Shown in pieces: positions 1-64,000 of a DNA stretch of 64,000 bases. The notes under the pieces are model-generated. The model searched no databases and had not been told where the DNA came from. It saw nothing but the letters and a program-made list of their open reading frames with translations. Source of the DNA: Desulfuromonas sp. TF (GTDB lineage Bacteria > Desulfobacterota > Desulfuromonadia > Desulfuromonadales > ATBO01). The translations under genes were made by a program, and so were the position numbers. How positions within the stretch are numbered: position 1 is the stretch's first letter; the number at the start of each line of letters is the position of its first letter. The stretch is from assembly GCF_000472285.1 (NCBI RefSeq), contig NZ_KI421413.1:100087-164086 (forward strand), in the 5' to 3' direction.

Positions 1-788
1 AATTGCACCCTCCGGGCACAATCTTACTAGGGATGATAGGAGAGGGCAAAACAAGGGGTCAGGTAGCAATTCTCGACATTGAAGCGTGTAATAACCAGAA
101 CTCAGCGGCGATTCGAGTTTCGGATACGGAAATTGTGTCTGAGTACATCTACAGCTTTCTTGAGCAAGAATACGAACGTACTCGGCTCCGTGGTTCTGGA
201 GGGAACCAGCCCGCGCTCAACAAAAGCCGAGTAGAACAAATTCCTTTTTCTCTCCCACCTATTGAGGAACAACACCAAATCGTCGCCGAAGTCGAACGCC
301 GCCTCTCCATCGTCGCCGATGCCGAAGCGCAAGTCGACGCCAACCTCCGCCGCGCCGCCCGCCTGCGCCAGTCGATCCTCAAACAAGCCTTCTCCGGCCA
401 ACTCGTCTCCCAGGACCCAAACGACGAGCCGGCCAGCGTGCTGCTGGGACGGATACGGTCGCAGCAACCCCCGCAAACCAAAGAACCGGCCGCTCGCCAA
501 CGCAAGCACAGACTCCCTGCACCCAGGACAGGTGCACCCAGGACAGGTGCACCTGCGACCAATCCGCTGCCGATGGTCGCCGAAGCCCCCGCCCCCTACG
601 GCGACGCCATCATCGCCCGCATCCTCGCCACAATGCAACACGGCCGCGAATACGCCCGCGCTGATCTGGTCGACCCGCTCGGTTTGACTGCTGGCCAGTG
701 GAATACGGCGATTCAGGAGTTGAAGCGGGTAGGAAAGGTGCGGCAAGTTGGGGAGAGGCGTGGGGCGCGGTATGTAGTCTCTGGGTAG
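1..788 (+). CDS. hsdS: Type I restriction-modification specificity subunit HsdS, 3' part (gene runs off the left edge)
   Basis: The gene has no start in the window; the reading frame is open from base 3. The visible 261 residues contain the end of a target-recognition domain followed by the conserved HsdS central/C-terminal helix region (LPPIEEQHQIVAEVERRL, then RLRQSILKQAFSGQLV). HsdS sets the DNA sequence recognised by the HsdM2S methylase and HsdR2M2S nuclease. After the usual end of the family (about residue 150) there is a proline-rich linker with an in-frame 15-bp tandem duplication at 521-550. A tail of about 65 residues follows (IIARILATMQHGREYARADL onward) that reads like a winged-helix DNA-binding domain. 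The dGTPase gene begins 17 bp downstream, suggesting co-transcription. The family call is secure; the winged-helix call is inference. Confidence 0.9.
   Translation, partial: LHPPGTILLGMIGEGKTRGQVAILDIEACNNQNSAAIRVSDTEIVSEYIYSFLEQEYERTRLRGSGGNQPALNKSRVEQIPFSLPPIEEQHQIVAEVERRLSIVADAEAQVDANLRRAARLRQSILKQAFSGQLVSQDPNDEPASVLLGRIRSQQPPQTKEPAARQRKHRLPAPRTGAPRTGAPATNPLPMVAEAPAPYGDAIIARILATMQHGREYARADLVDPLGLTAGQWNTAIQELKRVGKVRQVGERRGARYVVSG
521..550 (+). repeat. 15-bp perfect tandem duplication inside hsdS
   Basis: The unit ACCCAGGACAGGTGC occurs twice head to tail. It encodes two PRTGA-type pentapeptides in the linker between the conserved HsdS helix region and the extra C-terminal domain. The period is a multiple of three, so copy-number change would alter linker length without a frameshift. 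Confidence 0.9.
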
Positions 789-805
789 AGATAAATGGAG
801 GTAAC

Positions 806-2020
806 ATGGGGAAAAATTCATTTGCAGAAGTGGCCTTAAATCCATCGAATCCGAAATGGAATCAATCTGTTTCTCGCGTATCCGAACTTTATCGGAAAAC
901 GGATGACATAAGGTCAGAATTTGCAAGAGATTTTACACGGATACTTCACTGCAATGCATATCGAAGACTGAAGCATAAGACTCAAGTTTTCTTTGCCACT
1001 CAAAACGACCATATTTGTACAAGGATTGAACACGTAAACCATGTATCGTCTGTTAGTCAGACAATTTCGCAGTATCTTGGTCTAAATACAGAATTAACAA
1101 GCGCGATAGCAATTGGACACGACCTTGGCCATGCGCCTTTTGGCCACGCTGGCGAGACGGTTATCAAAAAAATAGCAATTGATCATATAGGTGACAGCTT
1201 TTGGCACGAAAGGAATAGCCTTCGTTTTGTTGATGAAATTGAGACGTTGCCAGACAGTAGTGGACGGGATACAAACATGAATCTCACTTATGCAGTGAGA
1301 GATGGAATAGTTTCTCATTGTGGTGAGGTTGACGAGACAGGCCTACGGCCTAGGGATATGGCCATTGATTTGACAGAAATTGTAAAGCCAAATCAATATG
1401 CTCCGTTCAGTTGGGAAGCTTGTGTTGTCAAGGTTTCTGACAAGGTTGCTTACTTAGGGAGGGACATTGAGGATGCAATTAGGATTGGGATTTTGACTTA
1501 CAGCGAACTTAAAAAGCTTAAGCAAATTTCCGGATCTCCTCTGAAAGAAATCAACAACACAATAATAATGCATGACTTTATTGTTGATTTGTGTAATTCA
1601 AGTTCTCCTGAAATAGGGATCTCCTTTTCAGAGAAGCACTTGGAATTAATAAATAATATTAAAAAATTCAATTATGAAACCATCTATTTTCACCCTCGAC
1701 TTGAAAATTATAAAAAATATGTGGAACTTGTTATTCGATCTATTTTTGAGAGCCTTAAAGTGTGCTACAACAAGATGGAAACGCCAAATGTTATAAAATC
1801 TCATTCGAAATTTTATCCTAAATTTTCAGAATATTTTTTCGCATGGCTTAACAAATATTCGAATGCTAGCACCGCAAGGGGGGAGACGGGACGACTAAAT
1901 AACAAAGTGATATATGACATGAATAATGAACGGCAATATCACCAAGCAATAATCGATTTCATAACGGCAATGAGCGATCAATTTGCAATCAAATCTTATA
2001 ATGAACTGACAAGTTTTTGA
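806..2020 (+). CDS. HD-domain dGTP triphosphohydrolase-like protein in the RM locus
   Basis: This 404-residue protein belongs to the Dgt/HD dNTPase family, which splits dGTP (or other dNTPs) into the nucleoside and triphosphate. The family signature RRLKHKTQVF lies near residue 53, the first metal-ligand histidine in EHVNHV near 75, and the HD core GHDLGHAPFGH near 104. ATG 806 is chosen because GGAGG sits at 797-801; an upstream in-frame extension would lie entirely within hsdS. Base composition is clearly AT-rich compared with the flanking hsd genes, especially after about 1500, which suggests separate acquisition. It sits 17 bp after hsdS and 25 bp before an hsdM start, so it is probably part of the RM operon. 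Some dGTPases protect bacteria from phage by draining dNTPs; a defence role here is inference. A second, ordinary Dgt is at 22278-23411. Confidence 0.85.
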   Translation: MGKNSFAEVALNPSNPKWNQSVSRVSELYRKTDDIRSEFARDFTRILHCNAYRRLKHKTQVFFATQNDHICTRIEHVNHVSSVSQTISQYLGLNTELTSAIAIGHDLGHAPFGHAGETVIKKIAIDHIGDSFWHERNSLRFVDEIETLPDSSGRDTNMNLTYAVRDGIVSHCGEVDETGLRPRDMAIDLTEIVKPNQYAPFSWEACVVKVSDKVAYLGRDIEDAIRIGILTYSELKKLKQISGSPLKEINNTIIMHDFIVDLCNSSSPEIGISFSEKHLELINNIKKFNYETIYFHPRLENYKKYVELVIRSIFESLKVCYNKMETPNVIKSHSKFYPKFSEYFFAWLNKYSNASTARGETGRLNNKVIYDMNNERQYHQAIIDFITAMSDQFAIKSYNELTSF

Positions 2021-2045
2021 TAGATCGAATAAAGGTGAATTATTC

Positions 2046-2292
2046 ATGACCCCAGCCGCAATCGTAAGCAAACTCTGGAACTTCTGCAACGTCCTCCGCG
2101 ACGACGGCATGAGCTACGGCGACTATGTCGAGCAGCTCACCTATCTGCTTTTCCTTAAGATGGCCGACGAACGCACCAGACCGCCCTACAGCCAGCCGAG
2201 CAGCGTCCCGGCCGACTACGCCTGGCCGACCCTGGTGAAGAAGGTCGGTGACGACCTCTTCGACCATTACCGCCACACCCTCGAAGCCCTCG
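2046..2292 (+). repeat. hsdM 5'-end direct repeat, copy 1 (broken gene)
   Basis: 247 bp matching 5160-5406 in the same orientation with no indels. The sequences upstream of the two copies are unrelated, so the repeat begins at or very near the start codon in both. Confidence 0.9.
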
Positions 2293-2339
2293 ACCAATTC
2301 ATCATACACCTCTTGTGGGATTCTTGCCTATTTGAATGA
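2046..2339 (+). pseudogene. Truncated 5' fragment of hsdM
   Basis: Bases 2046-2292 encode the first 82 or so residues of HsdM and align without gaps to 5160-5406 at the start of the intact hsdM. I count about a dozen mismatches by eye, mostly at third codon positions. The match stops abruptly after 2292; the frame then reads about 15 unrelated codons to a TGA at 2337-2339. The N-terminal helical part is present, but the SAM-binding (DPACGTGGF) and catalytic (NPPF) motifs are missing, so it cannot methylate. It has its own ribosome-binding site (AAAGGTG, 2032-2038) directly behind the dGTPase. It looks like the original start of an hsdM that was displaced. Confidence 0.88.
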
Positions 2340-2352
2340 AAGGGTTGTTGCT

Positions 2353-2781
2353 ATGCCAGATGTTAAAAGACAAATTGAGGCCGAAATTACTCAACTGCAT
2401 CCTGAGGCGACAAACTTCCAATTCTCAATAGCGCTGAGAGAGTTTCTAGGTGGACGCGTCTATTACATTGAATATGAGGATGATCAAAACGAAGAAGAAA
2501 ACAATCAGTATTATGCCCATGTTGATGCCAATGGCGAAATTGATTTATATGATGACGGAGTTGATGTTTTGAGAGAGCTTCAACTAGAAATGGATAAAAG
2601 GAGAACATTTCTTCAGAGAATTAATGAAATATCCTTTTCCGAGTTCATAGGTGGTATAATAGCTATTCTGGTTACAATAGCATTCTTGACAATGTGGGCA
2701 TTTAGAGATGTAAAGTCAGAGTATATTCCAATTTTCAGTATTGTACTGGGATACTATTTTGGGAAGAATGTTGGTAAATAA
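2353..2781 (+). CDS. Hypothetical protein with two C-terminal membrane segments
   Basis: This 142-residue protein is not recognised. The first 95 or so residues are hydrophilic and acidic (a run YYIEYEDDQNEEENNQYY around 37-54). Two hydrophobic stretches follow, about residues 97-117 (FIGGIIAILVTIAFLTMWAF) and 123-140 (IPIFSIVLGYYFGKNVG), with no signal peptide. ATG 2353 is preceded by GAAAGGG at 2338-2344. The gene is AT-rich like the dGTPase and unlike the hsd genes, so it probably came in by transfer. It starts right behind the breakpoint of the hsdM fragment. A soluble domain plus two TM helices is a layout seen in some membrane-acting defence effectors, but nothing here proves that role. 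Confidence 0.6.
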   Translation: MPDVKRQIEAEITQLHPEATNFQFSIALREFLGGRVYYIEYEDDQNEEENNQYYAHVDANGEIDLYDDGVDVLRELQLEMDKRRTFLQRINEISFSEFIGGIIAILVTIAFLTMWAFRDVKSEYIPIFSIVLGYYFGKNVGK

Positions 2782-2816
2782 TTTAATATTGCATAAAGTA
2801 TCAAGGAGATGACCTG

Positions 2817-3824
2817 ATGCCCAGCGGTATTTCGCATATGCTTCTCAGCCGATATCTTCCGGTGGAGGCCGATAGGCCTTACAGCCATAAAATGAGGGCG
2901 AATACCCGTTATTTTCAGATCGGAAGTATCGCCCCCGATCTCCCTTACGCCAGTGTAACCGACAACGATTTCCTCGACTCTGACAGCGAGCTCGCCAACA
3001 TATTTCATTTCACATCACCGGGGCAGGCACCGAGCCTGGCACCCAACCGCCTGCCACTGATGGGTTTAGAGCAGGTGAAGACGTTTATTGAAAACGGAGC
3101 GGACAAGAGAGGGTGTGACGCCTTCTTCTGGTTCCTGGTTGGCTATGCCTCCCATCTTATTGCTGACGGCGTCTGCCATCCCTATGTCATGGATAAAGTT
3201 GGTCGCTACGAAGGATCAAACAAGGCGGTGCACCGAGCGCTCGAAATGGGGATTGACGTTCTTCTTTTCAAGCATTTCACCGGTGATAGAGGCCATGCCA
3301 TAGAGGCCGGTTACGCCAGAATGGACACCTACATCAAGGGCTTCAACGACTTGAAATATTCCAACATGGTGTGCAACCACTTTGCGAATCTGATTGAATC
3401 GATCTATGGTAGGGGTGTTCAACCGGAAGAGATTGCTGGCTGGGTGGAGGGTATGGCCCGGCTGTTCTGCCTTTCTACCGGCAGGTGGCCGAACTGGTTC
3501 CGGACACTCGATGCCACCCGGCCTTTCGTCTTCAGGGAAATCGCAGATCTGGATGGACAGGAAGATGACTACCTTGCTCTCGAAAGGCCGAGATTCTGGG
3601 ACGAGAATTTCCTTGGAAGGGATCGCATCCACTTTTTTGAGGACTGCTTGCCGCGGTTCAATGAAAAAATGATCGATTTCATGGAGAAGGCTTGGGCCTT
3701 CGTTTATGAATCCGGACCAGGTCTTGGCGAGAACGATCTGCCAGCGTATAGCCTAGATACCGGCCGGCCCGTAGCCAATTTCGATGACATCGCTATAATT
3801 CCATCCCAATGGGAGGTCGCATGA
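2817..3824 (+). CDS. Zinc-dependent phospholipase C-like domain protein
   Basis: This 335-residue protein resembles the zinc-dependent phospholipase C / S1-P1 nuclease-like family. Supporting motifs are the early histidine in MPSGISHMLL, GSIAPDLPY near residue 37, and GYASHLIADGVCHPY near 107, in which H, D and H are the expected zinc ligands. There is no signal peptide, so the protein should be cytoplasmic, unlike secreted bacterial PLCs. Its substrate cannot be inferred. The start has a strong AAGGAG ribosome-binding site (2803-2808). The stop overlaps the start of the next gene (ATGA), so it is translationally coupled to the lipoprotein. Composition is intermediate between the AT-rich genes before it and the GC-rich hsdM after it. 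Confidence 0.7.
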   Translation: MPSGISHMLLSRYLPVEADRPYSHKMRANTRYFQIGSIAPDLPYASVTDNDFLDSDSELANIFHFTSPGQAPSLAPNRLPLMGLEQVKTFIENGADKRGCDAFFWFLVGYASHLIADGVCHPYVMDKVGRYEGSNKAVHRALEMGIDVLLFKHFTGDRGHAIEAGYARMDTYIKGFNDLKYSNMVCNHFANLIESIYGRGVQPEEIAGWVEGMARLFCLSTGRWPNWFRTLDATRPFVFREIADLDGQEDDYLALERPRFWDENFLGRDRIHFFEDCLPRFNEKMIDFMEKAWAFVYESGPGLGENDLPAYSLDTGRPVANFDDIAIIPSQWEVA

Positions 3825-4270
3825 TATCGTCGCGGTTCTGTTTTTTATTCGCAATCCTCCTCCTCACTTCTGGTTGTGCGGCCATTACCGGCGGTATCGA
3901 CGAGGTTGAAAGGGATGAGTTTCTGTACAAGCTCCCGCTGATGAACGAACAGGTGTTGGGCAGCCTGAAATATGACGATCCCTCAAGGGATCTGCGGACT
4001 TTGACGATAAAGGCTTACGACGAGCTTTTAGGCATGACAGAGCTTGTAGAGGATGGCGAAGAGGGTATCGATTTCATTCAAAAGAGCAGGGCCGAGACAA
4101 AGTTCCATATACTGCAGAACACGTTCCTTGTTTGCCTTCATTCGGAGACATGGGGGTATCTGCTCTGTGATGATGCAGCGACACCGGGAGGCGATCGGGT
4201 TGAGATCGGGAAAGATCTCCCGCCGCTGGAATCGTCCTATGAGGCTCTACTGGAGACCCGTTCCAGGTAA
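3821..4270 (+). CDS. Small predicted lipoprotein of unknown function
   Basis: 149 residues. The N-terminus is a lipoprotein signal: basic start, hydrophobic core FCFLFAILLL and lipobox LTSGC, giving a lipid-anchored Cys near residue 16. The rest is soluble and moderately acidic, with no recognised family. ATG 3821 is preferred over the in-frame ATG 3809 because GGGAGG lies at 3811-3816 and because it forms an ATGA overlap with the PLC-like gene. The Fic gene follows after 12 bp, so PLC-like, lipoprotein and Fic appear to be one operon. Confidence 0.65.
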   Translation: MISSRFCFLFAILLLTSGCAAITGGIDEVERDEFLYKLPLMNEQVLGSLKYDDPSRDLRTLTIKAYDELLGMTELVEDGEEGIDFIQKSRAETKFHILQNTFLVCLHSETWGYLLCDDAATPGGDRVEIGKDLPPLESSYEALLETRSR

Positions 4271-4282
4271 AGGTAAAAGCGA

Positions 4283-4918
4283 ATGACCCCACATGATCGC
4301 TACGATACCTCGGGTCTCCCAGAAGACCAGTATGAGCCGGAATCCAACGGTACAGTGCTGAAAAACCTCCTCGGTATCACGACACGTGAAAAGATGGAAA
4401 CTGCCGAGACAGCCGAGCTTTGGCTGGCCGAGGAGCAATTGCTTGGAGAGATCGAACAGGATCAGTCGTTTACCGCCCCAGACATTTGTGGCATGCACCG
4501 GCTCTGGCTTGGGCGCATCTACTCATGGGCTGGTGAATACCGAAAGGTAAATCTCAGCAAGGATGGGTTCACCTTTGCCATGGCCCACACGATTCCGGCA
4601 TTAATGGCGGAGTTCGAGCGCGATCAGCTGGCGCGCTACACCCCCTGTCACTTCAGTGAGCGTGAAACTATTGCCCAAGCCTTGGCCGAGGTGCATGTGG
4701 AGCTGATGCTGATCCATCCGTTTCGTGAGGGGAACGGTCGGCTTGGCCGCCTGCTGGCGACCCTGATGGGGCTTCAGGCAGGTCTTCCGCTTCTTGATTT
4801 CAGCGAAATGGCGGGGCGGCGCAAGGAAGAGTATTTTGCCGCGGTGCGGGCGGGCCTAGATCGGGAATATCGCCCTATGACGCACCTCTTTGTCGACGTT
4901 ATCGAGCTTTCTTCTTGA
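4283..4918 (+). CDS. Fic-family AMP-transferase (toxin-like)
   Basis: A 211-residue Fic protein. The catalytic loop HPFREGNGRLGR begins at residue 144 and matches the HPFx(D/E)GNGRxxR signature, including the catalytic His, the Mg-binding acidic residue and the anion-hole Gly/Arg. Fic enzymes transfer AMP from ATP to target hydroxyls; stand-alone Fic toxins of this size often modify DNA gyrase/topoisomerase IV or other proteins, but the target here is unknown. I see no internal inhibitory (S/T)xxxE(G/N) motif, so it should need a separate (class I) antitoxin. The small gene on the opposite strand (4899-5093) carries that motif. Ribosome-binding site AAAGG at 4269-4273. Last gene of the PLC/lipoprotein/Fic operon. 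Confidence 0.9.
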   Translation: MTPHDRYDTSGLPEDQYEPESNGTVLKNLLGITTREKMETAETAELWLAEEQLLGEIEQDQSFTAPDICGMHRLWLGRIYSWAGEYRKVNLSKDGFTFAMAHTIPALMAEFERDQLARYTPCHFSERETIAQALAEVHVELMLIHPFREGNGRLGRLLATLMGLQAGLPLLDFSEMAGRRKEEYFAAVRAGLDREYRPMTHLFVDVIELSS

Positions 4919-5093
4919 CGGTGCTGGAAGAGACTTCCCCGGACTTGGTTGCGACAAACCGTCCGGAAGCGGCATCGCGCTTGACCTGGATCCCCTCAAT
5001 GGCGGAGGAACTCTCGATATTAAGGGCCAAGGCACGCTCCCGCTGGGAGGCATCCTTGAGATAGGGATTGGTGTTCAGGAGAGATTTTTTCAT
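4899..5093 (-). CDS. Putative Fic antitoxin (class I-like, inhibitory motif SSAIEG)
   Basis: A 64-residue protein starting MKKSLLNTNPYLKD. Residues 29-34 read SSAIEG, which fits the Fic inhibitory motif (S/T)xxxE(G/N); its glutamate blocks productive ATP binding in Fic proteins. The C-terminal half is lysine-rich (ending TVKKKAR). The gene is convergent with fic and their 3' ends overlap by 20 bp (4899-4918). That layout is odd, because class I antitoxins usually sit just upstream of fic on the same strand. A TATACT box ends 7 nt before the ATG, so the transcript may be leaderless. The function is inferred from the motif plus the neighbour. Confidence 0.7.
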   Translation of the reverse strand: MKKSLLNTNPYLKDASQRERALALNIESSSAIEGIQVKRDAASGRFVATKSGEVSSSTVKKKAR

Positions 5094-5100
5094 AACCCCA

Positions 5101-5106
5101 AGTATA
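5101..5106 (-). promoter_or_regulatory. Candidate -10 box for the Fic antitoxin gene
   Basis: On the minus strand TATACT is followed by only 7 nt before the ATG at 5093. Transcription would therefore start at or next to the initiation codon. No good -35 hexamer is visible at 16-18 bp. The 6-bp GTATAC palindrome overlapping the box could be part of an operator. Confidence 0.4.
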
Positions 5107-5159
5107 CAACAGCCCGAAGCCGAAATCATTATGAAAAACCACGCATTGAGAGATAATCC

Positions 5160-5406
5160 ATGACCCCCGCCGCAATCGTAAGCAAACTCTGGAACTTCTG
5201 CAACGTCCTCCGCGATGACGGCATGAGCTACGGCGACTACGTCGAGCAGCTCACCTATCTGCTCTTCCTCAAGATGGCCGACGAGCGCACCAAGCCACCC
5301 TACAACCAGCCGAGCAGCGTCCCGGCCGACTACGCCTGGCCGACCCTGGTGAAGAAGGACGGCGACGACCTCTTCGACCATTACCGTCACACCCTCGAAG
5401 CCCTCG
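5160..5406 (+). repeat. hsdM 5'-end direct repeat, copy 2 (intact gene)
   Basis: Partner of 2046-2292. Homologous exchange between the copies would delete 3114 bp (two-TM protein, PLC-like, lipoprotein, fic and antitoxin) and rejoin the dGTPase to a complete hsdM with the copy 1 ribosome-binding site. Confidence 0.9.
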
Positions 5407-6662
5407 GCAACGAAAAGGGTCTGCTCGGGCTGATCTTTAACAAGTCCCAGAACAAGTTCCAGGACCCCGCCAAGCTGCGCCGCCTGATCGTCGACCTCAT
5501 CGACAAGGAGAACTGGTCGGTGATGAGCGCCGACGTCAAGGGGGACGCCTACGAGGGGCTGCTGGAGAAGAACGCCCAGGACACCAAGAGCGGGGCAGGG
5601 CAGTACTTCACCCCCCGGCCGCTGATCCAGGCCATCGTAGACGCCGTCGCCCCCAGGCCCGGCGACTCCATCTGCGACCCGGCCTGCGGCACCGGCGGCT
5701 TTCTGCTGGCGGCCCACGACTACATCGTCGAGAACCATCCCCACATGACCAAGGCGGAGCTCAAGGCGCTCAAGGGGGAGACCTTCATGGGGTGCGAGCT
5801 GGTGCAGTCGACGGCCCGGCTCTGCGCCATGAACCTGATGCTCCACGGCATCGCCGGCAACGGGGACGGCACCCGCCTGCCGCTGGTGGTGGGCGACTCC
5901 CTGGCCGGCGACCCCGGCGACCGCTACGAGATCGTCCTCACCAATCCCCCCTTCGGCAAGAAAAGCTCGACCACCATCGTCGGAGAGGACGGGAAGGTCG
6001 GCCGCGAGACCGAGATCATCGAGCGAGACGACTTCTGGGCTACCACCTCGAACAAGCAGCTCAACTTCCTGCAGCACGTCAAGACCCTGCTCAAACAGCA
6101 CGGCCGCGCCGCCGTGGTCGTCCCCGACAACGTGCTCTTCGAAGGCGGGGCAGGGGAGACGATCCGCCGCAAGCTCCTGCATGAATGCGAAGTGCACACC
6201 CTCCTGCGCCTCCCCACCGGCCTCTTCTACGCCCAAGGCGTTAAGGCGAACGTCCTCTTCTTCGACCGCAAGCCCGCCAGCGAGACTCCCTGGACGAAGA
6301 AGCTCTGGATCTACGACCTGCGCACCAACCAGCACTTCACCCTCAAGACCAACTCCCTCAAGCGCGGCGATCTCGATGAGTTCGTAAAGCTCTACAATCC
6401 CGCCAAGCGGCAGCAACGCACCGCCACCTGGAGCGAGAAAAATCCCGACGGCCGCTGGCGCTGTTTCGACTTCGAGGAAATCGTCGCCCGCGACAAGGCC
6501 AGCCTTGACATCTTCTGGCTGCGGGACGAATCGCTGGAGGATTCGGACAACCTGCCCGACCCGGGTGTGATCGCTGCCGAAATTGTGCAGGATCTGGAGG
6601 CGGCGCTTGAGCAGTTCCGGTTGATTGCGGAGGATTTGGGGGAGGAAGTCACAGAGGGTTAA
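5160..6662 (+). CDS. hsdM: Type I restriction-modification DNA methyltransferase subunit HsdM
   Basis: A 500-residue, apparently complete N6-adenine methyltransferase subunit. It has an N-terminal HsdM helical domain (about 1-130), SAM-binding motif I DPACGTGGFL near residue 173 and catalytic motif IV NPPF near 261. It methylates adenine in the sequence chosen by HsdS. No hsdS or hsdR follows; the next gene, 68 bp on, is unrelated. The only hsdS in view is the one at 1-788, 4.4 kb upstream, with the dGTPase and the Fic cassette between. Its first 247 bp are duplicated at 2046-2292. GC content is high, like the hsdS end. Whether HsdR lies left of the window cannot be seen. Confidence 0.95.
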   Translation: MTPAAIVSKLWNFCNVLRDDGMSYGDYVEQLTYLLFLKMADERTKPPYNQPSSVPADYAWPTLVKKDGDDLFDHYRHTLEALGNEKGLLGLIFNKSQNKFQDPAKLRRLIVDLIDKENWSVMSADVKGDAYEGLLEKNAQDTKSGAGQYFTPRPLIQAIVDAVAPRPGDSICDPACGTGGFLLAAHDYIVENHPHMTKAELKALKGETFMGCELVQSTARLCAMNLMLHGIAGNGDGTRLPLVVGDSLAGDPGDRYEIVLTNPPFGKKSSTTIVGEDGKVGRETEIIERDDFWATTSNKQLNFLQHVKTLLKQHGRAAVVVPDNVLFEGGAGETIRRKLLHECEVHTLLRLPTGLFYAQGVKANVLFFDRKPASETPWTKKLWIYDLRTNQHFTLKTNSLKRGDLDEFVKLYNPAKRQQRTATWSEKNPDGRWRCFDFEEIVARDKASLDIFWLRDESLEDSDNLPDPGVIAAEIVQDLEAALEQFRLIAEDLGEEVTEG

Positions 6663-6730
6663 ATGTTCCTGCATGGAGCTGTGTATGACCTCATGCTACA
6701 TTGATAATTCGATGATTGAGGAGCGTTTTT

Positions 6731-7423
6731 ATGGATGTTCAAAAAGATCGATACTACGCTGCCCTGACGGGGGATGCCATTCAGTCTTCAAGACTGGGGT
6801 CTGAGGCCCGAAGTAGGCTTCACGACGCCATCCTGAATACCGGCGAGGAACTGACCGACGCCTTTCCAGGTCTCGTTATCGGTGGGATCAATATCTTTAG
6901 AGGCGACAGTGTTCAATTTCTGCTTAGCGAGCCGGCCAAATCCTTGCGGGCTGCATTGTTCTTTAGAGCTGCATTAAAGGCATCTACGGGCTCCCTTAAG
7001 GTTGATATGCGCATCGCCATTGGGATCGGCACCATAGATTTTATGCCTGAGACTTCAAAGGGGGGCGCCGATGGTGAAGCCTACCGGCTTTCTGGGCCCG
7101 CTCTCGATAGTATGGGGACAAAGCAGACTTTATGCCTGGCATTGCCTCAAAGCTTTGGCTCACATCATAACCTTGAGGCGCTGAAAACGACCGTTGTGTT
7201 GGTGGGAACCCTGGCTGATCGATGGACGGAAAAGCAGGCCCTTGCTGTCAAAGGCGCCCTGCTTGGGTATACCCAGGATGAAACCCGCCAGATCTGGCCA
7301 TCTACCGTTACCCGACAAGCCGTCGCCAAAAGCCTTGATGGGGCAGGATGGTTTGCTTTGGAGCGAGCTCTGCAGTCTTTCGAGAATCTTGAGTTTCATC
7401 TCCACATTAGACCACAACCCTAA
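6731..7423 (+). CDS. SatD-family-like protein
   Basis: 230 residues. The layout resembles the SatD family: an opening strand with YYAALTGDAIQSSRL, a central GDSVQFLL, then MRIAIGIGTID and DGEAYRLSGPALD. It also loosely recalls a nucleotide-cyclase-type fold. SatD-family proteins have no settled biochemical function; the founding member belongs to a Streptococcus acid-tolerance operon. Start ATG 6731 has GAGGAG at 6718-6723; a TTG 5 codons earlier is less likely. The last codons and the TAA form the first of three hairpins that separate it from the DUF3307 gene. I recall SatD-like and DUF3307 genes being neighbours in other bacteria, which would support a functional pair; this was not checked. 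Confidence 0.55.
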   Translation: MDVQKDRYYAALTGDAIQSSRLGSEARSRLHDAILNTGEELTDAFPGLVIGGINIFRGDSVQFLLSEPAKSLRAALFFRAALKASTGSLKVDMRIAIGIGTIDFMPETSKGGADGEAYRLSGPALDSMGTKQTLCLALPQSFGSHHNLEALKTTVVLVGTLADRWTEKQALAVKGALLGYTQDETRQIWPSTVTRQAVAKSLDGAGWFALERALQSFENLEFHLHIRPQP

Positions 7424-7488
7424 GGGTTGCTTGCGATGAATGCAACCCTTCGAGGTTGCGCAAAGGAATGGCAACCCCATAAGGTTGC
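7415..7488. repeat. Three regularly spaced GCAACC/GGTTGC hairpins
   Basis: Inverted repeats at 7415-7429 (CAACCC-TAA-GGGTTG), 7442-7459 (GCAACC, 6-nt loop, GGTTGC) and 7471-7488 (GCAACC, 6-nt loop, GGTTGC). Their starts are about 28-29 bp apart and the 11-12 bp spacers are unrelated. The TAA of the first loop is the stop codon of the SatD-like gene. None is followed by a T-run, so these are not classical terminators; they could be protein-binding palindromes, mRNA-processing structures or a small palindromic repeat family. Confidence 0.85.
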
Positions 7489-7548
7489 ATAGTTCACGCG
7501 CGCTCAATTTAAAAAATGCACTTTTGACGATGAAAACCCGGAGGAACG

Positions 7549-8268
7549 GTGGAAGTTGCAAACCTGGACATCGTTTTTGGCTTGATTACAGCTCATTTAT
7601 TGGGAGATTTCTTTTTTCAATCCGACCTGATGGTCCGGAACAAAAGAGACGCCGGCGTTCTTATGATCCATGCGTCGCTGGTCACGGCAGTTAGCTACCT
7701 GATATGCGGAATCTGGATTAGTTGGCAAATTTTAGTGGGTGTTCTCATCACTCATATGGTTATTGATGGAATTAAGACCCTATCAGGGAAGGATGGCCCC
7801 AAAGCCTTCCTTCTGGACCAAGGTGCTCATCTTGCTGCTCTTACGGCCATCGGGGTTTATTGGATTCCCGGTGAGACCGTGCCGTATTGGCAATCAATTT
7901 TCCCCTTTTATACCAAGGGACTATTGCTAGTTACTGGTGCGATACTTTGTGTTCGGGTTGGAGGCTTCTGGGTTGGAAAGACGGTCGCTCCTTTTCAGAA
8001 GGCTCTTGATAATACATCTGAGGGTTTGCCGAATGCCGGCCGACTGATAGGTCAACTGGAACGTGCGTTGATTTATCTTCTTGTGTTGGCAGGCGAGCCC
8101 CAGGGAGTTGGCTTCCTGGTTACAGCCAAGTCCATTTTACGGTTTGGTGAGATCAAGGAACCGGGACAACAAAAGGAGGCCGAATATATCATTATTGGAA
8201 CGCTCATGAGCTTTAGCTGGGCGCTCTTTATCGCATTCGCAACCAAGGCCCTTCTTGCTTTTCTCTAG
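7549..8268 (+). CDS. DUF3307 integral membrane protein
   Basis: 239 residues. The N-terminal half matches DUF3307: FGLITAHLLGDFFFQSD, MIHASLVTAVSY and THMVIDGIKT, with conserved His/Asp residues in membrane-associated helices. Further hydrophobic segments lie near residues 100-115, 120-140 and at the C-terminus (FSWALFIAFATKALLAF). Translation starts at GTG 7549 behind GGAGG at 7540-7544. Function is unknown. It follows the SatD-like gene by 125 bp on the same strand and may be its membrane partner. Confidence 0.75.
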   Translation: MEVANLDIVFGLITAHLLGDFFFQSDLMVRNKRDAGVLMIHASLVTAVSYLICGIWISWQILVGVLITHMVIDGIKTLSGKDGPKAFLLDQGAHLAALTAIGVYWIPGETVPYWQSIFPFYTKGLLLVTGAILCVRVGGFWVGKTVAPFQKALDNTSEGLPNAGRLIGQLERALIYLLVLAGEPQGVGFLVTAKSILRFGEIKEPGQQKEAEYIIIGTLMSFSWALFIAFATKALLAFL

Positions 8269-8304
8269 GCATAATGAAGTTTGTTTCCGAAAGCCGACCC
8301 CTCA

Positions 8305-9234
8305 ATGACCACCTGGCCGAAGTATTTTTTTCTCCTCCTGTTCGCCTCCCTCTGCACCCCAAATGCATGGGCGGAAAAGATTTACACTTCCCGGGGCGAG
8401 AACGGCAACCTGGTCTTTTCCGACAAGCCCGTCGCCGGGGGAAAGGTCCTGGGAGTGCGGCAGGTCGAAGTTGCCAGAGGGCCCTGTTTCAGCGTCGCCA
8501 AGCGAGGGGAGAAGGACGATCTTCAGATTCACGGCGTCAACGAATGCTTTGGACCCGTGGAGTATCAGTTCACCCTCGACGAGGCGGAGAATATCGCATT
8601 GGACCGGCCGCGAACGTTTACCACCATCATCGGCTCGCGACAGAACCAAAGCATCGTACGCCTCTGGCAGGCCGACAGGCGGAAGGGGTATCGGTACACC
8701 TATACCCAAAGCTTCGTCGTCGGCGATCCCGCAGCCCGGCATCTTCCATCGCAACCGTACCTGCTTCCGGTTCCCGCCGACCAGTCCTTCCGGGTCTCCC
8801 AGTCATTCCATGGACAATCGACACACACCCATCCCCAGAGCGAATATGCGGTCGACATCCCCATGCCGGAGGGGACCAGGATCCACGCGGCACGCTCCGG
8901 CGTCATCATGAACGTCGCCCACGATTTCTTCACTGGAGGCAAAGGGGCGCAGTTCGCGGAAAAGGCCAACTTCATCCGCATTCTCCACGACGACGGCACC
9001 ATGGCCCTCTATGCTCACCTGAAGGTGGAATCGATCCAATATTCCGTGGGCGCCCGGGTTGAAAGAGGGCAGTTCATCGCCGAGTCAGGCAACACCGGCT
9101 ATTCGTCGGGTCCGCACCTCCATTTTACCGTCCAGAAGAATTTCGGCATGGAGCTTCGCTCGATCCCCTTTGAATTCGCCGACAGCAGGGGAGGGGGCTT
9201 CGTTCCAGAGGCGGGGATGGTGGTTCGCCGCTGA
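8305..9234 (+). CDS. M23 (LytM-type) metallopeptidase with N-terminal DUF4124-like domain
   Basis: 309 residues from ATG 8305, chosen because a signal peptide follows directly (hydrophobic core FFLLLFASLC, probable cleavage after NAWA). The next 30 residues (IYTSRGENGNLVFSDKPV) resemble DUF4124. The C-terminal M23 domain has the zinc site HTHPQSEYAVD near 174-184 and HLHF near 271. M23 enzymes cut peptidoglycan cross-links, so a periplasmic wall hydrolase is expected. An in-frame TTG 24 bp earlier is a less likely start; no strong ribosome-binding site is visible. Confidence 0.85.
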   Translation: MTTWPKYFFLLLFASLCTPNAWAEKIYTSRGENGNLVFSDKPVAGGKVLGVRQVEVARGPCFSVAKRGEKDDLQIHGVNECFGPVEYQFTLDEAENIALDRPRTFTTIIGSRQNQSIVRLWQADRRKGYRYTYTQSFVVGDPAARHLPSQPYLLPVPADQSFRVSQSFHGQSTHTHPQSEYAVDIPMPEGTRIHAARSGVIMNVAHDFFTGGKGAQFAEKANFIRILHDDGTMALYAHLKVESIQYSVGARVERGQFIAESGNTGYSSGPHLHFTVQKNFGMELRSIPFEFADSRGGGFVPEAGMVVRR

Positions 9235-9278
9235 AGCAAGTCACCGTGTTCTTCATAGCTCCTGAAATATAAAAACCC

Positions 9279-10022
9279 ATGACCGACCTCATCCAGAATC
9301 TCCCCTTCGCTTTCGGACTCCTCTTTGGAGCCTTCATGGTCGCCCTCGGACTGATTCTCCTTCTCGTGGGGCTGGTCACGCTCCGGGACACCTTCGTCTC
9401 CCTGCGCTGGCCCCGGGCGACCGGTCAGGTTGTTTCCAGCGAGGTGCGCAGGGAAGAGCGCCTGGAGGGGCAGATCGTGTTCCGCCCGGAGGTGGCCTAC
9501 ACCTACGCCTGCGGCGGCGGGACCCTCACCGGCCGGAAGATCGCCTTTGCCGAGAAGCTTTACCACTCGGAGGCGGCTGCGCAAAAAGCCATCGAGCGCT
9601 ATCCGACGGGGATGGTGATTACCATCCGCTACGATCCGGATTTCCCCACTGAAGCGGTCATCGAACGGAAGGGCGCTCTGGCCGGGATCATCTTACTGCT
9701 GCTGGGGGCGGCGATGATTGCCGCACCGCTGGCGGTGGGGGCAGGGCAGGGGATCCGACTCGGGCCGGTTCTGGCCGTGATCGTCTTTCTCTTCGCGGTC
9801 GTTTTCATCTCCGGCCGGCGATTCCGGCTTCGACGACGCCGGGTCCAGCGGGCCGGACTTCTTCCGCCGCCGGGGCAGGGAACCGACGAGGATGTGGAAC
9901 GTCTCCTCAGGGCGGGCGAGAAGCTCATGGCCATCCGCCTCTACCGCGACCTGCACGGAACCGACCTGAAGACCTCCCGGCTGAAGGTCAGGGCGATGGC
10001 CGAACGCCTCCGGCGGTCCTGA
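9279..10022 (+). CDS. DUF3592 membrane protein with a ribosomal L7/L12-like C-terminal segment
   Basis: 247 residues. TM segments lie near 10-35 (FAFGLLFGAFMVALGLILLL), 132-150 and 160-175. Between the first two is a soluble DUF3592-type domain containing ATGQVVSSEVRRE and the typical YPTGMVITIRYDPDFP ending. After a basic linker (RRFRLRRRRVQR), the last 45 residues (DEDVERLLRAGEKLMAIRLY onward) resemble the C-terminal domain of ribosomal protein L7/L12, a combination seen in other membrane proteins of unknown role. The start at 9279 has no clear ribosome-binding site. Function unknown. Confidence 0.65.
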   Translation: MTDLIQNLPFAFGLLFGAFMVALGLILLLVGLVTLRDTFVSLRWPRATGQVVSSEVRREERLEGQIVFRPEVAYTYACGGGTLTGRKIAFAEKLYHSEAAAQKAIERYPTGMVITIRYDPDFPTEAVIERKGALAGIILLLLGAAMIAAPLAVGAGQGIRLGPVLAVIVFLFAVVFISGRRFRLRRRRVQRAGLLPPPGQGTDEDVERLLRAGEKLMAIRLYRDLHGTDLKTSRLKVRAMAERLRRS

Positions 10023-10217
10023 TCCCTCTCTCACCTTCCCCCCACGACCCACGAAACCCCTCCCTCTCGCCGCCCGTTGACATTAATGTCCAACCTGATA
10101 AAAGTATCGGTAACCACTTGTAAAATAAACAAAAGGAGATCAATCAATCAAGGTCGGAAGGAGCCGGGCGCTACAGCTGTCCGCTGGCTTCTTCAAACCG
10201 GTTCGGGAGATATCACA

Positions 10218-11156
10218 ATGGCAACCAAAACCCGCTCAACCCTCAAGGGGTGGAAGAACATCCTGGTACGGGTGAAAGACGAGCAGAAGGAGGACAACCT
10301 CTCCATCGTCTCCGCCGGGGTGGCCTTCTACGCAATGCTTTCGGTTTTTCCGGGGCTGGCGGCCCTCATCTCCATCTACGCCCTCTTTGCGGATCCCTCC
10401 GGGGTTCAGCAGCAGATCGCCGGAATCAGCGGTTTCATTCCGCAGGAGAGCCGCCAACTGCTCGAACAGCAGATCAATCACATCATGTCGACGTCCTCGG
10501 GAGCGCTGGGAATCGGGGCCATCGGCGGCCTGCTGATTTCCCTCTGGAGCGCCAACAAGGGAATGAAGGCCTTCATGACCGCCCTGGACATCGTCTATGA
10601 CGAAAAGGAGACGCGTGGGTTCTTCAAGATAAACGGCATCGCTCTCCTATTCACCGTCGGCGGGATCCTGGCCGCCCTTATTTCCCTGGCTCTCATTGCC
10701 GTCATTCCGGCGATCCTGCAATTCCTCGGGATTCCGGAGAGCATCCGGGACGTGGTGAACTTCGGCCGCTGGCCTTTACTTGCCCTGATGGTCATGCTCT
10801 GGCTCGCGGTGCTGTACCGCTATGCCCCCGACCGAAGAGAGCCCGGCTGGCGATGGGTCAGTTGGGGGTCGGCCATCGCGACGCTGCTTTGGATCGGCGC
10901 ATCGCTCCTCTTCTCGTTCTATGTCTCCAACTTCGGCAGCTACAACAAGACGTACGGATCGATGGGGGCCATCATCATCCTGCTCATGTGGTTTTTTCTC
11001 ACCGCCTACGCCGTTCTGATCGGCGCGGAACTGGACGCGGCGATAGAGCACCACGCCGGGGCGGAGACGGCCCGCAGGGGGACCCTATCGGCGAAAGCGC
11101 GCAGCGCCAGCTCCACCGGAAAGACTGAGGGAAAGAACCGGAAAAAGAGCGACTAG
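10218..11156 (+). CDS. YihY/BrkB-family inner membrane protein
   Basis: 312 residues with six hydrophobic segments typical of the family. Its signature is NLSIVSAGVAFYAMLSVFPG near residue 30, followed by GIGAIGGLLISLWSANKGMK and a final pair near 230-280 (GSMGAIIILLMWFFLTAYAV). The family was once called ribonuclease BN, but that assignment is obsolete and no transport substrate is established. ATG 10218 is preferred over upstream in-frame starts because the N-terminal helix begins just after it. The last residues are basic. The stop overlaps the stop of the convergent MBL gene. Confidence 0.85.
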   Translation: MATKTRSTLKGWKNILVRVKDEQKEDNLSIVSAGVAFYAMLSVFPGLAALISIYALFADPSGVQQQIAGISGFIPQESRQLLEQQINHIMSTSSGALGIGAIGGLLISLWSANKGMKAFMTALDIVYDEKETRGFFKINGIALLFTVGGILAALISLALIAVIPAILQFLGIPESIRDVVNFGRWPLLALMVMLWLAVLYRYAPDRREPGWRWVSWGSAIATLLWIGASLLFSFYVSNFGSYNKTYGSMGAIIILLMWFFLTAYAVLIGAELDAAIEHHAGAETARRGTLSAKARSASSTGKTEGKNRKKSD

Positions 11157-11896
11157 CGGGGTGGGGATTCCTTTTCATCGAGGACGGCCCGGTACGTCTC
11201 CCTCAACTCCCTCAGGGCGCCGGCCCCGTCGCCGCTGAAGGAGGAGCCGTGCATGACGGCGAGATGCCGCGGCTCCAGCGCGGCCAGCTCCTCCAGGGCG
11301 GGTCCTAGAAGCGGGGACCAGACAGTGGCGTGGGCCAGAGGCCCTGCCTGGTACTCCCGCAGCGCCTCCCGCGAACGGTCGATGAGGCTCTCCCCGGTCA
11401 GCGGCTCGACATCGCCGCTCTGGAGGAAGAGGTCGGAGCAGAGCAGGGTGGCTTCGGATTCCTCGAAGAGATGGCCGGCGTCCCATCCGTGGGGAACGTG
11501 GGGAGTGGCGACGAGACGGAAGCGATACTTCCCCGTCTTCAGGACATCGTCCTTTTCGAGAACCCGCGCCTTGCGGTCGGCGACATCGTTGATGTTGACC
11601 ACCGCGCCGACGGCTCCGCAGACCGGCTCGGCCCGCGGGGCGACAGCGAGCCATTCGTTGAGAGAACCGCATTCATCCGCCTCGTAGTGGCTGAAGCCGA
11701 TCCAGCGGATGCGCGACGGATCGAGAATCCGGGTCACAGCGTCTTTCACCATGGGAAACATCTGACGCAGGCCGGTGTGATAGAGGAGAGGTTCGTCATC
11801 ACGCAGGAGAAACTGATTGAACTGCAGGTTCGCCTGGGGGATATAAAGAGAGAACCTGAACAGGTCGGGGGCAATCTCATCGATGTGAACGGCCAT
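11153..11896 (-). CDS. MBL-fold diiron (ODP/flavodiiron-type) protein without flavodoxin domain
   Basis: 247 residues. The metal-binding pattern follows the flavodiiron/ODP branch of the metallo-beta-lactamase fold: HYEADE near residue 82, a His-rich TPHVPHGWDAGH, CSDLF (bridging Asp) and MHGSSF near 218. A full flavodiiron protein would continue with a flavodoxin domain; this one ends, so an oxygen-binding or oxygen-reducing diiron domain used with a separate flavoprotein is likely. The sixth motif position (normally His) is Glu. Start 11896 has a GGAGGG ribosome-binding site. The 3' end overlaps that of the YihY gene by 4 bp. Confidence 0.75.
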   Translation of the reverse strand: MAVHIDEIAPDLFRFSLYIPQANLQFNQFLLRDDEPLLYHTGLRQMFPMVKDAVTRILDPSRIRWIGFSHYEADECGSLNEWLAVAPRAEPVCGAVGAVVNINDVADRKARVLEKDDVLKTGKYRFRLVATPHVPHGWDAGHLFEESEATLLCSDLFLQSGDVEPLTGESLIDRSREALREYQAGPLAHATVWSPLLGPALEELAALEPRHLAVMHGSSFSGDGAGALRELRETYRAVLDEKESPPR

Positions 11897-11989
11897 GAAT
11901 CCCTCCGTTAATTTTCTTGAAAAAGCTCATATCGCAAATAGTTGAAGTCAAACATTTTCAGAAAATGCATTAACATCAGGCCTGGCATC

Positions 11990-12445
11990 ATGATCCATAC
12001 CCTGCACAGCTCCTTCGCGATTCCCCGGCCCATCGAGGAAGTCTTCCCCTTCTTCGCCGAGGCCGGCAACCTAGAACGGATCACCCCTCCGGAACTCAAC
12101 TTCCACATCCTCCAGCCCAGGCCGGCCACCATAGCCGCCGGCACCCTGATCGACTACCGCCTGCGACTGTTCGGCTGGTCCTTCAACTGGCGCAGCGAGA
12201 TCACCACCTGGGAGCCTCCGCACCGCTTCGTCGACCGGCAGGTGGAGGGGCCGTACCGCCTCTGGATCCACACCCATCGTTTCCGGCAGGCGGACGGGGG
12301 CACGGTCATCGAGGACGAGGTCCGCTATGAGCTGCCCCTGCGCCCCCTGGGGGAGATCGCCCACCCGCTGCTGCGACTTCATCTCAAACGGATCTTCCGT
12401 TACCGGGAGAAGGCGATCCGCGGGATTCTGACCCCCATTCCCTGA
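11990..12445 (+). CDS. SRPBCC (START/Bet v1-like) ligand-binding protein
   Basis: 151 residues. The sequence follows the SRPBCC layout: IPRPIEEVFPFFAEAGNLER near the start, then ITPPELNFHIL, alternating strands (LIDYRLRLFGWSFNWRSEI), and a C-terminal helix (HLKRIFRYREKAIRGIL). These proteins bind hydrophobic ligands in a deep cavity; many close relatives are annotated as cyclase/dehydrase or CDP-paratose epimerase-like without proof. ATG 11990 is chosen because the domain begins immediately; an upstream in-frame start at 11942 adds a non-homologous extension. Confidence 0.75.
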   Translation: MIHTLHSSFAIPRPIEEVFPFFAEAGNLERITPPELNFHILQPRPATIAAGTLIDYRLRLFGWSFNWRSEITTWEPPHRFVDRQVEGPYRLWIHTHRFRQADGGTVIEDEVRYELPLRPLGEIAHPLLRLHLKRIFRYREKAIRGILTPIP

Positions 12446-12452
12446 TTTCTCT

Positions 12453-15158
12453 CTATGGAAGAGCCACTGTGCTGCTCGTGCCGTTGTCGCCGGTTCCGTC
12501 GTAGCTCAAAGAGTCGTGGGTCACGTCGGTGACCGAGAAAGTCACACTGCCTGCATTCATCTTCAAGTTCCTGGTTGCCAGCGCACATTCGCCGAACTGG
12601 TCGGTGACGCAGGAGCTGCTTCCCGAATACCCTCCGCTCCAGTCTCCGGATACCGTCGCATTCGCTACCGCTGCGTGGTCGGTATCGTGCACGATGATTT
12701 TGACGAGCGCCTTCCAGAACTTGCTGTTCACGATTTCCCCGACGCCCTGGAGAGTTCCGAGATGCATTTCGCCTCCGGTGGATGCGGCTTGGCCGACCGT
12801 GATCTCAATCGCGGCGCTTCCCTTGGCGCCGAGGAAGTCGGCGGCCTCGGCGGTGATGATATGACGCCCGTCGCTGAGAGCGTTTTTGCCGCGTTTGCTG
12901 ATGCTTCCGCCTGTCCCGATGACCCCGTCGCGGCTCGATGTCCAGACCAGATCGGCGGTTAAATCTCCATCTTCGGGATCGATGGCAGACCCGATGAAGG
13001 TGATCTTGCTTCCGGAACCGAATACGGCACCGTCCCTGGGGGTTTCAATTGTCACAGTCGGCGGCAGGTTGTCGGCGGAGGCGACGATGGTGACGGACAC
13101 CGTGGCCGGTTCGCTGGTCGCGATGCCGTCGTGGGCCGTGAAGGTGAAGGAGTCGGAACCGGTGAAGTTCGGCGTGGGCGTGTACGTCAGCGCCGGCTCA
13201 ATGCCGCTCAGGGTGCCGTGGGCGGGGTTGTCGGCGACAGCAAAGGAAAGGCTGTCGTTGTCGGCATCGGAAGCCGAGAGCAGGATTTCAAGAGGAGAAT
13301 TCTCAGGGCCCGAAACGCTCTGGTCATGGGCCACGGGAGGGGTGTTGGCACCGGCCGCCGGCAGGGGGCCTCGCGACAGATCCAGGGCAACGCTTCCCCC
13401 CTTGCCGCCGTCCGCATCGTCGGCAAAGGGATAGATCCTGACCGTGTACGTCCCGGTATCGCCGGAATTCATGGGGAGGTAATGCAGGGTTTCCTGGCGC
13501 CCCATGGCGCCGCACTCTCCCAGAAGAGGGCAGATGCTTTCGGCAATGACTGAACCGGAGGGGTGGATGAGCTCCGCGTCGAGATCGGGCGCCCACGCCC
13601 ATCCTCCCAGGATGTCGCAAAAGACAGGTGACCCGTAAAGGCATACGGGACCCCCGTCGAGGATGGTAACGGCTGCCGCGACCGGGACTCCCAGATCGGC
13701 TTCGGTGATCTCGAAGGTAAAGGTCCCCTCGCCGTTGTCGGGGACCGTCCCGGTTTTTCTCTCCCCCCTGGGAAAGGCCGTCGGTTCGGCGGTAAGTGCT
13801 CCTGCGGCAGCAACCAGCCCGGCCCCGTCGAGGAGACCGGCGCCCCAGTCATTGTCCGCCCCGGCTGCGCCCCGGTCCTGGGCGGTGGAGAGGAGGAGCC
13901 CCTTCAGATTCCCTGGAGTGATTTCCGGATTGGCCTGAAGCGCCAGAGCCAGGGCGCCGGAGACGAAAGGGGTGGCCATGGAGGTGCCACTCCAGGTGAC
14001 ATAGCTGTTGGTGGTGCCGGCACGAGCGGAGGTCACGGAAACCCCCGGTGCGACGATGTCGGGCTTGAGCCGCCCATCCGCGGTCGGCCCGCGGCTGGAG
14101 AAGGGCGCCAGGTAGATCCCGTTGGAATGGTTGGGAGCGGAGGCGGGTGCCGACCATTCGGCAGCCGCTCCCACGGTCACAGCCTGGGCTGCAGCCCCGG
14201 GGGAGCCGACGGTTTCAGGCCCGTCTCCGGAGTTCCCAGCCGCTACCACCACACTCTTGCCGGCGGCCACCGCATTGTTGACAGCCTGACTCAGGGAGTC
14301 CCGGCCGTCCGAAGAGCCGGTGGTGCCGAGACTCATGGAAATGATGTGCACTCCAGATTGCTCGGCGCACCACTGCACCCCGGCGATGACACCGCTGTCG
14401 GCACCCGAACCGGCGGCGTCGAGAACCTTGGCGGCATAGATGCGGGATCGTGGGGCCACTCCGTGAAAGGAGTTGGAATCGCCTCCGCCGGTGCCGTCGC
14501 CGGCTGCGATGGCTGCCACATGGGTGCCGTGGCCATGGTCGTCATAAGGGTCCATCCGGTTGCCGATGAAATCGGCGAAAGCGGCCACTTTTCCGTCGTT
14601 CAGCTGTTCATGTTCCGGATCGGCGCCCGTGTCCACCACGCAGATCCCGACGCCGGTGCCGTCCAGGCGGGCTGCCCATCCCTCCACGGTGTTGATGCCG
14701 AAATCTTTCCTGGCGGCATCGAGCATGGCCGACACCTGAAAGTCCTCCTCCACCCGGAAGACTCCCTGCGCCCTGGCCAGAGCCCGGGCCTGAGCCGCGG
14801 TTACGGTGGCGGCAAATCCGCGGATGATGCGGAACTCCTTTTTAACCTTGAAAGGCCCCACGGCCTTTTGTGCGTCGTCGGCGCCGCCTCTTCCGATAAA
14901 AGTGACCACAACATCAACCGGCGCTGTCGGCGGCAGGCTGGCGATCTGCTCCTGAAGACCATCGGAAAGGCCGTTACCGTCCCGATCGCTGAGAACGGTC
15001 TTTTTTGCTTGCGATACGGAAGGCAGCCCCCTCTGCTCGCCAGTCTGGAGCTGGGATGGAACGGTTGCGGCGGCAGCTGAACGGTCACCTTGGAATGTCA
15101 GGAAAAGAAGGCAAATGACATGAAGTACGGCGGAAATCTGGAAGCTAGATCTTCTCAT
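12453..15158 (-). CDS. Secreted subtilisin-like (S8) serine protease with cadherin-like repeat domains
   Basis: 901 residues from the start at 15158 (GGAGG ribosome-binding site just upstream). A signal peptide (ISAVLHVICLLFLTF core) is followed by a calcium-loop-like DRDGNGLSDG and an inhibitor-I9-like prodomain. The catalytic domain has Asp in VVDTGAD, His in DDHGHGTHVAA, the oxyanion region AAGNSG and Ser in GTSMATPF. Next come a pre-peptidase-like beta region, a cadherin-like tandem domain (PPVAHDQSVSGPENSPLE... TYTPTPNFTGSDSFTF), an Ig-like segment and a C-terminal Cys-containing beta domain. This is an exported, probably cell-surface or extracellular, protease. The extended modular tail suggests binding to matrix or partner cells. 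It may be transcribed alone. Confidence 0.9.
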   Translation of the reverse strand: MRRSSFQISAVLHVICLLFLTFQGDRSAAAATVPSQLQTGEQRGLPSVSQAKKTVLSDRDGNGLSDGLQEQIASLPPTAPVDVVVTFIGRGGADDAQKAVGPFKVKKEFRIIRGFAATVTAAQARALARAQGVFRVEEDFQVSAMLDAARKDFGINTVEGWAARLDGTGVGICVVDTGADPEHEQLNDGKVAAFADFIGNRMDPYDDHGHGTHVAAIAAGDGTGGGDSNSFHGVAPRSRIYAAKVLDAAGSGADSGVIAGVQWCAEQSGVHIISMSLGTTGSSDGRDSLSQAVNNAVAAGKSVVVAAGNSGDGPETVGSPGAAAQAVTVGAAAEWSAPASAPNHSNGIYLAPFSSRGPTADGRLKPDIVAPGVSVTSARAGTTNSYVTWSGTSMATPFVSGALALALQANPEITPGNLKGLLLSTAQDRGAAGADNDWGAGLLDGAGLVAAAGALTAEPTAFPRGERKTGTVPDNGEGTFTFEITEADLGVPVAAAVTILDGGPVCLYGSPVFCDILGGWAWAPDLDAELIHPSGSVIAESICPLLGECGAMGRQETLHYLPMNSGDTGTYTVRIYPFADDADGGKGGSVALDLSRGPLPAAGANTPPVAHDQSVSGPENSPLEILLSASDADNDSLSFAVADNPAHGTLSGIEPALTYTPTPNFTGSDSFTFTAHDGIATSEPATVSVTIVASADNLPPTVTIETPRDGAVFGSGSKITFIGSAIDPEDGDLTADLVWTSSRDGVIGTGGSISKRGKNALSDGRHIITAEAADFLGAKGSAAIEITVGQAASTGGEMHLGTLQGVGEIVNSKFWKALVKIIVHDTDHAAVANATVSGDWSGGYSGSSSCVTDQFGECALATRNLKMNAGSVTFSVTDVTHDSLSYDGTGDNGTSSTVALP

Positions 15159-15470
15159 TTCAACCTCCTGTTCAATACATCTTTTAAATTCCTTCGGACA
15201 AATATAAAGCCGAGCGTACCATGAGGATCGAATCCCTTCGGCAGCTCGGCCATTTCCACAGCGGAGATCCGCCGCTTTCCGTCCCCTTTTCACAAAGAGT
15301 TTGGCTTTTGCAGGATTGCAGCCCTCACGAGGCTTTTATATTCATTCAAACATTGAAGGATAAGCTGTCAAGGCAAGCTGCACATCAATGCAAGCTTGAT
15401 TGAAAAGATAATTACGGGTAAAAGGTTGTCACAAGATACTTCTGCTTTCAAAATCAGAAAGAGAAAGATC
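15159..15470. other. Divergent intergenic region, protease / flavoprotein
   Basis: 312 bp separating the S8 protease (minus) and the flavoprotein (plus). It should hold both promoters. Apart from the protease ribosome-binding site near 15164-15168, I see no consensus promoter, riboswitch or RNA gene. Confidence 0.5.
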
Positions 15471-16079
15471 ATGGGGAAAAAGATTCTGGGAATCGTCGGC
15501 AGCTACCGCAAGGGGGGCATCATCGACACAACCGTCTCCGAGGTTCTGAATGCGGCCGAGCAGAGGGGAGACAAGGTCGAGAAAATCCACTTGCTGGACA
15601 AACGCATCGAATTCTGCACCAATTGCCGTCGTTGCACGCAGACGGAAGGGCCGGACCCCGGCGTCTGCATTCACGATGATGACATGGCAGGATTGATCGC
15701 GGCCATCGAGGAGGCCGACGCCCTGGTGCTCGGCGCGCCGGTCAATGTCGGCGGAGTCAATGCGCTCACCCAGCGTTTTCTCGAACGTCTGGTCTGCTGT
15801 TCCTGGTGGCCCTGGGGAGAACCGGCGCCGAAGCTGCGCAAGGAGGGAAAGCCCACCAAGAAGGCGGTTTTGATCACTTCATGCGCCATGCCGGCCGTCA
15901 TGGGACGGTTCTGCTCGGGGTCGATGAAGAGCCTGAAAAAGGGTGCCAGGGTCGTCGGCGCCAGACCCGTCGCCACCCTCTATGTCGGACTCGCCGCCGG
16001 AAGCGAACGGCAGCTCCTGAGCAGCCGCATGGCCGCCAAGGCGCGAAGGGCAGGGAGGAAGTTGTCGATATCATCGTAG
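15471..16079 (+). CDS. Iron-sulfur flavoprotein / NADPH-dependent FMN reductase-like
   Basis: 202 residues. The N-terminus GIVGSYRKGGIIDTTV is the flavodoxin-like FMN phosphate-binding loop. FCTNCRRC followed by a further Cys (residues about 48-64) is a compact cysteine motif like that of archaeal and anaerobe iron-sulfur flavoproteins, which bind a 4Fe-4S cluster and FMN. LVLGAPVNVGGVNALTQRF is the second FMN-contact region. Such proteins shuttle electrons and are common in anaerobes, where they may help reduce oxygen species. Start ATG 15471 follows a purine-rich AGAAAG. The stop codon lies in the first GTAGAGAC repeat. Confidence 0.75.
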   Translation: MGKKILGIVGSYRKGGIIDTTVSEVLNAAEQRGDKVEKIHLLDKRIEFCTNCRRCTQTEGPDPGVCIHDDDMAGLIAAIEEADALVLGAPVNVGGVNALTQRFLERLVCCSWWPWGEPAPKLRKEGKPTKKAVLITSCAMPAVMGRFCSGSMKSLKKGARVVGARPVATLYVGLAAGSERQLLSSRMAAKARRAGRKLSISS

Positions 16080-16113
16080 AGACAGGCCGCTGGCCCGTCT
16101 GGTACGCCCCGCC

Positions 16114-16142
16114 GTAGAGACGCCCTGCCGGGGTGTCTCTAC
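16114..16142. terminator. GTAGAGAC palindrome between convergent genes
   Basis: A 12-bp stem (one G-T pair) with a 5-nt loop: GTAGAGACGCCC ... GGGTGTCTCTAC. A third GTAGAGAC lies at 16076-16083 over the stop codon of the flavoprotein gene. There is no long T-run. Its location suggests a bidirectional transcription stop, or a dispersed palindromic repeat. Confidence 0.6.
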
Positions 16143-16182
16143 CCTTCCATGTTCCGCTCGATCACCTCCAACCAAACGGACA

Positions 16183-17364
16183 CTAATGCACCGTCGGCGG
16201 CCTGAGCACGGTCTTGATGCAGTGTTCTTCCTTGTCGCGGAAGATACGGTAAGCCCGGGGCGCGTCCTCCAGGTCGAGACGGTGGGTTATGACGAAGGAC
16301 GGATCGATGTCCCCTTTTTCGATGTGATCAAGCAGTTTGGGGAGATATTTCTGTACGTGGGTCTGTCCCATCTTCAGGGTTAGAGCCTTGCCGAAGGCGG
16401 CTCCAAGATTGACTTTGTCGAGAATGCCTCCGTAGACGCCCGGTATGGAGATCGTCCCCCCCTTGCGGCAGGCCTGGATGACTTGTCGCAAGACTGTCGG
16501 ACGGTCTGTCTGCATCCTGGCCATCTGCAGGGCCTTGTCGAACTTGCCGAGGAGACCGGCGCCGTGAGCTTCCATACCGACGGCGTCAATGCAGGCGTCC
16601 GGTCCACGTCCGCCGGTCAATTCTTTGAGAGCCTCGAATACGTCGGTCTCCTCGTAGTTCAATACATCGGCCTGGCCGTGATTACGGGCCAGATCAAGTC
16701 GCTCAGGGAAGCGGTCGATGGCGATGACGCGGGCGGCGCCGAGCAGTCGGGCACTCTCGATTGCAAACTGCCCAACCGGTCCGCAGCCCCAGACGGCAAC
16801 CACATCCCCCGGTTTGATTTCACAGTTGAGCGCCGCCTGGTATCCGGTAGGAAAGATATCCGAGAGGAAGAGGACCTGTTCGTCGGAGAGGTGCTCGGGA
16901 ACCTTGATCGGGCCCACGTCGGCGTAGGGAACCCGGACGAATTCAGCCTGTCCCCCCGCGTAGCCGCCGAGCATGTGGGAGTAGCCGAAGAGGCCGGCGC
17001 CGGAATACCCGTACATCTCCTCGGCCATCCAGGCGTTGGGATTCGAGTTGTCGCAGAGGGAATATTCCTGGCGGCCGCAATGAAAACAGTGGCCGCAGGC
17101 AATGGGGAAGGGCACGACGACGCGGTCGCCCGGTTTGAGATTTTGCACTTGCGAGCCCACCTCGACAACCTCTCCCATGAACTCGTGACCGAGGATATCC
17201 CCCTTCTTCATGCTGGGCATGTAACCGTCGTAGAGATGAAGGTCGGAGCCGCATATCGCCGTCAGGGTGACCCGGATGATGGCATCGTGGGGGTTGAGTA
17301 TTTTGGGTTCGGGGACGGTTTCCACCCGGATGTCCTCCGGACCATACCAGCAGATCGCTTTCAT
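16183..17364 (-). CDS. Zinc-dependent medium-chain alcohol/aldehyde dehydrogenase
   Basis: 393 residues of the MDR superfamily. The catalytic zinc site is [12 protein letters not shown] plus [12 protein letters not shown]. The structural zinc site is [15 protein letters not shown] (four Cys). The NAD(P)-binding Rossmann turn is [19 protein letters not shown]. The length and the insertion after the structural site match the glutathione-independent formaldehyde dehydrogenase-like subgroup, so it oxidises or reduces an alcohol/aldehyde of unknown identity. Start 17364 has AGGAGG upstream on the minus strand. The next gene upstream, an SRPBCC protein, ends 47 bp away and may be co-transcribed. 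Confidence 0.88.
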
Positions 17365-17411
17365 GATGACCTCCTTTGAGGGTGTGCCGGCCGCGGCGTG
17401 CCGCCGACTTT

Positions 17412-18155
17412 TCAGTGCAGCTGTCCCGAAGGCTGCCCGGCCACGGTAGGTACTTCGCCCGCCTCCATCAGACTCTTGAAGCGGCGCACATCCTCCCGGA
17501 TCATTCGGGAGAGGGCCGGATTGAGCAGCCGGGCCGCGGCGGCTCCTATCGTCCCCGCCGGAGGGGAGTATTCGATGCTCACCTGCACCTCGGTGCCGCG
17601 GCCGCCGGGCGCTTCGCGAAAGACCACCGACCCCTTGTTGGATATGGGGGCCCCGGAAAGGGAGCGCCATGAGATCCGCTCGGAAGCCCGGGTTTCAGTC
17701 ACCTCGGCATCCCAACTGAGGTTGCCGATGCCGCCGGGGACGCGGGCGGTCCAGTGGGAGCGGGATCCGTCGAGGTTGTGCACCGATTCGAGGTGCTGCA
17801 TGAACTGGGGAAGGTTTTCCAGGTCGCGCCAGAAAGAGTAGAGCTCTTCCTGAGACCTTTCGATGGTTATCGCCTCGGTGATGAGGACCGCCTCGGGATG
17901 GGCAGTGTCTATTCCCAGGGCCGAGTAGGCAGGGCAGCGGCCGGTGAGTCCTCGATAGAGAAGAGTGCCTCCGGCCGCAGCCATGGCCAGCCCTTTGAAC
18001 GAGAGGCGGGTCAGCCCGTAAAGGGTGAGCAGGCCGCCGCCGATCATGGAAATCTGGCGCTCGGCCGGTGCAAGGTTGATATCCTCGGACGATTCGCTGA
18101 ATGGTTCGGAGGCGCTCTGGCTGGAAGCCGAAACGGAAGTGGCGGGATTTTCCAT
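17412..18155 (-). CDS. DUF2892-like membrane segment fused to an SRPBCC (polyketide cyclase-like) domain
   Basis: 247 residues. Residues about 30-75 ([20 protein letters not shown], then [20 protein letters not shown]) look like the DUF2892/YgaP-type membrane hairpin. Residues about 90-230 form an SRPBCC domain ([28 protein letters not shown]). This fusion is common in Proteobacteria and its ligand is unknown. The protein is probably anchored in the inner membrane with the cavity in the cytoplasm. AAAGGAGA precedes the start. Directly upstream of the dehydrogenase on the same strand. Confidence 0.75.
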
Positions 18156-18554
18156 GTTGCTTCTCCTTTGAATGGATGATCAGCTACTTAATTAACGGTT
18201 CGCTGATTGCGGCTGCCGGACGCGTCAGCAATACGGTGATTCGCCCGGAACAGCCTTCACGCAGCAGGTATCTGCGGATCTGCATCGTTTGAAATTGACC
18301 TTAGCCGGGTATTGTTTTTTGTCAAACGCCAAGATTGAAAAAGTGAAATGCAGGAGGACTGTTCCGACAGAATTCGGACGGGCCCAGGGGAGAGAAGAGG
18401 TCAAAAGCTCGATGCTGTCGGTGATCTGATATGACGGTGCGATCTGAAATGGGACTATACAGCCGGGATGAGGTATGCTAGAAATCTACCGGGCGCGTCC
18501 GCCCCGGCTTGCGAATGGCCATCCCTTTCAATTAATATCGGGTATAAGCATCAG
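18156..18554. other. Divergent intergenic region upstream of yacG-queDE
   Basis: About 400 bp with no convincing gene. Because a queuosine-precursor gene pair follows, I looked for a preQ1 riboswitch and did not find one. No RNA gene or repeat is evident. Confidence 0.5.
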
Positions 18555-18743
18555 ATGTCTGAAAAAATCAAAATTCTTAAGGTCCGCTGCCCCCGCTGCG
18601 GTACCAGAACGGAGTGGCAGGGTAATCCGCATCGTCCCTTCTGTTCGGAAAAATGCCGGCTCGTCGATCTGGGCCGCTGGGCCAGCGAAGAATATCGGGT
18701 CCCCGGCGAAAAGGTTGAAACCGAGGAGGAGGATCAGGATTGA
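18555..18743 (+). CDS. yacG: YacG-family zinc-finger protein (DNA gyrase inhibitor type)
   Basis: 62 residues. A zinc finger is formed by CPRCGTRTEW and FCSEKCRLVDLGRW (Cys4, residues about 11-35), followed by the YacG signature WASEEYRVPG and an acidic tail. E. coli YacG binds GyrB and inhibits gyrase; whether this copy does so is inferred from family membership. Start ATG 18555 yields the usual family length. It stands 75 bp before queD. Confidence 0.85.
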   Translation: MSEKIKILKVRCPRCGTRTEWQGNPHRPFCSEKCRLVDLGRWASEEYRVPGEKVETEEEDQD

Positions 18744-18817
18744 ACCCCTCTACCTTCTCAGGACAGCACGGCAACTCTTATTTTTTCTGAACTTCCCGGC
18801 TAGAGGAGATCATCAGC

Positions 18818-19189
18818 ATGTACCGTCTCACCATCCATACTCAATTCGCCGCCGCGCACAACCTGATCAACTATCAGGGCGACTGCGAGAACCTGCACGG
18901 CCACAACTGGAAGGTCGAGGTCACCGTCGCCGCCCGGGAGCTGGACAAGGCCGGACTGGGGGTCGATTTCAAAATTCTCAAAAAGGAGACGAACCGGGTT
19001 CTTGACCAGCTCGACCACAAGTATCTCAATGAACTTTCGCCCTTCAGGGACCTCAGCCCCTCTTCGGAGAACATCGCCCGGCACCTCTTCGAGCAACTCG
19101 GTGCGGTGTTCAACACCGACAATCTGACGGTGGAAAAGGTCAACGTCTGGGAATCGGATTATGCCTGTGCCAGCTACTCCGCGAACTGA
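18818..19189 (+). CDS. queD: 6-carboxy-5,6,7,8-tetrahydropterin synthase
   Basis: 123 residues. Zinc ligands are His in AAAHNL and the pair in LHGHNW; the catalytic Cys is in CENLHGH. QueD converts dihydroneopterin triphosphate to 6-carboxytetrahydropterin, the second step towards preQ0, queuosine and other 7-deazaguanines. GAGGAG lies upstream of the ATG. The 3' end overlaps queE by 29 bp, so the two are translated together. QueC is not in the window. Confidence 0.9.
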   Translation: MYRLTIHTQFAAAHNLINYQGDCENLHGHNWKVEVTVAARELDKAGLGVDFKILKKETNRVLDQLDHKYLNELSPFRDLSPSSENIARHLFEQLGAVFNTDNLTVEKVNVWESDYACASYSAN

Positions 19190-19922
19190 AGCCCAACTGA
19201 TCGAGGTCTTTTCCTCCATCCAGGGAGAAGGGCTGCTGGTCGGCTGCCGCCAGATCTTTGTGCGTATGGCCGGGTGCAATCTCGACTGCGCCTACTGCGA
19301 CACGCCATTCGAGCCCGTTGATGACTGCCGGATCGAGGACGCCCCCGGCTCCGGGAACTTTCTCAGCGTCCCCAACCCCGTGGCGCTGGAGACTCTCTTC
19401 AATATTCTTTTCGACTGGGAACGGGAGGCCCCCGGAATCCATCATTCCATCAGCCTCACCGGCGGCGAGCCGCTGGTCCAGGCCGGGGTCCTGGGGGAGT
19501 GGCTCCCCGCTCTTCGCAAGCTGCTGCCAATCCACCTCGAGACCAACGGCACCCTGCACAAGGCACTGGAGCCGCTGCTTCCCCACATCGACTCGGTCGC
19601 CATGGACATCAAGCTGCCTTCCCAGACCGGCGCCGACACCCCCTGGCAGGACCATCTCAATTTCCTGGCCATGGCCCGTGACTCGGACTGCCAGGTGAAG
19701 GTCGTCATCGGCGAGGAAACGTCGGGCAGAGAGGTGGAAAACGCGGCCCGGATGGTGCACCAAGTGGCACCGCTGGTTCCGCTGATCCTGCAGCCGGTGA
19801 CCCGGAAGGGCGAAATCGCCATCACCGCCCGCATGCTCATCGACCTGCAGACCCGCGCCGCCCGCATTCATCCGGCGGTCCGGATCATTCCCCAGACCCA
19901 CCGATTCATCGGACTGCTTTGA
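19161..19922 (+). CDS. queE: 7-carboxy-7-deazaguanine synthase (radical SAM)
   Basis: 253 residues. The 4Fe-4S/SAM motif is GCNLDCAYCD (CxxxCxxC), preceded by FSSIQGEGLLVGCRQIFVRM, which is diagnostic of QueE. SLTGGEPL is the SAM-binding GGE motif. QueE contracts the ring of 6-carboxytetrahydropterin to give CDG, the product used for preQ0. It starts inside queD (29-bp overlap). Slightly longer than short QueE forms, with an insertion (PVDDCRIEDAPGSGNFLSV) after the cluster loop, as in many Proteobacteria. Confidence 0.92.
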   Translation: MPVPATPRTEAQLIEVFSSIQGEGLLVGCRQIFVRMAGCNLDCAYCDTPFEPVDDCRIEDAPGSGNFLSVPNPVALETLFNILFDWEREAPGIHHSISLTGGEPLVQAGVLGEWLPALRKLLPIHLETNGTLHKALEPLLPHIDSVAMDIKLPSQTGADTPWQDHLNFLAMARDSDCQVKVVIGEETSGREVENAARMVHQVAPLVPLILQPVTRKGEIAITARMLIDLQTRAARIHPAVRIIPQTHRFIGLL

Positions 19923-19960
19923 AGGTCCAATGACCTTTAACCTTTATCCCGGGTTTCAGT

Positions 19961-20689
19961 ATGATCATCGAAGACCTTACCATGACCGAATTCGAAGCGG
20001 GGCTGCGGAAGACCCGCACCGTGCTGATTCCCTTCGGCGCCACCGAGGAACACGGCTCCCATCTGCCGCTTGCCACCGACACTCTGATGGCGCAGGAGGT
20101 CGGCCGCAGGCTGGCGCAGCGACGGCCGATCTTCATCGCCCCCGCGGTTCCCTACGGCGTCTGCCGCTCCACCTCCGGACATCCCGGCACTCTCTCGATC
20201 TCCACTGCAACTCTCAAGTCTCTTGCCATGGACATCGTCCGAGCTCTGCACCGGCAAGGGCTGCGCCGTTTCGTTCTCCTGACGGGTCATGCAGGCGGCA
20301 CCCATACCTCGACTCTCATCGATGCAGGAGAGGATCTGCTGCTGCAGTTGAAGGACATCCGGGTGGCGGTGCTCACGGAATACATGCTGGCATCTAAGGA
20401 GGGAAGGGGGATCATCGAGACGGCGGATGATTCCCATGCCGGGGAGATCGAAACCTCACGGCTGCTTCATTCCCATCCGCAACGGGTGAAGGGAAAAGGA
20501 GAGCGTGAATATCCGACCTTCCCGGCCGGGATTCTGGTGCGGGACAAGCGTCGGTTCTGGCCGAACGGCGTCTGGGGGGATCCAACTCTGGCGACGGCGG
20601 AAAAAGGGGAGAAGCTGGAGGAGGCGGTTGTCGATGCCCTCGACCGGCTGGTGACAGAGCTGGAGAAAGAAGAGAAGATTGAAGATTGA
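19961..20689 (+). CDS. Creatininase-family amidohydrolase
   Basis: 242 residues. The metal-binding signature includes GATEEHGSHLPLATDT near residue 26, LLTGHAGGTH near 107 and DDSHAGEIETS near 157. The family contains creatininase, MftE peptidase and F420- or pterin-linked amidohydrolases; the substrate here is not determined. The position just after queDE might hint at pterin or purine chemistry, but that is speculation. The last codons are part of a heptad repeat array. Confidence 0.8.
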   Translation: MIIEDLTMTEFEAGLRKTRTVLIPFGATEEHGSHLPLATDTLMAQEVGRRLAQRRPIFIAPAVPYGVCRSTSGHPGTLSISTATLKSLAMDIVRALHRQGLRRFVLLTGHAGGTHTSTLIDAGEDLLLQLKDIRVAVLTEYMLASKEGRGIIETADDSHAGEIETSRLLHSHPQRVKGKGEREYPTFPAGILVRDKRRFWPNGVWGDPTLATAEKGEKLEEAVVDALDRLVTELEKEEKIED

Positions 20690-20747
20690 AGACGGAGGAC
20701 GGAACCTGAGATTTTTTTCTGTCCTCCGTCTTCCGTCCTCTGTCCTC
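20674..20747. repeat. Inverted pair of 7-bp tandem arrays (unit near GARGACG)
   Basis: Left arm, 20674-20708: GAAGATT, GAAGATT, GAAGACG, GAGGACG, GAACCTG. Right arm, 20720-20747: four heptads that are reverse complements of the same unit (GAGGACA/GAGGACG/GAAGACG/GAGGACA read on the minus strand). The arms form a perfect 13-bp stem (20688-20700 with 20721-20733) around a T-rich loop. The left arm covers the stop codon of the creatininase-family gene. Confidence 0.85.
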
Positions 20748-20751
20748 GGGT

Positions 20752-20943
20752 TTATTTTACCGCTTTATTGAGTTCTTCCATAAGCTTTTCCACGTTGACC
20801 CGGTGAACCCCGGCGCCGTGTTCCACCGCCTCAAAAGCGGCGATCTGGCAATCCATGCAGTCGAGTCCGAACTTCCGGAATACGGGGATGGTTTCGGGAT
20901 GCCGGCGAACCACTTCTTCGATGGTCATGTCTCTGGTAATCAT
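20752..20943 (-). CDS. DUF1858 small CxxC protein
   Basis: 63 residues. The motif is TIEEVVRRHPETIPVFRKFG followed by LDCMDCQ, the DUF1858 pattern of a short helical domain with a CxxC pair that may bind metal or be redox active. Start 20943 is preferred over the ATG 6 bp earlier because GAGGAG then lies at normal spacing. It follows coaD by 21 bp in the minus-strand rsmD-coaD operon. A related protein occurs at 39685-39888. Confidence 0.75.
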   Translation of the reverse strand: MITRDMTIEEVVRRHPETIPVFRKFGLDCMDCQIAAFEAVEHGAGVHRVNVEKLMEELNKAVK

Positions 20944-20964
20944 GTGCATCTCCTCTGCGTCTGT

Positions 20965-21453
20965 TCAGCGGTCGGCAAACTTTTTCTCCAGGGCCTCTTT
21001 GACCGCCGGAGGGACGAAGGTGTCGATCGGTCCCTTAAGGGACGCCACTTCCTTGACGATCGAGGAACTCAGGTAGCCGAAGGGGACGGACGTCATCATG
21101 AACAGGGTCTCCACCTGCTCCTGCACCGTGTGGTTCATCTGGGCGATCTGAAATTCGTATTCGAAGTCCGACACCGCCCGCAGTCCGCGCAGGATGACCC
21201 GAGATCCCTGTCTGGCCACATATTCGACCAGCAATCCCTCGAAAGTGTCCACTCTCAGCCGCGGTTTGTCACCCACCGTCCGGCGGAGCATCTCGAGGCG
21301 CTCCTCAATGCTGAACAGCCCCTTTTTCTCGGAATTGCGGGCCACGGCAACGACCAGTTCATCGAAAACCTCCAGGCCGCGATCGATGATGTCGAGGTGA
21401 CCGTAGGTGATCGGGTCGAAGGAGCCGGGGTAAACGGCGATATTCTTTTTCAT
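20965..21453 (-). CDS. coaD: Phosphopantetheine adenylyltransferase
   Basis: 162 residues, full length. The nucleotidyltransferase motif is YPGSFDPITYGHLDII (TxGH). RGLRAVSDFEYEFQ and FGYLSSSIVKEVA are the remaining CoaD signatures. It makes dephospho-CoA from 4'-phosphopantetheine and ATP. The start overlaps the rsmD stop by 4 bp, the common rsmD-coaD arrangement. Confidence 0.96.
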   Translation of the reverse strand: MKKNIAVYPGSFDPITYGHLDIIDRGLEVFDELVVAVARNSEKKGLFSIEERLEMLRRTVGDKPRLRVDTFEGLLVEYVARQGSRVILRGLRAVSDFEYEFQIAQMNHTVQEQVETLFMMTSVPFGYLSSSIVKEVASLKGPIDTFVPPAVKEALEKKFADR

Positions 21454-22028
21454 CTCGTTTCAGCCTCTGGTTCGGAACGGGTGAAAAAATGGATGCTGGT
21501 CGATCCGTAGTGACGCTGGTCAAAGCGCACCAGCTCGCCGATGGTCTCCGGAACGGCGTCATCGCGGGCCGATTCGGCACAGACGATCCCTTCGGGAGCC
21601 AGCAGTTTCAGATCGAAAAGGGATTTCATGATTTTCGGAACCATGTCCCGTCCATAGGGGGGGTCAAGGAAGATCAGGTCGAAAGGGCCGTCACCTTTCA
21701 GGCGGGGCAGGACCTGGAGAACATCGCCGCGGATATGAGCGGCCTGGTCCTCGAATCCGCAGGTTTTCAGGTTGGCGGAGATGATCCGCTCAGCCTGCTG
21801 GCTCTGGTCGACCAGGATGGCCCGGCGGCAGCCCCGGCTGAGCGCCTCCAGCGCCATGGCACCCGTGCCGGCAAACAGATCGAGCACCGTTTTCCCCCTC
21901 AGCGGACCAAGGCGGCTGTACAGAATGCTGAAGAGGGCTTCCCGCACCCGGTCGGGAGTGGGGCGGATCGTCCCGCCCGGAAAGGCGGCAAGCCGTTTGC
22001 CTTTGGCGGAACCGCTGATGACACGCAA
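21450..22028 (-). CDS. rsmD: 16S rRNA guanine(966)-N2 methyltransferase
   Basis: 192 residues. MRVISGSAKGKRL is the typical N-terminus, LDLFAGTGAMALEALSRG the SAM-binding loop, and LDPPYG the catalytic N-methyltransferase motif. It methylates G966 of 16S rRNA. First gene of the minus-strand rsmD-coaD-DUF1858 set. Confidence 0.95.
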   Translation of the reverse strand: MRVISGSAKGKRLAAFPGGTIRPTPDRVREALFSILYSRLGPLRGKTVLDLFAGTGAMALEALSRGCRRAILVDQSQQAERIISANLKTCGFEDQAAHIRGDVLQVLPRLKGDGPFDLIFLDPPYGRDMVPKIMKSLFDLKLLAPEGIVCAESARDDAVPETIGELVRFDQRHYGSTSIHFFTRSEPEAETR

Positions 22029-22277
22029 CCGGAAGTCCTTTGTAGAAGAAGGGAGATGCTGGTCGGAAAGCCCGTTTACGGACGGAAAGTAGCATAGTGC
22101 GCGACAATCGTCAAGAATGGCTCTTTGCCGACCGGCTCTCGTGGAACTTCACGGTTGCGCCTGCCCTGGCGAAGGGATACATTAAGGCAGGCTCGTTTCC
22201 GGCCCGGAAACACGCTTTTGCCCACCCGATGTTTCCGGATACGTACCAGCCAGCTATCGAACTATTCGGAGGGAATA

Positions 22278-23411
22278 ATGGAACGACCCGACCTGGCCCC
22301 CTACGCCGCCCGCAGTGCCGCAAGCCGGGGCCGCCGGCACAGGGAAGAGTTCAAGGACTCCAGACCGGCCTTCGAGAGGGACCGCGACCGCATCATCCAC
22401 TGCGCCGCATTTCGCCGACTGGAATACAAGACCCAGGTCTTCGTCAACCACGAGGGAGATTATTTCCGCACACGCCTGACTCATTCCCTGGAAGTGGCGC
22501 AGATTGCCCGCGGAATCGCCCGGCGTCTGCGGCTGAACGAGGATCTGGTCGAGGCGTTGGCCCTGGCGCATGACCTGGGTCACACCCCTTTCGGTCACAC
22601 CGGGGAGGATGTCCTCAATCGACTGATGTCGGCTTTCGGCGGCTTCGAACACAACCGTCAGTCCCTGCGCATCGTCGAGGTTCTGGAGAACCGGTATCCT
22701 GGATTCAGCGGCCTCAATCTCAGTTGGGAAACCCGGGAGGGGATCATCAAGCACTCATCCGATTACGACCGACCCGACGCCGATTGGGCAGTCGAATACG
22801 AAGCGGCCCAACGACCCACGCTGGAGGCCCAGATCATTGATCTGGCCGACGAGATCGCCTACAACAATCATGATATCGACGACGGCCTCAAAGCCGGCTA
22901 CATCAACCTGAAGGACCTGGCCGGCCTGGACGTATGGCAGGAGACCTTCCTGAAGGTCGCAAGGAAATATCCAGGCCTCGACGAGGAGCGCCATGTCTGC
23001 CAGACCATCAGCCATCTAATCGGCACCCTGATCGATGATCTGGTGAAGACGACCTCGGAGAACATACTGCAAAAAAGAATCTCTACCCTCGACGATGTCC
23101 GGAGCCAGGCTTCCAGCCTTGTCACCTTCAGCAAGGAAACGGCCCGAAAAAACGGCGAGCTGAAGAGTTTCCTCTACCGGCGGCTGTACCGCCATTACAA
23201 GGTGGAGAGGATGCGGGTCAAGGCCGAGCGATTTCTCACCCTTCTATTCGAGAGCTACACCACCACGCCTTCCCTTCTTCCTTTCGCTTATCAGGAGAAA
23301 TTCGATCTCTTCGGTCGCGAACGGGTCATTTGCGACTATATCGCCGGCATGACCGACCGGTTTGCCCAGGATGAGTATAAGCGGCTTTACGAACCGTTCG
23401 AGCGGGTTTGA
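22278..23411 (+). CDS. dgt: Deoxyguanosinetriphosphate triphosphohydrolase-like protein (housekeeping copy)
   Basis: 377 residues of the type 2 dGTPase group. The signatures are RDRDRIIHCAAFRRLEYKTQVF, RTRLTHSLEVAQIAR (first His), HDLGHTPFGHTGED (HD core) and DLADEIAYNNHDIDDG. ATG 22278 follows GGAGGG (22268-22273); an in-frame extension to 22125 lacks a ribosome-binding site and homology. The enzyme maintains dNTP balance. Composition matches the chromosome, unlike the RM-linked copy at 806-2020. Confidence 0.92.
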   Translation: MERPDLAPYAARSAASRGRRHREEFKDSRPAFERDRDRIIHCAAFRRLEYKTQVFVNHEGDYFRTRLTHSLEVAQIARGIARRLRLNEDLVEALALAHDLGHTPFGHTGEDVLNRLMSAFGGFEHNRQSLRIVEVLENRYPGFSGLNLSWETREGIIKHSSDYDRPDADWAVEYEAAQRPTLEAQIIDLADEIAYNNHDIDDGLKAGYINLKDLAGLDVWQETFLKVARKYPGLDEERHVCQTISHLIGTLIDDLVKTTSENILQKRISTLDDVRSQASSLVTFSKETARKNGELKSFLYRRLYRHYKVERMRVKAERFLTLLFESYTTTPSLLPFAYQEKFDLFGRERVICDYIAGMTDRFAQDEYKRLYEPFERV

Positions 23412-23465
23412 CATTCATCCGGCGGAAAGATATCGTTTTAAAAAAGAGGGAATCAGTCAGCTGTC

Positions 23466-25031
23466 GTGAAACGAGCCTCGTTCCCATCCATGAAGAAATC
23501 CTCAATTCCACAGGAGCCCCCACGGCTCCGATCCTTCGCCCTGCTCGTCGTCCTCTGCTCTTTTGCCGTCGGAATTCTTTTTTTCATCTTCGAGCACCTG
23601 CTGGTGATTCTGAGCGCAGACACAATTCTTTCGCCCTTTGTGCAAAACTATAGAGTCTGGCTCCTGCTCGCGTTCAGCGGTGTGATTCTCTTCGCCGTTA
23701 TCCGTCACTATGGAGGAGCTCTGAAGAGGGATGAGGAAACCATCGCCCATCTGGCTCATTATGATACGGTGACCCGGTTGCCTAATCGTGAGAGCTTTCA
23801 GGGACGACTCGAACAGGCGATCATCGATGCACGACGGGTCGGGGGGGAAGTGGAAGTTTCCTACCTCGATCTCGACCGCTTCCGGACCATTGTCCGGACC
23901 CTCGGCCTGTCCGTCGCACAAAATCTTCTGTGTGACGTCGCCGAGCGTCTGTCGAAGGCCATGGGCGAGGGGGAATTCCTGGCTCACGCCGGCGGCGATG
24001 AGTTCATGGTCCTGGTCTTCGAAGGCGGAGCGCCGGATAAGGCGAAAGGTCTGGCTTCGAGGCTCCTGGAGTCGATCCGGGCCCCTTTCGTTTTCGACGG
24101 ACAGGAACTGCATCTGGCGGTGAGTATCGGCATCGCCATTTATCCTCACGACGGTGAGGACAGCGAAGCTCTGTTGAAAAACGCCTATGCGGCCATGAAC
24201 CGGGCGAAGGAGATGGGAGGCAACCACTACCAGTTTTACTTCTCGGATCTGAGCGCGTATTCAACCCTCACTCTGCTGCTTGAAAATCGCCTGCGCCGTG
24301 CCCTCGAAGAGGAGGAATTCGTCCCCCTCTACCAGCCCCAGGTCAGCCTGGCTGACGGGCGGATTACCGGTATGGAGGTCCTGGTCAGCTGGAAGCATCC
24401 GGCTCATCCCGGGGTGACGCCTTCGGAGTTCATCCCTCTCGCCGAGGAAAGCGGTTTGATCGAACCGATCGGAGAGTGGATCCTTCGCACCGCCTGTCTT
24501 CAAAACCGCCGCTGGCAATTAGCAGGATTGCCGCCTTTGCGCGTGGCGGTGAACGTTTCCGCCCGGCAGTTCTGCCGGAGCAATCTGGTGGAACTGGTAA
24601 AGGAGGTTTTGGGCGTAACGGGACTGGAGGCCCGCTGGCTGGCTCTGGAGATCACCGAAACGGTTCTCATGCAGGATGTGGAGGAGACGATCAATACCCT
24701 GAACGGGCTGAAGGAGATCGGAGTGCACGTGACCGTTGATGATTTCGGCACCGGCTATTCTTCCCTGAGCTACCTGAAGCGTTTTCCGATCCAGACCCTC
24801 AAATTGGACAAGTCATTCGTGACCGGCATTCCTGTCGATGCCGATGCCACCGCTATAACCGCCGCCGTGATCGCCATGGCCCACGCCATGAGCCTGTCCG
24901 TTATTGCCGAGGGGGTGGAAAGGGAAGAACAATGGACCTATCTGGTCGAGAAAGGGTGCGACGAGGTTCAGGGGTACCTGGTGAGTCGACCGTTGCCCGC
25001 CGAGCAATTTGCCGTATTTCTGAGACGCTGA
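23466..25031 (+). CDS. Membrane GGDEF-EAL protein (c-di-GMP turnover)
   Basis: 521 residues. Two TM helices (about residues 22-50 and 65-83) enclose a short periplasmic loop. A GGDEF domain follows (about 95-255), with an intact AGGDEF at 174-179. The EAL domain (about 275-515) has its motif changed to EVLVSW instead of EALVRW. The other catalytic positions look kept: NVSARQF, EITETVLM, DDFGTGYSSLSY, LKLDKSF, AEGVE, QGY. So diguanylate cyclase activity is likely, while phosphodiesterase activity may be weak because the ExLxR arginine is Ser. Start GTG 23466 is uncertain; ATG 23490 is possible. Downstream of dgt by 54 bp. Confidence 0.88.
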   Translation: MKRASFPSMKKSSIPQEPPRLRSFALLVVLCSFAVGILFFIFEHLLVILSADTILSPFVQNYRVWLLLAFSGVILFAVIRHYGGALKRDEETIAHLAHYDTVTRLPNRESFQGRLEQAIIDARRVGGEVEVSYLDLDRFRTIVRTLGLSVAQNLLCDVAERLSKAMGEGEFLAHAGGDEFMVLVFEGGAPDKAKGLASRLLESIRAPFVFDGQELHLAVSIGIAIYPHDGEDSEALLKNAYAAMNRAKEMGGNHYQFYFSDLSAYSTLTLLLENRLRRALEEEEFVPLYQPQVSLADGRITGMEVLVSWKHPAHPGVTPSEFIPLAEESGLIEPIGEWILRTACLQNRRWQLAGLPPLRVAVNVSARQFCRSNLVELVKEVLGVTGLEARWLALEITETVLMQDVEETINTLNGLKEIGVHVTVDDFGTGYSSLSYLKRFPIQTLKLDKSFVTGIPVDADATAITAAVIAMAHAMSLSVIAEGVEREEQWTYLVEKGCDEVQGYLVSRPLPAEQFAVFLRR

Positions 25032-25106
25032 CGGAATTCCTTCATTTTCCAGTGACGCCCCGCGGTCGTCTGAGATGGGGTGTTCCCACCTCTCCGATGC
25101 CATCTC

Positions 25107-25400
25107 TCAGGGCAGCTCAACCTTCTCCTCAGGACTTCGGCGGAAAAGGAGAATGGTTCTGCCGAGGACCTGAACTACCGCCGCTCCGGTTCGCTCGGCC
25201 AGGATTCCGGCGGCTTCCTTGCGGTCCATGAGACATCCCTCCTGAATTTTGATCTTGATCAGTTCGTGGACGTCGAGCGCCTCCTCCGTCGATCTGATCA
25301 GCGATTCGCTGACTTCCTCCTTGCCAATCATCACCACGGGGTGAAGATGGTGCCCCAATCCGCGCAGGTGGCGGACCTGTTTGCCGGTAAGTTTCTGCAT
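25107..25400 (-). CDS. yhbY: YhbY-type CRM-domain RNA-binding protein
   Basis: 97 residues. KLTGKQVRHLRGLGHHLHPV, the GKEE loop (MIGKEEVSESL), IKIKIQE and GAAVVQVLGRTILLFRR are all CRS1/YhbY (CRM) features; the family associates with pre-50S ribosomal subunits. The start at 25400 (MQKLTG) gives the standard length; upstream in-frame codons have no homology. Confidence 0.9.
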   Translation of the reverse strand: MQKLTGKQVRHLRGLGHHLHPVVMIGKEEVSESLIRSTEEALDVHELIKIKIQEGCLMDRKEAAGILAERTGAAVVQVLGRTILLFRRSPEEKVELP

Positions 25401-25586
25401 GTTGTGTCCCTTCGGTAAGGTTCGGATCGACGGGAGTGAGTGTCCCGCCGGAATGCGGGGGATTATAGCCTGAAAAGAATCTCTGACAACAGAAATCATC
25501 AGAGCAGTGAACCTTCAAGAAATTTCGAAGGAACCCCTTCCAGACTTTTACGCCAGGCACAAATGGGTTGGAAAGTTGGTAAGGGT

Positions 25587-28500
25587 TCAGGCGAGACTTG
25601 CGGCCGTTTCCGTGGGAAGGGGCAAAGTGGAAGATGCGGCAGGGAAGGAAAATGTTTTCCCCCTCCTGAGCAGTTTGGTGAATTCTTCAGGCGGCACGGG
25701 CCTGCTCAAGAGGAAACCCTGTCCTTCATTGCATCCGAGAGATCTCAGAAATTCGAACTGCTCAGCGGTTTCCACTCCTTCGGCGATGACCGAGAGACCA
25801 ACTTCGTGTGCCATGGCTATGATGTGGCGGGCAATGTTTGCGTCATTGGTTTGGTGGGGCAGATTCTGGACGAAAGAGCGATCCATCTTCAACTGATCGA
25901 CCGGAAAATCTCTCAGATAGCTCAGGGAAGAATATCCGATCCCGAAGTCATCGATAGCCAGGGTGATGCCAACGTCATGCAGTTGACGGAATTTGCCGAC
26001 GGCCTCCTTGACATCCTCCATGACCACGCTCTCCGTGATTTCAAGATTGATCCATTTGGGATCAATCTTTGATTCGCTGACGATGTGGGTGACGACATCG
26101 GCGAATTTCGGATCCTGAAGCTGGGCTGCGGAAACGTTGATTCCCACACGCAGTGGAGCGAATCCTTCCTGTTGCCAGGTTTTGGCCTGGTAGCAGGCTG
26201 TCCGCAAGACCCATTCTCCAATAGGCGCGATGACACCAATTTGTTCAGCCAACGGGATGAATACGGAGGGTTGAATCATTTCACCGATTTCATGTTCCCA
26301 TCGAACAAGAGCTTCCATGCCGACAATCTTGCCGGTTTTGAAGCTCACCTGGGCCTGATAATGAACCCTCAATTCTTTCCGCTCGAGAACCCGGCGAAGG
26401 CTGTTCTCCATGGCCATTCGTTCCAGAGCTCTGGCGTTCATGGCAGGACTGTAGACCTGATAGTTATTCCTGCCGAGATCTTTTGCCCGATAGAGGGCTG
26501 TATCGGCGTTTTTGATCAGGGCATGAACGTCGTGGCAATCCCTCGGATACAGGGCAATGCCGATACTGCAAGTCATATAGATTTCATGCCCCTCGATCTG
26601 GAATGGAAAGCTCATGGCGCGGAGTATTTTATGGGCCACAAGGCTGATGTCGGATTCCTGCCTCACCTGGGTCACCAGAATATTGAATTCGTCTCCCCCG
26701 AAGCGGCCGATCGTGTCGCTGTCCCGCAGGCATTCTCGCAGCCGTTCGGTCACTGTTTTAAGCAACTGATCGCCGGCGGCGTGGCCTAGCGTATCGTTGA
26801 CGTTTTTGAAATGGTCGAGATCGAGAAAGAGCATGCCTATCATCTGCTGATTACGCATGGCGAAGTTCAATGACTGATGAGCTCTGTCGGCAAAAAGAAG
26901 ACGGTTGGGCAATCCCGTAAGGGGGTCATGGTAGGCCATGTGCTCGATGGTTTGTTCAGCCTTGACTCGGGCAGTGATATCCATGAGGGTCCCCAGTATC
27001 GCCGTTTGCCCTTCATAGGCTCCTTTTCCGCTAAGGACTTCGACATGAATCGGACTGCCGTCTTTTCTGATCCCGCGGAACTTGAACTGCAGATTGTTGA
27101 CTTCGCCGAGCATCTGTCGACGAAGGTTGCCATCGACCAGAACCCGGTCCTCCTGGGCGACCAGGTCTGTCAGCTTAAGACCGGGCGTCAGTTCTTCGAT
27201 CCGGTAGCCGAAAATCTCGGCAAAACGCGGATTGACATAAGAGAGGCGGTCTCCGGTAAGAAAATAGACTCCCACCAGTGTTTTTTCCACAAGGAAGCGA
27301 TATTTGGATTCGGCCATCTCCAGTTTGGATACAAGTTCTTCGATCCTCTTCCGCCTGTCCATTTCAACCCTGAGTTTGCGTCCGACGGTAAAAACCTCCC
27401 AGTTGCGTTGGGCCATAATGTCATCGAACACTTTTTCCGATTCAGTCCCCACTTTTTGTGATTCTCGGTAGTTCCTTTCCAACTCGTCGGCAAGCGCCTG
27501 AAAATTCCTCACCAGTGAGCCCACATCGGTTCCATCGGAATCCGGCCAGGCGACGGGAAGGTTCGACTTGAGACGATCCGGGAGATTGGTGGTGACCCGC
27601 GCAAGATCTTCAAGGGGAGCGGTTATTTTTCTGTTGATATTCCTGACCAGGAATAAAGCCAGAAGGGCAGGGGCAAGCATGATCGCCATACCGCCGGCCA
27701 CCGATCTTTTCAGATAGGTGCTGTGCAGTCCGGAGGGGAATTCAATAACCGTTTTCCAGAAAAAGGAGGTTTCCGAGCGGGATTCCGGCGGCAGAACCGC
27801 ACGCCAGGAGGGGAGGGCCGTAAAACGCTGATGCGAAGGTTCCCACAGATAGCCTGCGCCGGCGAGTGAAGGGGTGATTTTTTTCGAATTCTGAAAATAA
27901 TCCTCCATGGGAGGACGGTTCGGGTCGGTACTGGCGATGATTCTGCCGTTCGGATCCAGAAGGGTGATATGGAAGGGGCCACGTAGAGGAAACTCTTCAA
28001 GAAGTTGAACGAGTGCATGGTTGTCCACAGCGCCTTGCCGGTGCCTGGATCCTAGAAAGTTGTCCAAGGCCAGGCATTGTCCCACCATTTCGGCCTCCAG
28101 GTCAGCGCTGAAGAAGTCTCTGGGGCCATTGAGGTTGAGCAGAATCATCAGCAGGACGGGCAGGATAAAACAACCAGCCACGAGGTTGAACTGTGTCTCC
28201 CAGAGCGTTTGAAACATACGCTCCCGCCACTGCAGCAGTGGCGAAAAGCGAAGGAGGAGGGTGGCTGCAAGGGCATTGAAGAGCCCGTTGGCAAAAGGTA
28301 TTAGCATTGGAAGGAGGAGGGCGTCCATGGGCATCCGGAGGAAAACGCTGTGGTTCAGCCACATCAGCGGTAGTCCGAAGAATAACCAGAAGATGGCGCC
28401 GGCATAAAGGAGGTTCCGCATCCCCCGCTGCAGAAGCATTCCGACAACCAGCGCCTCCATGATCAGTAGAAGAGCGGCTGCCAGATTGCTCCATAGAACG

Positions 28501-28679
28501 AAAGTGCAGGTCGCGGCAAGGAGGGCCGCTGCAAGTCCCCATCGGGTGCCGTAAAGACGCACAGTCAGCAGAATGGCAATCCCGGCGAGGGAAACTTCGC
28601 CGATAGAGGATATGGCAGGAGAGAAGAAAGTGGCCGCCAGGGCCGCTACGAGCAGGACGCCGAACATGAGAAATTGCAA
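25587..28679 (-). CDS. Multi-domain sensor: MASE-like membrane region, extracytoplasmic domain, HAMP, PAS, GGDEF, EAL
   Basis: 1030 residues. About five hydrophobic helices occupy residues 1-150 and another lies near 165-183. A periplasmic segment of about 150 residues follows, then a TM near 345-365 (GGMAIMLAPALLALFLVRNI) and a HAMP-like linker (NRKITAPLEDLARV). A coiled coil leads to PAS (YRFLVEKTLVGVYFL... FGYRIEEL), GGDEF (FGGDEFNIL, intact) and EAL (MEALVRWEH, intact, with NVSAAQL, EITESVVM, DDFGIGYSS, AEGVET, GQGF). Both cyclase and phosphodiesterase activities are possible. On the minus strand TTGACA (28767-28772) lies 16 bp from a weak TACGTT, a possible promoter. It probably senses an external or membrane signal to set c-di-GMP. 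Confidence 0.9.
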   Translation of the reverse strand: MQFLMFGVLLVAALAATFFSPAISSIGEVSLAGIAILLTVRLYGTRWGLAAALLAATCTFVLWSNLAAALLLIMEALVVGMLLQRGMRNLLYAGAIFWLFFGLPLMWLNHSVFLRMPMDALLLPMLIPFANGLFNALAATLLLRFSPLLQWRERMFQTLWETQFNLVAGCFILPVLLMILLNLNGPRDFFSADLEAEMVGQCLALDNFLGSRHRQGAVDNHALVQLLEEFPLRGPFHITLLDPNGRIIASTDPNRPPMEDYFQNSKKITPSLAGAGYLWEPSHQRFTALPSWRAVLPPESRSETSFFWKTVIEFPSGLHSTYLKRSVAGGMAIMLAPALLALFLVRNINRKITAPLEDLARVTTNLPDRLKSNLPVAWPDSDGTDVGSLVRNFQALADELERNYRESQKVGTESEKVFDDIMAQRNWEVFTVGRKLRVEMDRRKRIEELVSKLEMAESKYRFLVEKTLVGVYFLTGDRLSYVNPRFAEIFGYRIEELTPGLKLTDLVAQEDRVLVDGNLRRQMLGEVNNLQFKFRGIRKDGSPIHVEVLSGKGAYEGQTAILGTLMDITARVKAEQTIEHMAYHDPLTGLPNRLLFADRAHQSLNFAMRNQQMIGMLFLDLDHFKNVNDTLGHAAGDQLLKTVTERLRECLRDSDTIGRFGGDEFNILVTQVRQESDISLVAHKILRAMSFPFQIEGHEIYMTCSIGIALYPRDCHDVHALIKNADTALYRAKDLGRNNYQVYSPAMNARALERMAMENSLRRVLERKELRVHYQAQVSFKTGKIVGMEALVRWEHEIGEMIQPSVFIPLAEQIGVIAPIGEWVLRTACYQAKTWQQEGFAPLRVGINVSAAQLQDPKFADVVTHIVSESKIDPKWINLEITESVVMEDVKEAVGKFRQLHDVGITLAIDDFGIGYSSLSYLRDFPVDQLKMDRSFVQNLPHQTNDANIARHIIAMAHEVGLSVIAEGVETAEQFEFLRSLGCNEGQGFLLSRPVPPEEFTKLLRRGKTFSFPAASSTLPLPTETAASLA

Positions 28680-28930
28680 TCTCCTTGAATTTCAATTGCA
28701 CGAAATCAGCTGAACACAATCAATTAAAAAAACTCCACTTTAAAAACGTATCCTATTCATTATGTTTGTCAATGAGTTGGAACGAACAGGCCGTATCCTG
28801 AAAAACCACGAAGGGTTCACGTGCAACGGAACGAGATCGGTCAACCCCCTTTTGCCTTTACATTCGGGGAGATTTTCTATATTTTAGGAGATTGCGTCTG
28901 TAAGCAATAAACTGATAAAAAAAGAGGAAT

Positions 28931-30736
28931 ATGGACCAGAAGCTGATCCGGAATTTTTCAATAATTGCCCATATCGATCATGGCAAATCGACCCTGGCCG
29001 ACCGCCTGCTGGAGGCCACCGGAACCCTGACCGCGAGGGAGAAAACAGACCAGTTTCTTGACAAAATGGACCTGGAACGCGAGCGGGGAATCACCATCAA
29101 GGCCCAGGCGGTGCGCCTTGCCTATCGGGCTGACGACGGGAAGGATTATATTCTCAACCTCATTGACACTCCCGGTCACGTCGACTTCACCTATGAGGTG
29201 AGCCGCTCGCTGACCGCCTGCGAAGGAGCGACCCTGGTGGTCGACGCCTCTCAGGGGGTGGAAGCACAGACCCTGGCGAACGTCTATCTGGCGATAGATC
29301 AGAATCTGGAGGTATTTCCCGTACTGAACAAGATCGACCTGCCTGGCGCCGATCCGGCACGGGTAAAGGAGGAAATCGAGGAGATCATCGGTCTGGACAC
29401 TTCGGATGCCGTAGAGGCCAGCGCCAAAGAGGGAATCGGGATCCATGAGATCCTCGAATCGATCGTGCGGAAGGTGCCGGCCCCGACGGGTGATCCCGAT
29501 GCCCCCCTGAAAGCTCTTATCTTCGACTCCTGGTACGATCCCTATCAGGGCGTGATCATTCTGGTGCGGATTTTCGACGGCGTTCTGAAGAAGGGCGACA
29601 AGATCCAGCTCATGGCGAATAAGAAGACCCAGGAGGTTCTCAAGGTGGGCGTTTTCGCTCCCCATCCCCTGGAAGTTCCTGGACTTGGAGCCGGCGAGGT
29701 CGGGTTCGTCATCGCCGGGATCAAGGTGGTTCAGGATGCCAAGGTCGGCGACACCATCACCCACCTGCACCGTCCCACCGAGGCGGCGCTGCCGGGCTTC
29801 AAGGAAGTCAAGCCCATGGTTTTCTCCGGCCTCTATCCGATCGACTCCGGCGAATACGACAGCCTGCGCGACGCCCTCGAGAAGCTGAGGCTGAACGACG
29901 CCTCCTTTTCCTTTGAGCCGGAGAATTCGCTGGCTCTTGGTTTCGGTTTCCGCTGCGGTTTCCTGGGCCTGCTGCACATGGAGATCATTCAGGAGAGACT
30001 CGAGCGGGAGTTCGGAGTCGACCTGATAACCACAGCCCCCACCGTCGTCTACAAGGTGACCACCGTCAAAGGGGAACAGTTGCGGGTGGAAAGCGCCAAC
30101 ATGCTTCCCGATATTCAGTATATTGAGCGCATTCTGGAGCCTTTCATTCTCGCTTCGATCCACGTCCCCAACGAATTCGTGGGGGCGGTGCTCGCTCTCT
30201 GCGAAGAGAAGCGCGGGACGCAGCGGGAAATCAAGTATTTGACCGCCAATCGGGTCATGGTCGTCTATGAACTGCCTCTCAACGAAATCGTCCTCGACTT
30301 TTTCGACAGGCTCAAATCGATCACCCGCGGTTATGCTTCCCTCGACTACGAGCACCTTGATTTCCGCGAAAGCCAGTTGGTGCGGCTCAACGTTCTGATC
30401 AACGGCGAAGCGGTAGACGCCCTCTCCCTGATCGTTCACCGCGACAAAGCCCAGTACCGGGGGCGGGAACTGGCGTCGAAAATGAAGGAATTCATCCCCC
30501 GCCAGCAGTACGAGGTCGCCATCCAGGCCGCGATCGGCACTAAGGTGATCGCCCGCGAGACGGTCAAGGCGCTGCGCAAGGATGTCACCGCCAAATGTTA
30601 CGGAGGCGACATCACCCGCAAACGCAAACTTCTGGAGAAGCAGAAGGAAGGCAAGAAAAGAATGAAGCAGGTCGGCAGCGTCGAGCTTCCCCAGGAAGCC
30701 TTCCTGGCTATTCTCAAGGTGAAAGAATCGAAATAA
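28931..30736 (+). CDS. lepA: Elongation factor 4 (LepA)
   Basis: 601 residues, full length. G1 is [10 protein letters not shown], the switch II region [12 protein letters not shown] and G4 NKIDLPGA. The LepA-specific C-terminal domain is present (ends [14 protein letters not shown]). It is a translational GTPase that acts on stalled ribosomes and in 30S biogenesis. AGAGGA precedes ATG 28931. The stop overlaps the lepB start by 1 nt (TAATG), the widespread lepA-lepB pairing. Confidence 0.97.
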
Positions 30737-31413
30737 TGACCAAGAATACGAAAATGATAAAAGCCGAGTGGCCCGATGAAAAACAAAAGACGAAAAAGCC
30801 GTGGTATCGGGAATATTCCGAGGCGCTGATCGTCGCCGCAATTCTGGCGCTGATCATCCGCACCTTCGTTGTTCAGGCCTTCAAAATCCCCTCGGGCTCC
30901 ATGGAGGATACCCTCCTCATCGGCGACCACCTGCTGGTCAACAAGTTCATTTACGGAATGCAGGTACCTTTTAGCGATACCCGGTTTCTTTCGCTGCGTC
31001 ATCCCGAGCGGGGAGATATCATCGTTTTTGAATTTCCCGACGATGAGGACAAATCGTATTTCAAGCGCCGCGATTTCATTAAACGGGTGATCGGAACTCC
31101 GGGCGACACCGTGGAGGTTCGCGACAAGAAAGTCTACGTCAACGGCGAGCTTTATCGGATCCCTCAGGAAGTTCACAAGGACCCGGGTTTGCAGCCCCCC
31201 AATTACGGTCCGCGGGACTTCACAGGTCCCGTCAAGGTACCGCCTGGGCAGTACTTTGTCATGGGAGATAATCGCGACCATTCCTATGACAGTCGATTCT
31301 GGGGATTCGTCGAGGAGTCCAAGATCAAGGGGCTGGCTTTCATCAAGTACTGGTCCTGGGACCGCGAAGAAAACTGGCCTCGCTGGGCCCGGATAGGCCA
31401 TCCGATCAAGTAA
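30736..31413 (+). CDS. lepB: Signal peptidase I
   Basis: 225 residues. A single N-terminal TM (about 30-48, ALIVAAILALIIRTFVVQAF) is followed by the catalytic Ser in IPSGSMEDTL (about 56) and the catalytic Lys in RDFIKRVIGTPGD (about 115). GDNRDHSYDSR is the conserved box E. It cleaves signal peptides of exported proteins at the outer face of the inner membrane. Start ATG 30736 overlaps the lepA stop. Confidence 0.96.
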   Translation: MTKNTKMIKAEWPDEKQKTKKPWYREYSEALIVAAILALIIRTFVVQAFKIPSGSMEDTLLIGDHLLVNKFIYGMQVPFSDTRFLSLRHPERGDIIVFEFPDDEDKSYFKRRDFIKRVIGTPGDTVEVRDKKVYVNGELYRIPQEVHKDPGLQPPNYGPRDFTGPVKVPPGQYFVMGDNRDHSYDSRFWGFVEESKIKGLAFIKYWSWDREENWPRWARIGHPIK

Positions 31414-31437
31414 GGGATCCTGGCCGGATTTTTGTAT

Positions 31438-31466
31438 TTGACTTCCCTGAACGGTCCCGATATAGT
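31438..31466 (+). promoter_or_regulatory. Sigma-70-type promoter of the pyr operon
   Basis: TTGACT (31438-31443), 17-bp spacer, TATAGT (31461-31466). Transcription would begin near 31473, giving a leader of about 160 nt that contains the PyrR hairpin and terminator. Confidence 0.85.
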
Positions 31467-31494
31467 GCCTCGAATTACGGGACGTCCCTTTTAA

Positions 31495-31514
31495 GTTAAT
31501 CCAGAGAGATTAAC
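31495..31514 (+). promoter_or_regulatory. PyrR-binding RNA hairpin
   Basis: A perfect 7-bp stem, GTTAATC (31495-31501) with GATTAAC (31508-31514), closing the hexaloop CAGAGA. AATCCAGAGAGATT matches the PyrR consensus ARUCCAGAGAGGYU closely. In Firmicutes, PyrR with UMP stabilises this anti-antiterminator so the downstream terminator forms. The gene after the terminator is pyrR itself. Confidence 0.85.
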
Positions 31515-31563
31515 AAAGGTGGTTCAAGTGGAGCAACGACAGATTGGTCGCAGTGTATTCAGG

Positions 31564-31598
31564 TACCTTTTCGCCTTAAGGCGGAGAGGTATTTTTTT
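31564..31598 (+). terminator. Attenuation terminator upstream of pyrR
   Basis: A 12-bp stem (31564-31575 with 31580-31591, two G-U pairs) with a TTAA loop, directly followed by a run of T to 31598. It lies in the leader before the pyrR start and should stop transcription when pyrimidines are plentiful. Confidence 0.85.
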
Positions 31599-31631
31599 GT
31601 GCCTGTAACGCGTCGTGAAGGAGGATCGGGG

Positions 31632-32168
31632 ATGGCAAAAACGGAAACCGTTATTCTGGATCAGGCCGGCGTCAGCCGGGCGCTGACCCGCATCGCACAC
31701 GAGATTCTGGAAAGGAACAAGGGAGTCGCCGACCTTGCCCTGGTTGGTATCCGCACCGGCGGAGACCATCTTGCCGAAATGCTGCGCCGGCGCATCCTCG
31801 AGATCGAGGGAGAGGAACTGCCCCTCGGCGCGGTGGATATCACCATGTACAGGGACGATCTCGACTCCCGGGGGAGCCTGCCCATGGGCAAGACAGAAAT
31901 CCCCTTTTCTCTTGATGATAAGAGAATCATTCTGGTGGACGACGTTCTCTATACCGGCCGGACTATCCGCGCCGCGATGGATGCTCTGATCGATTTCGGC
32001 CGTCCCCGCAGCATCCAACTGGCGGTGCTGGTCGATCGCGGCCATCGGGAACTCCCGATTCGCCCGGACTATATCGGTCGCAACACGCCGACCTCCCGGG
32101 AGGAGCAGGTCAAGGTAGAGTTCGATAAGAATCATGTTCCGATCGAGGTTCGCCTCATCAAACCGTGA
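31632..32168 (+). CDS. pyrR: PyrR, pyrimidine operon attenuator protein / uracil phosphoribosyltransferase
   Basis: 178 residues. The PRPP-binding loop is [12 protein letters not shown] near residue 99. [13 protein letters not shown] and the C-terminal VEVRLIKP-type ending are PyrR-like. It binds pyr leader RNA in a UMP-dependent way and has some uracil phosphoribosyltransferase activity. ATG 31632 follows AAGGAGG (31618-31624). First gene of the pyrimidine operon and probably autoregulated through the hairpin at 31495. Confidence 0.94.
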
Positions 32169-32222
32169 AGGTGAGAACTCCTCACATCTTGCGCCAAATC
32201 GTTCTTCACAAGGGAGGTTTTC

Positions 32223-33158
32223 ATGTCGTTCCCCCATAAACACATCCTCGGTATCGAGCACTTGTCGAAAGAGGACATCGACCTGATTCTGAATACCGCC
32301 GAAAGCTTCAAGGAGGTCAATCTACGGGACATCAAAAAGGTTCCGACCCTGCGCGGCAAAACGGTCATCAATCTCTTCTACGAGGCCAGCACGCGCACCC
32401 GCACCTCCTTTGAGATCGCCGGCAAGCGGATGTCCGCCGACACCATCAACATCAGCGCCTCGGCCTCCTCGGTAGTCAAAGGGGAGACTCTTGAAGACAC
32501 CGCCAAAAACATCGAGGCGATGAATCCGGACATCATCGTCATTCGCCACGCCGCCTCAGGAGCGCCGCATTATCTGGCCAAGCGTCTCAACTGCTCCATC
32601 ATCAATGCCGGAGACGGCGCCCACGAGCATCCCAGCCAGGCCTTGCTCGACCTCTTCACAATCCGGGAGCACAAAGGAAAGATCGAAGGACTGACGGTAG
32701 CCATCGTCGGCGATATCACCCACAGCCGCGTGGTGCGCTCCAATATCTACGCTTTGAATAAAATGGGAGCCACTGTGCGGGTGGCCGGTCCCGGAACCAT
32801 GATTCCCCCGGGCATCGAGCGTTTAGGAGTGCAGGTCTTTCACAACATCAACGAAGCCATCAAGGATGCCGACGTGGTGATGATGTTGCGCATCCAACTG
32901 GAGCGACAGGGGAAAACCCTGGTGCCTACACTGCGCGAATACTCGCAGTTCTTCGGACTGAATATCGAGAATCTGAAGCTGGCCAAGCCCGACGCCATCG
33001 TCATGCATCCGGGGCCGATGAACCGGGGTGTGGAGATCTCCTCCTACGTCGCCGACGGCAGCCAGAACGTCATTCTCGACCAGGTGGAAAACGGCGTGGC
33101 CGTACGCATGGCTCTTCTCTACCTGCTGGCGGGGAGCGAGGAAGCAAGGGAAGCCTAA
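32223..33158 (+). CDS. pyrB: Aspartate carbamoyltransferase catalytic subunit
   Basis: 311 residues. The carbamoyl-phosphate loop is [11 protein letters not shown]; the swap-loop region [16 protein letters not shown] and [12 protein letters not shown] are conserved; [12 protein letters not shown] lies near the C-terminus. It makes carbamoyl-aspartate from carbamoyl phosphate and aspartate. No pyrI regulatory subunit is present, consistent with PyrR control. GGGAGG ribosome-binding site. Confidence 0.96.
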
Positions 33159-33202
33159 GAGCGGAATGTCCTATCCTTTCTTTTGCATACAAGAGGTGTG
33201 AA

Positions 33203-34480
33203 ATGAAGATACTGATCAAAGGCGGCCGAGTGTGCGATCCCGCCCAAGGCATCGATGAGACGATGGACCTGCTGATCGAGGAGGGGAGGGTTTCCCGGCT
33301 CGACCGCGATATCGAGGCGGCTGATGCCGAAGTCATCGACGCAGCCGGCAAGGTGGTGACCCCGGGTTTCCTCGACATCCATGTCCATCTGCGCGACCCC
33401 GGCTACGAATACAAGGAGGATATCGTCTCCGGAACCCGGGCCGCGGCCGCCGGCGGGTTCACCTCCGTGGCCTGCATGCCCAACACCAGCCCCTTCAACG
33501 ACAACAAGGCGGTCACTCTCTATATCCTTAACAAGGCCAGGGAAGAAGGTTCCGCCAACGTTTTCCCGGTGGCGAGCATCACCAAATGTCTCAAGGGCGA
33601 GACCCTCTCCGAGATGGGCGACCTCAAAGCCGCCGGCTGCATCGGCTTCTCCGATGACGGGCGCCCCGTGGCCAGCGGCGAGGTCATGCGCCGGGGGATG
33701 GAGTACGCCCGGGGATTCAAAATGCCGATCATCAGCCACTCGGAAGAGCTCTCCATCGTCGGAGACGGGGTGATGAACGACGGCTTCGTCGCCACCGAAC
33801 TCGGTCTCAAGGGGATACCCTGGGTGGCCGAGAGCGCGGCCGTAGCCCGAGACGTCATGCTGGCCGAATACACCGGAGCCCGCCTGCATGTCTGCCACAT
33901 CTCCACTCGGCAGTCCCTGGAGATCATCCGGAACGCCAGGAAGAGAGGTGCGCTTATCACCTGCGAAGTGACGCCTCACCACTTCACCCTGACCGAAGAA
34001 GCGGTGCGCGGCTATGACACCAATACCAAGATGAATCCCCCCTTGCGCGGCGCGGAAGATGTCGCGGCGATGAAGGAGGGGTTGGCGGACGGCACCATCG
34101 ATGCAATCGCCACCGACCACGCTCCCCATCATTATGATGAGAAAAATGTCGAGTACAACATCGCACACAACGGCATTGTCGGTCTGGAGACGGCTCTGCC
34201 CCTGACCTTGCGCCTGGTCGATGAAGGAGTTCTTTCCCTCAGCAATGCCGTCGCCCGGTTGACCTGCGGGCCCGCAAAGGCTCTCGGCATTCCCCGGGGA
34301 ACCTTGGAAGCCGGCTCGATCGCCGACGTGACGATCTTCGACCCGGAGCTGGAATGGACCGTAAATGCCGCGAAATTCGCTTCCAAAAGCCGGAATACCC
34401 CTTTCGATGGCTGGAAAATGAAGGGGGCGGCTACCCACACTATCCTTGGCGGCAGGGTGGTCTATAAAAGGCAGTCATAG
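33203..34480 (+). CDS. pyrC: Dihydroorotase
   Basis: 425 residues, class I type. Metal ligands lie in [16 protein letters not shown], in the SHSEE and CHIST histidines, and in [12 protein letters not shown]. It interconverts carbamoyl-aspartate and dihydroorotate. It begins 44 bp after pyrB. Its stop codon lies within the first 9-bp unit of the downstream repeat element. Confidence 0.96.
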
Positions 34481-34512
34481 GTCCTATAAGTCATATAGGT
34501 CCTATTGGACCC
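34477..34512. repeat. 9-bp tandem array ATAGGTCCT-type
   Basis: Four consecutive nonamers: ATAGGTCCT, ATAAGTCAT, ATAGGTCCT, ATTGGACCC. The last two contain the inverted pair GGTCC/GGACC. The array begins over the pyrC stop codon. The sequence is unrelated to the heptad elements elsewhere, but the architecture is similar. Confidence 0.8.
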
Positions 34513-34542
34513 ATAAAAAGCTTTAAAAGGAGTACCTATAAC

Positions 34543-35673
34543 ATGAAAGCAATTCTGGCCCTTGCCGACGGCAGGGTTTTTCACGGCAAGGCCTTCGGCG
34601 CTTCGGGAGAGGTCGCCGGCGAAGTCGTGTTCAACACCAGCATGTCCGGTTATCAGGAGATTCTCACCGATCCTTCCTACGCCGGCGAGATCGTCACCAT
34701 GACCTATCCCCTGATCGGTAATTACGGGATAAACCTCGAAGATGTGGAGTCCGTCCGACCTCATCTGGCAGGCTTTGTGGTCAAGGAGTGCAGCAATTTT
34801 CCCAGCAACTGGCGCTCCCGAATGAGTCTCGACGCCTACCTCAAGGAAAATAACATCGTCGGGATCCAGGGGATCGACACCCGAGCCCTGGTGCGGCATA
34901 TCCGCGACAAGGGTGCCCAGACAGGAATCATCTCCTCGGTCGACCTCGATGCCCAACGCCTGGTCGAAAAGGCGCTGAAGGCTCCCTCCATCGTCGGCCG
35001 CGACCTGGTGCGCGAAGTGACCTGCAAGGAATCCTACCACTGGAGCGAAGGCCCCTGGGAACTTGCCGACGGATATAAAAAGACGGGCCCGCCCGCCCGC
35101 TTCAAAGTGATTGCCTACGACTTCGGGATCAAACGCAATATCCTGCGCAACCTGGTCGAATCGGGCTGCGATGTCACCGTCGTTCCCGCCGACACTCCAG
35201 CCGAAGAGGTACTGGCCATGAACCCGGACGGCATTTTCCTCAGCAACGGCCCCGGAGATCCCGAGCCGATCGTCTATGCCCAGGAAAACATCCGGAAGAT
35301 CCTCGGCAAGAAACCTCTTTTCGGCATCTGTCTCGGCCATCAGCTCCTCTCCATCGCCCTCGGCGGCAAGACCTACAAGCTCAAGTTCGGCCATCGGGGC
35401 GGCAATCAGCCGGTTCGGCGGGGGGATGGACACGAGGTAGAGATCACCGCTCAGAATCACGGCTTTGCTGTCGATGCCGATTCAATCAACGGTCACGCGG
35501 TCCTGACCCACATCAATCTCAACGACAACACCGTCGAGGGCCTCTCTCACATGGAATTGCCGGCTTTTTCCGTTCAGTACCACCCCGAAGCCTCCCCGGG
35601 GCCTCATGATGCTCGATATCTGTTCGATCGCTTTATCGAGATGATGGAAAAAGAGAAAAGCCGTAACGCGTGA
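34543..35673 (+). CDS. carA: Carbamoyl-phosphate synthase small (glutaminase) subunit
   Basis: 376 residues. An N-terminal CarA domain ([20 protein letters not shown]) is followed by a class I glutamine amidotransferase domain with the catalytic Cys in [10 protein letters not shown] (about residue 264) and [10 protein letters not shown]. It supplies ammonia from glutamine to CarB. The last codons and stop lie in a heptad array. Confidence 0.97.
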
Positions 35674-35759
35674 CGCGTGACGCGCAACGAGGAAATCGAA
35701 AATCCTGATTACTTTTAATACTGTTCTTCCGCGTCTCGCATTCCGCGTCCCGCGTCACG
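35662..35759. repeat. Inverted pair of 7-bp tandem arrays (unit near CGTGACG)
   Basis: Left arm, 35662-35689: CGTAACG, CGTGACG, CGTGACG, CGCAACG. Right arm, 35732-35759: CGTCTCG, CATTCCG, CGTCCCG, CGTCACG, which are reverse-complement relatives of the left unit. An AT-rich spacer of 42 bp separates them. The left arm covers the carA stop codon and the right arm ends 11 bp before the carB start, so any mRNA hairpin would sit between two subunit genes. Confidence 0.88.
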
Positions 35760-35770
35760 AGGTCATAAAA

Positions 35771-38700
35771 ATGCCCAAACGTACAGACATACAGAAGATC
35801 CTCATCATCGGCGCCGGTCCGATCGTCATCGGCCAGGCCTGCGAATTCGATTATTCCGGCACCCAGGCTTGCAAAGCCCTCAAGGAAGAGGGGTACACGG
35901 TCATCCTCCTCAATTCCAATCCAGCCACCATCATGACCGATCCCGACTTCGCCGACCGGACGTATATCGAACCGGTGACCCCGGAGGTCCTGGCGCGGAT
36001 CATCGAAAAGGAGCGCCCTGACGCCCTCCTGCCGACCCTGGGCGGACAGACCGCCCTCAACACAGCCGTCGCGGTGGCCAAGAACGGCACCTTGGACAAG
36101 TTCGGGGTCGAACTGATCGGAGCCAAACTCCCCGCCATCGAGATGGCCGAGGATCGCACCCTTTTCAAGGAGGCGATGGAGCGGATCGGGATCGCCGTCC
36201 CCCGCAGCGGCCTGGCCCATAATTATGCGGAGGCGATGGAGATCATCGAGCACGTGGGCTTCCCAGCCATCATCCGCCCTTCCTTCACCCTCGGCGGCTC
36301 CGGTGGCGGCATCGCCTACAACCGCGAGGAATACGAGGCCATGACCGTGGCCGGCATCGACGCGTCACCCACCAACGAGATCCTGATCGAGGAATCGGTC
36401 ATCGGCTGGAAGGAATACGAGCTGGAGGTCATGCGGGATCTGGCCGACAACGTAGTTATCATCTGCTCCATCGAGAACTTCGATCCGATGGGCGTGCACA
36501 CCGGCGATTCGATCACCGTGGCCCCGGCCCAGACGCTCACCGACAAGGAATATCAGATCCTTCGGGACGCTTCGATCAAGATCATCCGCGAGATCGGGGT
36601 GGAAACAGGCGGCTCCAATATCCAGTTCGGGATCAACCCCGACGACGGTCGCCTGGTGGTCATCGAAATGAACCCCCGGGTGTCCCGTTCTTCGGCCCTG
36701 GCATCGAAGGCGACCGGCTTCCCCATCGCCAAGATCGCCGCCAAGCTCTCCGTCGGCTACACCCTGGATGAAATACCCAACGACATCACCCGGGAGACCT
36801 TCGCCTCCTTCGAACCGACCATCGACTACGTTGTCACCAAGATTCCCCGCTTCACCTTCGAGAAGTTTCCCCAGGCCGACGCCACCCTGACCACCCAGAT
36901 GAAATCGGTAGGGGAGGTGATGAGCATCGGCCGCACCTTCAAGGAAAGCTTCCAGAAGGCCCTGCGCTCGCTGGAGATCGATTCCCACGGTTTCGAAAGC
37001 CGCCTCTTCACCGCCCCCGAAGACTACCGGCGGGCTCTAAGCACCGAAGAGCTCGATACCCTGCGGGCCAAGCTGCGCACACCGAATTGCGAGCGCCTCT
37101 GGTACATCGCCGACGCCATCCGGGCCGGTTTCTCCCTCGACGAGATCTTCGCTCTGACCTTCATCGACCGCTGGTTCCTTCACAACTTGAGCCAGATCAT
37201 CGAAATGGAAGGCCGATTGGTCTCCGCCCGTAATCTTCTTGCCGAAGAGGACCCTGAGTTGCGCGATCTCCTGCTCGAAAGCAAACAGTACGGTTTCTCC
37301 GACAAGCGCCTGGCGGTCCTCTGGGAGATCACGGAAGGGGACGTGCGCCAGATGCGCCATCGTCTGAATATCCGTCCCGTCTACAAGCGGGTGGATACCT
37401 GCGGCGCCGAGTTCGAAGCCTTCACTCCCTACCTCTACTCTACCTACGAGAGCGAGTGCGAAGCCGAGCCGAGCGACCGGAAAAAGGTGATGATTCTCGG
37501 CGGCGGCCCCAATCGCATCGGCCAGGGGATCGAATTCGACTACTGCTGCGTCCATGGCGTCTTCGCCCTGGCCGAGGACGGCTTCGAGACGATCATGGTC
37601 AACTGCAACCCGGAAACGGTCTCCACTGACTACGACACCTCCGACCGACTCTATTTCGAGCCGTTGACCCTGGAAGACGTTCTGGAGATCGTCGAGATCG
37701 AAAAACCCTTCGGAGTCATCGTCCAGTTCGGCGGCCAGACCCCGTTGAAACTGGCCGTCTCCCTGGAGGATGCCGGTGTCCCCATTATCGGCACTTCGCC
37801 CGACGCCATCGACCGGGCCGAAGACCGGGAACGCTTTCAGGCCCTGCTGCATAAGCTCAACCTCCGCCAGCCGGAGAACGGCCTCGCCCGCTCCTTCGAG
37901 GAATCGGAAAAGATCGCCGACCGCATCGGCTATCCGGTCGTGGTGCGCCCTTCCTATGTCTTGGGGGGAAGGGCCATGGAAATCGTCTATGACGTGAACC
38001 AGTTGCGCAATTACATGAAATACGCCGTCCAGGCCTCACCCGAACACCCCATCCTTATCGACAAGTTTCTCGAAGAGGCGGTGGAGGTCGATGTAGACGC
38101 GTTGTGCGACGGCCGCGACGTGGTGATCGGCGGAATCATGCAGCACATCGAGGAAGCCGGGATCCATTCTGGAGACTCCGCCTGCGCTCTGCCCCCCTTC
38201 AGCCTGTCGCCGGCACTGCTGGACGAGATCCGTCGCCAGACCATTGCGCTGGCTCTGGAACTCCAGGTGGTAGGGCTGATGAACATCCAATACGCCATAA
38301 AGGACGACACCGTCTATCTGCTGGAGGTCAATCCCCGGGCCAGCCGCACTGTTCCCTTCGTCTCCAAGGCCACCGGCAGGCCCCTGGCCAAAATCGCCGC
38401 CCGGATTATGGCCGGCAAGACCCTGGCCGAGCTCGGCATTCTCGACGAAATCATTCCTAAACATATTTCAGTCAAGGAATCGGTTTTCCCCTTCGTCAAG
38501 TTCCCCGGAGTCGACACCCTGCTAGGTCCTGAGATGAAGTCGACGGGGGAGGTGATGGGGATTGATCATGACTTCGGCAAAGCCTTCGCCAAGGCCCAGC
38601 TCGGCGCCGGGGTCAAGCTTCCCCTGTCCGGCAAGGCATTCATCAGCATCAAGGATTCGGACAAGAAGCATATTATCGAGCCGGCCCGAAAACTGCTGGA

Positions 38701-39025
38701 GGCGGGTTTCGAGATTGTCGCCACCCGCGGCACCGCCAACTTTCTCAACGACAAGGGGGTCGCGGCAACCGCCGTCAACAAGGTAAAGGAAGGACGTCCC
38801 CACTGTGTCGACGCCATCAAGAGCCATGAGATCGACATCGTGTTCAACACCACATTCGGTGCCCAGTCGGTGGCCGACTCCTATTCGATCCGACGTTCGG
38901 CGCTGATGTACAACGTCGCCTACTTCACCACTGTGGCCGGAATGAAGGCTGCGGTGGACGGAATTCTGGCCATGCGGAGAGAAAACCTTGACGTGACTCC
39001 CCTCCAAGAGTATTATCCCAACTGA
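35771..39025 (+). CDS. carB: Carbamoyl-phosphate synthase large subunit
   Basis: 1084 residues, full length, with two homologous ATP-grasp halves. The first starts [20 protein letters not shown] and the second [20 protein letters not shown]. An oligomerisation domain lies between them, and a C-terminal MGS-like allosteric domain follows (about 940-1084, [14 protein letters not shown]). It makes carbamoyl phosphate for pyrimidines and arginine. Last gene of the operon, followed by an intrinsic terminator. Confidence 0.98.
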
Positions 39026-39029
39026 GTTA

Positions 39030-39073
39030 CGGTCCTGCCACGATGTATTTCTTGGCAGGACCGGTGTTTTTTT
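39030..39073 (+). terminator. Intrinsic terminator after carB
   Basis: A perfect 11-bp stem, CGGTCCTGCCA (39030-39040) with TGGCAGGACCG (39053-39063), 12-nt loop, then GTG and seven T. Confidence 0.9.
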
Positions 39074-39081
39074 GACCCAGA

Positions 39082-39101
39082 CGGGCGGGGAAACCCGCCC
39101 G
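39082..39101 (+). promoter_or_regulatory. GNRA-capped hairpin in the greA leader
   Basis: CGGGCGGG-GAAA-CCCGCCCG: an 8-bp GC stem with a GAAA tetraloop, ending 19 nt before the greA start and with no T-run. It could be an mRNA-stabilising 5' structure or a partial dispersed repeat. Confidence 0.6.
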
Positions 39102-39120
39102 ATGAATTTAAGGATGATTC

Positions 39121-39597
39121 ATGTCCCAATCGATCCCCATGACCCGCGAAGGCTATCAGCGCCTTCAGGAAGAATTGAAGAAACTGACCCGCGTCGAACG
39201 TCCCAAGGTGGTTCAGGATATCGCTGAGGCCAGAAGCCACGGAGACTTGTCTGAAAACGCGGAGTATGATGCGGCAAAAAATCGCCAGGGGTTTATCGAA
39301 GGGCGGATCAAGGAGCTCAATGACAAGATCGCTCGGGCTCAGGTGATCAACCCGGCGGAACTCGATATCGACAAGGTTGTCTTCGGGGCAACGGTGACCC
39401 TGTTTGATTCCGATTCGGGCAATGAGGTGACTTATCAGATCGTCGGTGAGGACGAGGCCGATATCAAGATAGGTAAGATTTCCGTGACTTCGCCGGTAGG
39501 CAAAGCCCTTATCGGCCACCGCCTCGATGACGAAGTGCGGATCAAGGTCCCGTCCGGGATTAAGATTTACGAGATCATCGATATCAAATATGAGTAA
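39121..39597 (+). CDS. greA: Transcription elongation factor GreA
   Basis: 158 residues. The N-terminal coiled coil starts MTREGYQRLQEELKKL and carries the acidic tip ARSHGDLSENAEYDAAK. The C-terminal FKBP-like domain includes SPVGKALIGH. It stimulates RNA polymerase to cleave backtracked transcripts. AAGGATG precedes the start. Confidence 0.97.
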   Translation: MSQSIPMTREGYQRLQEELKKLTRVERPKVVQDIAEARSHGDLSENAEYDAAKNRQGFIEGRIKELNDKIARAQVINPAELDIDKVVFGATVTLFDSDSGNEVTYQIVGEDEADIKIGKISVTSPVGKALIGHRLDDEVRIKVPSGIKIYEIIDIKYE

Positions 39598-39607
39598 GGC
39601 GGTCCTT

Positions 39608-39671
39608 AGTTTTAAGTTTAGGTTTCAAGCACAAGTCTTTAACTTAAAACGATAAACCTGAAACGATAACT
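39608..39671. repeat. Inverted pair of 7-bp tandem arrays (unit near GATAAAC/GTTTA)
   Basis: Left arm, 39608-39628: AGTTTTA, AGTTTAG, GTTTCAA. Right arm, 39644-39671: TTAAAAC, GATAAAC, CTGAAAC, GATAACT, which are reverse-complement relatives of the left units. AT-rich, unlike the GC-rich arrays at 20674 and 35662, but with the same two-armed plan; it starts 11 bp after the greA stop. Confidence 0.75.
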
Positions 39672-39684
39672 TTTGAGGAAATCC

Positions 39685-39888
39685 ATGTCAGATAAAATCC
39701 ATAAAAAAATGACCTTCCATCAGGTGTTGCAAATGAGTCCGGAGGTGGCCAAGGTCCTCGGCAAGTTCAACCTCGGCTGCGTCGGCTGCATGGGGGCAAT
39801 GAACGAGACCCTGGAGCAGGGCGCCATCGCCCACGGTCTCGACGTCAACGACATCCTCCGCGATCTAAATGCCATTTTTCCGCAGTAA
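39685..39888 (+). CDS. DUF1858 small CxxC protein
   Basis: 67 residues. KMTFHQVLQMSPEVAKVLGK and FNLGCVGCMGAMNETLEQGA match the DUF1858 pattern with a CxxC pair. ATG 39685 follows GAGGA. Related to the protein at 20752-20943. The role is not established; a metal or redox site is plausible. RecG starts 8 bp later, so the two are co-transcribed. Confidence 0.78.
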   Translation: MSDKIHKKMTFHQVLQMSPEVAKVLGKFNLGCVGCMGAMNETLEQGAIAHGLDVNDILRDLNAIFPQ

Positions 39889-39895
39889 GAGGTGA

Positions 39896-42076
39896 ATGAT
39901 GAGGGGTGAGGAGAGCAGGCTGAAAAGCGCACCTCCCGCTCCATGCCTCACGCCTCGCAATCCTCTTGCCACTCCCCTGGAGAAGATCCGCGGGATCGGT
40001 CCGCGTCTGGTCGGAATTTTCTCGAAAATGGGGCTTTCCACCGTCGAGGACGCACTTTATACTCTGCCCTTCCGCTATGAGGACCGCCGAAGTTTCCGCC
40101 GCATCGGCGAACTGCGTGACGGTCACATCGAGGTCTTTGCCGGCGAGATCGTTGCCGCAGGAGAGTCCTGCACTCCCCGTAAACGCCGCAGACTCTACGA
40201 GGTCATCGTCACCGATGGAACCGGCAAAGTTTCCCTCAAGTGGTTCCGCTACCGGCGCGACTGGATGGAGCGTTTCTCCGTCGGCAAACGGGCTGTCTTT
40301 ATCGGCGAGGTCAAACGATTCGGCAACCTGCGCGAAGTCCATCATCCCGATGCGGAATTCTATGAGGGAGAGCGAAGCCTTGCCGATCTGACCGGTTCAG
40401 ATCCTTTGAACTACGGTCGCATCCTTCCCGTCTATCCTCTAAGCGAAGGCCTGCAGCAGAAAACAGCGCGCAGGATCTGGAAAGAGATCGTCGACCGCTT
40501 CGCCCCGCTGGCCGCTTCTCCGCTCCCCAAGACATTTATCGAAAAACGTGCTCTCATCCCCTTGAGCATTGCCCTACGGGAGGTTCACTGGCCATCCGGC
40601 GACATCTCCCCGACCGACCTCGAAAAGGGCCGCGACCCCGCACGCCGTACCCTGGTCTATGACGAGTTCTTTTTTCTCGAACTAGGCCTGGCTCTCAAGC
40701 GGCGAGGCGTCGTTCTCGAAGAGGGGATCCCCTTCCAGGTTACCCATCGCTACACCAAGCCTCTGGCGGCGATGCTCCCCTACAGAATCACCGATGCACA
40801 GCGGCGGGTGCTCGGGGAAATCAAGGCCGATCTGATGGCTCCTCATCCGATGAACCGCCTGGTGCAGGGCGATGTCGGCAGCGGCAAGACCATCGTGGCT
40901 CTGATGGCGGCATTGGTTGCCATTGAAAACGAAACCCAGGTGGCGGTGGTGGCTCCCACCGAAATACTTGCCGAACAGCATTACTTACAGTTCCGTCACT
41001 GGATGGAACTTCTCGGGCTCAGAGTGGTCCTTCTTTCCGGCTCGATGAAGGGAAAGGAGAAGAAAGGAGTTCTGGAGCAGGTCCGGAACGGTGAGGTCCA
41101 CATGCTCGTCGGCACGCATGCCGTCCTTCAGGAAGGGGTGGATTTCCATCGCCTCGGTCTGGGTATCGTCGATGAGCAGCACCGCTTCGGTGTACGCCAG
41201 CGGGGTATTCTGCGCCGCAAGGGAGAGAATCCCCACATCCTGGTGATGACCGCCACCCCGATTCCCCGGACTCTCTCGCTCACTCTCTACGGGGATCTGG
41301 CCCTGTCGGTGATCGATGAGATGCCGCCGGGACGCACACCGGTGCGAACCCGGGTGGTGACGGACAACCAGCGGGCCCGGGTCTATTCCTTCATTCGATC
41401 GGAACTTGCCGCCGGTCGCCAGGCCTATGTCGTCTATCCGCTGGTGGAGGAGTCGGAAAAGAGCGACCTGCTGGCTGCCAGTGAAGGAGCCGAGCTGCTG
41501 CGGAGAGAGGTCTTTGCCGATTACCGGGTTGGTCTTCTGCACGGGCGAATGAAGCCCGAGGAGAAGGAGGAAACAATGGAGTCCTTCAAGAGCCGGGAAC
41601 TTGATGTGTTGGTGGCGACCACGGTGATCGAGGTGGGTATCGATGTTCCCAATGCCACGGTAATGATGATCGAGCATGCGGAGCGCTTCGGTCTCGCCCA
41701 GCTGCATCAGCTGCGGGGGAGGGTGGGCCGGGGGACCGAAAAGAGCACCTGCATTCTTTTGCGTTCATTTCGCTGCAGTGAAGACGGGATGAAACGGCTG
41801 CGGGTCATGAGTGAAACCACCGACGGGTTCCGCATCGCTGAGGCCGACCTGGAGATCCGCGGTCCCGGCGAGTTCCTGGGAACCCGCCAGGCGGGAATGC
41901 CCGATTTTCGCGTCGCCAACCTGCTGCGCGACGCCCGGGTGCTGGAAGAGGCGAGAGAAGACGCTTTCGAACTTGCCAATGACCCAGCTTTCACGGAAGA
42001 TCCGAAATATTCCGAGATGCGAGAGACCCTCTTCGATCGTTGGGGGAACCGGCTGGAGCTTGCCAGCGTGGGGTAG
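39896..42076 (+). CDS. recG: ATP-dependent DNA helicase RecG
   Basis: 726 residues; a second ATG follows at 39899. An OB-fold wedge domain occupies the N-terminal 200 or so residues (TLPFRYEDRR, GEIVAAGES). Walker A is QGDVGSGKTIVAL, motif II DEQHRFGV, and motif VI QLRGRVGRG; the RecG TRG-type tail contains PGEFLGTRQAGMPDFRVANL. It drives fork regression and branch migration in recombination and replication restart. AAGAGGTG precedes the start. Confidence 0.96.
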   Translation: MMRGEESRLKSAPPAPCLTPRNPLATPLEKIRGIGPRLVGIFSKMGLSTVEDALYTLPFRYEDRRSFRRIGELRDGHIEVFAGEIVAAGESCTPRKRRRLYEVIVTDGTGKVSLKWFRYRRDWMERFSVGKRAVFIGEVKRFGNLREVHHPDAEFYEGERSLADLTGSDPLNYGRILPVYPLSEGLQQKTARRIWKEIVDRFAPLAASPLPKTFIEKRALIPLSIALREVHWPSGDISPTDLEKGRDPARRTLVYDEFFFLELGLALKRRGVVLEEGIPFQVTHRYTKPLAAMLPYRITDAQRRVLGEIKADLMAPHPMNRLVQGDVGSGKTIVALMAALVAIENETQVAVVAPTEILAEQHYLQFRHWMELLGLRVVLLSGSMKGKEKKGVLEQVRNGEVHMLVGTHAVLQEGVDFHRLGLGIVDEQHRFGVRQRGILRRKGENPHILVMTATPIPRTLSLTLYGDLALSVIDEMPPGRTPVRTRVVTDNQRARVYSFIRSELAAGRQAYVVYPLVEESEKSDLLAASEGAELLRREVFADYRVGLLHGRMKPEEKEETMESFKSRELDVLVATTVIEVGIDVPNATVMMIEHAERFGLAQLHQLRGRVGRGTEKSTCILLRSFRCSEDGMKRLRVMSETTDGFRIAEADLEIRGPGEFLGTRQAGMPDFRVANLLRDARVLEEAREDAFELANDPAFTEDPKYSEMRETLFDRWGNRLELASVG

Positions 42077-42122
42077 CTCGTCCTTCATCAATATCTGAGG
42101 TTTAGTTTTGAATACTGGAAAG

Positions 42123-43109
42123 ATGACAGAGAAGCTGCACCCCTTCGAATCCCTGACGCCCAGTTTCATCATGGATGCCATCGAGAGCCAGGGGTATGTC
42201 TGCGATTGCCGGACACTGACCCTGAACAGCTACGAAAACCGGGTCTATCAGGTCGGCATCGAGGATGGCGAGCCGCTCATCGCCAAATTCTACCGTCCGG
42301 GCCGCTGGAGCGACGAACAGATCATGGAGGAACATCGGTTCTGTTTTGAGCTCACTGAGAATGAGCTGCCCGTGGTCGCTCCCCTGATGAACGACCATGG
42401 AGAAAGTCTCTTCCGATACGGAGATTTTCGCTTTGCCCTCTATCCCCGAAAGGGAGGGCATGCCCCGGAGCTGGACGATCTGGGCAATCTGCTGATCATG
42501 GGGCGTCTGCTCGGCCGTTTGCACGCCGTCGGGGCCGTCCGTCCTTTTATTGATCGCCCCCGCCTCGATTGCCGGAGTTTCGGCCGTGACAGCGCGGCGC
42601 TGATCAGCGAAGGTTTCGTGCCGGCGGACTACAAGGCCAACTACGACGCCCTGACCGCCGATCTTCTGGACGGCATCGACGGGATCATGGGTTCGGATCA
42701 GGGGATCCGCTACATCCGGGTCCACGGCGACTGCCACAGCGGCAATATTCTCTGGAGGGAAGATGCTCCTCACATTGTCGATCTTGACGATGCCCGCATG
42801 GCTCCTGCCGTACAGGATATCTGGATGATGCTTTCAGGCGACCGCATCAGACAGGCGGCTCAACTGGGCGAAATCGTTGATGGCTACAGCGAATTTCATG
42901 ATTTCCATCCCCGGGAGTTGCGCCTGATCGAAGCTCTGCGATCCCTGCGCATGCTTCATTTTTCGGCCTGGCTGGCCCGGCGCTGGAACGACCCCACCTT
43001 TCCGCGGCATTTTCCCTGGTTCAATACACCGCGCTACTGGGGCGAACATATTCTGGAATTGCGGGAACAAATTGCCGCAATAAACGAACCCCCGCTGCAG
43101 ATAGTTTAG
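42123..43109 (+). CDS. srkA: SrkA/YihE-family stress-response kinase-like protein
   Basis: 328 residues from ATG 42123; TTG 42108 with GAGG upstream is an alternative adding 5 residues. The fold is aminoglycoside-phosphotransferase-like: YENRVYQVGI with IAKFYRPGRW at the nucleotide-binding lobe, catalytic loop RVHGDCHSGNILW and metal-binding HIVDLDDARM. SrkA in E. coli is a Ser/Thr protein kinase active in envelope and oxidative stress. Confidence 0.9.
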   Translation: MTEKLHPFESLTPSFIMDAIESQGYVCDCRTLTLNSYENRVYQVGIEDGEPLIAKFYRPGRWSDEQIMEEHRFCFELTENELPVVAPLMNDHGESLFRYGDFRFALYPRKGGHAPELDDLGNLLIMGRLLGRLHAVGAVRPFIDRPRLDCRSFGRDSAALISEGFVPADYKANYDALTADLLDGIDGIMGSDQGIRYIRVHGDCHSGNILWREDAPHIVDLDDARMAPAVQDIWMMLSGDRIRQAAQLGEIVDGYSEFHDFHPRELRLIEALRSLRMLHFSAWLARRWNDPTFPRHFPWFNTPRYWGEHILELREQIAAINEPPLQIV

Positions 43110-43150
43110 CCGTTGATATCTTCCGAGTGGCGCCTGAGGAGGAGTCGCGA

Positions 43151-43543
43151 TTATTCCCAGAATTTCCACCATTTTCTGCTATGCTCTTCCCGCATCTTTT
43201 GTCCCTGCTCGGAACCTTTGTCTTTTTCCGTACGCTCCTGTTTCATCTTTTTTTCCTGCTGCTTTTCCAGACCCTGTGGCGGAGTCTCCTCTTTCTTCGT
43301 CTCATCGCGATGCCTTGCTTTGTCCATCCGTTCGAGAGCCTTTTCGTCCCGCTCCTTCATCTCCTCTCTTGACTCACTTTGCGCCACTCGACTGCGAACG
43401 GCTTCTGCTGCTGAGGTACGGTCGGGCGATCCGATCGCATCCCCCTTTTTCTCGTTCTGTTTCGCCGTACTGCTGAAGGCCAGAACGAGAACGAAGATTG
43501 CCGAGAGTGAAAATTGAAAGGCTGCTCTTGTGATTCGCGTCAT
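43151..43543 (-). CDS. Small exported, highly charged protein
   Basis: 130 residues. A signal peptide (FQFSLSAIFVLVLAFSSTA) is followed by a low-complexity region rich in Lys, Glu and Arg (EEMKERDEKALERMDKARHR), probably helical, ending in SRKWWKFWE. No family is recognised. AGGAGT precedes the start at 43543. A promoter-like TTGACA-N16-TAGGAT lies about 90 bp upstream on the minus strand. Confidence 0.65.
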   Translation of the reverse strand: MTRITRAAFQFSLSAIFVLVLAFSSTAKQNEKKGDAIGSPDRTSAAEAVRSRVAQSESREEMKERDEKALERMDKARHRDETKKEETPPQGLEKQQEKKMKQERTEKDKGSEQGQKMREEHSRKWWKFWE

Positions 43544-43632
43544 GAGGATCTACTCCTTTCGCGAGTTAATTTGAATCCGCTATTTCCAGCTCATTCAATT
43601 CGTCCACGGAAAATACTTGGGTTGCATAGTAA

Positions 43633-43660
43633 ATCCTATCCCATTCCCTGTGACTGTCAA
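43633..43660 (-). promoter_or_regulatory. Promoter candidate for the charged exported protein
   Basis: Minus-strand TTGACA (43655-43660), 16-bp spacer, TAGGAT (43633-43638). The leader to the start codon at 43543 would be about 85 nt. Confidence 0.5.
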
Positions 43661-43769
43661 TCGGTTCAAGTTGGGTGTTTTGAACATGCAGCGGCAAACT
43701 TTGAGATAAAAAGAAAAAATTTCAGCTTTTTAATTGGAGGACTACTTAGCTTTTAACATTGGAGGTGAG

Positions 43770-43835
43770 ATGATTTACACCATTACGTTTAGGGGTGAAT
43801 TCGATCTGTATAATTTAAAAAGGGCGTCACGGTAA
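43770..43835 (+). CDS. Possible 21-residue small protein
   Basis: ATG 43770 is preceded by GGAGGTGA (43761-43768). It encodes MIYTITFRGEFDLYNLKRAS plus Arg, then TAA. A second ATTGGAGG lies about 30 bp earlier. The end of the frame runs into the hairpin 43818-43851. Spacing from GGAGG to ATG is short (4 nt) and no homology is known, so this is only a candidate. Confidence 0.3.
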   Translation: MIYTITFRGEFDLYNLKRASR

Positions 43836-43851
43836 CCCGCGGCGCCCTTTT
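43818..43851 (-). terminator. Terminator of the distal cold-shock gene
   Basis: AAAAGGGCG (43818-43826) pairs with CGCCCTTTT (43843-43851). On the minus strand it is followed by TTTTTAAATTA. It lies 24 bp after the cold-shock stop codon. Confidence 0.75.
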
Positions 43852-43874
43852 ACTTCGATTCAATACTACCGCTC

Positions 43875-44075
43875 CTACATCCTGCGGACGTTGGCCGATT
43901 GAGGCCCTTTCTGTCCCTGGACGACATCAAAGCTGACCTTTTCACCTTCGCTCAGCGATTTGAATCCATCTCCGTCGATCTGGGAGAAATGGACAAAAAC
44001 ATCGGGGCCGTTTTCCTGCTCAATAAACCCGAAGCCCTTCGCATCATTAAACCATTTGACCGTTCCCTGAGCCAT
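43875..44075 (-). CDS. CspA-family cold-shock protein
   Basis: 66 residues. The RNA-binding motifs KGFGFIEQ (RNP1) and DVFVHFSQI (RNP2) are intact; it starts [14 protein letters not shown]. It binds single-stranded nucleic acid and acts as an RNA chaperone. AGAGGAG precedes the start. Close paralogue of the gene at 44330-44530, 254 bp away on the same strand, with its own terminator. Confidence 0.95.
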
Positions 44076-44273
44076 TTTCTCACTCCTCTTTTCCCTTTGG
44101 GATGTGTAGTAGACCGTTACTGGTCCGTTCGAATCGTCGGGAGAAATTGTAACAAGTTTTTTTAAAAAAAAATGACCGCGGGGATTTTTTTTACACAGCG
44201 AAAATATGCCAGGAGGCGTTTTGGCAATGCTTCTGGAGTTCGTCTTAGTCCGACCTCGGCCGGTGTTGAAAAA

Positions 44274-44305
44274 AAAGAGCCCCCCGGACATCCGGGGGGC
44301 TCTTT
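44274..44305. terminator. Strong terminator after the proximal cold-shock gene
   Basis: A 14-bp stem, AAAGAGCCCCCCGG (44274-44287) with CCGGGGGGCTCTTT (44292-44305), ACAT loop, with A/T runs on both sides. It separates the two cold-shock genes. Confidence 0.92.
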
Positions 44306-44329
44306 AAAAAACGATGCGTCAAAAAGTTT

Positions 44330-44530
44330 TTAGATTTTACGCACGTTGGACGACTGGGGGCCCTTCTGGCCCTGAACGACGTCGAAGCTGACGCGGTCGC
44401 CTTCGGCCAGAGATTTGAAGCCGTCGCCCTCGATCGCGGAAAAATGAACGAAAACGTCGGGACCGTTATCCTGCTCGATGAAGCCAAATCCTTTAGCGTC
44501 GTTAAACCATTTGACAGTACCTTCAGCCAT
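44330..44530 (-). CDS. CspA-family cold-shock protein
   Basis: 66 residues ([20 protein letters not shown] start; RNP2 DVFVHFSAI). By eye it differs from the 43875-44075 protein at about ten positions. GAGGAG precedes the start. The leader contains a hairpin with a T-run (44595-44626), which may be its attenuator or the terminator of the upstream lipoprotein gene. Confidence 0.95.
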
Positions 44531-44594
44531 TTTGAACTCCTCTGTTATTCCCTCTGGGAATCTTGTTGTTGTGCAAATTTCCAGCCCTAACAAA

Positions 44595-44626
44595 AAACCA
44601 CACGCCCAAGGAAGGCTGTGTGGTTT
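44595..44626 (-). terminator. Hairpin with T-run upstream of the proximal cold-shock gene
   Basis: AAACCACAC (44595-44603) pairs with GTGTGGTTT (44618-44626), with a further GCC/GGC inside past one bulged base. On the minus strand the T-run (complement of 44592-44597) overlaps the stem end. It lies about 150 bp after the NlpC/P60 gene and 65 bp before the cold-shock start. Confidence 0.7.
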
Positions 44627-44778
44627 GTCCAACTGACGCACTGTCAATTTTTCCGGCAACGAAACTTTACACAAGCTTTCTTAAGTTGAAAAACATTATC
44701 ACAGGGATAAACAAAAAAGCAAGTGGTTTCAGGAAAATAATTATTTTTTTCCGAGCGGCCTCCAACATCGGGGCCGGC

Positions 44779-45540
44779 TCAAAAGTAGGTCCTTGCTCCC
44801 GCATACCTCTGCTTGAAATAGGCGCTGTCCAGGTCTGCGATCTTCACGCTCTTCCCCGGTCGTGGTGCGTGGATGAATTTGCCGTAGGCGATATAAATGC
44901 CGACATGGGAAACCTTGCGCCCGCGTTCTGTGGAAAAAAAGACAAGATCACCCTTTTTCAGGTTCTGTCGATCCACATGTCGTCCAGCCTTGAACTGTTG
45001 GTTGCTTTCGCGAGGAAGTTTGAGCCCGTTGAGTCGGTAGACCGCCATGGTCAAACCGCTGCAGTCAAAACCCTCGTCGGCAAATTCTCCACCCCTGGAG
45101 TAGGGGACACCGAGGAATCGCGTGGCGGTATCGACCAGGTTGCTTCGAATTCCATCACTGACGTCTCCTTGAGGAGAAACAATAAGGTAATTCTCGATCT
45201 TTCCCATCTTCTGCAGGCCTGCGGCTTCCCTGGAGGCGTTGTCAAAGGTTGAAAAATCGCCGAACCGTACCTTATATAGTCCTGATTCATCGCAGAAAAA
45301 ATAAGCGTCAAGACCCTCGGCGCGCAATGCCTTTTCCAGGCGCCTCGCGTTTTCGGGGATTGAAAAGGCGCCGATCTGAACGGAATATGCAATACGTCCG
45401 ATTGCAGAGCCGGAAATCAATGATTCGGATTTCTCATCCGGATCAGGAAGGGTTATGCTCTTCCTGATCGGTGTCGGGGAAGCGCAGCCGAATAGCATTG
45501 TCGACAGCAGGGCAATAATAATGATTCCGGCCGAAGGCAT
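44779..45540 (-). CDS. Lipoprotein with SPOR and NlpC/P60 domains (peptidoglycan endopeptidase)
   Basis: 253 residues. The lipobox is MLFGC near residue 19. A SPOR-like domain follows (IAYSVQIGAFSIPENARRLE ... YKVRFGDF, about 50-120). The NlpC/P60 domain (about 135-253) has the catalytic Cys in FDCSGLT, His in SHVGIYI and a further polar residue in HAPR. It likely cleaves stem peptides at septal, denuded glycan sites in the periplasm. Confidence 0.88.
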   Translation of the reverse strand: MPSAGIIIIALLSTMLFGCASPTPIRKSITLPDPDEKSESLISGSAIGRIAYSVQIGAFSIPENARRLEKALRAEGLDAYFFCDESGLYKVRFGDFSTFDNASREAAGLQKMGKIENYLIVSPQGDVSDGIRSNLVDTATRFLGVPYSRGGEFADEGFDCSGLTMAVYRLNGLKLPRESNQQFKAGRHVDRQNLKKGDLVFFSTERGRKVSHVGIYIAYGKFIHAPRPGKSVKIADLDSAYFKQRYAGARTYF

Positions 45541-45793
45541 ACGTCATTCCTGGTCGAATGATCCGCTTCACGAAAGCAATAGGCGGCAACAAGAAGAAGA
45601 GGGGGCGCAGCGATTTAAGTTAGCATATAATTGCATGAATTCTGTCAGCATGTAAACATGGCATGTGCTTATTTCCAAAAAAATGAATCGAGAAAGCATT
45701 AATGCCTGAATGGAGATTGAGACAAGCCTTTGGGGTTTTCGGCAAAATCAAGCCGTGCTAGTGTGTAGACCAAAAATATCGAGGTGATTAAAA

Positions 45794-46060
45794 GTGAAGC
45801 ATGATGAGATTTATCGCACCGCACTTGAGAGATGGGGGACAGAAGCCCAGTACGATCAGGCGGTGGAGGAGTGCGCGGAATTAATTGCTGTGCTCAAACA
45901 TTTCCGTAGGGCCAAGGTGGATGAGAAAGCCGTCATCGATGAATTGGCCGATGTTTCGCTGATGCTTGGGCAATTGATTTACATGTTCGGACCGGAGAAG
46001 GTAGAGCGGGCCATTCAGGAAAAAATAATGAAGCTGAAGGTGCTTCTTGATGCCGACTGA
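45794..46060 (+). CDS. MazG-like nucleotide pyrophosphohydrolase domain protein
   Basis: 88 residues. The all-alpha NTP-PPase pattern is QAVEECAELIAVLKHFRR (EExxE-type metal site) and VIDELADVSLMLGQL (ExxD). Starts at GTG 45794 after GAGGTG. Such proteins hydrolyse non-canonical or excess NTPs; the substrate is unknown. It precedes the M20 hydrolase gene by 111 bp. Confidence 0.78.
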   Translation: MKHDEIYRTALERWGTEAQYDQAVEECAELIAVLKHFRRAKVDEKAVIDELADVSLMLGQLIYMFGPEKVERAIQEKIMKLKVLLDAD

Positions 46061-46171
46061 GGTGAATGGAAGAGAAAGAAAGGCCACCTATAAAGCTCAT
46101 CCTGTTTATGGAAAATCCTCTGTATATCATCGATTCCAGAATCAAATTTCAACATTTTAAGGGCAAGCGAA

Positions 46172-47410
46172 ATGAAGATACGGATAGACCGGATCGAAAG
46201 AGACTTCTTCAATATGACCGAATTCGGGAGGCTGGATAACGGAGGCGTCACCAGACTCGCTTTCAGCGAGGCGGATCTCCGTGCCCGAGACTACCTTCGA
46301 CATTCAATGGAGGCCGCCGGTCTGGAAGTTATGGTGGATGCCGCGGGGAACATGCGCGGTCGGCGCGCAGGAAGAGAATCTCTGCCTGCGGTGATTATGG
46401 GATCTCATCTAGACACGGTGCCGAATGGTGGCCATTATGACGGAGTGATAGGGGTTCTTGCCGCTCTGGAAGTGGCAAGGGTAATGGACGAGCAGCGCAT
46501 CAGAACCAGACGTCCGGTGGAGGTGGTCAATTTCTCCGCCGAAGAATCCAGCCGCTTCGGTGTGGCCACCCTGGGAAGCAAGGCCCTTACCGGAGACTTA
46601 AAGAAGACCGATATCGACCGCCTGATGGATGAAGAGGGAATCAGTCTGGGCAGCGCCTTATCAAAAGCAGGATTTTCTTTGAAGGATATTAAATCGATTC
46701 GCCTCCAGAAAGGGGAGATCCATGCATATCTTGAACTGCACATAGAACAGGGTCCGGTGCTTGAAAATGCCGGAATTCCTGTTGGGATAGTCACCGCCAT
46801 TGCCGCTCCCACTCGTTTCAAGGTGATCGTCAGAGGGCGCGCGGACCATTCGGGAACAACCCCGATGAACATGCGCCGTGATGCCCTTGCGGCCGCCAGC
46901 GAAATCGTTCTTGGCCTTGAGCGTATCGCCGGCAGAGAGTCCGGCGAACATACCGTCGGCACGATCGGCTATCTACGGGTGGCGCCCGGAGTGATGAATG
47001 TGGTTCCGGAGCGGGTGGAACTCGGAATCGATCTGCGCGATATCGATGGTGGAGAAAAGAAGAGGGCGGTGGCCAGGGTTCTCGATCTCATGAATGAAAT
47101 CGCCGATCGCCGGAATGTCGAGATCGACAGGGAAGTCCTTACTGATGATGAGCCGGTCCCGATGTCCGGTAAAATCATCGATCACTTGAAGAAGACAGCC
47201 AAGGAAGCGAACATCCCGTATCTGACTATGCCGAGCGGAGCCGGTCACGATGCCATGAATCTGGCACGGATTACCGATGCCGGAATGATTTTCATTCCAA
47301 GCATTCACGGCATCAGTCACAACATCGCCGAAAAGAGCCGGATGGAGGATATCCGCCAGGGTACCGAACTGCTCCTGCGCGCCATCGTTTCCCTGGCAGA
47401 CGAGCGTTAG
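46172..47410 (+). CDS. M20-family amidohydrolase (N-carbamoyl-amino-acid hydrolase / allantoate amidohydrolase type)
   Basis: 412 residues. The two-metal site includes MGSHLDTVPNGGHYDGVIGV, FSAEESSRFG and ELHIEQGPVLE; the dimerisation domain has ADHSGTTPMNMRRDAL; the C-terminal ligand lies in IPSIHGISHN. The pattern is that of the Zn-dependent hydantoinase/carbamoylase group that opens ureido bonds in purine or pyrimidine catabolites. The exact substrate is not deducible. Confidence 0.88.
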   Translation: MKIRIDRIERDFFNMTEFGRLDNGGVTRLAFSEADLRARDYLRHSMEAAGLEVMVDAAGNMRGRRAGRESLPAVIMGSHLDTVPNGGHYDGVIGVLAALEVARVMDEQRIRTRRPVEVVNFSAEESSRFGVATLGSKALTGDLKKTDIDRLMDEEGISLGSALSKAGFSLKDIKSIRLQKGEIHAYLELHIEQGPVLENAGIPVGIVTAIAAPTRFKVIVRGRADHSGTTPMNMRRDALAAASEIVLGLERIAGRESGEHTVGTIGYLRVAPGVMNVVPERVELGIDLRDIDGGEKKRAVARVLDLMNEIADRRNVEIDREVLTDDEPVPMSGKIIDHLKKTAKEANIPYLTMPSGAGHDAMNLARITDAGMIFIPSIHGISHNIAEKSRMEDIRQGTELLLRAIVSLADER

Positions 47411-47609
47411 GCCTCGTATTTACCGCATCGCAATCTAAGTTTACATAATATTCGTTATGCGACGTTACGTATGGAGTGTATTTAGCGGTTTGATGGCTTC
47501 ATAAGGATATTTCCAAAGGAATCAGAACCATCCCCCTTCCATGGATGCATACCTGGAAGATGCTCAGAGGGCAAATTTCGCAGGTTTTTCTAAGCATTCA
47601 TCGAGAAGT

Positions 47610-48536
47610 TTATTTTGTCTTTTCCCTGCCTTTTTTTTCCAGGTGCTCCATCGCCTCCACAGCGAACGGTTTACTCGCTTCGCCGAAATAGATGGAACGA
47701 TGGGGAAACGGAATCTCGATTCCTTTTTCATCAAAGGCGTACTTGATCCTCCGATTAAATTCGCGCCCTACCATCCACTGGCGAATTGGCCTTGTCTTGA
47801 TGCGACCTTTTATGATGACGGCGGAATCTGCGAATTTGTCGACACCCATGATTTCAGGGTCCTCCAGTATCAGAGGCCCATAGGTTTCATCCTTTTGCAT
47901 ACCGACAAAGACTTCTCGCATCACCTCCGTTACCTTGTCGGTGGATTCCTTATATGCGACTCCGATTTCAAATACGTAGGCGGACCATTCGTTCGTCATG
48001 TTGCTCAAGGTGGTTACCGTACCGTTCGGAAAGACATGCACCACACCCGATATGTCACGCAACACGATGGTCCTGAAATTGATTTCCTCAACGATGCCCC
48101 CGGTGCCATTGATGATAGCCACGTCTCCGACCCGAACCTGATTTTCAAGAATAAAAAAGAAGCCTGAAATAATGTCCCTCACCAGGTTCTGCGCACCAAA
48201 GCCGACCGCCAGCCCGAGGATTCCTGCACCGGCAAGAATGGGCCCGATTTCCACACCCAGTTCCTTGAGGATTGTAAGACCAACAATAATCCAGAGGGTC
48301 AGATGAACGCCCTGCCGGATCAGTCGCACCAGAGTATCGACGCGCTTGGCGGATTCCGAAGGCGGCTCTCCAGCAACTTCGCTCTTTTTCAGCCAGCGCA
48401 TTTCCACCCGGTGGAGTACGTTTCTGAGAATTACAAGGGAGATCCAGGCAACCACAAGGATGAGAAATATTCTTGCGCAGGTCCTTATGACCGTCTGCCA
48501 GTCGAAAGCATTTATCAATTCAAGAAAAATATCCAC
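47610..48536 (-). CDS. MscS-family mechanosensitive channel
   Basis: 308 residues from GTG 48536, chosen because AAGAGG lies just upstream; an ATG at 48608 would add 24 residues. TMs lie near 17-37 and 75-92, and the pore helix is AGAGILGLAVGFGAQNLVRD. The beta domain is QVRVGDVAIINGTGGIVEEI and HVFPNGTV, followed by an alpha/beta C-terminal domain. It releases solutes on hypo-osmotic shock. Confidence 0.9.
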   Translation of the reverse strand: MDIFLELINAFDWQTVIRTCARIFLILVVAWISLVILRNVLHRVEMRWLKKSEVAGEPPSESAKRVDTLVRLIRQGVHLTLWIIVGLTILKELGVEIGPILAGAGILGLAVGFGAQNLVRDIISGFFFILENQVRVGDVAIINGTGGIVEEINFRTIVLRDISGVVHVFPNGTVTTLSNMTNEWSAYVFEIGVAYKESTDKVTEVMREVFVGMQKDETYGPLILEDPEIMGVDKFADSAVIIKGRIKTRPIRQWMVGREFNRRIKYAFDEKGIEIPFPHRSIYFGEASKPFAVEAMEHLEKKGREKTK

Positions 48537-48689
48537 AGCAGACCTCTTGAAAGTGTTTTGTGATTGATACAAGGACCTTAATGATATCAAAATCCTCTGC
48601 GAACACAAGTGAAAGCTATTGATTTAATAGGAAAATTTTAAACTTCAGGACCGATATGCATACCTGCCCTGCTGTTGAGAGGAAACTCC

Positions 48690-48731
48690 AAAAAAAAGAG
48701 CCGTGACTTTTCAGTCACCGCTCTTTTTTTT
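48690..48731 (-). terminator. Terminator of tRNA-Pro
   Basis: GAGC plus GTGAC (48698-48707, one mismatch) pairs with GTCAC plus GCTC (48714-48723) around a 6-nt loop, flanked by A8 and T8 runs. It lies just 3' of the tRNA on the minus strand. Confidence 0.85.
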
Positions 48732-48733
48732 CG

Positions 48734-48811
<78 letters not shown>

Positions 48812-48828
48812 TCAGCCAACGAGTGGGG

Positions 48829-48857
48829 ATTATGGTTTATTTGCTGTTGATTGTCAA
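48829..48857 (-). promoter_or_regulatory. Promoter of tRNA-Pro
   Basis: Minus-strand TTGACA (48852-48857), 17-bp spacer, CATAAT (48829-48834); the tRNA 5' end is 18 bp beyond the -10 box. Confidence 0.85.
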
Positions 48858-49035
48858 GGAAAAATTCGGCAAAAAACGTACTACTTGAAATAGAAAAATT
48901 CCTGTGAGTCCGGTGACTTATCGACTTCACTAGGAATGTTTGCGTGGTTGATCGACCCTGCGCCTTTCTTTCATGGTGGATGAATGGAAGAAGGTTGGAT
49001 GAACGACATAACAGGCGCTCTTTCGCATAGTCCGG

Positions 49036-49467
49036 CTACATCCGGGATACGCGTTCGCCCTCCAGAACCGTTATGCCGCTTTGTGTCAGGACCTCCATGG
49101 CAGCTTCCGGGTCGTCGAAGCGGAAAATGATGACGGCATTTTCCCCGCAGCGTTCGACAAAAGCATACATGTATTCAACATTTACTCCTGCGCGGTCAAG
49201 GATCTGGAGAATGCTGGAAAGCCCCATGGGCTGATCGGGCACCTCGACGGCCACGACCTCGGTCTTGCTGACGGTAAAGCCTCGCTCCTTGAGGGCCGTC
49301 TTGGCGGTATCGGTCTTATCGACAATGAGTCTTAGAATGCCGAAATCGGAGGTGTCTGCCAGGGAAAGGGCGCGGATATTCACGCCGGCTTCGCCAAGGG
49401 TTCTTGAAACTTCGGCCAGGCGTCCGGACTTGTTCTCGATGAAAACCGAAATTTGTTCTACCTTCAT
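49036..49467 (-). CDS. Tandem ACT-domain protein
   Basis: 143 residues made of two ACT domains: [20 protein letters not shown] at the start, and [20 protein letters not shown] beginning near residue 80. ACT pairs bind small ligands such as amino acids. The gene lies just downstream of the phenylacetate-CoA ligase on the same strand, a frequent pairing in anaerobes that suggests allosteric control of aryl-CoA metabolism; this is inference. Confidence 0.88.
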
Positions 49468-49498
49468 CTGATCCCCCTTGTGTTTTTATCCACTAATC

Positions 49499-50797
49499 CT
49501 AAACGCGTCGGTCAATGACACGTTGGGCTTTCCCCTCGCTGCGGGCTATGCTTTTGGGCTCAACCAGCCGTACTTTGCAGGTGATTCCGAGAAGGTCTTT
49601 GATCTCTTTGCGGATCCGTCCCGTGAGGTCCTGAAGAACCTTCACCTCGTCGGAGAAGGTCTGTTCATTGACTTCCACCTGCACCTCAAGAGTGTCGAGG
49701 TTCTCTTCACGATCGACGATCAACTGGTAATGCGGTTCAACACCGTCGATATTGAAAAGGACGCTTTCGATCTGGGAGGGGAAGACGTTGACTCCCCGAA
49801 TGATCAGCATATCGTCGCTGCGGCCGCTCATCCGCTCCAAACGCACATGGGTTCTTCCGCAGATGCAGGGTTCGGGTATCAGGCGAGTGATGTCCCTGGT
49901 GCGGTAGCGGATCATGGGAATCCCTTCCTTGGTGATGGTGGTGATCACCAGTTCTCCCTTTTCGCCGGGAGGAAGGACATTGCCGGATTCGGGGTCGATG
50001 ATTTCCGGGATGAAATGATCCTCCCAGATGTGAAGCCCTTTTTGTGCTTCGAGGCACTCGATTCCCACTCCAGGACCGAGGATCTCCGAAAGGCCATAGA
50101 TGTCGATGGCCTTGATATTCAGCTTTTCCTCGATCTCTGCACGCATCTGTTCGCTCCAGGGTTCGGCGCCGAAAATGCCGACCTTGAGCTTGAGCTGACG
50201 GATATCCACCCCCTCCTCTGCCGCCGCCTCCGCCAGGAAAAGGCTGTAGGAAGGCGTACAGGTCAGAACGGTGGAACCGAAATCCTTCATGATCATGATC
50301 TGCTTTTTGGTATTTCCACCGGACATGGGAATGACTGAGGCGCCTATCCGCTCCGCGCCGTAATGGGCTCCCAGCCCCCCCGTAAAGAGGCCATAACCAT
50401 AGGCGTTGTGAATGACGTCGCCTCGATGGGCTCCGGCGGCGGCGAAGGAGCGGGCCATGAGCTCGGCCCACATCTCGATGTCGCGACGGGTATAGCCGAC
50501 CACCGTCGGTTTGCCGGTGGTACCGCTGGAAGCATGTATGCGAACAATCTGCTCCAGGGGAACGGCAAAGAGTCCGTATGGGTAATTGTCCCGCATGTCC
50601 TGCTTGAGGGTAAAAGGCAGTCGCCGCAGATCGCCCAGGGATTTGACCATGCCCGGAGTTACACCGGCTTCGGTGAAGCTGCGGCGATAAAAGGGGACGG
50701 TGGCGTAGACGCGCTCCAATGTGTGCTGCAGACGCCTGAGCTGCAGCGATTCTATAACTTCCCGGGGCAACGTTTCGAATTCGTCATTCCAGATCAT
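49499..50797 (-). CDS. paaK: Phenylacetate-CoA ligase family
   Basis: 432 residues from the start at 50797 ([13 protein letters not shown], the usual PaaK beginning, with GAGGACAGG upstream). The AMP-binding loop is [15 protein letters not shown]; the later motifs are [10 protein letters not shown] and [10 protein letters not shown]. It activates phenylacetate or an indole/aryl acid to its CoA thioester through an acyl-adenylate. Followed by the double-ACT gene 31 bp downstream. Confidence 0.92.
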
Positions 50798-50932
50798 CCT
50801 GTCCTCACAATCGTAAAAACGCATTATCAGATATTCGCCAGGATTCGAGTAGTGGATTACTTGCCCTAACTCGAAGGCCTCCCTCAAGATTGATTCTGTA
50901 CGATATGGAGTGTGAGGGGCAAGAAAGTAATG

Positions 50933-51856
50933 TCAATTCGATTGCCCTCCTCTGTTTCCGAGACTCAGGAGGGCTCCTTCAAGAAGTCCGAAATCGCTGG
51001 CCGTTACCTGACTCCATCCGAAATGTTCGAGGATTCCCAGGACAATTCCGAGCCCGGGAAGGATCAGATCCCCCCTCCCCTTTTCCATCCCCGGGAGAGA
51101 TTCCCTTTCTTCGGAGGAGAGCGGGGCGAGGCTGTTGGCCATCCTTTTGAGGTCTTCGATTCCGAGGACCAGATTGTTGACCCTGCGCCAGTCGTACTGC
51201 GTCATTTCGAGTTGCAGTGCGGCCAGGGTGGTCACAGTGCCTGCGGTTCCGACCAGAGTGCTCCCGGCGGCCAACCTTTCCCATCCGGCGGCGGTAAGAT
51301 CCGCATGAAAACGGTCAAGGATCTGGCCAATTCCAACCGTTTGCTGATCACGACTCGGGACCTGCTCGCAGAGATGGACGACGCCCAGGGGATAGCTGCG
51401 CTGGAAGATCGGTTCGCTGCCACAGGTAAGGATGAACTCGGTGCTTCCGCCGCCGATGTCGAAAATCAGACAGTGGTCCGGGCGAGGAGACAGGGCCGAA
51501 AGAACACCTCGTGCGCAGAGGGTGGCTTCTTCAATGCCGTCGATGATTTCGAGGGGGATTCGGGCAGCAGAACGGATCTTTTCGACGAAAGAGACGCCAT
51601 TTGGAGCTTCGCGCAGAGCCGCCGTGCCGACCGCACGTACGGTGTTGACTTCTGAGGACCTGAGGATCTCACCTATTTCGGTCAAGGCGAAAAGAGTTCG
51701 TTCCATGGCCTGCGGCGACAGACCCATTTCGGAAGTAAAGCCGCCTCCCAGACGGGTGATACGTCGATAATACCTTTCGGGGACCACCCTTCCGTCGCGC
51801 TCCTCGCCAAGAAGCAGACGAACGGTATTGGTTCCGACATCAACGGCAGCGCGCAT
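50933..51856 (-). CDS. Ppx/GppA-family exopolyphosphatase
   Basis: 307 residues: the ASKHA phosphatase pair only (DVGTNTVRLLLGEE, FDIGGGSTEFIL, VGTAGTVTTLAALQ), without the HD/C-terminal domain of long Ppx proteins. It degrades polyphosphate or pppGpp. Its ATG overlaps the stop of the Na/Pi transporter gene by one base, so phosphate import and polyphosphate turnover are coupled. Confidence 0.9.
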   Translation of the reverse strand: MRAAVDVGTNTVRLLLGEERDGRVVPERYYRRITRLGGGFTSEMGLSPQAMERTLFALTEIGEILRSSEVNTVRAVGTAALREAPNGVSFVEKIRSAARIPLEIIDGIEEATLCARGVLSALSPRPDHCLIFDIGGGSTEFILTCGSEPIFQRSYPLGVVHLCEQVPSRDQQTVGIGQILDRFHADLTAAGWERLAAGSTLVGTAGTVTTLAALQLEMTQYDWRRVNNLVLGIEDLKRMANSLAPLSSEERESLPGMEKGRGDLILPGLGIVLGILEHFGWSQVTASDFGLLEGALLSLGNRGGQSN

Positions 51857-53547
51857 TATTTTCGCCCGATGACAGCCTCGGCGACGTTATAGGTATGGTC
51901 GCCTATCTTTTCAAAATTATGCAGCATGTCGATATAGATCAACCCAGGCAAAACAGCGCATTCGCCGGTGTTGAGGCGAGTAATGTGGTTGTTGCGCAGA
52001 TTCTCCTCAAGTTCGTCGATAGTCTCCTCCATGTGGTGGGCTTTCTCGAGGATTGTCAAATCCCCTCGTTCCATGGCTGCAAGGACAAAAGAAAGAAATT
52101 TTCGGCAGGTTTCCGCGATTTCTGCGATTTCTGCCATGCCCACATCGGAAAAGGCCACCTTCTGGTCTTTTTTCCTGCTTCCCAGGCGCCAGAGATTTTC
52201 GCAATGATCACCGACCCGTTCCAGGTCATTGACCATATGCATCATCGAGGCAATGCTCCTCGATGTTTCCTGGGTAATCGACTTCTGTGAAAGAGCTACG
52301 AGAAAATCTGTAATTTCTTTCTGCAGCATATCGACAATATCCTCTTTCTTTTCGAGGCCGGGAATCCGTTTTTCATCCTGATCCTGAAGAAAGAGGGCGG
52401 TTTCATCGAGCATTTCCAGGGCGATCTGAGCCATGCGTCTGGTCTCGGACTTGGCCTGTCCAAGCGCAATGGGAGGCGTATTGAGAACCCGGTTGTCGAT
52501 GTATTTGAGATGAAATTCCATCTCTTCTTCCCGCCCTCGGATGAGGAGAGTAGTCAGTTTCGCCAGAACTCCAACAAGGGGAAGGAATATGATGGTGTTG
52601 ACGATATTGAAGAGGGTGTGGGTGTTGGCGATATGCCGGGCGATGAAAGGCTTGTCGCCGAGGGCCGAGCCCAGGCTTGCCGCCTGCTGCTGGGTCTGCA
52701 CGACGAAATCTGCTTCGCCCGGGGTGATGCTGGACACGAAGTTCATAAAAAAGGGAAACAGGAGCAGCATGTAGCCGACGCCGATGAAATTGAAAAGAAA
52801 ATGGGCGAAAGCAGTGCGCCGGGCAGCGAGATTGGTACCGATGGCGGCCAGATTGGCAGTGATGGTGGTGCCGATGTTTTCACCGAGAATGATGGCCACG
52901 CTGGCCTCAAATGTCAGCAGGCCGCTTGAGGCCAGAGCCAGAGTTATACCGATACTGGCGGTACTGCTCTGGACAATGACGGTCATGATGGCGCCGATCA
53001 GCACGCCGAGGAGATGGTTGTCCCCGATCACCAGGAGCAAGTTCCGGAGTTCCTCGCTCCCTTTGACCGGACCGAAGGAATCCTTCATGATCTGCATGCC
53101 GAAGAAGAGGATGCCGAATCCCAGGATGACTTCACCGACGTACATCCATTTTCTGTTCCGGCTGAAGAGCTTCAGAGCCGTGCCGATGCCGATGGCGGGA
53201 AGGGCGAATTTGGTGATCTTGAAGGCGATGATCTGGGCGGTGACGGTGGTTCCTATATTGGCGCCAAGGACAACCCCGATAGATTGGACAAGGGACATCA
53301 GACCGGCATTGACGAACCCGACCACCATCACCGTCGTGGCGCTGGATGATTGAATAATGGCGGTCACCGCCAGGCCGACCAGGGTGCCGATAAGGCGGTT
53401 GTTGGTCAGCGCAGCCAGAATTTTGCGCATCCGGTCGCCGGCGACTTTCTGCAGACCCTCCGACATGATCTTCATGCCGAACAGGAACAACCCCAGTCCC
53501 CCCACGAGGCCGAATATGAGGTTCTGGTTGAAAAGAATTCCTAGCAT
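51856..53547 (-). CDS. Na/Pi cotransporter family protein with C-terminal PhoU-like domain
   Basis: 563 residues. Two inverted Na/Pi repeats carry the QSSSATTV and QSSTASIG signatures (about 65 and 193), with eight or more TM segments. A C-terminal helical PhoU-like domain (about 355-560) contains SIASMMHMVNDLERVGDHCE and DMLHNFEKIGDHTYNVAEA. It imports or exports phosphate with sodium, probably regulated by its own PhoU domain. Upstream of, and overlapping, ppx. Confidence 0.92.
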   Translation of the reverse strand: MLGILFNQNLIFGLVGGLGLFLFGMKIMSEGLQKVAGDRMRKILAALTNNRLIGTLVGLAVTAIIQSSSATTVMVVGFVNAGLMSLVQSIGVVLGANIGTTVTAQIIAFKITKFALPAIGIGTALKLFSRNRKWMYVGEVILGFGILFFGMQIMKDSFGPVKGSEELRNLLLVIGDNHLLGVLIGAIMTVIVQSSTASIGITLALASSGLLTFEASVAIILGENIGTTITANLAAIGTNLAARRTAFAHFLFNFIGVGYMLLLFPFFMNFVSSITPGEADFVVQTQQQAASLGSALGDKPFIARHIANTHTLFNIVNTIIFLPLVGVLAKLTTLLIRGREEEMEFHLKYIDNRVLNTPPIALGQAKSETRRMAQIALEMLDETALFLQDQDEKRIPGLEKKEDIVDMLQKEITDFLVALSQKSITQETSRSIASMMHMVNDLERVGDHCENLWRLGSRKKDQKVAFSDVGMAEIAEIAETCRKFLSFVLAAMERGDLTILEKAHHMEETIDELEENLRNNHITRLNTGECAVLPGLIYIDMLHNFEKIGDHTYNVAEAVIGRK

Positions 53548-53846
53548 GCTTTCACCCCGTTAAAATCATGATAACTTCAGCGCAAAGGATGCAACCAGAG
53601 CTTGAAAAACGGGGTGACTATAGCGGATAGATCATTATTTTTCAATGGAAAAGGGCCGAATGATACGGCAGGAAACTGCTGCAGGGAAGCCGGAACGATC
53701 AGCTGAACTCCAGCGATTCAGCAAGGATCAATAAAAATCCCGCTGCTTCGACCATGTATGCATCGGATAGAATGAAATAGGGGGAGAGAAAGGATGGGCA
53801 AAGATGTTCTACGGAAAATTATCGCATAAAAAGTGTTTCACCGGTC

Positions 53847-54317
53847 TCAGCCCTTTTGGCTCAGGGACCAGAGCAGCATTTCCCTGTACTCTTCGCTGTT
53901 TTCGCGAACTCGCCGGGAGAAGGTTCGAACGATGTTGCGCATGAGTTTGAGACCGAGTTTTGGATTTTTTTCGCAAAAAGCCTCAAAATCCTTTCTTTGC
54001 AGGCTCAAAAGGCAGGCATCCTCAGCAACTCGGGCTGTTGCGGAGCGAGGAGTTCCTTCCAGGATCGCCATTTCCCCAAAGAAATCCTCCGGGCCGAGAA
54101 TCACGAGGATTTTTTCGTCACCTTCTGCCAGCATCTTTGAGATCTTGATGGTTCCCTGTCCTATGAGATAAAGGGATTCACCAAGCATATTTTCGACAAA
54201 TACGGTTTTCCCCTCCGTTATCCTTTTTTCCTCCAGGAGCGACTCCAGTGAATCGATCTCCGCATCGGACAACCCTTCAAAGAGGGGACTGTTTTTCATT
54301 TCCGCCAATCTACCCAT
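53847..54317 (-). CDS. Cyclic-nucleotide-binding (CRP-type sensor) domain protein
   Basis: 156 residues, starting MGRLAEMKNSPLFEGLSDAE. The cNMP-binding fold has FVENMLGESLYLIGQGTIKI and the phosphate-binding cassette FFGEMAILEGTPRSATARV. No helix-turn-helix follows; the protein ends in a helical tail. So it is a stand-alone sensor or adaptor rather than a CRP/FNR transcription factor. AAGGTAG precedes the start at 54317. Confidence 0.85.
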   Translation of the reverse strand: MGRLAEMKNSPLFEGLSDAEIDSLESLLEEKRITEGKTVFVENMLGESLYLIGQGTIKISKMLAEGDEKILVILGPEDFFGEMAILEGTPRSATARVAEDACLLSLQRKDFEAFCEKNPKLGLKLMRNIVRTFSRRVRENSEEYREMLLWSLSQKG

Positions 54318-54467
54318 CAGTTCACTACCTTTATTCGACGTTGATTCAGTTCCTCCACAGAACAGTTGCGTACATTGCCAAAGTTCTGCGCGGGAAGGTC
54401 TCTGAAGAGAGGCAGGAAGCAACGGAAGAATGATGGTGCTTAACGGCTGGAAGAATTGTCCACAGCC

Positions 54468-54743
54468 TCAGTTGTTGACCTTCTCGCGAAGTTCCTTTCC
54501 CACTTTGAAGAATGGAAGCCTCTTCGGCTTGACTTCGATAACTTCGCCCGTTTTCGGGTTGCGTCCCGTATAGGCTTTGTAGTCCTTGACCACAAAACTG
54601 CCGAATCCGCGAATTTCGATGCGACCGCCACCGGAGAGCGTTTCGGCCATTGAGTCGAAGATAAGGTTGACGATTTCTTCCGATTTTTTGTAGGTAAGGG
54701 CCTTAGAATTGGCCAGAGATTCCACCAGTTCCGACTTGTTCAT
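54468..54743 (-). CDS. HU/IHF-family DNA-bending protein
   Basis: 91 residues. MNKSELVESLANSKALTYKK, the beta-arm region IEIRGFGSFVVKDYKAYTGR, NPKTGEVIEV and the end KRLPFFKVGKELREKV are typical; the pattern is closest to the IHF-beta/HU group of deltaproteobacteria. GGAGG precedes the start. It compacts and bends DNA. Confidence 0.93.
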   Translation of the reverse strand: MNKSELVESLANSKALTYKKSEEIVNLIFDSMAETLSGGGRIEIRGFGSFVVKDYKAYTGRNPKTGEVIEVKPKRLPFFKVGKELREKVNN

Positions 54744-54866
54744 ATTGCCTCCATGACCTTTGTTGCTGTGGGTCGGAAGCTTTGGAAGCTTTAGGGCTGA
54801 GCCGACCCTCAGGTTATTAAAAGTATACACAGCAGGTCGGGCTGTCAATAGAGTAGTCAAGAATTT

Positions 54867-56162
54867 TCAGGGACTTCCGTGCGTTTTGTCTCCAAGGGCA
54901 TTCAATAAAACGGAACCCTCCTTTTGAAGTTCCGGATCGAGATCCGGATCGGCCAGAGCGTTATTCAGAAGCTTTATTCCCTCCTTCTTCCAGCCCTTGG
55001 CGATGTAGGTTTGAGCAATACGCATCGCCCAGCGGGACTGATCGGTCCCCTGGCGGAGCGCTCCCTTGAAAGTTTCGAGGGCTTTATCTAAATTTTTATT
55101 CTGCCGCAGCCAGAACTCGGCAAGCGGGATGGCCACGCCGCCGGAACACCCACCGCCGCCGGGAATCCGTTGCAGGATGACTTCCGCTTCGCCTAACATT
55201 CCTGATTTCTCCTGGAGGGACGCCGTGAGAAGAAGAATGCGCGGGTCGGCATTTCCGGCAGCGATTGCCTTGGATCCGTGTTGCAGTGCCTTCTCCGCAT
55301 GGCCGAGACGGGCGAATAAGGCCGCCAGACCTCCATGACAAAAAGCGGGATCTCCCCCCTTATCCAAAATACTCTCCAGCCTCTTCCGCGCCACATCCTC
55401 TTTCCCTCCGGCAGTCTCGAGAGCAATCAGCGTCTCAAGAATAAGGGTGTGGCCGGGGTTGAGGGTCAGGGCTGTTTCCAGTTCCCGGCAGGCACGACTC
55501 AACTCTCCAAGACGCGCAAAAAGAGCGCCGAGTTCGAAATGGTACAGATCGTTGCGTTCATTCTGCGGAACCGTTTTGAAAATTTCCGCCGCCTCCTCGT
55601 CTCGGCCTTCATGGGCCAGAAGAAAAGCTTTCCGAAAGGCTTCACTGCTTTCGATGCAGGTCGTGGCCATATCTGATGGATAGGAGCTCAGCACCAATTC
55701 AAGGCGGGTTATTTCGTCAAGGTGGGGATCGTCTGAATCGTCCTTGTCGGCGGAAACGGGTCTGCCGCTGTCGAAGCATTTCGAACCGCAGCCGGGTGCA
55801 GCAGAAGCGGACGGAACGAACCCGGGATTCTCTGCAGTTGACATCGCCTCCTGGGCCTGGATGATACGCCGGGCGAGATGATTGCTTCGCACCTGGGCGG
55901 CGGCCAGGGTGAAGTGCTCGGCAGCGCGTTCCCTGTCGCCGCCGCGCAGGCATCCTTCGCCTTCGACAAGATTCAATTCGGCCAGGCCGTCGCCGGCGGA
56001 CTCCAGCAGCTGATCCAGTTCTCCAGCCGCGTCCGAATCAAGGGCGGTGCGGTCCAGGGCTTCGCCCATGGCCAGGGCGTCAGCCCAGCGTTTTTGTCCG
56101 ACAGCCTTACGCAAAGCGGCCAGAGGGTCGCTCTGGCCGAAAATTCTCTTGAAAAAATTCAT
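54867..56162 (-). CDS. TPR-repeat protein
   Basis: 431 residues, no signal peptide or TM. Several degenerate TPR units are visible from about residue 170 on (AFLLAHEGRDEEAAEIFKTV, FELGALFARLGELSRACREL, GLAALFARLGHAEKALQHGS). The N-terminal 110 residues are also helical (WADALAMGEALDRTAL). A low-complexity Ser/Asp linker with two Cys (GCGSKC) lies near 123-145. A cytoplasmic scaffold of unknown partner. It precedes no obvious partner gene; the XRE-cupin gene ends 12 bp upstream on the same strand. Confidence 0.75.
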   Translation of the reverse strand: MNFFKRIFGQSDPLAALRKAVGQKRWADALAMGEALDRTALDSDAAGELDQLLESAGDGLAELNLVEGEGCLRGGDRERAAEHFTLAAAQVRSNHLARRIIQAQEAMSTAENPGFVPSASAAPGCGSKCFDSGRPVSADKDDSDDPHLDEITRLELVLSSYPSDMATTCIESSEAFRKAFLLAHEGRDEEAAEIFKTVPQNERNDLYHFELGALFARLGELSRACRELETALTLNPGHTLILETLIALETAGGKEDVARKRLESILDKGGDPAFCHGGLAALFARLGHAEKALQHGSKAIAAGNADPRILLLTASLQEKSGMLGEAEVILQRIPGGGGCSGGVAIPLAEFWLRQNKNLDKALETFKGALRQGTDQSRWAMRIAQTYIAKGWKKEGIKLLNNALADPDLDPELQKEGSVLLNALGDKTHGSP

Positions 56163-56174
56163 TTGCTTCCGATT

Positions 56175-56741
56175 TCAGATGATGGTGAAGGGCGAAAGGG
56201 TCCAGATAACCTTTGCCTCCCCTTCGCCGATATTGTCCCACCGATGCGGAAGATGGGATTTGAACGAGAGGCTGTCGCCGGCATTGAGTACATGTTTTTC
56301 TCCGGCAATGACGACCTTGAGGCGACCCTCCAGAACATAAATAAGCTCATCGCCTGGATGATACATATTTTCCACCCCGCTGCTTCCGCCGGCGCCGACA
56401 GTGCAGAAGAAGGACGTGAACTGGGGATCCCTCAGCCCCGAAGTGAACGATTCGGTATGCATGTTATGTTCATCATCGTACACGGTTTTATCACGCTCTC
56501 CTGGAGAAGAGAAGACAATTTCGTGAGTAGTCGCCACCTCTTCGACAAAATAATTGATGCTCTTATCGAAGACCCCAGCCAGTTTCATGAGTATCTCCAC
56601 CGAGGGGATGGTCAAGCCCCTTTCGATCCTGGAGATCATATTAGAGGAAACCAGCGACTTCTCGGCGAGTTCCTGGATGGTCAAATCGTTTTTCAGACGG
56701 ATGGCTTTAAGTTTCTTTCCGACTATTTTTTTGATCTTCAT
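56175..56741 (-). CDS. XRE-family regulator with cupin domain (paralogue 1)
   Basis: 188 residues. The HTH is LKAIRLKNDLTIQELAEKSL followed by VSSNMISRIERGLTIPSVEI. A cupin-2 domain lies at about 110-185 (HPGDELIYVLEGRLKVVIAG, LPHRWDN). Regulators of this kind control amino-acid, polyamine or central metabolic genes and sense a small ligand through the cupin. A near neighbour (56797-57363) is a clear paralogue. Confidence 0.9.
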   Translation of the reverse strand: MKIKKIVGKKLKAIRLKNDLTIQELAEKSLVSSNMISRIERGLTIPSVEILMKLAGVFDKSINYFVEEVATTHEIVFSSPGERDKTVYDDEHNMHTESFTSGLRDPQFTSFFCTVGAGGSSGVENMYHPGDELIYVLEGRLKVVIAGEKHVLNAGDSLSFKSHLPHRWDNIGEGEAKVIWTLSPFTII

Positions 56742-56796
56742 AAATTCGATCCCCGATTGCGGCGGCTTGCGGCGGAATGATCCCCGGTTTCAGTAT

Positions 56797-57363
56797 TCAT
56801 TGCGTCACGTTGGGAGCCGGAGAGACAACCCACATCACCAATGTCTGCCCGTCATAACGATTTTCCCAACGATGGGGGAGAGAACCTTTGAAGGTAAGGG
56901 AATCTCCCTCCTCCAACTGGTAATGCTCTCCCTCTATAAAAAAGCCCAGCCTTCCTTGAAGAACAAGTGCGAATTCCTCGCCCGAATGGACCATTTCGCC
57001 CTCTCCGCTGGTGCATCCATTTTCGAGGGTATCGTAAAATACGGCAAAACTCGGATCACGGACGCCTTGAGTCAGGCTGGTGATCTGGTGTTTGTCCTCA
57101 AAGAAGAAAATCGGTTCACCCTCCCCTTTTCGGGTATGCACGACCGTTTTCCCTTTTTCCGCCTCCTCGACAAAGTAATTGATGCTCATCCCGAAGGCAT
57201 TGGCCAGCTTCACCAGGATCTCCACGGAAGGGATTGTGAGGCCCCTCTCGATCCGGGAGATCATGTTGGAGGAAACCTGCGATTTTTCCGCAAGTTCCTG
57301 GATGGTCATGTCGTTTTTGAGACGGGTGGTCTTCAGCTTTTTGCCGATAAGTCCTTTAATCAT
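56797..57363 (-). CDS. XRE-family regulator with cupin domain (paralogue 2)
   Basis: 188 residues from the start at 57363. The HTH is LKTTRLKNDMTIQELAEKSQ with VSSNMISRIERGLTIPSVEI, nearly identical to paralogue 1. The cupin half (HSGEEFALVLQGRLGFFIEG, LPHRWEN) has diverged more. Such tandem pairs suggest that both bind similar DNA sites but respond to different ligands. AAGGAAC precedes the start. Divergent from bioB. Confidence 0.9.
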   Translation of the reverse strand: MIKGLIGKKLKTTRLKNDMTIQELAEKSQVSSNMISRIERGLTIPSVEILVKLANAFGMSINYFVEEAEKGKTVVHTRKGEGEPIFFFEDKHQITSLTQGVRDPSFAVFYDTLENGCTSGEGEMVHSGEEFALVLQGRLGFFIEGEHYQLEEGDSLTFKGSLPHRWENRYDGQTLVMWVVSPAPNVTQ

Positions 57364-57460
57364 CTGCGTTCCTTCTGATAAAATAAAATGATGTTCTACC
57401 ATTTTCCAGGAGGAGTGTCAATACGATATGAGAAAAAGGACCGCAAGAATGGTATTTGGA

Positions 57461-57492
57461 TTGTCAACCGTTAGTCTCTTATGGGTTGACAA
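57461..57492. promoter_or_regulatory. Biotin operator (BirA-type binding site)
   Basis: A perfect 9-bp inverted repeat, TTGTCAACC (57461-57469) and GGTTGACAA (57484-57492), with a 14-bp spacer. This matches the known BirA operator plan (TTGTnAACC-N14..16-GGTTnACAA). It overlaps the bioB -35 box, so biotinoyl-AMP-BirA should block RNA polymerase. Confidence 0.9.
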
Positions 57493-57513
57493 TCGTGGTC
57501 ACATCTTTATAAT
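57486..57513 (+). promoter_or_regulatory. Consensus promoter of bioBDA
   Basis: TTGACA (57486-57491), 16-bp spacer, TATAAT (57508-57513): both hexamers match the sigma-70 consensus exactly. The start site should be about 30 bp before the bioB ATG. Confidence 0.92.
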
Positions 57514-57548
57514 CGGAACGAAAAAAGTCGATCCAAAAGGAGCATGAC

Positions 57549-58535
57549 ATGATCAAGAATTCGGCAGATGAACTGCCTGAACGCATCCTGAAGGGGGGAG
57601 CCCCCACCGAAGAAGAGGCCCTGAGAATCCTGCAGACCGGCGGGGCGGAACTTACCGCCATCCTGGCAGGCGCTCATCGCATCCGTGAGCGGTTCTTTGG
57701 CAATCGCATCGAACTCTGCTCCATCATCAACGCCAAATCCGGACGATGCGCGGAAAACTGCGCCTTCTGCGCTCAGTCGGGACACCACCGGACCGATGTC
57801 CCGGTTTACCCTCTGAAGTCACACGAAGACATTGTTCAGGGCGCGCACCGAGCCCAGGCGGATGGGTCACACTGTTACGGCATCGTCACCAGCGGAACCC
57901 GGGTGCAGCCCGGCGAGGAGCTGGAGCGCATTCTTTCGGCAATTCGTCAGATCCGCAGCGAAACAACGATAGAACCTTCAGTCTCCCTGGGCCTTCTGAA
58001 CGTCGAGACGGCAAGGGCTCTCGCCGACGCCGGCTGCGTAACTTACCATCACAACCTCGAGACGGCCCGGTCGTTTTTCCCGAACATCTGCACCACTCAC
58101 GACTACGAAGAGGATGTTCAGACCGTTCGCCTGGCCAAGGCGGCCGGGATGAAAGTCTGCTGCGGCGGCATCTTCGGACTCGGGGAATCGCTGGAACAGC
58201 GGGTGGAGATGGCCTTTACCATCCGGGATCTGGAGGTTGATTCGGTTCCCTTGAACTTCCTCAATCCCATCGCGGGCACACCTCTGGAAGGGGCGAAAAA
58301 TCTCACTCCACTTGACTGCCTGCGGATCATCGCCCTGTTCCGGTACCTGCTCCCGGATCGCAGGATCAGCGTGTGCGGCGGCCGCGAACCGAATCTGCGG
58401 GATTTTCAATCATGGATTTTCATGGCCGGCGCAAGCGGCACCATGATCGGCAATTACCTGACCACCAGCGGCCGGGACCGAGAAGCCGACCTGCAGATGC
58501 TTCGGGATGCCGAGGTGGAAATCGATGTCTGCTGA
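57549..58535 (+). CDS. bioB: Biotin synthase
   Basis: 328 residues. The radical SAM motif is RCAENCAFCAQSG (CxxxCxxC); YHHNLETA and VPLNFLNPI are BioB signatures, and the 2Fe-2S ligands lie in conserved Cys/Arg positions. It inserts sulfur into dethiobiotin. AAGGAGC lies upstream of ATG 57549. First gene of bioBDA; its stop overlaps the bioD start by 11 bp. Confidence 0.96.
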   Translation: MIKNSADELPERILKGGAPTEEEALRILQTGGAELTAILAGAHRIRERFFGNRIELCSIINAKSGRCAENCAFCAQSGHHRTDVPVYPLKSHEDIVQGAHRAQADGSHCYGIVTSGTRVQPGEELERILSAIRQIRSETTIEPSVSLGLLNVETARALADAGCVTYHHNLETARSFFPNICTTHDYEEDVQTVRLAKAAGMKVCCGGIFGLGESLEQRVEMAFTIRDLEVDSVPLNFLNPIAGTPLEGAKNLTPLDCLRIIALFRYLLPDRRISVCGGREPNLRDFQSWIFMAGASGTMIGNYLTTSGRDREADLQMLRDAEVEIDVC

Positions 58536-59277
58536 TTTGCCGAAGGCCGCAGGCGTCTTCGTCACCGGGACCGACACCGGGGTGGGGAAGACCCTGGTGG
58601 CCGCCGCCCTCGCCCGTTTCCTGCGTGAGCGGGGACTCCGGGTGGGAGTCATGAAGCCGGTTGAAACGGGGGTTGCGGATCCCTCCCGTCCCGGCCAGGA
58701 TGCGGCCCTCCTGCAGTGGTCCAGCGGCAGCGGCGAAGATCCGGAAACCATCGCTCCCTATCGGATGCGCCAACCCCTCGCTCCGTCGGTGGCCGCCGAG
58801 AAGGAAGGGGTCCGCATCGATCCGGCGCGGATCATCGATGCGGCCCGCCGCCTGTCGGCAAACAACGATTTTATCATCGTCGAAGGCGCGGGCGGCCTTA
58901 TGGTTCCCCTTTCGGGAGGTCTGCTCATGGCCGATCTCGCCCGCGATATCGGCTTTCCCCTGCTGGTGGTCTGTCGTCCCGGCCTCGGAACCCTCAACCA
59001 TACCCTGCTGACCATCTTCGCCGCCCGGTCCATGGAGATTCCCCTGGCCGGCTTTTTCATCAACGGCATGCCGCTGGAGCCCGATCCCGCCGAAGAATCA
59101 GCTCCCCACACGCTGGCCTCACTGGCCTCCGCCGACCTGCTCGGGGTACTGCCCCGTGTACAGGGAGATGACCGACAGAAGGTCGTGGCCCTTGCGGAAG
59201 AGATCAGCGCTCTGCCCACCCTTCCCTGGCTGCTGGCAAATCTCGAAGTTCCTCGGCAACAGGGGAAACAACTTTAA
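58525..59277 (+). CDS. bioD: Dethiobiotin synthetase
   Basis: 250 residues. Walker A is VTGTDTGVGKTLVAAAL near residue 13; KPVETG and VEGAGGLMVPL are BioD motifs. It closes the ureido ring of dethiobiotin using CO2 and ATP. The ATG at 58525 lies within the end of bioB, so translation is likely coupled. Confidence 0.94.
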   Translation: MSADLPKAAGVFVTGTDTGVGKTLVAAALARFLRERGLRVGVMKPVETGVADPSRPGQDAALLQWSSGSGEDPETIAPYRMRQPLAPSVAAEKEGVRIDPARIIDAARRLSANNDFIIVEGAGGLMVPLSGGLLMADLARDIGFPLLVVCRPGLGTLNHTLLTIFAARSMEIPLAGFFINGMPLEPDPAEESAPHTLASLASADLLGVLPRVQGDDRQKVVALAEEISALPTLPWLLANLEVPRQQGKQL

Positions 59278-59285
59278 AGATTGCT

Positions 59286-60644
59286 ATGAAACGAATGGAT
59301 ATTGCAGAGCTTTTAAGGCTTGACCGGGAGCATGTCTGGCATCCCTGCACTCAGCAGAAGGATCATGAGCTCCTCCCACCCATCCCCATCGACCGGGGAG
59401 AGGGTGTTCATCTCATCGATTTCGAAGGGAAACGGTATATCGACGGGGTATCCTCCTGGTGGGTCAATCTCTTTGGCCACAACCATCCCCGCCTCAACAG
59501 GGCCCTCACCGAGCAGGCGGGTCGCATCGCTCATCACATTTTCGCCGGCTTCACCCACGAGCCCGCGGTGGAGCTTTCCCGACGGCTGTGTGAACTCGCT
59601 CCCGGAGCATTGAACAAGGTGTTCTTCGCCGACAACGGCTCCGCCGCCGTAGAAGTCGCACTGAAGATGAGCTTTCAGTACTGGCAGCAGACGGGAATTC
59701 CTCAAAAAACCCGCTTCGTCTCCATCACCGAAGCCTACCACGGCGAAACCCTCGGCGCGCTCTCCGTCGGAGGTTGCGAACTCTACCGGGAAATCTACCA
59801 GCCGATCCTGCTGGAGGGATTTCAGGTCCAGGGGCCCGACTGTTTCCGCTGTGCCTACGGACTTGAGCGAGACTCCTGCGACGCCCCCTGTTTCGAGCAC
59901 ATGCAGTCCCTGCTGGAGCGGGAGCACGAGAACATCGCTGCGGTCATTATCGAACCGTTGATCCAGGGGGCCGCGGGGATGCGCATCTATCCGCCTGTCT
60001 ACCTGAAAAAACTGCGCGCTCTCTGTGACGCTTTTGCCGTTCACTATATCGCCGACGAGATCGCCGTCGGCTTCGGCCGCACCGGCAGGATGTTCGCCAA
60101 CGAGCATGCGGAGGTGGCCCCTGATTTCATGTGCCTCTCCAAAGGGATCACCGGCGGCTATCTTCCTCTCTCGGTGACCCTGACCACCGATGAAATCTAC
60201 GCCGCCTTCTACGACGACTACGCCTCCATGAAGGCCTTTCTCCACTCCCATTCCTATACCGGCAATCCCCTGGCCTGCGCTGTTGCTGTGGAAGTGCTGA
60301 AGATTTTCGAGGAAGAGGATATTCTTTCTTCCCTCGCTCCGAAAATGGCCCTCCTCGATGCCCAGGCCGAACGGTTCGAAGCTCTGCCCCATGTCGGGGA
60401 ATTCCGTCGCTGCGGGATGGTGGCGGCCGTGGAGATGGTGGGGGAAAAGAAGGGCAAGGTCCCCTATCCATGGCAGGAGCGTCGGGGGCTTGAAGTCTAC
60501 AGGAAGGCCCTGAACATGGGCGCACTGCTGCGCCCCCTTGGGAATGTTGTCTACTTCATGCCGCCGCTGACCATTGCCGAAGACGAATTGCGGCAGCTTC
60601 TGGATATCGCCTTCGCTGCGATTTCGGAGGTCACCGCAGACTAA
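59286..60644 (+). CDS. bioA: Adenosylmethionine-8-amino-7-oxononanoate aminotransferase
   Basis: 452 residues. [13 protein letters not shown] at the N-terminus is the BioA signature; the PLP lysine is in [12 protein letters not shown]. It converts KAPA to DAPA using SAM as amino donor. It starts 8 bp after bioD. bioF and bioC/H are not in the window. Confidence 0.95.
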
Positions 60645-60674
60645 CGGGGTAGGTCGAAGCCAAACCTCCTCTAA

Positions 60675-60708
60675 CAAGAAATGGCAGCCTTTGGGCTGCC
60701 ATTTCTTG
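60675..60708. terminator. Bidirectional terminator between bioA and prc
   Basis: A perfect 15-bp stem, CAAGAAATGGCAGCC (60675-60689) with GGCTGCCATTTCTTG (60694-60708), loop TTTG. It serves the convergent bioA and prc genes. Confidence 0.8.
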
Positions 60709-60735
60709 TACGGTTATAAACTTTTAGTATCACCT

Positions 60736-62877
60736 TTAACGGGTGGCGGAAACCTTGTCCTTGCCGGTCATCAGCAAAATGTCTCCAAGCACAGCCATGG
60801 CCTCGCCGGCATAGGGGTCTTCCTTGACAGCTTTAAGCCATTCCTCGGCTGCTTTTCCGGCAGCATCATCTCCCCTGTCGGGATGGGGCGTTTCCCCTTC
60901 AACGGTCTTGTCCCCGAACCGCTTGGCCTCTTCTCGTTCGCGGCGCAGATCTTCTATGTTCAGCGATTGAAGGGTCTGCTCCATCTTTTCCCCGGCCCTT
61001 CTCGCGGCCTCGGCAACTTCAATGAACTCTTCGTCTGCGGTAACGCGCCGTTCGCTGTTCGCCTTGAGGGCGCCCAGATCGATTCCCCTCTCGTTCCACC
61101 TCTGATATTTGACGGAGCCGACGGTATCCCATGGAAGAGAATAGTCGATGTACTGTTCACCCGTCTTGAGATGCTTCAGACGATCCGGAAGGATGATGTC
61201 CGGAACCACCCCACGGTATTGGGTGGAGCCTCCACTGACCCGGTAGAACTTCTGGATCGTCACCTTCAGGGCTCCCAGGGGAGAATACTTTTCCATGTTC
61301 GGCATGGCATTGCGATAATTCAGGTCGATCATGGCCTGAACCGTCCCCTTGCCGTGCGTATGCTGTCCACCTATGACCACGGCACGCCCGTAATCCTGGA
61401 GGGCGCCGGCCAGGATCTCCGAAGCCGAGGCGCTGAACTGGTTGACCAGGACGACTATCGGACCGTCATATTCGACTCCGGGTTCTTCGTCGGAAAGAAC
61501 CTGAGTCTTGCCGTTGCTGTTGCGCACCTGCACCACGGGTCCCGAATCGATGAACAGTCCGGTGATCGCCACGGCATCGGTCAGGGCGCCGCCGCCGTTG
61601 TTGCGCAGATCAAGAACGAGTCCGTCGACCTTACCAGCCTTGAGCTTGATCAGCTCCGCGCGCACGTCATCGGTGGAGTTGCGGCCTTTGCCGCCGTTCT
61701 GGGTCTTTTCGAAGTCCCGGTAGAAGGCCGGGATTTTGATATATCCATAGGTGCGGCCCGATTCTTCATCGGTCAGGGTCGTCGACTTGACAAACGATTC
61801 CTCGATCTGGACCACATCGCGGACGATCGGCACGACGAGCCGGCTGCCGTCGGGTTTTTTGACGGTCAGCCTCACGACCGTCCCCTTCTTGCCGCGGATC
61901 AGACTCACGGCGTCGCGGATGCGCGTGTCGGTGATATCCACCGGCTCCCCGCCTGCCTGAGCCACTGCCAGAATGATGTCCTCGGCATGGAGCTGCCCCT
62001 GTCGGTAGGCGGCGCTTCCGGGGATAATCTGGACCACCTTGATGTATCCGTCCTCTTCCTTGAGGGTCGCGCCGATCCCTTCGAGCGAACCGCGCATGCT
62101 GATGTCGAAGTCCTCCTTCTGACGCGGCGGCAGATAGTTGGTATGAGGATCAAAAGCCCTGGTTACGACGTTGAAGTAACGGTCGTAATGATCCTGTTCC
62201 GTCTCGCCGAGCATGCGGGAGAAAAAATCCTCGTGACTTTTAAGGACCTTCTCCCGTGCTTTGCGAAGCAGCGCTTCCGGTGTTTTTTCCGGATCGTCGG
62301 CCTTTGCCGACGAACTCTCGGAGTCATCTTCATCCTCCAGGAGGTTCAGATATCGGGAGAGCACCTGATATTTAAGAGCCTTGCGCCAGCGATCACGGAG
62401 CCCTTCGATGTCGTCGCAATATTCCAGTTTTTCCGGATCGGTCTCAACCCCTTCCTTGAGGGTAAAATCGAAATCTTCGGCGAGGATTTCGCCGACCATG
62501 CTTTTCACCAGGGCGATCCGCTGGTTCATGATGTCTGCGCTGACTCTCGGCAACGTGATGACGCCCTGGTTGATCTCGTCGTCAATTCTGGTGGCGAAGG
62601 ACCTGAGCCGGGCAATGTCCTTTTTAAGCAGAAATCTCTTCTGAAAATCGAGCTGTTTGAGGTAGAGATCGAAGGCGGCCAGCGACAACTCGTCATTGAT
62701 CTGTTTCTGGCTGTAGTGATTGTTGGTGAGCTGCTGCCTGATGAGGTAACTCAGCAGTTTGGTTCTCTGGGCAAGGTAGTCTCCGCGTTCCTGGGCGGTA
62801 AAGGACAGGGCAGGAGGCGTCCCGAGTGTGAAGACCAACGCAACGATCAGGAAAGGCTTGAGCCAGGCTCTTATCAT
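60736..62877 (-). CDS. prc: Tail-specific (carboxy-terminal processing) protease Prc
   Basis: 713 residues. A signal peptide (PFLIVALVFTLGTPPALSF) is followed by a long helical N-terminal domain and a PDZ domain (about 260-340, GSLEGIGATL, IIPGSAAYRQGQL). The S41 protease core has the Ser in NQFSASASEILAGAL and the Lys in HGKGTVQ. A DUF3340-like C-terminal domain closes the protein. It degrades or trims periplasmic proteins with nonpolar C-termini. Full length for the Prc/Tsp type. Confidence 0.94.
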   Translation of the reverse strand: MIRAWLKPFLIVALVFTLGTPPALSFTAQERGDYLAQRTKLLSYLIRQQLTNNHYSQKQINDELSLAAFDLYLKQLDFQKRFLLKKDIARLRSFATRIDDEINQGVITLPRVSADIMNQRIALVKSMVGEILAEDFDFTLKEGVETDPEKLEYCDDIEGLRDRWRKALKYQVLSRYLNLLEDEDDSESSSAKADDPEKTPEALLRKAREKVLKSHEDFFSRMLGETEQDHYDRYFNVVTRAFDPHTNYLPPRQKEDFDISMRGSLEGIGATLKEEDGYIKVVQIIPGSAAYRQGQLHAEDIILAVAQAGGEPVDITDTRIRDAVSLIRGKKGTVVRLTVKKPDGSRLVVPIVRDVVQIEESFVKSTTLTDEESGRTYGYIKIPAFYRDFEKTQNGGKGRNSTDDVRAELIKLKAGKVDGLVLDLRNNGGGALTDAVAITGLFIDSGPVVQVRNSNGKTQVLSDEEPGVEYDGPIVVLVNQFSASASEILAGALQDYGRAVVIGGQHTHGKGTVQAMIDLNYRNAMPNMEKYSPLGALKVTIQKFYRVSGGSTQYRGVVPDIILPDRLKHLKTGEQYIDYSLPWDTVGSVKYQRWNERGIDLGALKANSERRVTADEEFIEVAEAARRAGEKMEQTLQSLNIEDLRREREEAKRFGDKTVEGETPHPDRGDDAAGKAAEEWLKAVKEDPYAGEAMAVLGDILLMTGKDKVSATR

Positions 62878-63229
62878 GTTTAATTTCGGCGGACCCTCAC
62901 CGCCCGTGGCGCTGCCGAGGATCCCGCCTTCTCCTTATTGAATTCGGTGACAACTTCATCGCTTAGTTTACCCCCTCCGCCTCATCTTGTGCAACCCTCA
63001 GGCGCATTTAAATTCATCGCCTGCGATGAATCTCCGACATGACGCAGGGAGACAGCGGGAGAGGCGTCGGATACCTCGGCCGAGGGAATCAGCAATTGAC
63101 AGCCACCCTCCCTCCGGGGTATCAAGGGGAACGTACTCGATTGATCCGGAATGCGGAATACGGAAGTCAGAAGGAGTCGAATCCGGTTCCGGATTTCCGC
63201 AGTATCACTTAAACGAAAGGACATACATC
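62878..63229. other. Divergent intergenic region prc / FKBP
   Basis: 352 bp with both start regions. A reading frame open upstream of the FKBP start has no ribosome-binding site or homology. No clear promoter, RNA or repeat is recognised. Confidence 0.5.
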
Positions 63230-63673
63230 ATGTATTATGCGGCCAAAGGAGATACGGTCAAGGTGCACTACACGGGAAAACTCTCTGACGGCACCTTATT
63301 CGACACATCCGAGGACAAGGCGCCGCTCAGTTTTATCATCGGCAAAAAAGAGGTCATCCCGGGCTTTGAAGAGGCTGTGGTCGGGATGGTTACGGGGGAG
63401 AAGAAGACCGTGTCCATCGCACCCGACAAAGCCTACGGAGAGTCCAGGGAAAACCTGGTGGAAACCGTCGAACGCGGCAATCTCCCTTCGGACGTGGAAT
63501 TGAAAGTCGGGGGGCAGCTCGAAGTCACCCGACAGGACGGCAGCATCTTTCATGTCATGGTGACCGGTCTGGATAAAGACATGGTGATCCTCGATGCCAA
63601 TCACCCTCTGGCGGGCAAGGAGTTGATATTCGATATTGCCATGCTGGAGATCAAGAAACTCGCCCCCAAGTGA
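63230..63673 (+). CDS. FKBP-type peptidyl-prolyl isomerase (SlyD-like)
   Basis: 147 residues. The FKBP core is VKVHYTGKLSDGTLFDTSED and IGKKEVIPGFEEAVVGM, with an inserted IF domain (about 70-120) containing KAYGESRENLVETV and ending in HPLAGKELIFDI, as in SlyD. It lacks the His-rich metal-binding tail of E. coli SlyD. A cytoplasmic folding helper. AAAGGA precedes ATG 63230. The stop overlaps the next gene's GTG by 4 bp. Confidence 0.93.
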   Translation: MYYAAKGDTVKVHYTGKLSDGTLFDTSEDKAPLSFIIGKKEVIPGFEEAVVGMVTGEKKTVSIAPDKAYGESRENLVETVERGNLPSDVELKVGGQLEVTRQDGSIFHVMVTGLDKDMVILDANHPLAGKELIFDIAMLEIKKLAPK

Positions 63674-64000
63674 TCCGCCTGAAACGCATCCTGCTTTCCG
63701 GGAACCGGCGAATACTGTTCCTCGGCACCGCGATAGGGCTGTCAGCACTTCTGGCGGGGCTGCTTTTTTTGTGCCCCCCTCTTGCCGGGGCGGCTGAATC
63801 CCAGGAAGAATTCAACCTCGAAAAGGGCAGGATCAAGGAGGAGAATATTCTTAATCTCATCTTCGGGTCGGCACCGGCGATGCCGACCCAGCGGGGGATT
63901 CTGATCATCGACGCCTTTCACGACAGCAACGGCAACGGCCGGAGAGAGGAAGGCGAAGAGGATCTGCGGCAGGAGATCTTCTGTCTGGTTGACGATATCG
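63670..64000 (+). CDS. Exported protein of unknown function, 5' part (runs off the right edge)
   Basis: An open frame from GTG 63670 (GTGA overlap with the FKBP stop) to the edge, 110 codons. It begins with a basic stretch and a long hydrophobic signal (ILFLGTAIGLSALLAGLLFL, likely cleavage after LAGA). It then has a charged segment and FHDSNGNGRREEGEEDLRQE, which resembles the DxNxNGxxDxGE calcium-type loop of SdrD-like B domains on surface proteins. No stop is reached, so the full family cannot be named. Confidence 0.6.
   Translation, partial: MIRLKRILLSGNRRILFLGTAIGLSALLAGLLFLCPPLAGAAESQEEFNLEKGRIKEENILNLIFGSAPAMPTQRGILIIDAFHDSNGNGRREEGEEDLRQEIFCLVDDI

Follow-up and report, generated by a model that had tools for sequence, protein, structure and literature searches.

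A SatD-like protein with a predicted cyclase-type palm and its membrane partner: a widespread two-gene unit associated with a palindrome array

The window analysed here, a stretch of 64,000 nucleotides from Desulfuromonas sp. TF, carries a gene for a SatD-like protein followed on the same strand by a gene for a DUF3307 protein, with three palindromes around and after the end of the first gene (Table 1). The original prediction had placed this pair next to restriction-modification and toxin genes, and the sequence bears this out: both open reading frames are present, and the neighbours include a type I methyltransferase gene (positions 5160-6662) and a Fic-family gene (4283-4918).

Table 1. Coordinates of the gene pair and its features in the window.
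Feature	Position	Strand	Basis or remark
SatD-like gene	6731..7423	+	ORF; 230 aa counted from ATG
Asp15 codon, first putative metal ligand (TGD motif)	6773..6775	+	Invariant; aligned with Asp of 3mr7 and Ma1120
Asp59 codon, second putative metal ligand (RGDxxQ motif)	6905..6907	+	Invariant; aligned with GD motif of 3mr7 and Ma1120
Arg195-Gln196 codons, start of recognition helix, putative specificity residues	7313..7318	+	Covariation z-scores
Palindrome 1, CAACCC-TAA-GGGTTG	7415..7429	.	Overlaps satD stop codon; middle shorter than in the others
Palindrome 2, GCAACCCTTCGAGGTTGC	7442..7459	.	Sequence pattern search
Palindrome 3, GCAACCCCATAAGGTTGC	7471..7488	.	Starts 29 bp past palindrome 2
DUF3307 gene	7549..8268	+	ORF, Pfam; 239 aa; all-helical, hydrophobic (membrane) product
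Pfam DUF3307 region, N-terminal ~100 residues	7573..7869	+	Four long helices; Pfam, AF2, hydropathy
C-terminal membrane domain, unnamed, ~120 aa, motifs GxxIGxxER ... KxxxRF ... EYxxxG	7906..8265	+	

At the 80 genome loci kept from 593 confirmed relatives, the satD-like gene lay immediately ahead of the DUF3307 gene in every case (80/80), as it did at 4/5 viral loci and 13/13 opened plasmid loci. These 80 loci ranked highest with a full-length paired query and are therefore biased toward the paired form. The adjacency is far above chance. In Agrobacterium pAt and on two plasmids of haloarchaea, the position of the satD-like gene is taken by genes annotated as 'SatD family', and the SatD-like/membrane-protein pair is a widespread unit of bacteria and archaea. 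The original prediction had proposed a two-component unit in which a soluble SatD-like protein is paired with a membrane partner of several helices, and had staked it on co-occurrence outside the source genome; the conserved adjacency supports such a unit, and the co-occurrence is seen in genome, viral and plasmid loci alike. No third universal gene was seen at the pair loci. Eight loci of Flavobacteriaceae keep the same two genes downstream of the pair, suggesting vertical inheritance. No match was obtained with a single SatD protein as the query against viral sequences, with DUF3307 in the phage collection, or with two plasmid pairs as queries against E. coli genomes.

The identity of the partner needed refinement. 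The window protein clearly passed the Pfam DUF3307 model (PF11750; E 3e-16, 60 bits, cut-off 23), which covers the N-terminal ~100 residues but not the C-terminal domain. Of 297 evenly sampled genomes of the phylum, 12 had a DUF3307-type match, and 5 of these also had a SatD match; the five were exactly those whose DUF3307-type match includes the C-terminal domain, the other seven having the N-terminal part without a SatD match. Since SatD was found in this sample only with the C-terminal domain, it is this domain that tracks with SatD. In agreement with this, the SatD palm correlated more strongly with the partner's C-terminal domain (0.70) than with its N-terminal part (0.55), and four partners consist of the C-terminal domain alone, encoded after the SatD gene. 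Thus, the membrane partner that had been predicted stands, but the true partner of SatD is the C-terminal ~120-aa membrane domain, not the region that Pfam calls DUF3307. Residues E171, R172, K194, R198 and E212 of this domain were each conserved in 81/81 rows of the partner alignment (80/85 partner proteins plus the window protein).

An AF2 model of the window DUF3307 protein (pLDDT 94.8) has ten helices, and we read its C-terminal domain as a short pair of helices flanked by two long membrane helices. Foldseek gave no match of this model to the PDB at E<=0.001, and the best VIA match to the PDB (Z 7.1) lies inside the noise for helical proteins. The pore-domain rows obtained for the C-terminal part (TRPML2, TRPV and NavAb, Z 5-7) fall below the aligner's helical noise, and we make no claim from them. 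In the DUF3307 region, the conserved residues H16, D20, Q24, H41, H69, D73, D90, Q91 and H94 may form a buried metal site. Because of these H/D residues, we compared DUF3307 with the YdjM membrane hydrolases; the profile comparison gave a probability of 6.8% (E 0.0053) and placed H41 and H69-D73 close to YdjM motifs.

The first protein of the pair is called SatD-like here, since its match to Pfam SatD (PF16264; E 1.3e-3, 18.8 bits) does not reach the curated cut-off of 29; among its homologues, 43/77 matched this model at E<=1, the best at 1.3e-12. The AF2 model (pLDDT 94.6) shows a cyclase-type palm at residues ~9-140 and a helix-turn-helix (HTH) at residues ~165-218. We built a profile from an alignment of 77 rows, comprising the window protein and 76/84 SatD proteins; five cut or partial sequences were omitted, as were L072, L082 and L098, judged by eye to be near kin of kept rows. 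At E<=0.001 this profile matched five PDB sequences, all of them class III cyclases (E 6.1e-5 to 2.6e-4). Foldseek likewise placed cyclases among the leaders for the model (palm fold, E 4.4e-5), along with Cmr2 at rank 3 and the uridylate cyclases 8jsz and 7r65 at ranks 5 and 14, and VIA gave a structural match with Z 12.2 (3.1 A over 148 residues). By fold and profile, the SatD-like palm is thus predicted to belong to the class III nucleotidyl cyclase superfamily. GGDEF and Cmr2 palms scored nearly as well as class III cyclases, and the palm is best described as being of a predicted class III cyclase/GGDEF/Cas10 type.

The SatD-like protein has the two metal-binding aspartates expected of a class III cyclase: D15 and D59 are invariant (77/77), and both columns align with cyclase aspartates. 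Class III cyclases also carry a transition-state Asn/Arg pair in the motif GxxVNxAxR, with which the GxAFxxSG[x] segment of SatD-like proteins aligns by eye. The putative transition-state Arg column (SG[x]) varies among SatD-like proteins and holds Pro in the window; since it is not strictly kept, catalysis is not certain. None of the PADLOC and NCBIfam models names either window protein. Members of the SatD alignment matched 15 PADLOC models at E<=0.1, of CARF/HTH type and others, all weakly (the best, CARF3, at 2.6e-5), and members of the partner alignment matched none. In the literature searched, no description of a function for Pfam SatD was found; 'DUF3307' occurs there in one paper, on a jumbo phage of Ralstonia, and PF11750, PF16264, 'SatD family' and 'SatD domain' in one on the in-silico annotation of Fusobacterium proteins.

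A second feature of most of these loci is an array of two to six tandem palindromes of 18-22 bp, spaced by 28-29 bp, which precedes either the membrane gene or the operon. Neither this array nor the cyclase-type fold, the more telling features of the pair, figured in the original prediction. In the window, palindrome 3 ends 60 bp before the DUF3307 start codon, and palindrome 1 has a longer counterpart in locus L023. The pattern GCAACCYNNNNRGGTTGC occurs in the 4.4-Mb genome at palindromes 2 and 3 only, so we rejected the idea of a genome-wide repeat. When the period was left free between 20 and 45, palindromes with the same arms were detected in 48/121 test regions as compared with 4/596 control regions; the periods were 28 (16), 29 (30), 30 (1) and 43 (1) in the former, and 30 (1) and 35 (3) in the latter. 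A relaxed test, whose 27-30 period window was chosen after the periods had been seen, found palindrome chains at 71/85 loci versus 9/586 control regions, and at least three copies at 38/85 versus 0/586; the test side (300 bp upstream of satD plus the intergenic gap) scanned somewhat more sequence than the controls (one 330-bp upstream region each). The remaining 14/85 loci showed no array by this test. Among 17 further SatD loci, six had no array and 11 were counted as having one, of which at least one (L022) looks poor.

The period is fixed across phyla, and the palindrome sequence is specific to each locus. Where the two genes are at least 40 bp apart, the array lay between them at 26/36 loci, upstream of satD at two and was absent at eight; where the genes overlap, it precedes the whole operon. 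Consequently, satD often lies ahead of its array, as it does in the window and at 25 other loci. A scan for sigma-70 promoters found none. Arm mismatches were of the G-T type in 68 cases and of the A-C type in 50, so that the strands did not differ markedly. Because detection required nearly complementary arms, the low rate of mismatches arises partly by construction. The slight excess of G-T leaves some room for an RNA role as far as the mismatch test is concerned.

Covariation between the protein and the palindromes pointed to a direct relation. Among the 60 loci whose array has an even centre and whose SatD protein is in the SatD alignment, the two highest z-scores among all pairs of SatD columns and half-site positions were residue 195 with base 2 and residue 196 with base 3. 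Both persisted after thinning to 17 loci with <40% palm identity, and for each pair the residue and the base changed on the same tree branch five times, as compared with 0.7 and 0.3 expected. A partial Mantel test gave r 0.41 (p 0.0002). Of the top 25 covarying pairs, 15 have their SatD column outside the HTH, the pattern expected from shared ancestry. Five odd-centre arrays were omitted from the mismatch, Mantel and covariation tests, and for the mismatch test and later analyses the centres of the three window palindromes were assigned manually. For residue 196, glutamine went with C in 31/32 loci, arginine with G in 3/3 and other residues with T in 24/25. In an out-of-sample set of ten loci (L016 and L017 being close relatives, and L022 omitted for its unclear array), this rule held in 8/10 as called; L129 and L131 fit only after a one-base register shift. 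Arg195 went with G in 12/14 loci in sample; out of sample its base was G at L018, T at L014 and L015, and at L129 G as called and T after the one-base shift. Since either base can accompany Arg195, we claim only the residue 196 rule as robust. The covariation of the half-sites with recognition-helix residues 195 and 196 strongly suggests that SatD binds its own array, and each SatD protein appears to recognise its own palindromes.

The evidence for a role in defence is anecdotal and comes from plasmids, prophage-like contigs and a Pycsar neighbour. The pair is the main cargo of plasmids of 3.8 and 4.4 kb, the smaller of which (3.77 kb) is mobilizable; toxin-antitoxin genes lie near the pair on some plasmids; and on a Sphingomonas plasmid, genes annotated as a Pycsar effector and cyclase adjoin it. 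The pair is also found in viral contigs. Tallies of neighbouring families did not establish an enrichment in defence islands. PADLOC listed 101 families for 98 near proteins (of 234 neighbour proteins), as compared with 8 for 98 far proteins (from 109, themselves drawn from 264). These figures cannot be converted to protein counts, since type I specificity models, each matched by two proteins, make up 21 of the 25 listed near families. Pfam families of the 98 near neighbours were mostly ordinary among those listed (25/89).

Comparative sequence data support the two-gene unit, the predicted fold, the array and the apparent recognition of the array by SatD. Building on these, we propose, with a probability of roughly 0.5, that SatD and its membrane partner form a self-regulated nucleotide-signalling module with a membrane effector. 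SatD would be a dimeric DNA-binding protein with a class III cyclase-type palm and a C-terminal HTH, whose HTH dimers would bind the palindromes and thereby set expression of the membrane gene, or of the whole operon where the array precedes it. The palm would bind a nucleotide and probably cyclise or otherwise convert it, and the state or product of this nucleotide would inform the partner, or SatD itself, of attack or stress. The partner's core would be the C-terminal domain, which carries the invariant R172/K194/R198 cluster, with the N-terminal DUF3307 domain as an optional addition; upon loss or gain of the signal, the partner would alter the membrane, as in Panoptes or Pycsar. Catalysis, the identity of the signal, the sign of regulation, a membrane-damaging effector and a defence role are the parts of this scheme that we infer. 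A bolder variant, which we consider doubtful, is a new class of immune or stress switch that would couple nucleotide chemistry to transcription on DNA. In it, the cyclase-fold enzyme would form a filament on its own evenly spaced operator array, which would control the membrane effector and also scaffold or gate the palms, cyclase active sites being formed between paired palms; loss of the signal or of the array-bound form would then release the effector.

Type II and type VII toxin-antitoxin operons place the regulator first and carry palindromic sites, and the SatD unit shares both traits. Its gene order and array would fit an autoregulated operon, but in the window and at 25 other loci the array comes after satD. 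The unit differs in its cyclase-type palm with invariant metal ligands and in having two to six palindromes that keep a 28-29-bp period. Pycsar systems consist of a cyclase (PycC) and an effector, which is a transmembrane protein in some systems. The SatD palm fold matches the uridylate cyclases 8jsz and 7r65, but with a structural alignment identity of 13%, and SatD has its own HTH and array. PADLOC includes Pycsar models, and no match named Pycsar was found for the window proteins or the members of either alignment. Panoptes (mCpol/OptS with 2TM-beta/OptE), as described in two reports, likewise pairs a Cas10-like palm enzyme with a small membrane protein in a two-gene operon, with toxin-antitoxin-like logic (PMC12657230, PMC12657218). 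Its effector is inhibited by constitutive cyclic dinucleotide synthesis and has two transmembrane helices with a soluble beta-rich nucleotide-binding domain, in contrast to the all-helical partner model and to the HTH and array on the SatD side. 'SatD' is absent from the main text of both reports. By analogy, the best model is that the SatD unit may follow a Panoptes/Pycsar or toxin-antitoxin logic, with sequence matches to none of them. As compared with the weak Pfam SatD match, the cyclase-type fold, the HTH and the array are new here.

Among the rival explanations, the most serious, which we nevertheless hold as no better than a minority possibility, is a toxin-antitoxin-like module: the membrane protein would be the toxin and SatD a DNA-binding antitoxin, repressing through the array and neutralising directly, with the palm serving as a fold or a modifying enzyme and not as a messenger synthase. 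The regulator gene coming first with its partner overlapping or close by, the palindromes, the small plasmids and the nearby toxin-antitoxin genes all agree with it, but conservation of both metal aspartates exceeds the needs of a pure protein-protein antitoxin, and with the array mostly lying between spaced genes, satD is often upstream of it. Slightly less probable in our judgement is a housekeeping stress regulator, in which SatD would sense an NTP or cyclic nucleotide and switch an ion, lipid or envelope homeostasis protein without any defence role. The mostly ordinary chromosomal neighbours and the conserved downstream genes in Flavobacteriaceae are in line with it, as is a stress link in S. 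mutans: in PMC12077213, the SatCDE/Ffh cluster is reported as upregulated with fructose, implicated in acid tolerance and among the genes triggered by hyperosmolarity, homology to the window gene being based on the Pfam name only. Against it stand the patchy distribution (SatD with the C-terminal domain in 5/297 genomes) and the presence of the pair on plasmids and viral contigs.

That the genes are chance neighbours beside a restriction-modification locus, and the palindromes a repeat family or RNA hairpins, is very improbable and contradicted by the data. For the window alone, a loose pattern (<=2 mismatches) does reach two matches in 19/100 shuffles, and the slight G-T excess leaves some room for an RNA role; however, the adjacency is conserved, the exact pattern is confined to this locus, a fixed period is combined with locus-specific sequences, and the half-sites covary with the recognition helix.

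The signalling module proposed here would give two function-unknown families, SatD-like and DUF3307, their first shared testable mechanism. Palindromes with a 28-29-bp period before a cyclase-fold HTH gene or its membrane partner are a distinctive genomic signature, and the residue-base code appears readable, so that new members may be found by their arrays, and two residues may allow a partial prediction of their operators. If the palm does make a nucleotide messenger, the pair, which is present in both bacteria and archaea and occurs on very small plasmids and in viral contigs, would represent a further lineage of palm enzymes with membrane effectors beside Pycsar, CBASS and Panoptes.

In the window, a SatD-like gene and a gene for a DUF3307-type membrane protein (the partner) lie 125 bp apart on the plus strand. 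PADLOC matched neither protein, and NCBIfam gave no match for the SatD-like protein and one sub-threshold match for the partner.

Coordinates of the gene pair, the palindromes and neighbouring genes in the window, and of the pair on two plasmids
Feature	Position	Strand	Remark
SatD-like ORF	6731-7423	+	Pfam SatD only below cut-off
DUF3307 ORF, 239 aa	7549-8268	+	clear Pfam DUF3307 match
Palindrome, CAAC/GTTG arms	7415-7429		between the two genes
Palindrome, CAAC/GTTG arms	7442-7459		between the two genes
Palindrome, CAAC/GTTG arms	7471-7488		between the two genes
HD-domain dGTPase-like gene	698-2020		PADLOC dGTPase, 6.7e-54
Zinc-dependent phospholipase C family gene	2817-3824		near Fic gene
Fic-family gene	4283-4918		PADLOC candidate PDC-S04, 4e-76
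Type I methyltransferase gene	5160-6662		after Fic gene; PADLOC, 8.1e-200
HD-domain dGTPase-like gene	22125-23411		PADLOC dGTPase, 8.8e-109
Pair, 3.77-kb E. coli plasmid (L022)	1792-3481		longer partner (332 aa)
Pair, 4.4-kb Klebsiella plasmid (L131)	362-1937		longer partner (332 aa)

The original prediction took the pair for a two-component unit of a soluble SatD-like protein and a multi-helix membrane partner. A profile from an alignment of ten DUF3307-type proteins was run against GTDB genomes and viral contigs, of which five were kept, and SatD was detected with a profile from ten proteins, made before the loci were tested. We found a SatD ORF immediately 5' of the DUF3307-type gene, on the same strand, in all 80 genome loci kept (the best 80 of at least 593 confirmed relatives), in four of the five viral loci and in 13 of the 13 plasmid loci examined, so that the adjacency was borne out beyond this genome. 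The viral exception, L107, lacks SatD, its partner is shortened, and it is probably a decaying copy. The 80 genome loci were top matches to a full-length paired query and are hence biased to the paired form; 297 genomes sampled evenly from the window's phylum gave a fairer test of co-occurrence. This sample held DUF3307-type matches in 12 genomes and SatD matches in eight. SatD was present in all five genomes whose partner match reached the C-terminal half, and adjacent in four of them; in the fifth, G244, contig ends at both genes hide whether they are adjacent. None of the seven genomes matching only the N-terminal half had a SatD match. No partner was found in three SatD genomes: in G169 SatD is cut by the contig end, in G245 the match is an 888-aa frame with the cyclase-type (palm) part only, and near the SatD-like gene of G134 (L110) neither the partner domain nor a palindrome array was found. 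SatD as the partner's neighbour thus stood, but in the 297-genome sample the link follows the C-terminal domain and not the Pfam DUF3307 region.

That region covers residues 9-107 of the window protein; by sequence comparison, the SatD-linked part is residues ~120-239, outside it. The C-terminal domain alone forms a short gene after SatD in two genomes of the sample (G285 and G239) and in Agrobacterium pAt, with open frames of 128-154 aa and an annotated length of 90 aa in Agrobacterium; a gene of this form also stands at a contig end in G244. All four retain G164, I167, G168, E171, R172, K194, R198, E212, Y213 and G217, and E171, R172, K194, R198 and E212 are invariant in an alignment of 81 full-length partners. 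Divergence of the SatD palm correlated more strongly with that of the C-terminal partner domain (r 0.70) than with that of the N-terminal one (r 0.55). In the AF2 model (pLDDT 94.8), the N-terminal part consists of four long helices bearing conserved His, Asp and Gln residues, and the C-terminal part of two short helices between two long ones; no PDB structure stood out as a match. The N-terminal bundle may hold a metal site, and R172, K194 and R198 may bind phosphate. Seven genomes without a SatD match (G059, G208, G252, G036, G135, G077 and G276; L120 and L122-L127) encode the N-terminal part only. Such proteins are a second, separate use of DUF3307.

Within the 4.4-Mb genome, the pattern of the second and third window palindromes is confined to these two sites; at the equivalent place, locus L023 has three palindromes and L024 two plus one decayed. 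In a first screen, repeated same-arm palindromes were found in 14 of 25 gaps of at least 60 bp, where shuffled sequence predicts 0.1, and in 34 of the 81 satD upstream regions, where it predicts 5.4. With any period from 20 to 45 bp allowed, such palindromes were present in 48 of the 121 regions tested at 85 loci, with periods of 28 (16), 29 (30), 30 (1) and 43 (1), against 4 of 596 controls upstream of other genes in the same loci (30, one; 35, three). With one mismatch allowed and a period of 27-30, an array was detected in 71 of the 85 loci versus 9 of 586 control regions, and arrays of at least three copies in 38 loci versus none; centres were 29 bp apart in 82 of 124 intervals and 28 bp in 40. 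Chains were also seen in 11 of 17 further SatD loci, including plasmid and archaeal ones, some of them weak, and in 1 of 14 N-terminal-only DUF3307 loci (seven genomes, each represented twice). Where the genes are less than 40 bp apart (n = 49), the array lies upstream of satD in 41, between the genes in two and is absent from six; where they are at least 40 bp apart (n = 36), it lies between them in 26, upstream of satD in two and is absent from eight. In both arrangements it stands before the membrane gene.

Mismatches in 184 palindrome copies (offsets 3-10; G-T 68, A-C 50) were not markedly skewed in the way that RNA pairing on one strand would produce. In 60 loci, we compared all variable SatD columns (residues 5-218) with seven half-site positions. 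Of all pairs, those with the two highest z-scores joined adjacent residues, where the recognition helix begins, to adjacent bases: residue 195 with base 2 (Q-A 41, R-G 12, R-T 2, K-A 2, A-T 2, H-G 1) and residue 196 with base 3 (Q-C 31, Q-T 1, S/P/A/N/V-T 24, R-G 3, N-G 1). Fifteen of the top 25 pairs fell outside the helix-turn-helix (HTH), as expected from shared ancestry. Both associations persisted in 17 loci thinned to <40% palm identity (p = 1.6e-4 for Q195-A, 0.002 for R195-G and 4e-4 for Q196-C); on a palm-only tree, residue and base changes shared a branch five times each, against 0.7 and 0.3 expected, and half-site similarity followed recognition-helix similarity with palm similarity removed (partial r 0.41, p 0.0002). 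Among 10 loci outside the sample, 8 obeyed the 196 rule as called and the remaining two only after a manual one-base shift; the 195 rule was weaker, T accompanying Arg195 in at least two of three or four cases. Given the mismatch counts and this covariation, a DNA site bound by a dimer is the best fit, and comparison across loci makes binding of the array by SatD, and through it control of the membrane gene, very likely.

A profile of 77 SatD homologues, searched against PDB sequences at E<=0.001, retrieved solely class III cyclases, namely 3mr7 and four Ma1120 constructs (6.1e-5 to 2.6e-4), and in the two alignments examined both metal-binding Asp columns were in register with cyclase Asp. 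All 77 homologues have D15 and D59, and 76 have Q62. For the AF2 model (pLDDT 94.6), the top Foldseek match was guanylyl cyclase Cya2 (4.4e-5), and Cmr2 and the uridylate cyclases 8jsz and 7r65 ranked among the first fourteen; VIA gave Z 11-12 alike for cyclases, GGDEF domains, GTP cyclohydrolase III and Cmr2, so that the modelled fold places SatD firmly in the palm superfamily but not in an exact branch. At the C-terminal end there is similarity to sigma-70 region 4 and to further HTH families (in 22 and 21 of the 77 homologues, E<=1); SatD is a cyclase-fold protein carrying an HTH. Its invariant metal ligands imply nucleotide binding and suggest that chemistry on the nucleotide is probable.

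On the SatD tree, 16 phylum-level groups required 21 changes (minimum 15; shuffled mean 33.4, 0 of 200 as low); the labels are clustered but mixed, which does not prove transfer. The E. coli plasmid carries the pair as its main cargo, next to Rop, MobA and a single short hypothetical gene; six Klebsiella records match the plasmid pair. A Sphingomonas insulae plasmid (L015) carries, within 9 kb, the pair, a TIR protein and Pycsar-annotated effector and cyclase genes; the Agrobacterium pair adjoins nucleotidyltransferase/HEPN and HipA genes, and the Enterobacter pair AAA ATPase, helicase and integrase genes. In viral contigs L104-L106, the pair lies upstream of what looks, by eye, like a large terminase; lysozyme-like and terminase-like genes lie downstream in L104-L107. 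Near-neighbour families are mostly ordinary (among 25 of 89 listed), and eight Flavobacteriaceae loci share the same two downstream genes, which argues against a general defence role.

Two less likely explanations are a toxin-antitoxin pair acting without a messenger and stress regulation; the S. mutans sat cluster has been linked to acid tolerance (PMC12077213). In the literature searched, no description was found of the SatD fold, the partner C-terminal domain or the array. Closest in logic to the proposed module is Panoptes, in which, according to two reports (PMC12657230, PMC12657218), c-di-AMP made constitutively by a Cas10-like enzyme restrains a two-TM effector. SatD dimers would sit on the array and set membrane-gene expression, and the palm would bind a nucleotide and probably act on it chemically. 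In the boldest reading, the fixed period could let dimers form a helical filament on the array, bringing the palms together. The best single model is a palm-enzyme and membrane-effector module with its own transcriptional control.
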